Assembly: GCA_003219195.1 (NCBI GenBank)
Contig: QHPX01000136.1
Span: 1-34,353, forward strand
Direction of reading: 5' to 3'
DNA: 34,353 nucleotides
From: Verrucomicrobiota bacterium
GTDB taxonomy: Bacteria > Verrucomicrobiota > Verrucomicrobiia > Chthoniobacterales > UBA10450
Part shown: in pieces, positions 1 through 34,353 of the stretch
Layout of the letters: the number at the start of each line of letters is the position of its first letter
Numbering within the stretch: position 1 is the stretch's first letter
Translations under genes and position numbers: made by a program
Notes under the pieces: model-generated
Seen by the model: only the letters and a program-made list of their open reading frames with translations
What the model was told of the DNA's origin: nothing
Databases searched by the model: none

Positions 1-228
1 GACGTTTCAACCTATCTTCGGCACGGCTGAATAAGCCGCAGGGGCTGGACCTTCGCTGGGACGCCGCTTAGCGCGATCTCCAGATCCAACTGGAGTCCCG
101 AGTCAGCCGAGGTGAGGTCGCTATTCAAAGCGCCTCGTGAGGATGGTTCCTGGTTCCGCGCGGATTTGGATTGCAGTTAATGCAGTCAAACAAATCCAGC
201 CTCAACAAAAGAAATCAAAACAAAAAAT
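1..228. other. Window edge and leader of the stalk protein gene; possible tail of an upstream gene
   Basis: No complete gene is visible. A plus-strand frame is open from the window edge to a TAG at 69-71 and ends in residues reading RLNKPQGLDLRWDAA. That looks like a natural protein C-terminus, but it is too short to assign. The remainder is the leader of the gene starting at 229. I see no convincing Shine-Dalgarno sequence, only an A-rich stretch just before the ATG. Confidence 0.25.
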
Positions 229-1827
229 ATGACAACTCCAGACTTAAGAAAATCAATCAGCCGCTCGCCTTTGCGACTTGGGTTTCTTCTCATCCCCCTT
301 GCCCTCGCCTGCTTTGCGCTTTCGCCAACAACTCGAGCGGTTACCCCAGCACCGGACGGGGGCTATCCCAATAAGAACACCGCTGAGGGCGATGATGCGC
401 TCTTCAGCCTTGACACCTCACAAGGCAGCGACAACACGGCCATCGGTTTTGATGCACTCTTTAGCCTCACTACCGGCAGCTTCAACACGGCTATCGGCTC
501 CACTGCGTTACTTAACAACACTACCGGCAGCCTCAACACTGCGGTGGGGGAGGAAGCACTTGTGAGTAATACGACGGGCACCGAGAACACAGCGATTGGA
601 TTAGCCACCATGTTTAAGAACACTGGAGGCACGCGTAACACCGCCGCCGGCCACAATGCGCTTAGTAACTACACGACGGGTGGTTTTAATACCGCTTTCG
701 GCTACCAGGCGCTCCTCGGCGGCGATAACGGCTTTGGCACCGGCAGTAACAACACCGCCGTTGGATATTGGGCCCTCGTTGGCAACCAAGGCGGGAGCAA
801 CAACACTGCCACTGGATACCTCGCCCTATTTGGATCACCTGACGACTTTTCCGATTGCAGCAATAACACTGCTGACGGCGCCAATGCCCTGTATAGCAAT
901 CTCACCGGCAGTAACAACGTTGCCTCGGGTATTTCCGCCCTCTATAGCAACACAGTCGGTAGCTACAACACCGCCACTGGTCAGAACGCGCTTTATGGCA
1001 ACACGACCGGAGGTAACAACACGGCCACGGGCGCGCAGTCGCTCAGCAATAACAGCACCGGTTTGAATAACGCGGCTGATGGTTATCAGGCGCTTCTCAG
1101 CAACACGAGCGGCAACTTTAACACGGCCAGCGGACAGGGCTCGCTTCTGGCCAACACCACGGGACATAACAACACCGCCGCCGGCCAGAACGCACTCAAG
1201 ACGAACACAACCGGAAGTAACAATATTGCCGTCGGTTCCAATGCCGGTTTTAACCTCACGACCGGTAGCAACAATATCGACATTTTCGACCGAGGTGTTG
1301 CTGGGGAAGCCAACACCATTCGCATCGGTAAGCAAGGAACCCAGAGAACGACATTCATCGCCGGGATCAGTGGGGCAACGGTTCCAACAGGTGTAGCAGT
1401 TATCGTAGATGGCAGTGGTCATCTTGGCACGACCACATCCTCGGCGCGTTTCAAGGACGCGGTGAAGCCCATGGACAAGGCGAGCGAAGCAATCCTGTCA
1501 CTGAAACCGGTGACTTTCCACTACAAGCACGAGCTTGATCCCGAGGGCATCCCGCAATTTGGCCTTGTGGCTGAGCAGGTGGAAAAGGTGAACCCCGATC
1601 TTGTGGCTCGCGACGACCATGGCAAGCCTTACACCGTGCGCTACGAGGCGGTGAACGCAATGTTGCTGAACGAGTTTCTGAAAGAGCACCGCAAGGTGGA
1701 GGAATTGGAAGCGACCGTTGCAAACCTACAAGGAGCCTTCAAAAAGCAGGCTGCGCTTATCCAGAAAGTGAGCGACCGGCTCGAAGTGAGCAAGACTACG
1801 CCGCAAATGGTTGCGGAGAATCAGTAA
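229..1827 (+). CDS. Secreted YadA-like stalk protein with C-terminal S74 intramolecular chaperone
   Basis: A 532-residue protein. Residues 1-37 look like a signal peptide: basic residues, then a leucine/alanine-rich core. Residues about 60-370 are tandem imperfect repeats of roughly 16 residues built on N-T-A-x-G-x-x-A-L with N-T-T-G linkers, as in left-handed beta-roll (YadA head-like) stalks. From about 404 comes a peptidase S74 domain: an SSARFK segment supplies the candidate Ser-Lys pair, followed by LKPVTFHYK, FGLVAEQVEKVNPDLV and YEAVNAMLLNEFLKE. It ends in a short coiled coil. Known S74 domains trimerise fibrous proteins and then cut themselves off. I infer an extracellular or surface trimeric fibre. 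The gene stands alone. The start is the first ATG ahead of the signal peptide. A phage tail fibre is the alternative, but no phage genes are near. Confidence 0.85.
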   Translation: MTTPDLRKSISRSPLRLGFLLIPLALACFALSPTTRAVTPAPDGGYPNKNTAEGDDALFSLDTSQGSDNTAIGFDALFSLTTGSFNTAIGSTALLNNTTGSLNTAVGEEALVSNTTGTENTAIGLATMFKNTGGTRNTAAGHNALSNYTTGGFNTAFGYQALLGGDNGFGTGSNNTAVGYWALVGNQGGSNNTATGYLALFGSPDDFSDCSNNTADGANALYSNLTGSNNVASGISALYSNTVGSYNTATGQNALYGNTTGGNNTATGAQSLSNNSTGLNNAADGYQALLSNTSGNFNTASGQGSLLANTTGHNNTAAGQNALKTNTTGSNNIAVGSNAGFNLTTGSNNIDIFDRGVAGEANTIRIGKQGTQRTTFIAGISGATVPTGVAVIVDGSGHLGTTTSSARFKDAVKPMDKASEAILSLKPVTFHYKHELDPEGIPQFGLVAEQVEKVNPDLVARDDHGKPYTVRYEAVNAMLLNEFLKEHRKVEELEATVANLQGAFKKQAALIQKVSDRLEVSKTTPQMVAENQ

Positions 1828-1930
1828 AGCTGAAGAGCCGGATCAACTTCTCAGCCATTCTGACGTCCCGGTCGAGATAACCGATCCAAAAAAGCTGCCA
1901 ACGCCAGCCATCGGGTACAAGGTATCTTGG

Positions 1931-2200
1931 TTATTTCTCTTCCGATTTCCAGATGAGCACCGGGGCAATACCTTTCGGAACTTTAAGAGCGTCATTCGGC
2001 TTCGTCTTGATCGGTCTGGAGTCCATGCACGTTGTTGATCCCGGCACGACCACCTCGGGGGCGGCAAAATAGAGCTCCCACACGTCCGGCACTTTCGCCC
2101 TCGCTTCCGAAGCTTCCAGTCCAGGCGGCAGGAATTCGACCGTAGCGATGAATGTTCTGTCTCCGGATCGCAGTTCGAATTCAAAGAAACCTTGATTCAT
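1931..2200 (-). CDS. Hypothetical small protein, possibly a degenerate cassette gene
   Basis: An open frame of 89 residues from the ATG at 2200 (MNQGFFEFELRSGDRTF...), with a TTG alternative at 2233. I recognise no domain. The frame stays open upstream to the stop at about 2402, so it may be the tail of a longer, broken gene. Composition is protein-like: hydrophobic beta-type patches, DVWELYF, and APVLIW near the end. It lies on the same strand as the two small genes at 2341-2837, next to an attC-like site. A cassette-borne or decayed origin is an inference. Confidence 0.35.
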   Translation of the reverse strand: MNQGFFEFELRSGDRTFIATVEFLPPGLEASEARAKVPDVWELYFAAPEVVVPGSTTCMDSRPIKTKPNDALKVPKGIAPVLIWKSEEK

Positions 2201-2340
2201 GGCGCAGCCTAACGCATCCGTGTATGCGCGCAAAGGGAGCCTGCAATCGCACGAGTCGTCGGTGGGCGCCTCCTTGTGAGCCAGATCCAGCGTGATTACT
2301 GCACCCGCGTATACGGGATCACCCCTATGGTTCGGGAGCC

Positions 2341-2590
2341 TCAGGCCGTCTTGCAGCCAATCGCCAGTCGAGTCAAAGACGCAAACTTTGCGTAACCGAT
2401 GGCGTTACTGATTGCCTCTTGCTCGCCATACCACAGCCGGCCGAATGGCAGCGCATTGGAAATTTAGATTAAAGCCGCGCTTATCTTTGCGCGGGCGAAC
2501 TTCGTAGGCGTGCATTACGGAGAAAAGCTCCTGGACGACCCAACGCGCGTTTTTAGCGGCAAGCCCCGGCGGCAGCAAGGCGAAAGCCAT
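2341..2590 (-). pseudogene. Small cassette-type protein, frameshifted
   Basis: From the ATG at 2590 the frame reads MAFALLPPGLAAKNARWVVQ and continues through EVRPRKDKRGFNL, but stops at about 2405. From about 2455 the adjacent frame reads NALPFGRLWYGEQEAISNAI, then GYAKFAS, to a TGA at 2341. From memory, the EVRPRKD and LPFGRLWY-G-AISNA-YAKF segments belong together in one short protein often met in environmental integron cassettes and Verrucomicrobia. The break between them suggests a frameshift near 2455-2465. A third frame (VCVFDSTGDWLQ) may hold the natural C-terminus. The gene directly follows the 77-residue gene at 2604-2837. A sequencing or assembly indel is possible. Confidence 0.5.
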
Positions 2591-2603
2591 GCTGAGGAGC
2601 GGT

Positions 2604-2837
2604 TCAGGCAGTCTTTTTTCCTTTTTGCTCGCCAGCAGATCCTGCGTGGGAAATCAGTTGCACGTCCCGCGCGACAGCTTGCCAGATGCGATCGGCGAAC
2701 AACCGCGAATCTTCTGTTATTGTCGAAGTGGCAGTTGTCGGAAGCAAACCGGCGTCTGTGTCGACCTCAACGTCTCCTCCGCCAGCGTCGCTTTGTGGAA
2801 AAAGCCGTGGTGATGCTTCCTGCGAACTGATACTCAT
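2604..2837 (-). CDS. Hypothetical 77-residue protein with strong ribosome binding site
   Basis: The protein begins MSISSQEASPRLFPQSD and ends GEQKGKKTA. The ATG at 2837 was chosen over upstream starts because AAGGAG sits five bases before it, the best Shine-Dalgarno in this part of the window. No domain is recognised. The protein is acidic and Ser/Thr-rich in its first half, with a basic end. It starts about 70 bases beyond the attC-like site at 2907-3033, where the first gene of an integron cassette on this strand would start. The next gene (2341-2590) follows within 14 bases. Confidence 0.5.
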   Translation of the reverse strand: MSISSQEASPRLFPQSDAGGGDVEVDTDAGLLPTTATSTITEDSRLFADRIWQAVARDVQLISHAGSAGEQKGKKTA

Positions 2838-2906
2838 AGTTGCTCCTTGTTTTCGTAAAAGTCTTTGTCTTTTCGGACGGGAGCTTTGAATTATGCAGAA
2901 GTTGAC

Positions 2907-3033
2907 GCCTAACAAGTGCACTGCAGCGAACCGGCGCTACGCGATTGAGCTTGTGAGTCACTGGTTTTACAACGTCGTCAGCTTCGGAGGACGCGCGCGG
3001 CCAGCGCCGGTCGCTGAGCTTGGTCGTTAGGGC
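2907..3033. other. attC-like integron recombination site
   Basis: The 127-bp site opens with GCCTAAC (2907-2913) and closes with GTTAGGG (3026-3032), matching the RYYYAAC/GTTRRRY core sites. Inside, the arms pair imperfectly: CTGCAGCGAACCGGCGC on the left against GCGCCGGTCGCTGAGCT on the right. The extra A in the left arm is what an attC extrahelical base looks like. The middle is a long variable terminal structure. No integrase gene is in the window, so this could be a lone site or one end of an integrase-less cassette cluster. Confidence 0.65.
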
Positions 3034-3338
3034 TAAAGAGCGCTTGAAGAATTCCAATCGCACAGCGCGAAGCACGCCGCCATTAGCTGCAAGCCAAGGG
3101 TGCGTTTCAAAATGGTCCGCTGATGTCAGCGTTTCATGCGCGTGCACGACATTAGTCCCGACTATCCGACAACCAAAGTTCTCATGGTCGCGGTGTGCAA
3201 GCCTTTTTGGTGACCGGGCGAAAGGGGAACCGGGAAGCCGGGCCGCGACGGATCCCCTGTCGAACTGACAAAACGATTCTCAATGCGCGTGGGCAACCTG
3301 CACGGCACCCATTTCGGCATAGCGCTTTGTTCGTCTTC
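3034..3338. other. Non-coding stretch between the attC-like site and the receiver gene
   Basis: I find no supportable gene or repeat here. Open frames run across it on the minus strand from a GTG near 3147 into the attC site. That frame could be the 3' end of another cassette gene, but it shows no recognisable protein signature. Confidence 0.4.
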
Positions 3339-3710
3339 CTAAGCTTGGAGGTATTTGTCGATATTTTCCGCCAACCGCTCAGCTGTAACAGGTTTGGCGA
3401 TAAACGGGAAGCCACCCATCACAGGCCGATGGCTGCTCTCGTTTTCCGTCACGAGCCCGGTGAGAAACACGATCGGCACATGTCTCAATCCCGGATCATC
3501 TCGCATCTGCGCGGCGACATCTCCGCCATCGAAATTTGGCATCATCACATCGAGCAGAATTAGATCGGGTCTGAAGTTACGGGCTGCTTCCAGAGCGCGC
3601 GCCGAATCATTTTCAACGCAAATGTCGTAATCGGCGAGCAGAAGCTGCGCCACGCTTGTAAAGCTTTCTTCATCATCGACGAGCAGAACTTTCGGTTTAC
3701 GATCTTTCAT
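3339..3710 (-). CDS. Single-domain response regulator receiver
   Basis: A 123-residue CheY-like receiver with nothing attached. Acidic pocket residues D12 and D13 lie in LLVDDEE. The phosphoacceptor is D54 in LILLDVMMP. The switch residue is T84 in VFLTG, and the conserved lysine is K106 in FIAKPV. The protein ends soon after helix 5, so there is no output domain. No histidine kinase is near, so the partner is unknown. It probably relays phosphate or acts by protein-protein contact. The ATG at 3710 opens the domain directly. A one-mismatch copy of the window's iterated 11-mer lies at 3356-3365. Confidence 0.85.
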   Translation of the reverse strand: MKDRKPKVLLVDDEESFTSVAQLLLADYDICVENDSARALEAARNFRPDLILLDVMMPNFDGGDVAAQMRDDPGLRHVPIVFLTGLVTENESSHRPVMGGFPFIAKPVTAERLAENIDKYLQA

Positions 3711-3971
3711 CGTCGCGTCGGTTTCTTAGTGCAATCTTCGCAACCGCGCCATCTTCATTTCTGTTGTTGATACAAACGTTCGCGTCGCTTAGCTCGATTT
3801 CGAGCGTTGCGTTAAGGACGACACACGATAGGCCGATAACTAATGCAGAAAAAACGTTACTTTGGGGCCGCATAATCGTGGAATTAAAGAAGCGAGACTT
3901 GTGGCAGGGAATTTACGTGTTGAGAGAATAATGCTTTTAAAGCCTTAAAGCAATTCTCGCACCGAAAGTTG
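3711..3971. other. Intergenic region between the receiver gene and priA
   Basis: About 260 bases, relatively AT-rich toward 3890-3970, with no gene or clear hairpin. It lies upstream of the receiver gene and downstream of priA, so it should contain the receiver promoter. I could not pick convincing -35/-10 boxes. Confidence 0.3.
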
Positions 3972-6203
3972 CTATAAAAGTTGATATGGATCGACATCCA
4001 CCGTCACTATCACGTCCTCGGGAAACGGTAATTTGTCCAGTGTTTCGCGTACCTGCCGGCTCAAGCGCATGATCGCGTTGCCACGCAGCAAAATGTGAAA
4101 GCGAAATTGGCCTTGCAACTTTTCCAGCGGGGCAGGCGTCGCTTCGCTCAGGATGAATTCAGGTTCGAGCCATTCCTTCAAGCGTCGCGTCAAGGTTTCG
4201 GCGGAAAACTTTGCGCGCTCTTCATGCGTCGAACGCACCGTAATCAATATCGCGTGCTTGAAGGGCGGGAAATCGCAGCGTTCGCGAAATTCGAGTTCCT
4301 GCTGAAAATAACCGGCGAAATCGTGGTGCCGCGCAAATTGAATGGAAGGACTGAACGGCGTGTAGGTTTGCACAAATACTTCCCCCGGCGTTTCGCCGCG
4401 GCCAGCACGGCCGGCCACCTGGGTGAGCAGCTGAAACGTTCGCTCGCCTGCGCGGAAGTCCGGCAAATGCAGCGCGAGATCCGCGTTGATGATTCCGACC
4501 AGCGTGACGTTCGGAAAATGCAGGCCTTTCGCGATCATCTGCGTCCCGACCAGGATGTCGATCTTGCCTGCCCGAAAACTTAGCAACGTTTCGCGGTAAG
4601 CTTCTTTGCGCGTCATTGAATCTGCGTCCATTCGTCGAACGGCCGCTTTTGGAAAAAGATGCGCGACAGTCGATTCGACTTTCTCCGTGCCAAACCCCGC
4701 AAAAATAAGCGCGTCCTTCCCGCAGGCCGGACATTTTTTCGGGACCGCGGCGGTATGCCCGCATAGGTGACAGCTCAGGCGCGCCACATGCCGATGAAAG
4801 GTCAGCGCGACACTGCAGTTGGGACAATCGCGCGCTTCGCCGCAATTGCTGCAGAGCAGCGACGTGGAAAAACCGCGACGATTCAAAAATAAAATTGTCT
4901 GTTCGCGTTTTTCGAGGCGATCGGCGATGGCGCCCCGTAATTTTTCCGATAAAATTGCGGCCGCTTTTTCTTTCCGCCGCTCCTGCCGAAGATCGACAAT
5001 GCGCATGAGCGGCATCTGGCGCGTGTCCACCCGTTGGGTCAGGGTCGCCAGCTTATACTTGCCGGTCATCGCATTGTGATAACTCTCAAGCGACGGCGTG
5101 GCGCTGCCGAGCACGACGGCGCACTTGTCGATCTTCGCGCGCACGACGGCGACATCGCGCGCGTGATAACGCGGCGCCTCTTCCTGTTTGTAGGTGTTTT
5201 CGTGTTCTTCGTCGACAATGATCAGGCCAAGATTCTTGAGCGGGGCGAAAACGGCGCTGCGCGCCCCAATCACGATCCGCGCGCGGCCAGAATTTATCTT
5301 TTGCCATTCATCATGACGTTCACCTTCGGACAAGTGGCTGTGTAAAACCGCTACCGCCCCCGGCGCTTCGGCGAAACGGCCTTTGAAGCGTTCTACGGTT
5401 TGCGGCGTCAGTGAAATTTCCGGAACCAGGACGATCGCACTGCGCTCGTGTTCGACAGCGGCGCGAATTGCCTGCAAATAAATCTCGGTCTTACCGCTGC
5501 CGGTAACGCCGTGCAATAAAACTGGGTGCGCACTTTCCGGAGCTTCGAGTGCGTCGGCGATTTGTTTCAGCGCGATCGCCTGCTCGGCATTCAGTTCGAG
5601 ATTGATCGTCTCGATGAATTTCTCGTCACCGTGCGGATCGCGCTCGACGGCCTCTTCATGGAGTTGGACAAGGCCGCGTTTAACGAGCGCGCGCAAAGTT
5701 TGATTGTCGAGCGAGGTCTTTCGGAGGAGTTGCGCCGCGGGCATGGGCGCCTCCAACTTCGCAATCGTTTCGAGCAGTTCGGCCTGTCGTGGCGCGCGTT
5801 TTTTTAACTTCTCGACTTCCTTATTGTCGATCTTCCGCGCGGGCTGCACGAACAATTGCTTCTTCCAGCCGATCTTCGCTTTGCGAATGACCTGCGGCAG
5901 CAGGCTGCGCATGACGGTCTCGAGCGGGCAGCAATAATACGCGCTCATCCATTTCGCGAGCTCGAGCAGGTTCGCGCTGATGACCGGCGCGTCGCCGACG
6001 ATCGCTTCGATCGGGCGGATTGCTTCCACGTCGCTTTGCTCGAGGGTCGCGACGACGGTAGCGAGGGCGGATTTGTCGCGAAATGGAACCCGCACACGTG
6101 AGCCGACGCCAACGCGCGCCGCCAATGTTTCTGGCACCGAATAATCGAGCTCGCGATGGATCATGCGGTCGATTATTACGCGGATGTAGCTGGGCTTCAT
6201 CAT
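3972..6203 (-). CDS. priA: Primosomal replication restart helicase PriA
   Basis: A 743-residue superfamily 2 helicase that reloads the replisome at stalled forks. The N-terminal part is the 3'-OH-binding domain (VRVPFRDKSALATVV). The Walker A motif GVTGSGKTE is near residue 231 and the DEEH box (VDEEHENTYKQE) near 335. A zinc-binding insert with eight cysteines in CxxC-type pairs (SNCGEARDCPNC ... CHLCGH ... CPACG) lies at about 449-495. Helicase C-terminal motifs GTQMIAKGLHFP and QVAGRAGRGETPG follow. All are intact and the length is normal. Two ATGs stand in tandem at 6203 and 6200. It is divergent from the transglycosylase gene at 6251, so the 47-bp gap must carry both promoters. Four copies of the iterated 11-mer lie inside, three reading KID and one VDL. 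Confidence 0.96.
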   Translation of the reverse strand: MMKPSYIRVIIDRMIHRELDYSVPETLAARVGVGSRVRVPFRDKSALATVVATLEQSDVEAIRPIEAIVGDAPVISANLLELAKWMSAYYCCPLETVMRSLLPQVIRKAKIGWKKQLFVQPARKIDNKEVEKLKKRAPRQAELLETIAKLEAPMPAAQLLRKTSLDNQTLRALVKRGLVQLHEEAVERDPHGDEKFIETINLELNAEQAIALKQIADALEAPESAHPVLLHGVTGSGKTEIYLQAIRAAVEHERSAIVLVPEISLTPQTVERFKGRFAEAPGAVAVLHSHLSEGERHDEWQKINSGRARIVIGARSAVFAPLKNLGLIIVDEEHENTYKQEEAPRYHARDVAVVRAKIDKCAVVLGSATPSLESYHNAMTGKYKLATLTQRVDTRQMPLMRIVDLRQERRKEKAAAILSEKLRGAIADRLEKREQTILFLNRRGFSTSLLCSNCGEARDCPNCSVALTFHRHVARLSCHLCGHTAAVPKKCPACGKDALIFAGFGTEKVESTVAHLFPKAAVRRMDADSMTRKEAYRETLLSFRAGKIDILVGTQMIAKGLHFPNVTLVGIINADLALHLPDFRAGERTFQLLTQVAGRAGRGETPGEVFVQTYTPFSPSIQFARHHDFAGYFQQELEFRERCDFPPFKHAILITVRSTHEERAKFSAETLTRRLKEWLEPEFILSEATPAPLEKLQGQFRFHILLRGNAIMRLSRQVRETLDKLPFPEDVIVTVDVDPYQLL

Positions 6204-6250
6204 GCCATTACGGCGAAATTGAATTGATCGGCGGAACGATACGTGGATTG

Positions 6251-6862
6251 ATGCTGCCCGTGATCCGCTTCCTCTTCAAACTCATCCTTTGCGTGTTGCT
6301 CGCGCTGACGGTGGGTTTTGGTTACCTCGCCGTGCGATCGGGCGATCCGATCTACATGTTTTACGAATGGATCAGCCCGGCGCGCTTTCAGCAGTACGAC
6401 AAGCTAATCGCGGCTGTCGCGGCGCAACATCGTCTCGATCCAATGCTCGTGAAGGCGGTGGTGTGGCGCGAGAGTCGCTTCGATCCGCAAAAATATGGGA
6501 CGGCGGGTGAGCGCGGGCTCATGCAAGTGAGCCAGAAAGCGGCCAACGAATGGGCCCGTGAAAACAGGATCGACAATTTCCATGACGAGGAGCTTTTCGA
6601 CCCAAAGACGAATTTGGAAGCTGGCGCCTGGTATTTGCGCCGCGCCCTCGACCATTGGACGATTCAGCCGGAACCGCTCGCTTTCGCGCTCGCTGAGTAC
6701 AATGCCGGGGCGAGCCGTGCGCAGCGATGGGCCGCTGGAAATGAGACTGCCGCCATTTCGAAGAAGGACTTTCTTCGCCATGTTGATTTTCCAGGCACGC
6801 GGAAATATGTCAAGTCGATCATCGAGCGCTACGAGTTCTACAAACGCCGCGGCCGAATGTGA
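6251..6862 (+). CDS. Membrane-anchored lytic transglycosylase (SLT domain)
   Basis: A 203-residue murein hydrolase that cleaves the MurNAc-GlcNAc bond. Residues 5-27 form an N-terminal membrane anchor or uncleaved signal. The SLT (goose-lysozyme-like) domain covers about 48-195. Catalytic Glu74 is in VVWRESRFDP. Supporting motifs are GLMQVSQKAA, NLEAGAWYLRRAL and LAEYNAG. The frame is open further upstream, but I chose the ATG at 6251 because it immediately precedes the hydrophobic anchor and because earlier codons overlap the divergent priA start. The stop TGA lies two bases before a GTAGCC-type palindromic element. It is close to MltE and Slt C-terminal domains in size and motif order. Confidence 0.9.
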   Translation: MLPVIRFLFKLILCVLLALTVGFGYLAVRSGDPIYMFYEWISPARFQQYDKLIAAVAAQHRLDPMLVKAVVWRESRFDPQKYGTAGERGLMQVSQKAANEWARENRIDNFHDEELFDPKTNLEAGAWYLRRALDHWTIQPEPLAFALAEYNAGASRAQRWAAGNETAAISKKDFLRHVDFPGTRKYVKSIIERYEFYKRRGRM

Positions 6863-6864
6863 GT

Positions 6865-6925
6865 TGTAGCCACGATGCTCTCGCCACAGGACGAGTCCAT
6901 CCGACTGGCGAACGGGGCGGCTACA
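6865..6925. repeat. GTAG-type palindromic element (TGTAGCC...GGCTACA)
   Basis: Terminal inverted repeats TGTAGCC (6865-6871) and GGCTACA (6919-6925) flank internal pairing such as TCGCCA/TGGCGA. It shares the TGTAGCCACG end with the element at 12684-12752. It lies directly after the transglycosylase stop codon and may also act as a transcript end. Confidence 0.6.
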
Positions 6926-6971
6926 GCATGCGCATATCGACGCAGCGGCATTCTTCGCTAAGTGTCACCTA

Positions 6972-8741
6972 ATGACGAAAGCGCAAATCGCAGAAGTTCT
7001 GTCAGAGATCGCGACCTTGCTCGAACTAAAGGACGAAAATCCCTTCAAGATTCGTGCCTACGCGAACGCAGCCCGATCAATCGAAACCTGGGGGGGTAAT
7101 CTCGCCGATTTACAGGACGAGGAATCACTTGCGAAAATTCCTGGGATCGGAAAAGCGATCGCGGCCAAAATCAAGGAGCTGGCATCGACCGGTTCGTTGA
7201 AATATGTCGAGGAATTGCGCGCGGAATTTCCGGCGGCGATTCTCGAATTATTTTCAATTCCGGGCCTCGGAGCAAAAAAAATCAAGGCGCTTTACGAGCA
7301 ATTGAAAATCAGTTCGATCGAGCAGCTGCGTGAGGCTTGCGCGTCGGGTCGGGTCGCAAGATTGCCCGGATTCGGTGAAACGACGCAGGAAAAACTTTGC
7401 CAGGCGATCGAGCAACGGTCCAAGCACGTCGGCTCGTTTCAATTCGGGCAGATCGCAAGCGAAGCCGAAGCACTTCGTGCCGATCTCGCGGCGCAGCCGG
7501 ACGCGCTCGATGTCGATCTTGCCGGAAGCTACCGCCGGCGAAGAGAAATTGTGCGCGATGTCGATCTTGTCGTGGCCGCAAAAAAGCCTGAAACGATCAC
7601 GCAATTTTTCATCAAGCACCGGCTGGTGGAATCACTCATCGCGCAGGGATCGACCAAGACGAGTGTGCGGCTTCGCTCCGGGATCCAGTGCGACCTGCGC
7701 GTCGTCAGTTTGGCTGAATATCCGTTTGCGCTGAATTACTTCACCGGCAGCAAAGAGCACAACATCGAGATGCGCAGCCGCGCGCTGCAACGCGGTTGGA
7801 CGCTGAACGAATATCGTCTCGCGCCGGCTCCGCCCGATCCCGCTGCGCGAAAGAAAAGATCGACCGTCAAGATTCCGCGGGTTCGCGACGAAGCTGGACT
7901 TTATCGCGCGCTCGATCTCGATTTCATTCCGCCGGAGCTGCGCGAAAACTCCGGCGAATTCGACGCGGCGGAAAAACATTCGCTGCCGCGCTTGATCGAG
8001 CGGGAAAATTTGCGCGGCACATTTCATTGTCACACCGTCGCGAGCGACGGGCACAACACACTCGAGGAAATGGCGCGGGCGGCGCAGAAACTTGGCCTCG
8101 AATATCTTGGCATCGCCGAGCACAGCCGCAGCTCGGTCCAGGCACACGGCCTCGACAAAGCAAAACTACGTGCCCAAGTCGCCGCGATCCGAAAATTAAA
8201 CAAAACCTTCAACGGCTTTCGTTTGTTCGCCGGCGTCGAATGCGACATTCTTCGCGACGGTTCCCTTGATTTCGAAGACGATATTTTGTCCGAGCTCGAT
8301 TTCGCTGTCGCGTCGGTCCATTCAGTCTTCAATTTGAGCGAAGCAGAAATGACCCGCCGCATCACTCGCGCGTTAGAAAATCCGTTCATCACCATACTGG
8401 GCCATCCAACCGGTCGACTGCTTTTGAAACGCGATGCGTACGTTGTCGATGTCCCGGCGCTGCTTGATGCAGCCGCGGCGACCGGGACGTGGATTGAGTT
8501 GAATGCCGCGGCCAAGCGCCTCGATCTCGACTGGCGGTGGTGGCCGCGGGCGAAACAAAAAGGAGTGAAATGCGTGATCAATCCCGATGCGCACCGCACG
8601 GAACGGTTACAGGATTTGTCGCTCGGCGTCGGGATCGCGCGCAAAGGCTGGCTGACAAAATCCGACGTGATGAATTGTTTGCCCCTTGGAAAAATTGAAG
8701 CCGAGCTCGCGCGCAAACGCCGCGCACACAGCCGGTGCTGA
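6972..8741 (+). CDS. polX: DNA polymerase X family protein with PHP domain
   Basis: A 589-residue repair polymerase of the bacterial PolX type, for gap filling in base excision repair. The N-terminal 8-kDa-like region and helix-hairpin-helix motifs (IPGIGKAIAAKI, IPGLGAKKIKAL, LPGFGETTQEKL) cover 1-150. The nucleotidyltransferase signature GSYRRRREIVRDVD is at about 185-199 and supplies two catalytic aspartates. The third is in IQCDLRVV. The C-terminal PHP phosphoesterase domain starts near 350 with FHCHTVASDG, then AEHSRSS, ECDIL and NPDAHR metal ligands, and would give 3'-5' exonuclease activity. Length and domain order are normal. Two iterated 11-mers fall 48 bases apart in the catalytic region, both reading VDL. 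The P450 gene follows within 56 bases on the same strand. Confidence 0.95.
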   Translation: MTKAQIAEVLSEIATLLELKDENPFKIRAYANAARSIETWGGNLADLQDEESLAKIPGIGKAIAAKIKELASTGSLKYVEELRAEFPAAILELFSIPGLGAKKIKALYEQLKISSIEQLREACASGRVARLPGFGETTQEKLCQAIEQRSKHVGSFQFGQIASEAEALRADLAAQPDALDVDLAGSYRRRREIVRDVDLVVAAKKPETITQFFIKHRLVESLIAQGSTKTSVRLRSGIQCDLRVVSLAEYPFALNYFTGSKEHNIEMRSRALQRGWTLNEYRLAPAPPDPAARKKRSTVKIPRVRDEAGLYRALDLDFIPPELRENSGEFDAAEKHSLPRLIERENLRGTFHCHTVASDGHNTLEEMARAAQKLGLEYLGIAEHSRSSVQAHGLDKAKLRAQVAAIRKLNKTFNGFRLFAGVECDILRDGSLDFEDDILSELDFAVASVHSVFNLSEAEMTRRITRALENPFITILGHPTGRLLLKRDAYVVDVPALLDAAAATGTWIELNAAAKRLDLDWRWWPRAKQKGVKCVINPDAHRTERLQDLSLGVGIARKGWLTKSDVMNCLPLGKIEAELARKRRAHSRC

Positions 8742-8796
8742 TTCCTTGACTGAGGAGGGCTGGAATCGGACGATAGGCGCCCCATTCGAGGCTGTT

Positions 8797-10125
8797 ATGC
8801 TTGCGATGATCAAACCGCCGGGGCCGAAGGCTGCGTTGGCGACTTATGCTGCTTTGTATCTCGATCCGTTGCGGGCTCTCAGCCGCGCGGTGCGCAAGTA
8901 CGGCGATGTCGTGCATCTGCAAATCCGCAAGCGACATGATTTTCTGCTTAATCATCCCGATTACGTCCGGGCAATCTTGCTGGACAACGAGGGCGTGCGT
9001 CGCTCCGTGCACCGGCCGCTGCAGCGTATCCTGGGCCAGGGACTGTTGACGAGTCGCAGCAAGGTCCACCGCAAACAGCGAGCGCTGCTGCAACCGGTCT
9101 TTCACAAACAGTGCATCGCCGCGCTCGGCGAGGTGATGGCGCGCGAAATCGCCCGCTGGAGCGATCGATGGCGCGATGGCGCGACGGTAGAGATGGCCGA
9201 GGAAATGACCCGGCTCACCATGTCGATCACGGGTAAAACACTGTTTAATGTCGATCTTGAAGCGGAGGCGATTGAGGTGCGCGATGCGTTCGTCACGGTC
9301 TTGGCGGCAACCCGCTTCAATAACTTGCTGCTGGTCAGTAAAGTGCTCGAAAAACTTCCGTTGCCCGCGAACGATCGTTTCCGACGCGCCGCGAAACGGC
9401 TCGACGAATTCATTTACCAGATGATCGCTGAGCGCCGCACAGGCGCGGCCGATCAGCCGGATCTGCTTTCAGTGCTCGTGCGCATGAGCAAGGAATCGCC
9501 GAAAAAAATGAACGACCAGAAAGTGCGGGACCAGATTCTTACATTTTTTTTGGCTGGGCACGAAACAATCGCCAGCGCGATGATGTGGACGTGGTATCTG
9601 CTGGCGGAAAATCCGGGCGCGACCAAAAAATTGCACGCCGAACTTGATGAGGCACTTAAGAGGCAATTGCCTTCTGTAAACGATCTCGAGAAATTATCCT
9701 ACGCCAGAATGGTGTTCGCCGAATCGATGCGCGTCTACCCGCCGGTTTGGATCATCGGCCGGCATGCGCTGCGCGATGTGAGCGTAAATGGTTGGATTAT
9801 TCCAAAGGGATCCTACATCCATGTCAGCCAGTTCCTTATGCACCGCGATGCTCGGTATTTTCCCGACCCGGAACGTTTTGATCCCGAACGCTGGACGCCG
9901 GAAGCGACGGCAGCGCGTCCCAAATTTTGTTACTTTCCCTTTGGCGGCGGAAGCATGCAATGCATCGGCGAGGGTTTTGCCTGGACGCAGGGTATGTTGA
10001 TGATCGCGATCCTGGCGAAGCGGTGGCGAATGCAAGTTGTCCCCGGCCATCGAGTGGAACTCGAACCGCAACTCACGCTCGGTTCACGTTACGGCATGCC
10101 CATGATACTCAAGCGGCGAAAGTGA
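8797..10125 (+). CDS. Cytochrome P450
   Basis: A 442-residue haem monooxygenase without a membrane anchor, so presumably cytosolic. The I-helix oxygen-binding motif is AGHETIAS. The ExxR pair starts at E309 (ESMRVYPP). The PERF segment is FDPERW. The haem loop is FPFGGGSMQCIGEGFA with ligand Cys389. The usual loop is FGxGxRxCxG; here the arginine that contacts a haem propionate is Met387, which is unusual. The start was set at the ATG at 8797, with GAGG eight bases upstream; the longer frame back to 8686 overlaps polX. The layout resembles bacterial CYP110/CYP102-like enzymes acting on fatty acids or terpenoids, but the substrate cannot be read from the sequence. No ferredoxin or reductase gene is adjacent. 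Confidence 0.92.
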   Translation: MLAMIKPPGPKAALATYAALYLDPLRALSRAVRKYGDVVHLQIRKRHDFLLNHPDYVRAILLDNEGVRRSVHRPLQRILGQGLLTSRSKVHRKQRALLQPVFHKQCIAALGEVMAREIARWSDRWRDGATVEMAEEMTRLTMSITGKTLFNVDLEAEAIEVRDAFVTVLAATRFNNLLLVSKVLEKLPLPANDRFRRAAKRLDEFIYQMIAERRTGAADQPDLLSVLVRMSKESPKKMNDQKVRDQILTFFLAGHETIASAMMWTWYLLAENPGATKKLHAELDEALKRQLPSVNDLEKLSYARMVFAESMRVYPPVWIIGRHALRDVSVNGWIIPKGSYIHVSQFLMHRDARYFPDPERFDPERWTPEATAARPKFCYFPFGGGSMQCIGEGFAWTQGMLMIAILAKRWRMQVVPGHRVELEPQLTLGSRYGMPMILKRRK

Positions 10126-10132
10126 CCGTCGG

Positions 10133-10951
10133 CTAGTGCGCGTTGGGCACTGCGCTCCGTTGCGGCAAAAACATCGTCAGGCATTTGCAGGCGCCGCCGG
10201 CCTTCAAGAATTCCGTCATCGGCAATTCGTGGCACCGATAACCGCATTCCCGGAGCGTCGTCATGAGCTGTGGCGCGCCTTCCGGCAAAACAATGTCGCG
10301 CTCGAGCACGACGGCGTTGCAAGAAAAATGCGCCGCCTCCTCGGGCACAACATCGACCAGCTCCGGCACGTGCTCGCGGATCGCGCGCTGCCCGTATTCA
10401 TCGAACGCGGCGGGAAACCAAACGGCCCCGCCTTCTGGCAACGGACAAAAACATGTGTCGAGATGATAAAAACGCGGATCGACCAGCTCGACCGAAATGA
10501 CGAGGCAGCCAAGTATGTCCGCGACTGCGCGATGTGATTTGATGTCGGAACGGAATTTGTATCCGCAAAAAAGCGCGTCGCCGACGAAGAGGGCGTCCCC
10601 TTCGCCTTCAAAATAATAATCCTCGGGCAGCCACGAAATTTGGTAGCCGTGCTCCTCCATCCAGCGGGAAAAATGCGGCGCCTCGCCGGCGCGTTCCTTG
10701 TGCCGGAAATTGCTCGGAATAAATTTTTTCCCCACGGCGAGGCCGGCATTCGCGGTGAAAACCATGTCGGGCAATTTCGGTTGCGGCGTAACCAACTCGA
10801 TCTTGCAATCGAGTTTCGACAAGGTGGCGCGCAAATCTTTCCACTGCTTTTGGGCCAGAGCTGCTTCCGCGCCCCGTGCCCGACTCATCCACGGGTTGAT
10901 TTCGTACTCGATTCCGTAGTGGTCCGGCGGGCACAAAAGCAGTTCGCGCAT
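10133..10951 (-). CDS. Arginine dihydrolase / amidinotransferase-fold guanidine hydrolase (AgrE N-half type)
   Basis: A 272-residue pentein-fold enzyme. It starts MRELLLCPPDHYGIEYEINP, as in the N-terminal half of cyanobacterial ArgZ/AgrE, which converts arginine to ornithine, CO2 and two NH3. Candidate catalytic residues are present: the acidic EGEGD segment, the His in FYHLDTCF, and the nucleophile Cys in GGACKCLT near the end. I chose the ATG at 10951 over the longer frame to 11014 because that extension overlaps the upstream gene's coding end. The gene follows the LOR/SDH gene by 11 bases, so the two are surely co-transcribed. Related possibilities are arginine deiminase or DDAH, but the partner gene favours the dihydrolase. 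It is convergent with the P450 gene. Confidence 0.8.
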   Translation of the reverse strand: MRELLLCPPDHYGIEYEINPWMSRARGAEAALAQKQWKDLRATLSKLDCKIELVTPQPKLPDMVFTANAGLAVGKKFIPSNFRHKERAGEAPHFSRWMEEHGYQISWLPEDYYFEGEGDALFVGDALFCGYKFRSDIKSHRAVADILGCLVISVELVDPRFYHLDTCFCPLPEGGAVWFPAAFDEYGQRAIREHVPELVDVVPEEAAHFSCNAVVLERDIVLPEGAPQLMTTLRECGYRCHELPMTEFLKAGGACKCLTMFLPQRSAVPNAH

Positions 10952-10962
10952 AAGATCGATAA

Positions 10963-12219
10963 TTACGCCTTGCCGCCATCGCGCGCCGACGCGGCGTCGA
11001 GCTTCGCCAGACAATCGGTGAGTTCGCGCAGAAAGGCCTCAACGTCGGTAACCAGTCCCACCGCCTGGAAGCGCCCCCGCTCAGTCAATTTCGAAACGCT
11101 CACCGGATTGATATCGATGCAAAACGTTTTCACGTTCGCCGGCAGCAAATTCTCAACGGCCAGAGAATGCAGCATTGTTCCCATCATCAATGCAATCGTC
11201 ACTCCAGTGATCTTTTCGCGCATTGCCTTTTGCGCTTCGATTGCGTCCGTGATCACATCCGGCAGCGGCCCGTCGTCGCGAATCGAACCAGCCAGCACAA
11301 ACTCCACCCCGTGGCGCACGCAGCTGCACATGATCCCACGCTGCAACACGCCAATCTCCACGGCGCGCGCAATACTTCCCGCCTCGCGCATCGCGTTGAT
11401 TGCCCGGATGTGATTTTCATGACCCTCGTCGTCCAGGCTGCCGCGATCCAGATTCATCCGACGCGGCTTGCCGAAGAGCACATTCTCGATATCGCGCATG
11501 GCCAGCGCGTTACCCGCAAATAAAAGATCGACATATCCCCATTCGATCAATCTTTCCAAATGCTCCGCCCCGCCGGTGTGCACCACGGCCGGGCCCGTTA
11601 CGACAAGAATTTTTCCTCCTGTCTCGCGCGCTCGTTTGAGTTCGCGCGCCATCTCGCGGATCACCGCGCTCTTCGGCTGCTCGATGGAAACGTTGGACGT
11701 GAATTCGAAAACCTCGGTGCGCGCGGTCGACCGCTGAATCGGCGCCACGCGAATGCCTTGATGACCAACCACGATCTTCATTCCTTTACGCACTTCGTAA
11801 AATTTTACGGCCGTGGCGCGCTGAGAAGCGCCGTCCACTGCAATTGCGCTGTCCATGATCGCGGGACGCACTTCGATTTCTTTGCCATCGAGAGTGATGA
11901 AGGTTTGCTGATTGGTCGTGACATAAAAGTTGGCCGGGAAAACCCCGTCCGCCGGCGCGGAAGCGAGTTGCACATCGGCCTTTTCCACGACTTCGGCGCC
12001 GTGCTGACGCAAACGCAGGACGAGCTCATCGAGTGTCTCGTGAGTGGGTCCCGAGACCTCAATCCGTGCGAAACTTTGGTCGACGCGCTGCTGGCCGATT
12101 TTGATCTGGTGGATTTTGAAACTGCCGCCCGCGCGGAGGATCTCATCGAGCACCTTCGGCAGAATGAGCGAATCGATGATGTGACCACGCAGCTCGATCG
12201 TCTCTGAAAACATGCGCAA
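10963..12219 (-). CDS. LOR/SDH bifunctional-type ornithine cyclodeaminase (TIGR00300 family)
   Basis: A 418-residue protein matching the family first annotated as LOR/SDH and later shown in archaea and cyanobacterial AgrE to turn ornithine into proline plus ammonia. The N-terminal 100 residues are the LOR-like domain (ELRGHIIDSLILPKVLDEIL). The Rossmann-like part carries VVTGPAVVHTGG, LLFAGNALAMRDIEN and MGTMLHSLAVENLLP. Conserved Cys and His residues occur in GIMCSCVRHGVEFVLAGSIRDDG. With the following gene it would form an arginine to ornithine to proline route, fused into one protein in cyanobacteria. An 11-mer copy reads VDL near position 230. The ATG start at 12219 is close to the start expected for the family. 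Confidence 0.82.
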   Translation of the reverse strand: MRMFSETIELRGHIIDSLILPKVLDEILRAGGSFKIHQIKIGQQRVDQSFARIEVSGPTHETLDELVLRLRQHGAEVVEKADVQLASAPADGVFPANFYVTTNQQTFITLDGKEIEVRPAIMDSAIAVDGASQRATAVKFYEVRKGMKIVVGHQGIRVAPIQRSTARTEVFEFTSNVSIEQPKSAVIREMARELKRARETGGKILVVTGPAVVHTGGAEHLERLIEWGYVDLLFAGNALAMRDIENVLFGKPRRMNLDRGSLDDEGHENHIRAINAMREAGSIARAVEIGVLQRGIMCSCVRHGVEFVLAGSIRDDGPLPDVITDAIEAQKAMREKITGVTIALMMGTMLHSLAVENLLPANVKTFCIDINPVSVSKLTERGRFQAVGLVTDVEAFLRELTDCLAKLDAASARDGGKA

Positions 12220-12290
12220 ACTTAAGCGATGAAATTTGAGTGCGCCAATTGCGCAAGTCGTTTCCTACATCGACATGTTCTAAGATCGAC

Positions 12291-12446
12291 ATGCAAAAAC
12301 CAACCGCCCGCGGACCAACGCCGAGTCGTAAGGCGCACCTTGCCTTGCGGGAAAAATTAAACCGCAAGTTCAAACCGGCGCCGTCTCTGCCCATCGACAA
12401 GCCTGCGTGGAAAAAGAAACGTTCGCCGCGCACACCGGGAGATTGA
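12291..12446 (+). CDS. Small basic hypothetical protein
   Basis: A 51-residue, strongly basic protein (MQKPTARGPTPSRKAHLALR and onward, ending KKKRSPRTPGD) with about a quarter Lys plus Arg and several prolines, probably disordered. It is unrecognised. No Shine-Dalgarno is visible. Instead the only intergenic copy of the iterated 11-mer (12282-12291) overlaps the start codon. A duplicated ACATCGACATG sits just upstream. The next small gene starts three bases after its stop, so the two are probably translated together. Nucleic-acid binding is plausible from charge alone but is not shown. Confidence 0.5.
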   Translation: MQKPTARGPTPSRKAHLALREKLNRKFKPAPSLPIDKPAWKKKRSPRTPGD

Positions 12447-12449
12447 GAA

Positions 12450-12674
12450 ATGCCCGGCGCCGAAAACTTGTCTGCGCTGGCTTCGAAAATATCAGCCGTT
12501 CTGGCGGTGAAGCCCGAGATTTTTATCATTCACCCCGCAGAACTCAGGGTTTTGCGGTCAATGACGGACAATGATTTGCGCAATTTTGCCGCGGAACACG
12601 GCTGGCGCACGGTGCGCCGCCTCGGTGGACGTCAAATTGAATTCTATAACGACGCCAGCACGCGCGGACAGTAG
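12450..12674 (+). CDS. Hypothetical 74-residue protein
   Basis: It starts MPGAENLSALASKISAVLAV after a good GGGAG ribosome site and follows the small basic gene by three bases. Residues 25-60 have a mixed alpha/beta look (EIFIIHPAELRVLRSMTDN, LRNFAAEHGWRTVRRL) that could be a small globular or helix-turn-helix-like fold, but I recognise no family. The stop TAG at 12672 lies nine bases before a GTAG palindrome. It is convergent with thiG. Confidence 0.55.
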   Translation: MPGAENLSALASKISAVLAVKPEIFIIHPAELRVLRSMTDNDLRNFAAEHGWRTVRRLGGRQIEFYNDASTRGQ

Positions 12675-12682
12675 CTTGAATT

Positions 12683-12753
12683 CTGTAGCCACGCGCCTGT
12701 GGCGCGTCGGGCATTTTGCTCCAAGACAACGGCCCGGAAGGCCGTGGCTACAG
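12683..12753. repeat. GTAG-type BIME (CTGTAGCC...GGCTACAG)
   Basis: Ends CTGTAGCC (12683-12690) and GGCTACAG (12746-12753) are perfect inverted repeats. Inside are two separate hairpins: GCGCC/GGCGC near 12693-12706, and ACGGCC/GGCCGT ending at 12745. That gives the order GTAG-hairpin-hairpin-CTAC typical of a bacterial interspersed mosaic element. The right-hand CTA (12748-12750) is the thiG stop codon on the other strand. Confidence 0.7.
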
Positions 12754-13557
12754 CGGTTGCGATTCGCCTTTCGAAAAAAATCCTGTGAGCGGACTGGTTG
12801 CGGCTGCGGTCGCCAATTTTTCCGCTAATCCGATTTCGCGCGCTTCGCGCCCGGCCTCGATTGCTTTGCGAAAAGCTTGCGCCATTCGAACTGGATCGGG
12901 CGCAATGGCAATAGCGGTGTTCACTAAGACCGCATCGGCGCCCATTTCCATCGCTTCGGCGGCTTGGCTCGGCGCACCCAAACCGGCATCGACAACGACT
13001 GGCACAGTCGCCTGCTCGATGATGATCTCGATCTGCGGTCGCGTCTCGATTCCGCGATTACTGCCGATGGGCGAGCCGAGCGGCATCACCGTCGCGGTGC
13101 CAACATCCTGCAACCGCTTCGCCAGCACGGGATCGGCGTTGATGTAGGGCAGCACGGTAAAACCTTCCTTCACTAAAATCTCCGCCGCGGCCAAAGTTTC
13201 CACGGGATCGGGAAGCAGATAGCGCGGGTCGGGATGGATCTCGAGCTTCACCCATGTCGGCAGACCGGCGCTTGCGGCGAGTCGCGCCAGGCGCACCGCC
13301 TCGGCGGCATTGCGCGCGCCGCTCGTGTTCGGCAAAAGAAGAAAGCGCTTCGGATCGATAAAATCGAGAATATTCGCAAAGGGATCGCCTTTGCCGGAAA
13401 GATCGGCGCGGCGTAAAGCGACAGTGACAATTTCCGTCCCGCTCGCCATGAGCGCGTCGCGCATGAGCTCGTTCGAGGCAAATTTGCCCGTGCCGATGAG
13501 CAATCGCGAGGTGAACTCGCGATCTGCAATCTTTAGCTTGGAAGGCTTGTCTGACAT
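12748..13557 (-). CDS. thiG: Thiazole synthase ThiG
   Basis: A 269-residue TIM-barrel enzyme that builds the thiazole ring of thiamine from deoxyxylulose phosphate, dehydroglycine and ThiS thiocarboxylate. Recognisable segments are [49 protein letters not shown] (Schiff-base lysine), [28 protein letters not shown] and [20 protein letters not shown]. Length is normal. No thiS, thiF, thiH/thiO or thiE is adjacent, so the pathway must be scattered. The stop codon TAG lies inside the palindromic element at 12683-12753, and the final residues SQPL are its read-through boundary. The start ATG is at 13557. Confidence 0.95.
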
Positions 13558-13737
13558 CTACTGGAAGATAAACGAAATCCTCTGCGCCCGCGAATTTGGG
13601 GTGAAGAAGGCATTCAAGAGGCCGCTGAATTTGCGTTGAGAGAGCTGGCTGCGCGTTTTTTTCGCGCTCTCGTGCTCTGAAGCGTCAGGCCGTAAAATTT
13701 CTCTGTACAACTAGCCGCTTTGGTACGAATCATTTGG

Positions 13738-14574
13738 ATGGTTCGGATCAAGGATCCAATCGCACAAGAGCTGTTTGCGTTCTTTGCGCACGACCTTCGC
13801 CTTGGCGATTGCGTTGTCGGAATGGCGCAACTGCCGGATAGTTGCGTCGACATAACGGTTACGTCACCACCATACAACCTCGGGATTAAATACGGAAAAT
13901 ATTCCGATAGGGAGAGTCGAGAATCGTATCTACAGTGGTGCCGTAAATGGGCCGCAGAAATCCGACGCGTTCTGAAAGGTCAGGGATCGCTTTTTCTTAA
14001 TATTGGCTCCGCGCCCTCGAGCCCGATGTTACCGCACGAGCTCGTGATGCGATTGCGAGACGTGTTTGTTCTGCAAAATGTGATTCACTGGGTCAAATCG
14101 ATCACGATCGAGGATCGAGAAGGTGAGGTTCGCTCGTATGGGCATTTTAAGCCGATCAGCTCGAAGCGATTTCTGAACGATTGCCATGAATATATTTTCC
14201 ATTTCACAAAAACAGGCCGGGTCGAAATCGATCGGCTAGCCATCGGAGTTCCGTATCAGGATAAGACCAACATTGCGCGTTGGTCGCATACGCGAGGAGG
14301 CGATTTGCGGTGTCGCGGCAATACCTGGTTCATTCCTTACGAAACAATTCAAAGTCGCGCGAAGGAGCGGCCGCATCCGGCGACCTTCCCAGTGCAATTG
14401 GCAGAATGGTGTATCAAAATGCACGGCGTTTCCCGCATCGAAACAATGCTCGATCCTTTTCTGGGCATCGGAAATTCTGCGATCGCGGCGCAAAGATGCA
14501 GGGTGAAGAACTTTATCGGATTCGAGATCGATGAAGGTTATCTCGCCGAAGCAAAGCGAAGAATCGATTTGTAG
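13738..14574 (+). CDS. Orphan DNA methyltransferase (TSPPY, N4-C/N6-A class)
   Basis: A 278-residue beta-type amino-methyltransferase. The catalytic motif IV TSPPYNLG is near residue 43 and comes before the AdoMet-binding motif I DPFLGIGNSAIAA near residue 242, giving the beta-class order. SPPY rather than DPPY is commoner in N4-cytosine enzymes but also occurs in N6-adenine enzymes. No restriction endonuclease is adjacent, so it may be regulatory or a relic. I took the ATG at 13738; a TTG six codons upstream is an alternative. The stop TAG is supplied by the palindromic element at 14570. The surrounding 2.8 kb has no copy of the iterated 11-mer, which suggests later arrival. The recognition sequence is not inferable. 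Confidence 0.85.
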   Translation: MVRIKDPIAQELFAFFAHDLRLGDCVVGMAQLPDSCVDITVTSPPYNLGIKYGKYSDRESRESYLQWCRKWAAEIRRVLKGQGSLFLNIGSAPSSPMLPHELVMRLRDVFVLQNVIHWVKSITIEDREGEVRSYGHFKPISSKRFLNDCHEYIFHFTKTGRVEIDRLAIGVPYQDKTNIARWSHTRGGDLRCRGNTWFIPYETIQSRAKERPHPATFPVQLAEWCIKMHGVSRIETMLDPFLGIGNSAIAAQRCRVKNFIGFEIDEGYLAEAKRRIDL

Positions 14575-14619
14575 GGGAAGCAGTTTGCTTCCCATAGGGC
14601 GCCAACGGCGTCCCCTACA
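14570..14619. repeat. 50-bp GTAG BIME that ends two convergent genes
   Basis: The order is GTAG foot, hairpin GGGAAGC/GCTTCCC, second hairpin GGGCGCC/GGCGTCCC, CTAC foot. TGTAGGGGA (14570-14578) and TCCCCTACA (14611-14619) are inverted repeats. It matches the element at 30798-30847 at 43 of 50 positions. The left TAG is the methyltransferase stop (14572-14574). The right CTA is the stop of the minus-strand HD gene (14615-14617). It could also serve as a bidirectional terminator. Confidence 0.8.
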
Positions 14620-15670
14620 GTAGTTTCCCGTCGTTCCGTGATTCACCCGCTGAAAATTTTTCCAACGGCGTCACTAAATTCGCCGGCAGCGGCCGGACGC
14701 GATCGAAAATGCGAGGGGCCAGCGGCTTTGCGGTCGTATAACCAGCGGCGAACATTTCCAAGCGTGCGTCGAGATTGTCGATGTAATGCAGCGCCATGGC
14801 TTCGGGCGTTTTCGGGCTAACCGGCGAGCCAAACTGCGCTTCGCCGTGATGCGCGCCGATCAGGTGAAGCAAATGGAGTCGGACATCCTCCGAAGCCGGC
14901 GCCAGGTCTCTCCACGCATTCGCATTTTCGGCGCTTAATTTTCGCCAGAGCGAATTGACCAGCTCGAGGCCGATCGAGATGTGCCCCATCAGTTCACCCC
15001 GCTCGTCATAAGCCATGGTGAAACCGCTTTCCGGCAACGAATTTTCCCAGAGCTTGCCACAATCGTGAAACAAAATTCCGGCGAGCAAAAGATCGACATT
15101 CAAGGCCGGATACAACGACGCAACCTTGAGCGCGACGCGCATCATTTGTGCGGTGTGTTCGATCAGTCCACCGCGGCGAGCGTGATGATAATTGCGCGCT
15201 GCGGCGGTGCGCCGAAAACGTTCGCCCCATTCCTTTAGAAACGCGTCGCATAAGGCGCGGAGGCGGGGATCGACAATTGTCCGGGTCGTTTGCAGAATGA
15301 ATTCCCAGTCCGCCCCCTGCCGGGCGCGCAAGTCGGCCGGGCCTTGCAGGAGTTCGCTTTTCTCCTGATCGGTGAGCGGTCGCATCGTCCATTTCCGCGC
15401 CTCGAGTCCATATTGCGAATGCCGATGGAACTCGCCGGAGAGCTCGATGAAGCTTTCCGCTGTCAGTGCGCTACAGGCTTTGTAAGTGGGATGATCGCTC
15501 CAAACTCGCAGCGTCATTCGATCGCAGGCATCGGCCAGATTCAATTCGCAATAGGGTTGTTGTTCACGAGTCAGTTTCGGTGCGGCGCTTTCCACCTGCA
15601 CGTGCACGCGCGCTAACACGGCGCCGTTTTGCGCGCTCCGACGAATTTCGATGAGCGTGAGCAGGTCCAT
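14615..15670 (-). CDS. YhaM-like 3'-5' exoribonuclease (OB fold plus HD domain)
   Basis: A 351-residue protein starting MDLLTLIEIRR at the ATG at 15670; the longer frame to 15931 overlaps the preceding gene. Residues about 20-110 resemble the OB-fold nucleic-acid-binding part of YhaM/CBF1 proteins. The HD metal-dependent hydrolase domain follows with YHHARRGGLIEHTAQM, LLAGILFHDCGKLWE (the HD pair), GHISIGLELV and LIGAHHGE, then LHYIDNLDAR. It fits RNA 3'-end trimming or single-strand DNA degradation. It is the last gene of a minus-strand run after the amidase, eight bases downstream. One 11-mer copy reads VDL just before the HD pair. The stop codon lies within the 50-bp palindromic element. 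Confidence 0.85.
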   Translation of the reverse strand: MDLLTLIEIRRSAQNGAVLARVHVQVESAAPKLTREQQPYCELNLADACDRMTLRVWSDHPTYKACSALTAESFIELSGEFHRHSQYGLEARKWTMRPLTDQEKSELLQGPADLRARQGADWEFILQTTRTIVDPRLRALCDAFLKEWGERFRRTAAARNYHHARRGGLIEHTAQMMRVALKVASLYPALNVDLLLAGILFHDCGKLWENSLPESGFTMAYDERGELMGHISIGLELVNSLWRKLSAENANAWRDLAPASEDVRLHLLHLIGAHHGEAQFGSPVSPKTPEAMALHYIDNLDARLEMFAAGYTTAKPLAPRIFDRVRPLPANLVTPLEKFSAGESRNDGKLL

Positions 15671-15678
15671 CGCGGCAA

Positions 15679-16563
15679 TCAATCTAGCATGCGCTGCTCG
15701 AGGCCGGCGTAAGCATCGACGCGACGATCGCGCAGAAACGGCCAGTGCGTGCGATGTCGGTCGACCGCGCTCCAGTCGATATCCGCCATCACGATTTCTT
15801 CGCAAACGATTGAACCTTTGGCGATGATCTCGCCGTCCGGACCGCAGACAAAACTTTGCCCCCAAAATTCGATCCCGTCGCCCCCGGCAGGTTTTTCGTG
15901 GCCGACGCGATTCGGCACGGCGACATAACAACCGTTCGCAATGGCATGGCTACGCTGGATCGTTTCCCACGCCGAATGCTGGGCCGCGCCGAATTCCTTC
16001 TTCTCCGCCGGATGCCAGCCGATGGCCGTCGGATAAAAAATGATTTCCGCGCCACGCAACGCAGTCAGTCGCGCCGCTTCCGGATACCACTGGTCCCAGC
16101 AAACGCAGACGCCGATCTTCCCGTGCGCGGTTGGCCAGGCCTGGAATCCGAGATCGCCCGGCGCGAAATAAAATTTCTCGTGATAAAGCGGGTCGTCCGG
16201 GATGTGCATCTTGCGATACTTGCCGAGCAGTTTTCCATCGGCATCGAGGACGACGGCTGTATTGTGATAAACACCGGCGCGGCGTTTCTCGAAAAGCGAT
16301 GCGACAATCACGATGTGGAGCTCGCGTGCGAGCTCACCGAGAGCAGTTGTCGATCTTCCGGGAATTTCCTCGGCCAACGCAAAATTTGCGTGATCTTCGG
16401 TCTGACAAAAATATTGCGACCGGAAAAGTTCCGGCAGGCAAACGATCTGCGCGCGCTGTTTCGCTGCGTCGCTAATGAATCCAATGGCGCGCCCGAAATT
16501 ATTTTCGGAGTCCGCGCCGCATCGCATCTGTACGAGCGCGATACGCGATGTGCGATCTGACAT
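15679..16563 (-). CDS. aguB: N-carbamoylputrescine amidase
   Basis: A 294-residue nitrilase-superfamily enzyme. The catalytic triad is visible: Glu in VCLPELF, Lys in YRKMHIPDDP and Cys in VCVCWDQWYPEAAR. The segment DDPLYHEKFYF and the loop IEFWGQSFV-GPDG are characteristic of the AguB branch, which hydrolyses N-carbamoylputrescine to putrescine, CO2 and ammonia. The start is the ATG at 16563 (MSDRTSRIALVQM). The ORF extends upstream, but that extension overlaps the isomerase gene. It follows the isomerase stop by four bases and precedes the HD gene by eight, so it is operonic. Agmatine deiminase (aguA) is not in the window. A beta-ureidopropionase-like activity cannot be excluded. Confidence 0.88.
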   Translation of the reverse strand: MSDRTSRIALVQMRCGADSENNFGRAIGFISDAAKQRAQIVCLPELFRSQYFCQTEDHANFALAEEIPGRSTTALGELARELHIVIVASLFEKRRAGVYHNTAVVLDADGKLLGKYRKMHIPDDPLYHEKFYFAPGDLGFQAWPTAHGKIGVCVCWDQWYPEAARLTALRGAEIIFYPTAIGWHPAEKKEFGAAQHSAWETIQRSHAIANGCYVAVPNRVGHEKPAGGDGIEFWGQSFVCGPDGEIIAKGSIVCEEIVMADIDWSAVDRHRTHWPFLRDRRVDAYAGLEQRMLD

Positions 16564-16567
16564 TGTG

Positions 16568-17158
16568 TTATTTGATCGAGTCAGCTGGAACAATTTTGAT
16601 GCTTTCGACATTGATCCGTTTTAGCGGACGATCGTTTGGTCCGGTCCTTGTCGTTGCGATTTTTTCCAGCACTTCGTCACCCTTGATCAGTTTGCCAAAA
16701 GCGGTGTATTGGCGGTCGAGAAATGTCGGGTCGCCGTGGCAAATAAAAAACTGGCTGCCGGCAGAATTGGGATCGTTCGAACGCGCCATCGAGAGCACGC
16801 CGCGCGTATGCGACTTTTCATTAAACTCGGCCGGGATTTTGTAGCCCGGATCGCCCGTGCCCCAGGACGCCTGTTTGCTTTCATCTTTCGTGAGCGGATC
16901 GCCGCCCTGAATCATAAAGCCTTTGATGACGCGATGAAACGCGGTGCCATCGTAAAAACCTTGGCGCGCCAGTTTCTTGAAATTCTCGACTGTCTTTGGC
17001 GCAACATCGGGCCAGAACTTAGCTACTATTTCGCCTTCGCTGGTTTTGATCACCGCTACTTCGTTTGATGTGCTCACGGAAGTTTTCTCCTCTTTCTTTT
17101 CTTCAGCTGCAAGCAGCGCTGAGCCCAACAGCGCCGCCGCTAAGATCGACAATTTCAT
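16568..17158 (-). CDS. Exported cyclophilin-type peptidyl-prolyl isomerase
   Basis: A 196-residue protein with a signal peptide (MKLSILAAALLGSALLAA), then a short charged linker and a cyclophilin domain. Visible motifs are ETVENFKKL-like KTVENFKKLARQGFYDGTAF, FHRVIKGFMIQGGDP, AEFNEKSHTRGVLSMAR, GSQFFI and FGKLIKG. The catalytic Arg is in FHRV. It should assist folding in the periplasm. ATG 17158 is preferred because it opens directly onto the signal peptide; a GTG five codons earlier (17173) has AGGA upstream and is possible. An 11-mer copy lies within the signal-peptide codons, reading LSI. The gene lies 30 bases after carB and four before aguB. Confidence 0.92.
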   Translation of the reverse strand: MKLSILAAALLGSALLAAEEKKEEKTSVSTSNEVAVIKTSEGEIVAKFWPDVAPKTVENFKKLARQGFYDGTAFHRVIKGFMIQGGDPLTKDESKQASWGTGDPGYKIPAEFNEKSHTRGVLSMARSNDPNSAGSQFFICHGDPTFLDRQYTAFGKLIKGDEVLEKIATTRTGPNDRPLKRINVESIKIVPADSIK

Positions 17159-17188
17159 CCTGACAAGTGGCACGAACAGCCATTCCTG

Positions 17189-20100
17189 TCACGCCCCGAC
17201 CGACGCGTGATATTCCTGCAGGCTGCGCACGTGCACTTTGCTTTTTTGTAAAGAGCGAATGCCATTCGCGCTCGCTTGGGCTGCGCGCACCGTTGTCATA
17301 ATCGGAATTTTTTGGGCCAGAGACGCATTGCGGATCGAAACTTCGTCCTGGCGCGGAATTTTGCCGCTCGGGGTGTTGATGATGAAATTGATATCGCCGT
17401 TCTTCACGCGGTCGAGAACGTTGGGCCGGCCCTCGCGTAATTTAAAAACCTTTTTCACTTTAATCTTCGCTTTCGTCAGGGCCGCTGCTGTCCCGCTGGT
17501 CGCGATGATTCCAAAGCCGAGCTTGACGAACTCGCGCGCAACCGGAATGAGCGAATCTTTGTCGCTATCTTTCACGCTGATGAAAACGTTGCCTTTCTTC
17601 GGCAGCGGCGGTGGAGCGGCCATCTGGGATTTCGCGTAGGCCAGGCCGAGATCGACATCTATGCCCATCACTTCGCCAGTCGATTTCATTTCCGGGCCGA
17701 GCGCGATATCCACTCCTTGATAACGCAAGAATGGAAAGACCGCTTCCTTTACCGAGAAATGCATCGGCACGATTTCTTTGGTGAATCCGAGCTCGCGCAG
17801 GGTTTTCCCGGTCATCACTTTGGCGGCGAGCTTTGCCAGTGGCACACCGATCGCCTTGCTCACAAACGGCACTGTCCGTGACGCGCGCGGGTTCACTTCC
17901 AAGACGTAAACATCTTCGCCTTTGACTGCGAATTGCACATTCATCAGGCCGCGCACGTTTAATTCGCGCGCCATCGCCTTCGTCGCTGCGGAAATTTCAT
18001 CGAGCACTTTTTTCGACAAAGAAAAAGTCGGAATCACGCAAGCACTATCGCCGCTATGAATGCCGGCTTGCTCGATGTGCTCCATGATTGCCCCGATCAC
18101 AGTCGTTTCGCCGTCGGAAATGCAATCGACATCCACTTCGATCGCGTCTTCGAGGAAGCGGTCGATTAAAATTGGCCGGGTAGCGCGCTCGTCCGGTCCG
18201 CGTTGCTCCGCGTCTCGCCGAGCAATTCGAGGGCTTGTGCCGGACGGGACGTCGGGCGCCGCGCTCGAGACGAGCGCGCTACCCTCGGAAATCGCTGCCC
18301 GCACGTACCGCCTCAAATCGCTCTCGTTGTAGACCAGCTCCATGCCGCGTCCGCCAAGCACAAAACTTGGCCTGACCAGTACTGGATACCCGATGCGATT
18401 TGCAATCGCGACCGCTTCCTCCTCATCAACTGCCGAACCGCTTGGCGTCTGGCGCAAGGCAAGCTTGTCCAGCATGCTTGCGAATAATTGTCGATCTTCC
18501 GCGGTCTCGATGCTCTCCGGTTGAGTGCCGAGAATGGGAACGCCGGCGGCTTTCAATCCATCGGCAAGGTTAAGGGGCGTTTGCCCGCCGAACTGCACGA
18601 AAACTCCTTCAGGTTTTTCCTGATCATAAATGTTGAGTACGTCCTCGAGCGTGAGCGGTTCGAAATAAAGCTTATCGCTCGTGTCGTAATCGGTTGAAAC
18701 CGTTTCCGGGTTTGAATTTACCATGATCGTTTCAAATCCGAGTTCGCGCAGCGCGAACGCCGCGTGGACGCAACAATAATCGAACTCGATTCCCTGGCCG
18801 ATCCGGTTTGGCCCACCACCCAGAATCATGATCTTGCGTTTACCGCTCTCGCGCCGCTCATTCTCGTCGCCGTAAGTCGAATAATAGTACGGCGTATAAG
18901 CTTCGAATTCGGCCGCGCACGTATCGACCAAACGATAAGTGGGGAGAATACCGCTTGATTTTCGATCGGCCCGGATCGCGTTTTCGGAAACAGCGTTTGC
19001 CACGGCGAGCTGTCGATCTGAAAAGCCAAGCTTCTTTGCACGGACCCGCGAGACGCCCGCGCGACCCAGCGAGTCCGCTTCCTCCACGATCTCCGCAATG
19101 TTTCGCAAAAACCACTTGTCGATCTTGGTTAGTTCAAAGGCTTCGTCGATCGAGACGCCCTTTTGAAATGCTTGCGCGAGATAGAAGATTCGGTCCGCGT
19201 TCGGAATCGAGAGTTTCAGCCGCAATATTTCAAGATCGACATCCTTATCTGCGCCGTCATTGCAAAGCCCAAAACGCTTGATCTCGAGCGAGCGCAGCGC
19301 TTTTTGCAGTGCTTCCTTAAACGTGCGGCCGATCGCCATCGCTTCCCCCACGCTTTTCATCTGCGTCGTCAGCGTCGCGTCCGCCTGGGGAAATTTTTCA
19401 AACGTAAACCGCGGTACTTTGACCACGCAGTAATCGATCGTTGGTTCAAAGCATGCCGGGGTTTCACGGGTGATGTCGTTTTTGATTTCGTCGAGGGTAT
19501 AACCGACGGCGAGTTTTGCCGCGATCTTAGCGATCGGAAATCCGGTCGCCTTTGAAGCGAGCGCACTCGAGCGCGAGACGCGCGGATTCATCTCGATCAC
19601 GACCATCCGTCCGTTGCTTGGATCGACCGCAAACTGGATGTTCGATCCACCGGTCTCCACGCCAATCTCGCGAATGACTGCGAACGCGGCATCGCGCATC
19701 ATTTGGTATTCCTTGTCCGTCAGCGTCTGGACCGGCGCCACCGTGATGGAGTCGCCGGTGTGCACGCCCATCGGATCAAAGTTCTCGATCGAGCAAACGA
19801 CCACGCAGTTGTCCGCGCGATCGCGCATCACTTCCATCTCGAATTCCTTCCAACCGACGAGCGACTCCTCGATCAAGACTTCGGTCACAGGCGAAAGATT
19901 GAGGCCGCGGTCCGCGATTTCTTCCAGCTCGTCGCGATTGTAAGCGATGCCTCCGCCCATGCCTCCGAGACTGAAAGCCGGCCGAATGATCAGGGGAAAC
20001 GTCCCGATTTCATCGGCGACGCGGTTTGCATCGGGAAGCGAACGGGCAACCCCAGACCGCGGAACTTCGAAACCAATGCGCAGCATCGCTTCCTTGAACA

Positions 20101-20491
20101 ATTGTCGATCTTCGCCTTTCGCGATGGCTTGCGCGTTCGCTCCGATCAACTTCACGCCGTGCCGCACGAGCGCCCCATTCCGATAAAGTTCCATCGCGAC
20201 GTTGAGCGCGGTCTGCCCGCCCATGGTCGGAAGAAGCGCGTCGGGTTTTTCGCGCTCGATGATCGCCTCGATTACTTCCGCCGTGATCGGCTCGATGTAG
20301 GTGCGATCGGCAAACTCCGGATCGGTCATGATCGTCGCCGGGTTCGAGTTGACCAGCACGACCTCATAACCTTCCTCGCGCAATGCCTTGCACGCTTGCA
20401 CTCCGGAATAATCAAATTCGCAGCCTTGCCCGATCACGATCGGACCGGAGCCGATGAGCAAAATTTTTTTGAGCTCGTTATTCCGCGGCAT
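17189..20491 (-). CDS. carB: Carbamoyl phosphate synthase large subunit, with an in-frame palindromic insertion
   Basis: A 1100-residue protein, about 25-30 residues longer than typical CarB. It carries two ATP-grasp halves: the N half with [18 protein letters not shown], and the C half with [17 protein letters not shown]. The C-terminal allosteric MGS domain ([15 protein letters not shown]) follows. It makes carbamoyl phosphate from bicarbonate, glutamine-derived ammonia and two ATP. Residues about 736-771, within the second ATP-grasp half between [12 protein letters not shown] and [13 protein letters not shown], are encoded by a 107-bp perfect-ended palindrome. Ordinary CarB goes directly from one segment to the next. 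Two conserved EDRQLF segments coincide with 11-mer copies. carA is not in the window. The gene starts inside the 3' end of the sufE-like gene (14-base overlap). Confidence 0.96.
18178..18284. repeat. GTAG palindromic element inserted in frame in carB
   Basis: Perfect 16-base inverted ends: GGGTAGCGCGCTCGTC (18178-18193) and GACGAGCGCGCTACCC (18269-18284). The core contains GCTCCGCGTCTCGCCGAGC, which recurs with two changes in the element at 20551. GTAG/CTAC stand at both feet. It keeps the carB frame open and encodes a run rich in Arg, Pro and Ser. Confidence 0.85.
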
Positions 20492-21038
20492 CTTGCGCCG
20501 GCGAGAATAGACGAAATAAGCAGAACTTCACGCCCGAAGTCGTTTCTGCCGGGTAGCGCGGGCGTCTCGCCCGCAGCGCTCCGCATCTCGCAGAGCGCAT
20601 TCTTTTTGATTGCGTCGGACGAGAGCAGATCCCTTTGATGCGCGTGAGCACGTAGTAAATCGTCTGGCTGCGGATGCGCACAAGCTCGGCGCCGACGATG
20701 CGCGTGACAAAATCGCTCGGAAGATCGAGAATCTCCTGGGGCGTGCAGCCTTCCAGGCCTTTACAAAGAATCGCCGTCATCGCGCGGGTAAGCGTTTGCA
20801 CTTCCGGTCCGAGCGTCATGCGAATCTGCGCCTTGCCGTTTTCATCGACGTGCAAATAAACGCCGACCGTGTCCATGCATTCCTCATCCTTGCGGACATC
20901 GACAAGATCGAACTGTTCGTCTTTGCGCGGCTCCTGTTTCTTCGCGTTCTCCGCGTAAGAAACGATCGTCTCGCGCCGCTCATCTTCCGGCAGCGTCTCG
21001 AAGAGATGGATGATCTTGTTGAGCTTGGTTGGGTACAT
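20478..21038 (-). CDS. SufE-like Fe-S sulfur acceptor with repeat-encoded C-terminal extension
   Basis: A 186-residue protein. Residues 1-140 match the SufE/CsdE fold: [19 protein letters not shown], a candidate sulfur-accepting Cys54 in [31 protein letters not shown], and a terminal helix [16 protein letters not shown]. SufE normally ends about here. The last 45 or so residues (Arg/Ala-rich) are translated from a GTAG palindrome at 20551-20600 and beyond, so this is probably an acquired extension. It carries the ORF 14 bases into carB. I chose the ATG at about 21038; a TTG two codons earlier is possible. Other suf genes are absent. Activation of a cysteine desulfurase is the family role, not shown here. 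Confidence 0.75.
20551..20632. repeat. GTAG palindromic element in the 3' end of the sufE-like gene
   Basis: It starts GGGTAGCGCG, as the carB element does, followed by hairpin GCGGGCG/CGCCCGC (20558-20574) and then GCTCCGCATCTCGCAGAGC, which pairs GCGCTC with GAGCGC. The order of shared blocks matches the carB copy. The right end is poorly defined, with no clear CTAC foot. Confidence 0.65.
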
Positions 21039-21139
21039 CGACAAGTAAGAATCTACCGCGATTACGCGGATTTAAAACTGGAGCGGCGCTCTATGAGTGC
21101 CGGGATTAATTCGACGGTCATAGACCGCCGCTACAAAAA

Positions 21140-22006
21140 TCACGCGCCCTTTTCGATCGGCGCGCCGACTTTATTGCCCCATTCTGTCCACGACCCGTCG
21201 TAATTGCGCACGTTATCGAGGCCGAGCAGATACGTGAGTACGAACCAGGTGTGACTCGACCGTTCGCCAATTCGGCAATATACGACTGTGTCCGTGCCCG
21301 CCTTCACCCCGCATTGATCGAAATAAATTTTCGCCAGCTCGGGCGCCGATTTAAACGTGTTGTCTTCGTTCGTCGCTGTTTTCCACGGCATGCTTTTCGC
21401 GCCGGGAATGTGACCGCCACGCAGCACCCCTTCCTGCGGATATTCCGGCATATGTGTGACCTCGCCTTTGAATTCACCGGGCGAACGCACATCGATCAGC
21501 GGCTTCTTTGCTTTGCTTTGCGCGAGCGCTTCATCGGCAAATGCGCGGATCTCCTTATCGAACCGTTTTTTCGGCACTGAATAATTCGCTCGGGGATATG
21601 TCGATCTTTCCTTCGTCATCGGACGCCCTTCTGCTTTCCATTTGTCGCGCCCGCCGTTTAAAACTTTCACTTTCTCGTGCCCGAACAATCGAAAGGCCCA
21701 GAGCGCGTAGCACGCCCACCAGTTCGCTTTGTCGCCGTAGAAAATGCAGGTGGTGTCCGGTGTGATGCCGTTTTTGCTGCAAAGCTCGGCAAATTTTTCC
21801 GGCGTAATGTAATCGCGAATCACCTGATCTTGCAGATCCGCGCGCCAATCGATGTGCACCGCGCCGGGAATATGCCCGGTGTCGTAAAGCAGAACGTCTT
21901 CGTTCGATTCGACGATCCGGATGCCCTCGTCCTTGAGATGTTTCTCCAGCCAATCGGTTTCCACCAGAGCCTCCGGATGCGCGTATTGCGTTGGGTTTGT
22001 TGCCAT
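21140..22006 (-). CDS. Thiosulfate/3-mercaptopyruvate sulfurtransferase (double rhodanese)
   Basis: A 288-residue two-domain rhodanese. The inactive N-terminal domain covers about 10-140 ([30 protein letters not shown]). The catalytic C-terminal domain covers 165-285, with [21 protein letters not shown] and the active loop [11 protein letters not shown], where the Cys carries the persulfide. CRxGxR loops favour thiosulfate over mercaptopyruvate. The start is the ATG at 22006 ([14 protein letters not shown]); the extension to 22069 runs into the preceding gene. It lies 70 bases downstream of the AsmA-like gene on the same strand. An 11-mer copy reads RST in the linker. Confidence 0.92.
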
Positions 22007-22075
22007 AGACAGAAAGCATCCATGCGGTTTTGTTTCTTGCAACCGCCGTGATTCGGGCAAGACCGACATTGCCGG

Positions 22076-23410
22076 TCATTTGCCGCCGAAGGCCCTTGTA
22101 ATCGCATCGTCGAGCTGCCGAAAAATTAACCCGAGAAATGCGGTTGGCGATTCTTTCAACACCTCGACAATGCGCGGGCTAAGATCTTGTTGTGGATCTC
22201 GGGTCGTTCCCGACAAGTGCACCCTCGTCCACAGGTAGCCGCCGCTCTGGCGCGGAAAAATCTCCTCCGGATGCGGCAACCATTCCAGATATTGGCGCGC
22301 GACGCCAAGTCGGATCGCGCCGCTCAATATCTTTTCGTGGATCGTCATCTCGCCTTCGATCCGGAACTTGCCAGTGTCCTCGATGTCGATCTTGCGGATG
22401 TCGATCTCCGCATGATTCGCATCGATCTCGGCCGAACACTCCTTCAGCTCGAGATGCGCGATTGATTTCTTTTTCGTAATCGTGGCGAGATTTTCCAGAA
22501 AAGGCAGGCCGGCGACACGCCCCTCGTGCACGCGCAAGGAGCCTCGCACCGACGCGTCTTCCAATTTTGGATTCTTCCCGGTCCAATGAACTTTGCCCGT
22601 GGCTGCGCCTGAACAATGTCCTTTCCATGACGCGGGCAACCATTCACCGATCGGCAATTTGTTGAAATCAATTGTGAAATCGACTCGCCGGTCTTCGCCG
22701 GTTCCGGCCGTTCCTTCCGCGTGAATCGTTCCGTCGCTTTTCTCATTCGCCGCAAGATCGAAATCATACAAACTCAACCACGTCTTGGTGACGAGCAGGT
22801 GGGTGTGGCGCAATTGCATCTCCGGCATGACCGGCATCTTCGTCGTCCCGCCGGTGGCCTGATATTCGAAATCGCGCCCGTGCGGCGTAATGAGTAATCG
22901 CGTTCCGAATAAACCGCATTTCTTTCCGCGCAATCCCCAGGTCACATCGGCCGGCTCCGACCAAACGCGCTTCAAATAAACGCGCTCCGGCAGGAAAACG
23001 TGCAACCACGATTTCGTCGGCGTTGGTTCTGGTATCGGCGTGTACGTCTGGATGTCGACTTCACCGGAATCGATGTGCACTTCATCCAGTTGCCAACGCT
23101 GCAGGAAAACAGCCAGCGGATTGAACCTTGCCGCGATGCCGCGCGCATCGATCAAGTTTAACGCTTTGTGTCCGTTCTCCGCGTGAAAGCGATCGCTTGC
23201 TGCCGTCAGAAGACCCGTTCGTTTGATCGACGAATATTGTCCGCTCGGGAAATGCAATCCTTTTGCGGTCGCCTTCTCGAGCTCAACGCGAAACTGATCG
23301 CTCTCGATGTAACGCGTCAACCGCGGATTAATCCAGGCGACTGCGATCGCGCCGGCCAGCAGCAGAATCGCAATCGCGACTGCGACGATCGGCCACCGCT
23401 TGCGTCCCAT
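22076..23410 (-). CDS. AsmA/TamB-like membrane-anchored protein of unknown role
   Basis: A 444-residue protein with a single N-terminal membrane segment (residues 7-27: VAVAIAILLLAGAIAVAW) and the rest predicted outside the cytoplasm. The body looks like AsmA-type repeated beta strands: DEVHIDSGEVDIQ, LHVFLPERVYLKRVW, GKVHWTGKNPKLEDASVRGSL and IDIRKIDIEDTGKFRIEGEMT. AsmA-like proteins act in outer-membrane lipid traffic or assembly. That role is inferred only from the architecture. It sits three bases after the amidohydrolase gene and before the rhodanese on the same strand. The ATG at 23410 gives a positively charged start (MGRKRW). One 11-mer copy reads KID, with a second 8-base core 15 bases away. 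Confidence 0.7.
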   Translation of the reverse strand: MGRKRWPIVAVAIAILLLAGAIAVAWINPRLTRYIESDQFRVELEKATAKGLHFPSGQYSSIKRTGLLTAASDRFHAENGHKALNLIDARGIAARFNPLAVFLQRWQLDEVHIDSGEVDIQTYTPIPEPTPTKSWLHVFLPERVYLKRVWSEPADVTWGLRGKKCGLFGTRLLITPHGRDFEYQATGGTTKMPVMPEMQLRHTHLLVTKTWLSLYDFDLAANEKSDGTIHAEGTAGTGEDRRVDFTIDFNKLPIGEWLPASWKGHCSGAATGKVHWTGKNPKLEDASVRGSLRVHEGRVAGLPFLENLATITKKKSIAHLELKECSAEIDANHAEIDIRKIDIEDTGKFRIEGEMTIHEKILSGAIRLGVARQYLEWLPHPEEIFPRQSGGYLWTRVHLSGTTRDPQQDLSPRIVEVLKESPTAFLGLIFRQLDDAITRAFGGK

Positions 23411-23418
23411 CAGCAGAA

Positions 23419-24831
23419 CTAATGCGACACCGCCGCAAGCTGATCAGCCGGACAAAGCACACCGTTTTTAACGACGGCGTCGATGTCGGATGCGTGCGCG
23501 ATGTCGTTGAGCGGATTCGAGTTGAGAATCACGAGATCAGCGAAGTCGCTTTTGTCGATCTTGCCGGTATGCGCGCCGGTTTCACCGCCGAAAAGTTTGG
23601 CGGCGTTGGTGGTGGCGCACTGCAAAATTTGCATCGGCGTCAGGCCTGCTTCCTTCATCAACTGAAATTCCCGAAAAAGCGCCGGCCCGTGAATGGTGCC
23701 GATGTTTCCCGCATCGGTGCCGGCAGCAATCGTGACGCCGGCGTCTTCGAGCGTCTTTAGATTTTTGAGCGCGACATCGTAAGTCTTTTTGATTCGATCG
23801 AGTGCTGCATCGGGATTGGCCAGCGCGGTCCTGATGCGCTCGGGCAATTGTTCCTGCGGAATTTTCGTCACGTCGAGTGTCGCGATCACTTCCGGATTGC
23901 CCCACGCTTTTTCTTCCGGTGTGAGATTCAATTTGTTTGCGAAGGTGCGGCCGTAGCGCTCAAACACGACCAGTGTCGGACACAAAATCGTATGTCGATC
24001 TTTTAGCAACTTTACGAATGCGTCATCGACCTCCTTGTCGATAACGCTGTGTACCAGTACATCAGCGCCTTCTTCCACGGCTGCGCGCGCCGTCTCCAGC
24101 TCGGTCGCGTGCACCGCGACGCGTATTTTGCGAGCATGACTTTCTTCCGCTGTCGCGCGCACGATTGGGCGAAAGCTATCGACCGGATGCTCGTCGTTCA
24201 CGATGTACCAGATCTTCACCAGGTCCGGCTTTTGTTCGGCGAGTTTGCGCACGAACTCGCGCGCTTGTTCGGGATTGTCGATCTTGACAATGGGCGGATC
24301 GCCGAGATCGAGTTGCGGTCGCGACACGCTCGAGATCAACGGTCCGGCCACGGCGACGCGCGGCGCCATTTCAGTCGCATTCGCAGTTTTGCGCACTTCA
24401 AAATTCCAAAACGGCCCGCCCACATCAACGACCGAGGTAATCCCGCTGCGGAGATAGCGCGCGAAAGTATCGGGCAGATTCTTCTTAATCCCCGCGATCT
24501 CATCCGCGTACGGGCGCACTTTCGTTAGATCGACAACGTCCGGTCGCGTGAATAATCCACCCGATTGAAAGAAATGAACGTGCGTGTCGATGTAACCGGG
24601 CAAAATGAATTTATCTTTGCAGTCGATCCATTTCGAACCAGTGGGCACGGCCATTTCTTTGCGCGTGCCGACCGCGGCGATGCGCTCGCCGTCGACAACC
24701 ACCACGCTGTTTTCGAGAACTTGAGAGGTCGCTGGGTTAATTAATGTGCCGCCGACAAACGAGCTTTTTTCAGCGTGCGCGAGACATGCGACGATCGACA
24801 AGGCGAGCGCGAGCGAAGTTCTTAGTTTCAT
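23419..24831 (-). CDS. Secreted metal-dependent amidohydrolase (imidazolonepropionase/prolidase-like)
   Basis: A 470-residue protein with a signal peptide (MKLRTSLALALSIVACLAHA). The amidohydrolase metal centre shows as HVH in YIDTHVHFF, the carboxylated Lys candidate in PDLVKIWY, His in VAVHATELE and LVHSVID, and the final Asp in AAGTDAGNIGTIHG. The N- and C-terminal strands (GGTLINPATSQVLENSVVVV; DFADLVILNSNPL) form the usual composite beta sandwich. Relatives include Xaa-Pro/Xaa-Arg dipeptidases and imidazolone-type hydrolases, so the substrate is open. It probably acts in the periplasm. It leads the run amidohydrolase, AsmA-like, rhodanese. Three 11-mer copies lie inside (two KID, one DRH). 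Confidence 0.85.
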   Translation of the reverse strand: MKLRTSLALALSIVACLAHAEKSSFVGGTLINPATSQVLENSVVVVDGERIAAVGTRKEMAVPTGSKWIDCKDKFILPGYIDTHVHFFQSGGLFTRPDVVDLTKVRPYADEIAGIKKNLPDTFARYLRSGITSVVDVGGPFWNFEVRKTANATEMAPRVAVAGPLISSVSRPQLDLGDPPIVKIDNPEQAREFVRKLAEQKPDLVKIWYIVNDEHPVDSFRPIVRATAEESHARKIRVAVHATELETARAAVEEGADVLVHSVIDKEVDDAFVKLLKDRHTILCPTLVVFERYGRTFANKLNLTPEEKAWGNPEVIATLDVTKIPQEQLPERIRTALANPDAALDRIKKTYDVALKNLKTLEDAGVTIAAGTDAGNIGTIHGPALFREFQLMKEAGLTPMQILQCATTNAAKLFGGETGAHTGKIDKSDFADLVILNSNPLNDIAHASDIDAVVKNGVLCPADQLAAVSH

Positions 24832-24995
24832 CAGTAAGAGATTCCGCGACTTCGCTCAGAATGACAAGATCTGGGGAGCACAGGCTGGCAGCCTGTCCAT
24901 CTCGGCAGCTTGCCGAGATGCGGTGGTGGCTCCGCGGAAAAGCGTCTCACTCGATGTTGCCGGCAAGCTGCTGCCTCGATCGGAATGACAAAAGG
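24832..24995. repeat. Cluster of palindromes between the amidohydrolase and helicase genes
   Basis: Two adjacent near-perfect hairpins: ACAGGCTG/GCCTGT-type (24880-24896) and CATCTCGGCA/TGCCGAGATG (24898-24920). They are framed by related flanks TCAGAATGACAAGATC and GATCGGAATGACAAA. These lack the GTAG foot, so they look like a second repeat family. No gene is supported here. Confidence 0.6.
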
Positions 24996-26213
24996 TCAGC
25001 GACGTCTGCGTCCGAACGAATAACCGCGATGAGTGCGCCCGCCGCCGATGGCGCGCCTGCCTGCCGATCCGGATTCCGGTTCGAAAAGGACCGTGTAAAG
25101 ATACGGAAAGTTTTCCAGTTTAAGTCGCGGAATTTTTCGGCCGATGAAACGCTCGATTGCCTGGAGCGCGGAAACTTCCTGGCCGTTCATAAGCGTGAAC
25201 GCGTCGCCCACATTTTGGGCGCGGCCGGTCCGGCCGATGCGATGGACGTAATCTTCTGGGTGCTCCGGCACATCATAGTTAATGACGTGGCTGACGCCGG
25301 CGATGTCGAGACCGCGCGCCGCGATGTCGGTCGCGACCATCACTTCGTATTTGCCACTCTTGAAACCCTCGAGCGCTTCGATGCGCTCGCGCTGTGTGCG
25401 ATTCGAATGGAGAACGGCCACCGAATGATTGCCTTCTTTGAGTTGATGGGCAATGCGGTCCGCGCCGTGTTTCGTTCGGCAAAAAATCAGGGCGCTATCG
25501 AAATTGGTGCGTTCGAGCAACGCCATGAGCAGATCGAATTTCTGTTCCGCGGCGACGGGATAGACGGCATGCGTGACCGTTTCCGCCGGGGAACGGCGCA
25601 CCCCAATTTCAACCAGCTCGGGATCGCGCAGCACCCAGGCCGCGAGTCGCTCGATCTCGGGCGGAAGCGTTGCAGAAAAGAGCAGCGTTTGTCGATCGGC
25701 CGAGATTTTTTCGACAATCCGGCGCACGTCGGGCAAAAATCCCATGTCGAGCATGCGATCGACTTCATCGAGCACGAGAATGCTGACGTCGCGAAAATGC
25801 AGCGTGCCTTGCTCGAGATGGTCGAGCAGACGGCCCGGTGTGGCGGCGAGGATATCGACGCCGTGCTTGAGATCGGCCCGCTGTTTTCCGTACCCGACTC
25901 CGCCGTGGATAACAGTCACGCGCAGATCGGTGAAGCGTCCATAATCGCGAAACGCGGTCTCGACCTGCGCGGCCAGTTCGCGCGTCGGCTCGAGCACAAG
26001 GCAACGAAATTTTCCATGCCGCGCGAGCAACGTTAAAATTGGCAATGCGAACGCCGCCGTCTTGCCTGTGCCCGTTTGCGCGGTGCCGATCAAATCTTTG
26101 CCCGCGAGAATGATGGGGAAGGCGCGGAGCTGGATGGGCGTCGGCTCGACGAACCCCATTGCCTGAGTCCCGCGCACGACTTCGGGCGAAAGGCCGAAAT
26201 TATTAAATGACAC
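24996..26213 (-). CDS. RhlE-type DEAD-box RNA helicase
   Basis: A 405-residue two-domain ATP-dependent RNA helicase. The Q motif is NFGLSPEVV...PTPIQ. Motif I is AQTGTGKT, Ia is PTREL, II is VLDEVDRMLDMGF, III is SAT, and V and VI are ATDIAARGLDI and HRIGRTGR. Motif II reads DEVD rather than DEAD, a tolerated but less usual variant. The short C-terminal tail is basic and Gly/Arg-rich (GGGRTHRGYSFGRRRR), as in RhlE/CsdA-like proteins, and probably adds RNA affinity. The role is ribosome assembly or mRNA decay by family. It is divergent from the phosphoesterase gene; the gap contains an inverted repeat. Confidence 0.93.
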   Translation of the reverse strand: MSFNNFGLSPEVVRGTQAMGFVEPTPIQLRAFPIILAGKDLIGTAQTGTGKTAAFALPILTLLARHGKFRCLVLEPTRELAAQVETAFRDYGRFTDLRVTVIHGGVGYGKQRADLKHGVDILAATPGRLLDHLEQGTLHFRDVSILVLDEVDRMLDMGFLPDVRRIVEKISADRQTLLFSATLPPEIERLAAWVLRDPELVEIGVRRSPAETVTHAVYPVAAEQKFDLLMALLERTNFDSALIFCRTKHGADRIAHQLKEGNHSVAVLHSNRTQRERIEALEGFKSGKYEVMVATDIAARGLDIAGVSHVINYDVPEHPEDYVHRIGRTGRAQNVGDAFTLMNGQEVSALQAIERFIGRKIPRLKLENFPYLYTVLFEPESGSAGRRAIGGGRTHRGYSFGRRRR

Positions 26214-26229
26214 GGCTGAAGGTTAATGC

Positions 26230-26306
26230 CTCGCACAACGGACGCAAAGGATCACGACGAAATTTAAGAGCGGCGACCTTTGTGAACGTTGTGACCTTTG
26301 TGCGAG
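26230..26306. repeat. Inverted repeat between divergent helicase and phosphoesterase genes
   Basis: CTCGCACAA (26230-26238) and TTGTGCGAG (26298-26306) are perfect 9-base inverted ends. The inside has tandem-like CACAAAGG/CCTTTGTG and ACGCAAAGG words. It occupies most of the 103-bp divergent promoter region, so it could be a mobile palindrome or an operator. The last arm ends ten bases before the phosphoesterase ATG. Confidence 0.55.
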
Positions 26307-26316
26307 ATTCTCTTAA

Positions 26317-26802
26317 ATGGAAAAACCGCGGCGCATATTCGTTCTCGCCGATACGCACAATAAGTTTCCAGCGATATTGTCGATTCTGGCACGCGATGCC
26401 GATGAAATCTGGCATCTCGGCGATGTTTGCGCGGAAAGGATCCTCGACGAACTGCTCGCGACCGGTCGGCCCGTGAAGGTGGTCCGTGGAAATTGCGACA
26501 GCAATTTCGAATGGCCCCTGGTTGTCGATCTTGTTCGGGGCGGATTGAAGATTCGTTTGCAACATATTCCGCCGGAGCAGCCGCCGGATGATGTCGCTCT
26601 TCTCCTGCATGGCCACACGCACGTCCCGAGAAGTGAAAAGCGCGGCGGCGTGTTGTTTTTGAATCCCGGTTGCGTGACCCGACCCAATCGTGGATCGCCC
26701 GCGAGCGCGGCGTGGCTGGAAATTGCGGATGGGAAAGTGAATTGGCGGTTAGTGCCGCTAAGGCAGGAGGTTGACCGCAATCGGCCGCGGGCGGTCCGGT
26801 GA
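26317..26802 (+). CDS. YfcE/MJ0936-like metallophosphoesterase
   Basis: A 161-residue calcineurin-like phosphodiesterase. Metal-binding motifs appear in order: FVLADTHNK (D and H), HLGDV, RGNCDSN and LLHGHTHVP. A PGCVTRPN segment closes the site. The size is that of YfcE-type phosphodiesterases, which hydrolyse unknown phosphodiesters in the cytosol. The ATG at 26317 is the first start after the divergent promoter region. One 11-mer copy (26523) reads VDL. The stop TGA lies in the loop of a hairpin (26789-26813) ending in CTAC. Confidence 0.9.
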   Translation: MEKPRRIFVLADTHNKFPAILSILARDADEIWHLGDVCAERILDELLATGRPVKVVRGNCDSNFEWPLVVDLVRGGLKIRLQHIPPEQPPDDVALLLHGHTHVPRSEKRGGVLFLNPGCVTRPNRGSPASAAWLEIADGKVNWRLVPLRQEVDRNRPRAVR

Positions 26803-26813
26803 ACCGCCCCTAC
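26789..26813. repeat. Single GTAG-type REP hairpin ending the phosphoesterase gene
   Basis: GGGCGGT (26789-26795), a seven-base loop and ACCGCCC (26803-26809), immediately followed by CTAC (26810-26813). On the minus strand this reads GTAG-hairpin, a single REP. The loop contains the TGA stop of the phosphoesterase gene. It sits between convergent genes and may terminate both. Confidence 0.7.
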
Positions 26814-26821
26814 CTAGGGAA

Positions 26822-27382
26822 CTATTTTGCTTCTTCCTTCGACCTTTGGCCGAACCATCTGCGCTTTTTCGGTTTCGGTTCTTCGGTCGGTGTTGGCCCT
26901 GCCGGCTCCTTCTCTTTCGGCGCTGCTTCTTCGCGTTTTGCGGCAGGTTCCTTTTGTTTCGGAGCTGGGGCGGTCTCCTTCCGCTTCGACTTCTTTTCTT
27001 CCGCAGGTTTTTCTTCGATCACTTTCGCGGCGTCGACCCATTCGATGAACGCCATGGAGGCGGAATCACTTTTGCGCTGGCCGAGTTTCACAATGCGCGT
27101 GTAACCGCCGTTGCGGTCCGTGGATCTGGGCGCGATCTCGTCGAATATTTTTTTTACCGCGTCCTTCTGCCGCAAGATCGACAATGCGTTACGTCGCGCG
27201 TGGAGTGAGCCGTTTTTTCCGAGCGTAACGATTTTTTCCGCGAGCGGCCGGACGGCTTTGGCTTTCGCCAGCGTCGTTTTGATGCGCTGATGCTCGATCA
27301 AACTGCAAACCTGATTGGCGAGCAGCGCTTTGCGATGCTCAGCGGTGCGGCCGAGTTTGAGCGTCTTTTTTTGATGTCTCAT
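26822..27382 (-). CDS. rplQ: Ribosomal protein L17 with long charged C-terminal tail
   Basis: A 186-residue protein. Residues 1-125 are standard L17 (MRHQKKTLKLGRTAEHRKAL, KTTLAKAKAVRPLAEKIVTL, GGYTRIVKLGQRKSDSASMAFIEWV) of the large subunit. Residues about 126-186 are a low-complexity tail of Lys, Glu, Pro and Ala ending KKRRWFGQRSKEEAK, longer than in E. coli L17 (127 residues). It is probably disordered and may contact rRNA or the translocon side. It follows rpoA by 38 bases, the conserved rpoA-rplQ order. An 11-mer copy reads LSI. Confidence 0.96.
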   Translation of the reverse strand: MRHQKKTLKLGRTAEHRKALLANQVCSLIEHQRIKTTLAKAKAVRPLAEKIVTLGKNGSLHARRNALSILRQKDAVKKIFDEIAPRSTDRNGGYTRIVKLGQRKSDSASMAFIEWVDAAKVIEEKPAEEKKSKRKETAPAPKQKEPAAKREEAAPKEKEPAGPTPTEEPKPKKRRWFGQRSKEEAK

Positions 27383-27420
27383 AATCTGCGCAGTCGCAGT
27401 GCAGAATTCGCAACAAGCAA

Positions 27421-28464
27421 TCAGGCCTTCGTCCGGTCGGAGGCGCCGTTTGCCGCCGCGCCATTGGGTCCGGCTGGCATGTCGACCAAACCCGGATCGA
27501 ACTTCATGCCGAGACTCAGTCCCAACTGTTGCAGTTTGTCCTTGATCTCGTTAAGCGATTTCTTGCCGAAGTTGCGATACTTGAGCATTTCGCCCTCGGT
27601 TTTTTGCGCGAGCTGACCGACCGTGGTGATGTTCGCGTTGTTCAAGCAATTCGCGGCGCGCACACTGAGCTCGATCTCGTTCACGCTCATGTTGAGCAGC
27701 TTTTTCAGCTTCATGTTCTCTTCGCTTACACCGGCCGGCGTCTCGTCGAATTCGATCACGTCCTCGTTGAAGTTGACGAAAACGTCGAGGTGATGTCGCA
27801 GAATCGCAGAGGCCTGGAGCAATGCGTCATCCGGAGTGAGGCGGCCATCGGTCCAGACTTCCAGGATCAATTTATCGTAATCGGTGCGCTGGCCGACACG
27901 CGTGTTTTCAACCGCATACTTGACTCGCGTGACGGGGGAAAAAATGGAATCGATTGGGATAAGACCGATCGGTTGATCGGCGCGCTTGTTTTCCTCGCCG
28001 GTGGCGAAACCGCGACCGACGCGCACTTCAAGCTCGGCATCAAATTTATGTTTCTTGTCGAGCGTGCAGATGATCTGCTTGGGGTTAAGCACGTCGTAGC
28101 CCTGCACCATCTGGATATCGCCGGCAGTGACTTCACCTTCCTTGTTCACGGTCAGCGAGAGTTTTTTCGACTCGTGGTCCTCGGCTTGGAATTTCACCTT
28201 TTTAAGGTTGAGCACGATATCGGTCACGTCCTCAACTACCCCAGGCAAGGTCGCGAACTCATGTTGCGCGCCGGTGATTTTCACGGCGGTGATGGCAGCG
28301 CCTTCGAGTGACGAAAGAAGTACTCGGCGCAGGGAATTTCCAACGGTGTGCCCATAACCGGCTTCAAACGGCTCGGCAACGAACTTGGCGTAAGTTTCTG
28401 TGGCTGTGTCCTCGTCCTTGACGAGAGTCTTCGGCATTTCAAAACGACCGTAACGAACTGGCAT
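27421..28464 (-). CDS. rpoA: RNA polymerase alpha subunit
   Basis: A 347-residue protein. The N-terminal assembly domain (residues 20-240) shows GYGHTVGNSLRRVLLSSLEG, the dimer and beta-binding element, and VEFDETPAG-type linker sequence. The C-terminal domain (about 265-330) shows LSVRAANCLNNANITTVGQL and YRNFGKKSLNEIKDKL, which bind UP elements and activators. The C-terminal tail is Ala/Gly/Asn-rich. The upstream neighbour on the same strand is a TPM-domain gene, not rpsD/rpsK, so here rpoA-rplQ is cut off from the usual ribosomal protein operon and must have its own promoter in the 375-bp gap. The ATG is at 28464. Confidence 0.97.
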   Translation of the reverse strand: MPVRYGRFEMPKTLVKDEDTATETYAKFVAEPFEAGYGHTVGNSLRRVLLSSLEGAAITAVKITGAQHEFATLPGVVEDVTDIVLNLKKVKFQAEDHESKKLSLTVNKEGEVTAGDIQMVQGYDVLNPKQIICTLDKKHKFDAELEVRVGRGFATGEENKRADQPIGLIPIDSIFSPVTRVKYAVENTRVGQRTDYDKLILEVWTDGRLTPDDALLQASAILRHHLDVFVNFNEDVIEFDETPAGVSEENMKLKKLLNMSVNEIELSVRAANCLNNANITTVGQLAQKTEGEMLKYRNFGKKSLNEIKDKLQQLGLSLGMKFDPGLVDMPAGPNGAAANGASDRTKA

Positions 28465-28478
28465 ATGATTTCAGTTAA

Positions 28479-28546
28479 CGATTTAATGAATGAGTGATTT
28501 AGTGATTTGCAGAGACAAATCTCCCGATCTCTAAATCATTAAATCG
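28479..28546. promoter_or_regulatory. AT-rich inverted repeat in the rpoA leader
   Basis: CGATTTAATGA (28479-28489) pairs perfectly with TCATTAAATCG (28536-28546). Inside, GATTTAG (28496-28502) pairs with CTAAATC (28531-28537), giving a long stem that ends 15 bases upstream of the rpoA ATG. It could be a palindromic insert, or a leader structure that affects rpoA translation. I see no ribosomal-protein binding motif. Confidence 0.5.
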
Positions 28547-28689
28547 CTAAATTCCTTTGCCGGGTTTCCCCTGGCGAGTGCGGTTTCACGTCCAGCGACG
28601 GAGACCCAGAGACCAACGGCGTAATTTCAAAAACTCGCTGCGGAATTTGAAATCAACACCATCACGCTAATTTTGCAAGTGCGAGTTTC

Positions 28690-28837
28690 GGTAGGGCGAG
28701 AATGGAGCGAGCCTGGGAGGTCGCGACATGGACTCGAAGCCCAAGTGGGTGAGTGAGCGGGAGCGAACGAATCACTCTGTCGAGCCGACAAATTCCAGGT
28801 CAAAGAATGCGTTGGTTCAGCGGAGCTTCGCCCTACC
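28690..28837. repeat. 148-bp GTAG-ended element upstream of rpoA
   Basis: Ends GGTAGGGCGA (28690-28699) and TCGCCCTACC (28828-28837) are a perfect 10-base inverted pair with GTAG/CTAC feet. It is the longest such element in the window. It ends two bases before the stop region of the TPM gene at 28840 and lies in the gap that must hold the rpoA promoter. A short open frame starting at an internal ATG at 28728 is part of the repeat and is not counted as a gene. Confidence 0.6.
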
Positions 28838-28839
28838 GT

Positions 28840-29277
28840 TCAATTTTCGGCGATTTCGTCCGGAAGCTCGTTCGAAGATGTCGAGCTTTTCGGAAAATGC
28901 TGCGCCAAAGCGCCGCCGATGTCGCGGATCGCATCCACGAGCGCGTCGGAGAAGCGTTCGTTCCGGAAATGTTCGCGCATAAGATCGACAACGCGTTGCC
29001 AATAACTCTCGCCGCATTTCTCGTGAACGGCCTTGTCGCCGACGACGGCGAACTTATGCGCGCGCGGCGCGACGAAAATCAGGACGCCATTGCGTTCGCG
29101 CGTCTTGTGCATCCCGAGCCGGTGAAATCTTTTCTGCGCCGCGGCGAGCGGATCGCCCTTTAATTTTCCGCGCTGAAGATAAACGCGAATCTCGGCTGAC
29201 GTTCTTTCTTCGGCCTGTCGAATCGCGCCGACGATCCGATCGTGCTCGAGCTTGCTCAGAAATTCTTTCGTTCGCAT
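28840..29277 (-). CDS. TPM-domain protein (cytoplasmic, YgcG/DUF477 relative)
   Basis: A 145-residue protein starting MRTKEFLSKLEHDRIVGAIR at the ATG at 29277. The longer frame to 29421 runs through the glycine-rich tail of the preceding gene in another frame and is rejected. TPM-domain features are AEERTSAEIRVYL, KTRERNGVLIFVAPRAHKFAVVGDKAVHEKCGE and WQRVVDLMREHF. There is no signal peptide or membrane segment, unlike its upstream paralogue. Paired TPM genes next to lemA are a common arrangement, and the family is linked to membrane stress or photosystem repair in other taxa. An 11-mer copy reads VDL. It starts five bases after the paralogue's stop. Confidence 0.85.
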   Translation of the reverse strand: MRTKEFLSKLEHDRIVGAIRQAEERTSAEIRVYLQRGKLKGDPLAAAQKRFHRLGMHKTRERNGVLIFVAPRAHKFAVVGDKAVHEKCGESYWQRVVDLMREHFRNERFSDALVDAIRDIGGALAQHFPKSSTSSNELPDEIAEN

Positions 29278-29281
29278 TTTG

Positions 29282-30020
29282 TCACCAACTCGAGCCGGCC
29301 CCGCCACCACCGAAGCTGCCGCCGCCCCCGCTGAATCCACTGAATCCGCCGCCTCCACCGGATGACCAACCGGCTCCGCCACTCGACCAGCCGCCGATGT
29401 AAGACCAATAAGTAGACCCAAGCGCTTTGATCGACGACGGTGCTCCTGCTCTCGACTTTGGTTCGTCCGCTGCCTTTGTACTCGCCGCGAATCGCTTTGC
29501 AGATCGAATCAATACCAGCAGCGACTCCCCCCTCGTAGTCGCCTTTGCGAAAGTACGGTTTGATCCGGTATTCGGTGATGTCGAACGCGGTGATATCGGG
29601 CAGCGCGCCTTCCAGGCCGTAGCCAACTTGAATGAACATTTTGCGATCCTGGACGAAGACGAACAGGACCACGCCATTGCGGCGATCCTCTTGGCCAACC
29701 CCCCATGCTTGCGCGACACGCTGCGTGTAGTCTGCGACATCCGAATCACTCGCCATTTTCGGAAAGACCGCGACGACGACCTGGTCCGAAGTTTCGCGCT
29801 CAAATTGCGCGAGTTGCTCGTTGAAACGTAGCGCGGCTTCTTTTGAAACAACGCCGGCGTAATCGTTGAAATAACGATCGGGTTTTGGCGGAATGACTTC
29901 GTCGGCGCGCGAAGCACACGCCAACGAAGCGACAAGCGCTACAAGAACGAGCGCGACCCATTTGCATGGTAGGGACGCTCGCCGCGGCGAGCGTCCGACG
30001 ATGTCGATCTTCGCGTGCAA
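29282..30020 (-). pseudogene. Secreted TPM-domain protein (YgcG-type), frameshifted and with a repeat-derived start
   Basis: It encodes a hydrophobic signal (KWVALVLVALVASLACA), a TPM domain (YFNDYAGVVSKEAALRFNEQ, QVVVAVFPKMASDSDVADYT, RNGVVLFVFVQDRKMFIQVG, YGLEGALPD) and should end in the family's glycine-rich tail. In the domain's own frame the end is instead Arg-rich and continues to 29256. The proper tail, with GGGGGFSGFSGGGG ending GSSW, lies in another frame and stops at 29282. A frameshift near 29400-29470 is therefore needed. The 5' end is also odd: the only start in frame is a TTG at 30018-30020, and the first 18 codons are palindromic repeat. No ribosome site is visible. It may be decaying, or the indel may be an assembly error. 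Confidence 0.75.
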
Positions 30021-30062
30021 ACGATGAATTAGTCGCGGACATCTCGGAGAGATGTCCCTACC
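29968..30062. repeat. GTAG BIME inserted between lemA and the TPM gene
   Basis: GTAG foot at 29969, hairpin GGACGCTCGC/GCGAGCGTCC, spacer with an 11-mer copy (30002-30011), hairpin GGACATCTC/GAGATGTCC, CTAC foot ending at 30061. GGTAGGGAC and GTCCCTACC are the inverted ends. The lemA stop lies four bases outside. The TPM reading frame runs through the whole element without a stop. Confidence 0.85.
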
Positions 30063-30065
30063 AAT

Positions 30066-30752
30066 TTATGGCGAGCCGGTTGGCGCAGGCGAAGCCGCCG
30101 GTGCAGGCGTGCCGAAATTGAAATTCACGGCCGGCGCTCTTTCCGCGCCCGGTTGCGCAGCGAAGAACGGCCGCGGCGAGAAGCCGAACATTCCCGCAAT
30201 CATATTCGTCGGGAAGCGTCGCACCGCCGTGTTGAAATCTTGCACCGTGGCGTTGAAATTATTTCGCTCCACTGAAATTCTGTTTTCCGTGCCTTCGAGC
30301 TGCGCCTGCAATCCGAGGAAGTTTTGGTTCGATTTCAATTCCGGATAGCGCTCGACCACCACCAGCAATCGCGAAAGCGCATTGCTCAACGCTCCTTGCG
30401 CGGCTTGAAACTGCTCGAGCTGCGCCGGATCGGTCGGCGCTTTGTTTGGATCGATCTTGACCTGACCGACGCTGGCGCGCGCGTTCGTCACTTCAACGAC
30501 CGTCGATTTTTCGAAATTGGCGGCGCCTTGCACCGTATTTACAAGATTCGGAATAAGATCCGCCCGCCGCTGATAGACACTCTGCACATCGCCCCATTTT
30601 TTATTCACAGTCTGATCCAGCGTGACGAGACGATTGTAACTGCCCCAGAAAAAGAGGCCGACGACGAAGGCGAAGAACAGCACGATCACCAACACCCCGC
30701 CGCAGCCGATGGCAAACTTGTTCATAAGATCGACAATGTGATTCGCGGCCAT
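30066..30752 (-). CDS. lemA: LemA family protein
   Basis: A 228-residue protein: one N-terminal membrane segment (GGVLVIVLFFAFVVGLFFW), then the helical LemA domain (YNRLVTLDQTVNKKWGDVQS, YQRRADLIPNLVNTVQGAA, FEKSTVVEVTNARAS, LSRLLVVVERYPELKSNQNF, ENRISVERNNFNATVQDFN, RFPTNMIAGMFGF) and an Ala/Pro tail. The family is of unknown biochemical role and is usually next to TPM-domain or HtpX genes, as here. ATG 30752 is taken. An ATG nine codons later (MNKFAIGCGG) is closer to the usual LemA start, and the difference is exactly the segment holding an 11-mer copy, so the start is uncertain. Confidence 0.92.
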   Translation of the reverse strand: MAANHIVDLMNKFAIGCGGVLVIVLFFAFVVGLFFWGSYNRLVTLDQTVNKKWGDVQSVYQRRADLIPNLVNTVQGAANFEKSTVVEVTNARASVGQVKIDPNKAPTDPAQLEQFQAAQGALSNALSRLLVVVERYPELKSNQNFLGLQAQLEGTENRISVERNNFNATVQDFNTAVRRFPTNMIAGMFGFSPRPFFAAQPGAERAPAVNFNFGTPAPAASPAPTGSP

Positions 30753-30797
30753 CGTTCAGGAAATAGGCGCATAAGTCAATGCGACGAACGATGATTC

Positions 30798-30847
30798 TGT
30801 AGGGGAAGCGGTTCGCTTCCCGTGGGAGGCCAACGACGTCCCCTACA
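30798..30847. repeat. 50-bp GTAG BIME, second copy
   Basis: Same layout as the copy at 14570-14619: GTAG-GGGAAGC hairpin, then a GGGAGGCC...GACGTCCC hairpin and CTAC. Identity is 43 of 50; six of the seven differences are transitions. The right-hand CTA (30843-30845) is the stop codon of the serine hydrolase gene on the minus strand. Confidence 0.8.
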
Positions 30848-31790
30848 ATCCAAGCACGAGCCGCAGAAAATGCGCGTCGGAAAATTTGGCCTCCCGTCCC
30901 TGTCGTACGATCACCAGCTTGACGGATGGGATGATAAACAATCGTTGGTACGCGGAGCCGAGACTGACGATCATGTCTGCTGGCGCGGTTTTGCAAATAC
31001 AGATGTCGCTCCAACGAAAGGTCAGCCCATAGGATGGATTGACCGCTGACCCGGTAAACGCCTGTTTCAACAAATCGGCCGGCACGATTAGCCGGCCATG
31101 GTAACTCCCATGACCGAGCACGAGCTCTCCGAGCCGCGCCCACTCTCGGGCCGTCAATTCAAATCCGCTCGCCGGCAACGGATTCCCGCGCGCGTCCCTT
31201 TTAAATTCCAGATGATAGAGGCCAAGCGGGTTGAGAACGTGTTTTTCCAAATACGCGATCGTTCCGCGCCCCTGTAATTTTCGGCGCAGCAATTCGGAAA
31301 AAACCTGAAGATGACTCGGGCCGTAAATGAATTGCGTGCCCGGCTCCGCTAAGATCGACAATCGAATTGCCGCGGCGTTGCGATCGCGGATCGAGGCGCG
31401 ATGGAGATGCGGCGCACCGTCGATCCCGTCGGTGAAATTTAAGAGCTGGCGAACCGTGATCTGCGACTTACGCGGATCGCTTTTCCATTCCGTGATCGTA
31501 TCGGCGGCATGATCGTCGAGTTTGATCAGGCCGTCGTGCACGGCACAAAGCGCGGCGATGCCCCAAAAACTTTTCGTGCCGCTGAAGATCGGCCATTTGC
31601 CGTCGGGCAATCCGCCGTTCGCGTAACGTTCGAAAACGGTGCGGCCGTTTTGCATGACCAATATCGAAATGCCACGCTGGCTCTCGGAATATTTTGCAGC
31701 GCGCGCGCAATCGGCGGTCCGCAATTCCGCAGAAACAATTGTCGATGTTGCGCCGAGAAAAAGACCAGCGAAGAGCGCTGCTGTTCTCAC
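30843..31790 (-). CDS. Exported class C beta-lactamase-like serine hydrolase
   Basis: A 315-residue protein. The N-terminus (RTAALFAGLFLGATSTIVSA) is a signal peptide. The nucleophile SxxK is S70-K73 in FSGTKSFWG. The second motif is Tyr-x-Ser in FIYGPSH. LLNFTDGIDG and LNPLGLYHLEF are typical of the family. A clear KTG-like third motif is not obvious. Such proteins include esterases, D-aminopeptidases and penicillin-binding relatives, so no resistance role should be assumed. I chose the GTG at 31790, four bases after the scpB stop, over a TTG at 31832 that lies inside scpB, because it opens directly onto the signal peptide. The stop codon is in the 50-bp palindrome. An 11-mer copy reads LSI. 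Confidence 0.8.
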   Translation of the reverse strand: MRTAALFAGLFLGATSTIVSAELRTADCARAAKYSESQRGISILVMQNGRTVFERYANGGLPDGKWPIFSGTKSFWGIAALCAVHDGLIKLDDHAADTITEWKSDPRKSQITVRQLLNFTDGIDGAPHLHRASIRDRNAAAIRLSILAEPGTQFIYGPSHLQVFSELLRRKLQGRGTIAYLEKHVLNPLGLYHLEFKRDARGNPLPASGFELTAREWARLGELVLGHGSYHGRLIVPADLLKQAFTGSAVNPSYGLTFRWSDICICKTAPADMIVSLGSAYQRLFIIPSVKLVIVRQGREAKFSDAHFLRLVLGL

Positions 31791-31794
31791 CGAC

Positions 31795-32430
31795 TCAGCT
31801 TGTCGATGCCGCCGGAGCTTGATCGCTCGCAACCGGCGGCCGCAGCGATTCTGGACGCGGACTTACCGGCAAGTAACGCTTCCGCAATTCCTCGACGTTG
31901 GGTAATTCGTCGAGAGTGCGCAGGCCAAAATGATCGAGAAAAAATTGCGTTGTCTCGTAGAGCAACGGCCGGCCGGGAATTTCGGCGCGGCCGCTGATTT
32001 TGACGAGACCACGTTCCATTAACGTTTGCAGAACTCCATCAATGGTGACGCCGCGCACGGCTTCGACGTCGGCGCGTGTGATAGGCTGCCGGTAAGCGAT
32101 AATGGCGAGCGTCTCGAGGGCGGGCGCGCTCAAGCGCGCCGGTTTTGGCTCGGGGAAAAGCTGGCGCACCCATTGCGCGTACTGCGGATCGGATGCGAGC
32201 TGCCAACCCTCGGCCTTTTCGACGGGTCGAAACGCGCGTGCTTGCTCGATGTATTCGATTTTCAATTGCTCAAGCGCGGCGGTAACTTCCGCCTCGACCG
32301 TGCGAGCAAACTCGTTAGGCGAGAATTCATCTGCCGCACCCGCGCGTCGCAAAAGATCGACAATCTCTTTTGCCGAAAGTGGCCTGGGCGCGCTGAACAG
32401 CAAAGCCTCAACAACTCGCGTAAGGTTCAT
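31795..32430 (-). CDS. scpB: Segregation and condensation protein B
   Basis: A 211-residue protein that forms the winged-helix subunit of the Smc-ScpAB condensin. N-terminal winged helix: LTRVVEALLFSAPRPLSAKEI. The second, most conserved one holds LSAPALETLAIIAYRQPITRADVEAVRGV, LMERGLVKISGRAEIPGRPLLYETTQFFLDHFGL and LDELPNVEEL. A Pro/Ser-rich tail follows. scpA is not next to it. It is followed by the serine hydrolase (4-base gap) and preceded by glmM. An 11-mer copy reads VDL in the first winged helix. Confidence 0.95.
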   Translation of the reverse strand: MNLTRVVEALLFSAPRPLSAKEIVDLLRRAGAADEFSPNEFARTVEAEVTAALEQLKIEYIEQARAFRPVEKAEGWQLASDPQYAQWVRQLFPEPKPARLSAPALETLAIIAYRQPITRADVEAVRGVTIDGVLQTLMERGLVKISGRAEIPGRPLLYETTQFFLDHFGLRTLDELPNVEELRKRYLPVSPRPESLRPPVASDQAPAASTS

Positions 32431-32470
32431 AGACGGATGGAGGACACGCGCTATCGTGCCCCAAATTTAT

Positions 32471-32492
32471 GGGCGCTGACGGCGCAGCGCCC
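32471..32492. terminator. Hairpin between glmM and scpB
   Basis: GGGCGCT and AGCGCCC pair around an eight-base loop in the 95-bp gap. It lacks a T-run, so it may be another short palindromic repeat rather than a true terminator. Confidence 0.4.
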
Positions 32493-32525
32493 TCCAACTT
32501 CAAAAATGGAACGCGCGTCATCGGA

Positions 32526-33992
32526 TCAATTCGCGCCAATGGCGCTTTGAATTGCGTCCGCGATCCGGTTGGCCTGCTTGTCGATCTTATCCAATTCGCG
32601 GCCTTCGATGAGCAAACGAATCTTCGGCTCGGTCCCGGAATAACGAAGGAGCACGCGGCCTTTGCCGGCGAGTTCACGCTCGGCTTCATCTCGCAATTTT
32701 ACTACTTCGCGCAGCTCTTCGATCGGCGGCTTTGATTTTACTTTGAGATTGCGCTGCGCCTGCGGGTATTTTTTCAGGCAGGTTTTCAATTTGCTCAGCG
32801 GTTCCCCGGTGGCATGCATGATCCGCAAAATTTGCAGCGCGCTGATGATGCCGTCGCCGGTCGTGGTGAAATCGCGAAAGATAATGTGGCCGCTTTGCTC
32901 GCCGCCGAGATTGAAATTGCGGGCAACCATTTCTTCGATCACATAACGATCGCCCACTTTCGTGCGCACGATTTTACCGCCATGCGCGGCGAGTGTTTCG
33001 TCGAGACCAAAGTTACTCATCACCGTGGCGACCAGCGTATTGTCACGCAGTTGGCCAGCGCGCAAGAGATCGACGGCGGCGATGGTGAGAATTTCGTCTC
33101 CGTCGACAATCTCCCCCTTCTCGTCGCAGAGCAGGACGCGATCGGCGTCGCCGTCGTGCGTGATGCCAACATGCGCTCCGCTCTCTTTGACGACGCGCTG
33201 AATTTCCTGCGGATGCATGCTGCCGCATTGCGCGTTGATGTTCATGCCGTTCGGCTCGTCGTGCGCGACGATCACATCGGCGCCGAGCTCACGCAAAATG
33301 CATGGAGTCGATTTGTAAGCTGCGCCATTCGCAACATCGACAGCGACGCGCATTTCCTCGAGCGACATTTTCCTCGGGAAACTTGCTTTAGCGAATTCAA
33401 CGTAGCGGCCGAGCGCGTCGTCGATTCGGGCGGCCCGCCCGATTTTTCCCGCGGTCGGCCGGATGGAATCGACTTCGCCGCTAAAAACGAGCTGCTCGAT
33501 TTTCTCTTCGACTTGGTCGTCCAGTTTGTAGCCGTCGTGCCGGAAAAATTTGATGCCGTTGTCTTCGTAGGAATTGTGCGAAGCGGAAAGAACGATGCCG
33601 GCATCGGCGCGCAGCGAGCGAGTGATGTAGGCGACGCCCGGCGTGGGCAGCGGGCCGATGATAAGAACATCGACACCGAGCGAAGTGATCCCGGCAACGA
33701 GCGCATTCTCAAGCATGTAACCGGAAAGGCGCGTGTCTTTGCCCAGCACAATTTTGGGGCGCGCGCCTTCCGGAATGGTGCGCGGATTTAGTTGCGTGAA
33801 AACATGCGCGGCGGCGCGGCCGAGTTTCAGCGCAGTCTCAGCGGTGACTGGCTCGACATTGGCGACGCCGCGGACGCCGTCAGTGCCGAAAATTCTTTTT
33901 GGCTGCGTCACGGGGTAATTGAAACGCTCGAAGGCGATTCGTAAACGGGAAACTTTTCTCAACTCGCGAAAGCTTTCGGAGTCAAATGTCAT
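32526..33992 (-). CDS. glmM: Phosphoglucosamine mutase
   Basis: A 488-residue protein that converts glucosamine-6-phosphate to glucosamine-1-phosphate for UDP-GlcNAc and cell wall synthesis. The phosphoserine is S138 in LSASHNSYEDNGIKFF (the usual motif has Pro after Asn). The metal loop is THDGDADRV, the sugar-binding loop is GGEQSGHIIF, and the phosphate-binding loop is RYSGTEPKIRLLIEG. Family proteins begin about at RIFGTDGVRG, here residue 33, so the ATG at 33992 gives about 30 extra residues. A GTG at 33911 would give the usual length, but neither has a visible ribosome site. Near the 3' end an 11-mer copy reads KID. It is divergent from the sigma factor gene. Confidence 0.95.
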   Translation of the reverse strand: MTFDSESFRELRKVSRLRIAFERFNYPVTQPKRIFGTDGVRGVANVEPVTAETALKLGRAAAHVFTQLNPRTIPEGARPKIVLGKDTRLSGYMLENALVAGITSLGVDVLIIGPLPTPGVAYITRSLRADAGIVLSASHNSYEDNGIKFFRHDGYKLDDQVEEKIEQLVFSGEVDSIRPTAGKIGRAARIDDALGRYVEFAKASFPRKMSLEEMRVAVDVANGAAYKSTPCILRELGADVIVAHDEPNGMNINAQCGSMHPQEIQRVVKESGAHVGITHDGDADRVLLCDEKGEIVDGDEILTIAAVDLLRAGQLRDNTLVATVMSNFGLDETLAAHGGKIVRTKVGDRYVIEEMVARNFNLGGEQSGHIIFRDFTTTGDGIISALQILRIMHATGEPLSKLKTCLKKYPQAQRNLKVKSKPPIEELREVVKLRDEAERELAGKGRVLLRYSGTEPKIRLLIEGRELDKIDKQANRIADAIQSAIGAN

Positions 33993-34058
33993 TCGAACCA
34001 GCGACGGATCACGAGATCCAAGCTTGATTTTGGGACGATTTTTTACTTGGATCGCAGC

Positions 34059-34353
34059 GTGCCTGCTGGTGATGAGGTGACCTCACTGAGCGCCTCCGGT
34101 GATCGCGCGCGAAACGGAGCGGTCGCATTTGCCACCACGCATTGGAGCGTGGTGTTAACCGCGCAAGGCCGATCGCCCGAGGCAGATGAGGCACTGGAAA
34201 AACTTTGCCGCACTTATTGGTGGCCACTCTACGGATTTGTCCGACGCAGTGGTTACAAACCGGAAGAAGCCCAAGACCTGACCCAAGGCTTCTTCGCCAT
34301 GCTTCTCGAGCGGCGAGATTTGGATGTTGTGCGTCGCGAGAAGGGACGCTTGC
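34059..34353 (+). CDS. ECF-type RNA polymerase sigma factor, 5' part only
   Basis: The first 98 codons of a gene cut by the window end. The segment FATTHWSVVLTAQG-SPEADEALEKLC, then TYWWPLYGFVRRSGYKPEEA, then QDLTQGFFAMLLERRDLDVV and REKGRL, is sigma-70 region 2 of the ECF-like group frequent in Planctomycetes and Verrucomicrobia. In that group DLTQ-FF-LLE is the core-binding helix. The start could be the GTG at 34059 or 34077; no ATG is in frame. It is divergent from glmM with a 66-84 bp gap. Targets are unknown. Confidence 0.8.
   Translation, partial: MPAGDEVTSLSASGDRARNGAVAFATTHWSVVLTAQGRSPEADEALEKLCRTYWWPLYGFVRRSGYKPEEAQDLTQGFFAMLLERRDLDVVRREKGRL

Follow-up and report, generated by a model that had tools for sequence, protein, structure and literature searches.

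A GTAG-tagged REP doublet supplies the stop codons of two convergent genes in a Verrucomicrobiota genome

A palindrome at positions 14570–14619 of the 34,353-nucleotide stretch of DNA analysed in the present study (hereafter, the window) is a REPIN, consisting of two 23-nt GTAG-tagged REP hairpins in inverted orientation, face to face, whose two feet provide the stop codons of a DNA methyltransferase-like gene and a convergent YhaM-like exoribonuclease gene. Judged by sequence comparison, the element takes over the natural stop signals of both genes and truncates neither protein. We consider it very likely that elements of this kind arrive by RAYT-mobilised insertion 3' of a CT dinucleotide and are kept mainly where the TAG of the foot lies in frame at the natural end of a gene. 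An earlier note on this DNA had described one palindrome ending two convergent genes, and single instances at thiG and at a serine hydrolase gene; all of these stops were located as described, that of thiG being provided by a different GTAG family and that of the serine hydrolase by the focal one (Table 1).

Table 1 Features of the window discussed in the text
Feature	Position	Strand	Basis or remark
REPIN of a second GTAG family (GTAGCCACGG...)	12685..12751	-	gives thiG stop TAG, 12750-12748
DNA N6/N4 methyltransferase-like gene	13738..14574 (ORF 13720-14574)	+	PF01555 match reaches position 220 of the 221 in the model
REP monomer 1, GTAG foot with 8-bp stem and 3-nt loop, GTAGGGGAAGCAGTTTGCTTCCC	14571..14593	+	covariance-model match, 38.7 bits; fold
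TAG of left foot, methyltransferase stop	14572..14574	+	
REP monomer 2 in inverted orientation, lacking one stem base, GTAGGGGACGCCGTTGGCGCCC	14597..14618	-	covariance-model match, 26.1 bits
TAG of right foot, stop of YhaM-like gene	14617-14615	-	
YhaM-like HD-domain 3'-5' exoribonuclease gene	14615..15682	-	native end '-G-x-LL*'
REPIN of the focal GTAGGGG family	30799..30846	-	minus-strand foot gives serine hydrolase stop TAG, 30845-30843

Architecture and mobility of the element

Each focal REP unit comprises GTAG, an 8-bp stem and a 3-nt loop, and the orthologous right unit in a related genome (G003) retains the full 23-nt form including the stem base missing here. In the fold of the focal 50-mer (TGTAG...CTACA), the feet pair to close a double hairpin (DNA z = -4.1 and -5.4 for the two strands). 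We rejected the idea that it acts as an intrinsic terminator, that is, a GC hairpin followed by a U-tract, as no U-tract lies 3' of either hairpin and a terminator scan made no call at 14570-14619; the earlier suggestion that insertion places a hairpin for transcription is accordingly unsupported. Elsewhere in the window, GTAG-tagged hairpins lie a few nucleotides past the stops of an L17-like ribosomal protein gene (26813, minus strand) and a LemA-like gene (30061, minus strand), the latter hairpin (GTAGGGACATCTCTCCGAGATGTCC) resembling a TCTCC-loop family of relatives and having no CT before its foot. A separate long, imperfect AT-rich inverted repeat with 35-nt arms (77%) occupies 28475-28550, upstream of an rpoA-like gene.

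The window forms contig C6 of a fragmented Chthoniobacterales-like verrucomicrobial MAG (2.82 Mb in 183 contigs, 87% complete), in which a covariance-model search identified about 25 further elements of the focal family, fewer than the hundreds of REP copies typical of Pseudomonas. Using a 23-nt monomer covariance model built from 18 units, we obtained between 2 and 94 matches per genome in 12 of 24 other genomes of the same taxonomic family, with 24–94 in each of three congeners and 0 to 41 elsewhere in the family. A first pattern search for the thiG-associated family (GTAGCCACGG) yielded only one convincing copy in the own genome. Among 200 outer feet sampled from the own genome and 80 stretches of relatives, 37 of which came from the congener G002, the flanking base was T at -1 in 191 and C at -2 in 140.

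A RAYT of 152 aa encoded in the related genome G001 had NF047646 as its best NCBIfam match (E 3e-22), its 78.9 bits falling slightly below the 80-bit cut-off of that model. Close relatives of this protein were found in G002, G013 and G014, and its gene is located between REPs of the focal family in G001, G002 and G013; in G001, a REP foot is also the stop codon of the RAYT itself. Feet of RAYT-flanking REPs were likewise observed as stops of the upstream gene at locus L052 (1416) and of the RAYT itself at locus L209 (1570). No cognate RAYT was found in the own 87%-complete assembly, where the closest protein has 36% identity, and two other RAYTs present there are flanked by other GTAG families. 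The focal palindrome is classed as a non-autonomous GTAG-tagged REP doublet of the RAYT-mobilised kind, its mobilisation being a prediction.

Gene ends with and without the element

The C-terminus of the methyltransferase is intact since its Pfam match reaches almost the last model position (Table 1), and the ThiG match likewise extends to or near the end of its model. The YhaM-like protein, whose nearest relatives belong to uncultured Chthoniobacterales, Spartobacteria and other Verrucomicrobia, mostly represented by MAGs, has the same '-LL*' end in homologues lacking the element, in which the stop is TAA, TGA or TAG. Methyltransferase, ThiG and serine hydrolase all end within a few residues of their element-free homologues, the serine hydrolase finishing in -VLG-L* with the element and usually in -VLG-R/K/H...* without it. 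Across 12 further REP-terminated genes, which by reading of their sequences appear to include QueA, Asd, PurC and RlmN, comparison with 60 homologues gave a median length difference of 0 aa. The earlier proposal that elements insert just inside gene ends, in the sense of truncating native C-termini, was rejected on the basis of the YhaM ends and this median difference; for YhaM, the outcome named as refuting in the earlier note, homologues that stop at an identical residue in the absence of an element, was thus observed.

Individual genes vary around that median. YhaM, QueA, Asd, Gmk and the serine hydrolase equal their homologues in length, the thiG product is about 5 aa longer and that of locus L014 8–14 aa longer, and RlmN, VUT and some HflX/ChrA-like proteins are 1–6 residues shorter than several homologues. 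Native stops in the element-free homologues are TAA, TGA and TAG in approximately equal numbers (18:21:20), on which ground insertion targeted at native TAG stops was rejected. Apart from its terminus, the serine hydrolase (30843-31661, minus strand) is about 23 residues short internally in comparison with almost every homologue, with alignments breaking at residue 217 and relatives carrying about 69 nt extra; this is an in-frame internal deletion and possibly entails a loss of function.

The methyltransferase/YhaM junction is naturally tight, with gaps of -29, -9 (four genomes) and 4 nt in several element-free relatives and larger gaps in others, as compared with 39–40 nt where a GTAGGGG REPIN is present. 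As both feet of an element face gene ends at such a tight convergent junction, one element is able to serve both genes. GTAGGGG REPINs give both junction stops in five genomes (the own genome and four others), and GTAGCCGCTTCG and GTAGCGCACG elements do so in other lineages, while in one genome a GTAGCCACGG foot is paired with a GTAGGGG foot that has decayed. The YhaM stop has consequently been seen on GTAGGGG, GTAGCCACGG, GTAGCCGCTTCG and GTAGCGCACG feet, and independent REP-foot stops were also observed for Asd and HflX. A further tagged hairpin, GGGTAGCGCACGCGTCTCGCGTGC, has GG rather than CT before its foot (loci L396, L398, L402, L087 and L178), so that genes ended by it finish in Gly; it gives both methyltransferase/YhaM stops at L396.

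Placing element labels on the YhaM tree requires at least seven label changes, and at least five changes between presence and absence of an element are forced by well-supported branches. The different GTAG families at the junction are separate arrivals; for GTAGGGG itself, a single gain followed by losses and repeated gain cannot be told apart. Among the junctions of relatives, we found none that represents an exact empty site for the focal element, and the focal insertion event is for this reason not directly seen. The commonest element-free arrangement is a -9 overlap with both reading frames in register. Judging from its codons, one clean insertion would not bring both TAGs into frame there, and the present state would require an additional indel or a different ancestral junction.

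Frame bias and competing explanations

The TAG of the foot coincides with the stop of a gene (offset d = 0) at 25 of the 200 outer feet, representing 20 independent genes, using gene calls from a home-made codon-usage script and with some insertions common to relatives. Every other offset accounts for at most 4 feet, with a density of about 1 per nt between -6 and -60. A stop lies 5–60 nt upstream of the foot in 54 of the 200, and translation runs into the element in 3 real cases, two additional rows with d > 0 being false matches left out of that count. A peak at d = 0 had been considered as proof of targeting and was rejected, as every in-frame CT insertion within a coding sequence necessarily yields d = 0, which leaves the ratio of stop-at-foot to read-through feet and the lengths of homologues as the informative measures. 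When CT insertion was simulated in the final 30 nt of genes without an element, 45% of outcomes were stop-at-foot and 55% read-through. Against this null, P is 1.6e-6 for the observed ratio of 25:3 (5e-6 with TT sites included) and 4.5e-5 for the 20:3 of independent genes. The coincidence of foot TAG and stop is not due to chance, and the earlier note is upheld in that the elements do supply stops, recurrently, and are tolerated there. All 25 stop-at-foot cases of the GTAGGGG family have CTG or TTG (Leu) as terminal codon, as predicted by a CT|GTAG junction. Ten elements have both feet facing gene ends, for which the single rates predict 1.2 double stops and one was observed, and the double stop is thus unsurprising.

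Stop codon usage was also examined. TAG accounts for 48 of 101 gene ends near REPs versus 40 of 209 away from them. In an unbiased sample of the own genome (394 kb, window excluded), a hairpin of whatever family follows immediately after 6 of 63 TAG stops versus 5 of 243 TAA/TGA stops (OR 5.0, p = 0.012), and with the window included after 9 of 72 versus 5 of 263 (p = 5e-4); a 400 kb sample of G013 had no significant excess (2/53 versus 7/298). In the own-genome sample (L450-L469), Leu precedes 11 of 63 TAG stops versus 19 of 243 other stops (p = 0.03), an excess that decayed REP feet may have left behind.

The mechanism we favour starts from RAYT-driven insertion 3' of a CT dinucleotide (CT|GTAG). 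Where CT occupies codon positions 1–2, the product would read CTG-TAG, the protein gaining or keeping a terminal Leu and stopping immediately, while in the other frames ribosomes would enter the hairpin. Purifying selection would remove most insertions read into the hairpin, as well as those deeper in genes, so that surviving gene-end elements would lie either past the natural stop or exactly on it, with the foot TAG as the new stop.

Rather than being merely spared, stop-foot sites may be positively favoured or directly targeted, with TAG plus hairpin acting as a gene-end module that is useful in protecting the mRNA 3' end, blocking read-through or slowing release, and being fixed more often than neutral insertions; we regard this as possible but less than probable. 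Over the last 10 codons, the per-site occupancy of CT/TT positions that are in frame is about 2.2-fold that of 3'UTR sites. It rises to about 6–7-fold on the assumption that the last 3 codons hold 16 of the 20 independent cases, where 16 is an estimate and not an exact count. Stops such as that of YhaM carry different GTAG families in different lineages, with independent cases at Asd and HflX as well, and in the homologue sample, which includes the focal genes, an immediate hairpin follows 39 of 151 TAG, 0 of 138 TGA and 5 of 133 TAA stops. However, these counts are inflated by ascertainment and shared ancestry, and the excess is absent from the unbiased G013 sample. Biased insertion could yield an equal per-site excess, and what looks like repeated recruitment would also arise if newer elements displaced older ones from the same foot. 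The broader version, in which gene ends of the order recruit GTAG hairpins as end modules (stop plus 3' hairpin), with stop insertion favoured and unrelated families retaking the same stops, including both of one convergent pair, appears doubtful.

The order of events might also be reversed, a REP inserting a few nucleotides past a native stop that is later lost, upon which translation extends to the in-frame foot TAG. The extra length of the thiG and L014 products suggests such stop loss upstream of an already present REP, and PurC ends in AAA CTG TAG in G002 versus AAA TAG CTG TAG in a relative. As a general explanation this is unlikely, given that YhaM, QueA, Asd, Gmk and the serine hydrolase are equal in length to their homologues, and RlmN and VUT are shorter, not longer. 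The same slightly short proteins, with some HflX/ChrA-like ones, are what insertion inside genes would produce if it truncated proteins and installed the hairpin as a transcription terminator, but the zero median difference, the identical YhaM end without the element and the missing U-tract and terminator call make that reading highly improbable. Insertion 3' of CT with retention mainly at in-frame natural ends remains the reading we prefer.

Relation to known systems and significance

Donation of stops by GTAG REPs is an already known kind of event, as GTAG REP termini have been reported to often supply TAG stops in hosts including Verrucomicrobia (Di Nocera et al. 2013, PMC3733652). Those repeats share with the focal element the GTAG foot and palindrome, the formation of dimers, and locations at gene 3' ends and convergent junctions. 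The genus differs from the one studied here, and the parts of that article drawn on here contain no comparison of the C-terminal lengths of stop donors with homologues, no null model for reading frame and no instance of different families on one stop. A literature search on stop donation by REPs returned no other report. The REPINs of Bertels and Rainey 2011 (PMC3116915) are similarly inverted REP doublets forming a hairpin, dispersed, mostly extragenic and linked to RAYTs; they differ in being Pseudomonas sequences, and the main text of that paper has no word starting with 'stop'. The focal REP agrees with the group-3 REP of Stenotrophomonas maltophilia, a 23-nt unit with an 8-bp perfect stem, 3-nt loop and GTAG whose RAYT cuts at CT (PMC8266576), in unit size, stem, loop, GTAG and CT flank, cleavage here being predicted from the sequence flank.

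The present study adds a comparison of gene ends with homologues, a test of reading frame and the observation that different families recur at one junction. The results indicate that a mobile repeat can enter the last codon of a gene and leave the protein unharmed. Leu-TAG followed immediately by a hairpin represents a countable signature for tracing old insertions and changes in stop-codon usage. If stop positions are indeed favoured, the role of REPs would extend from that of tolerated passengers to the provision of gene-end signals.
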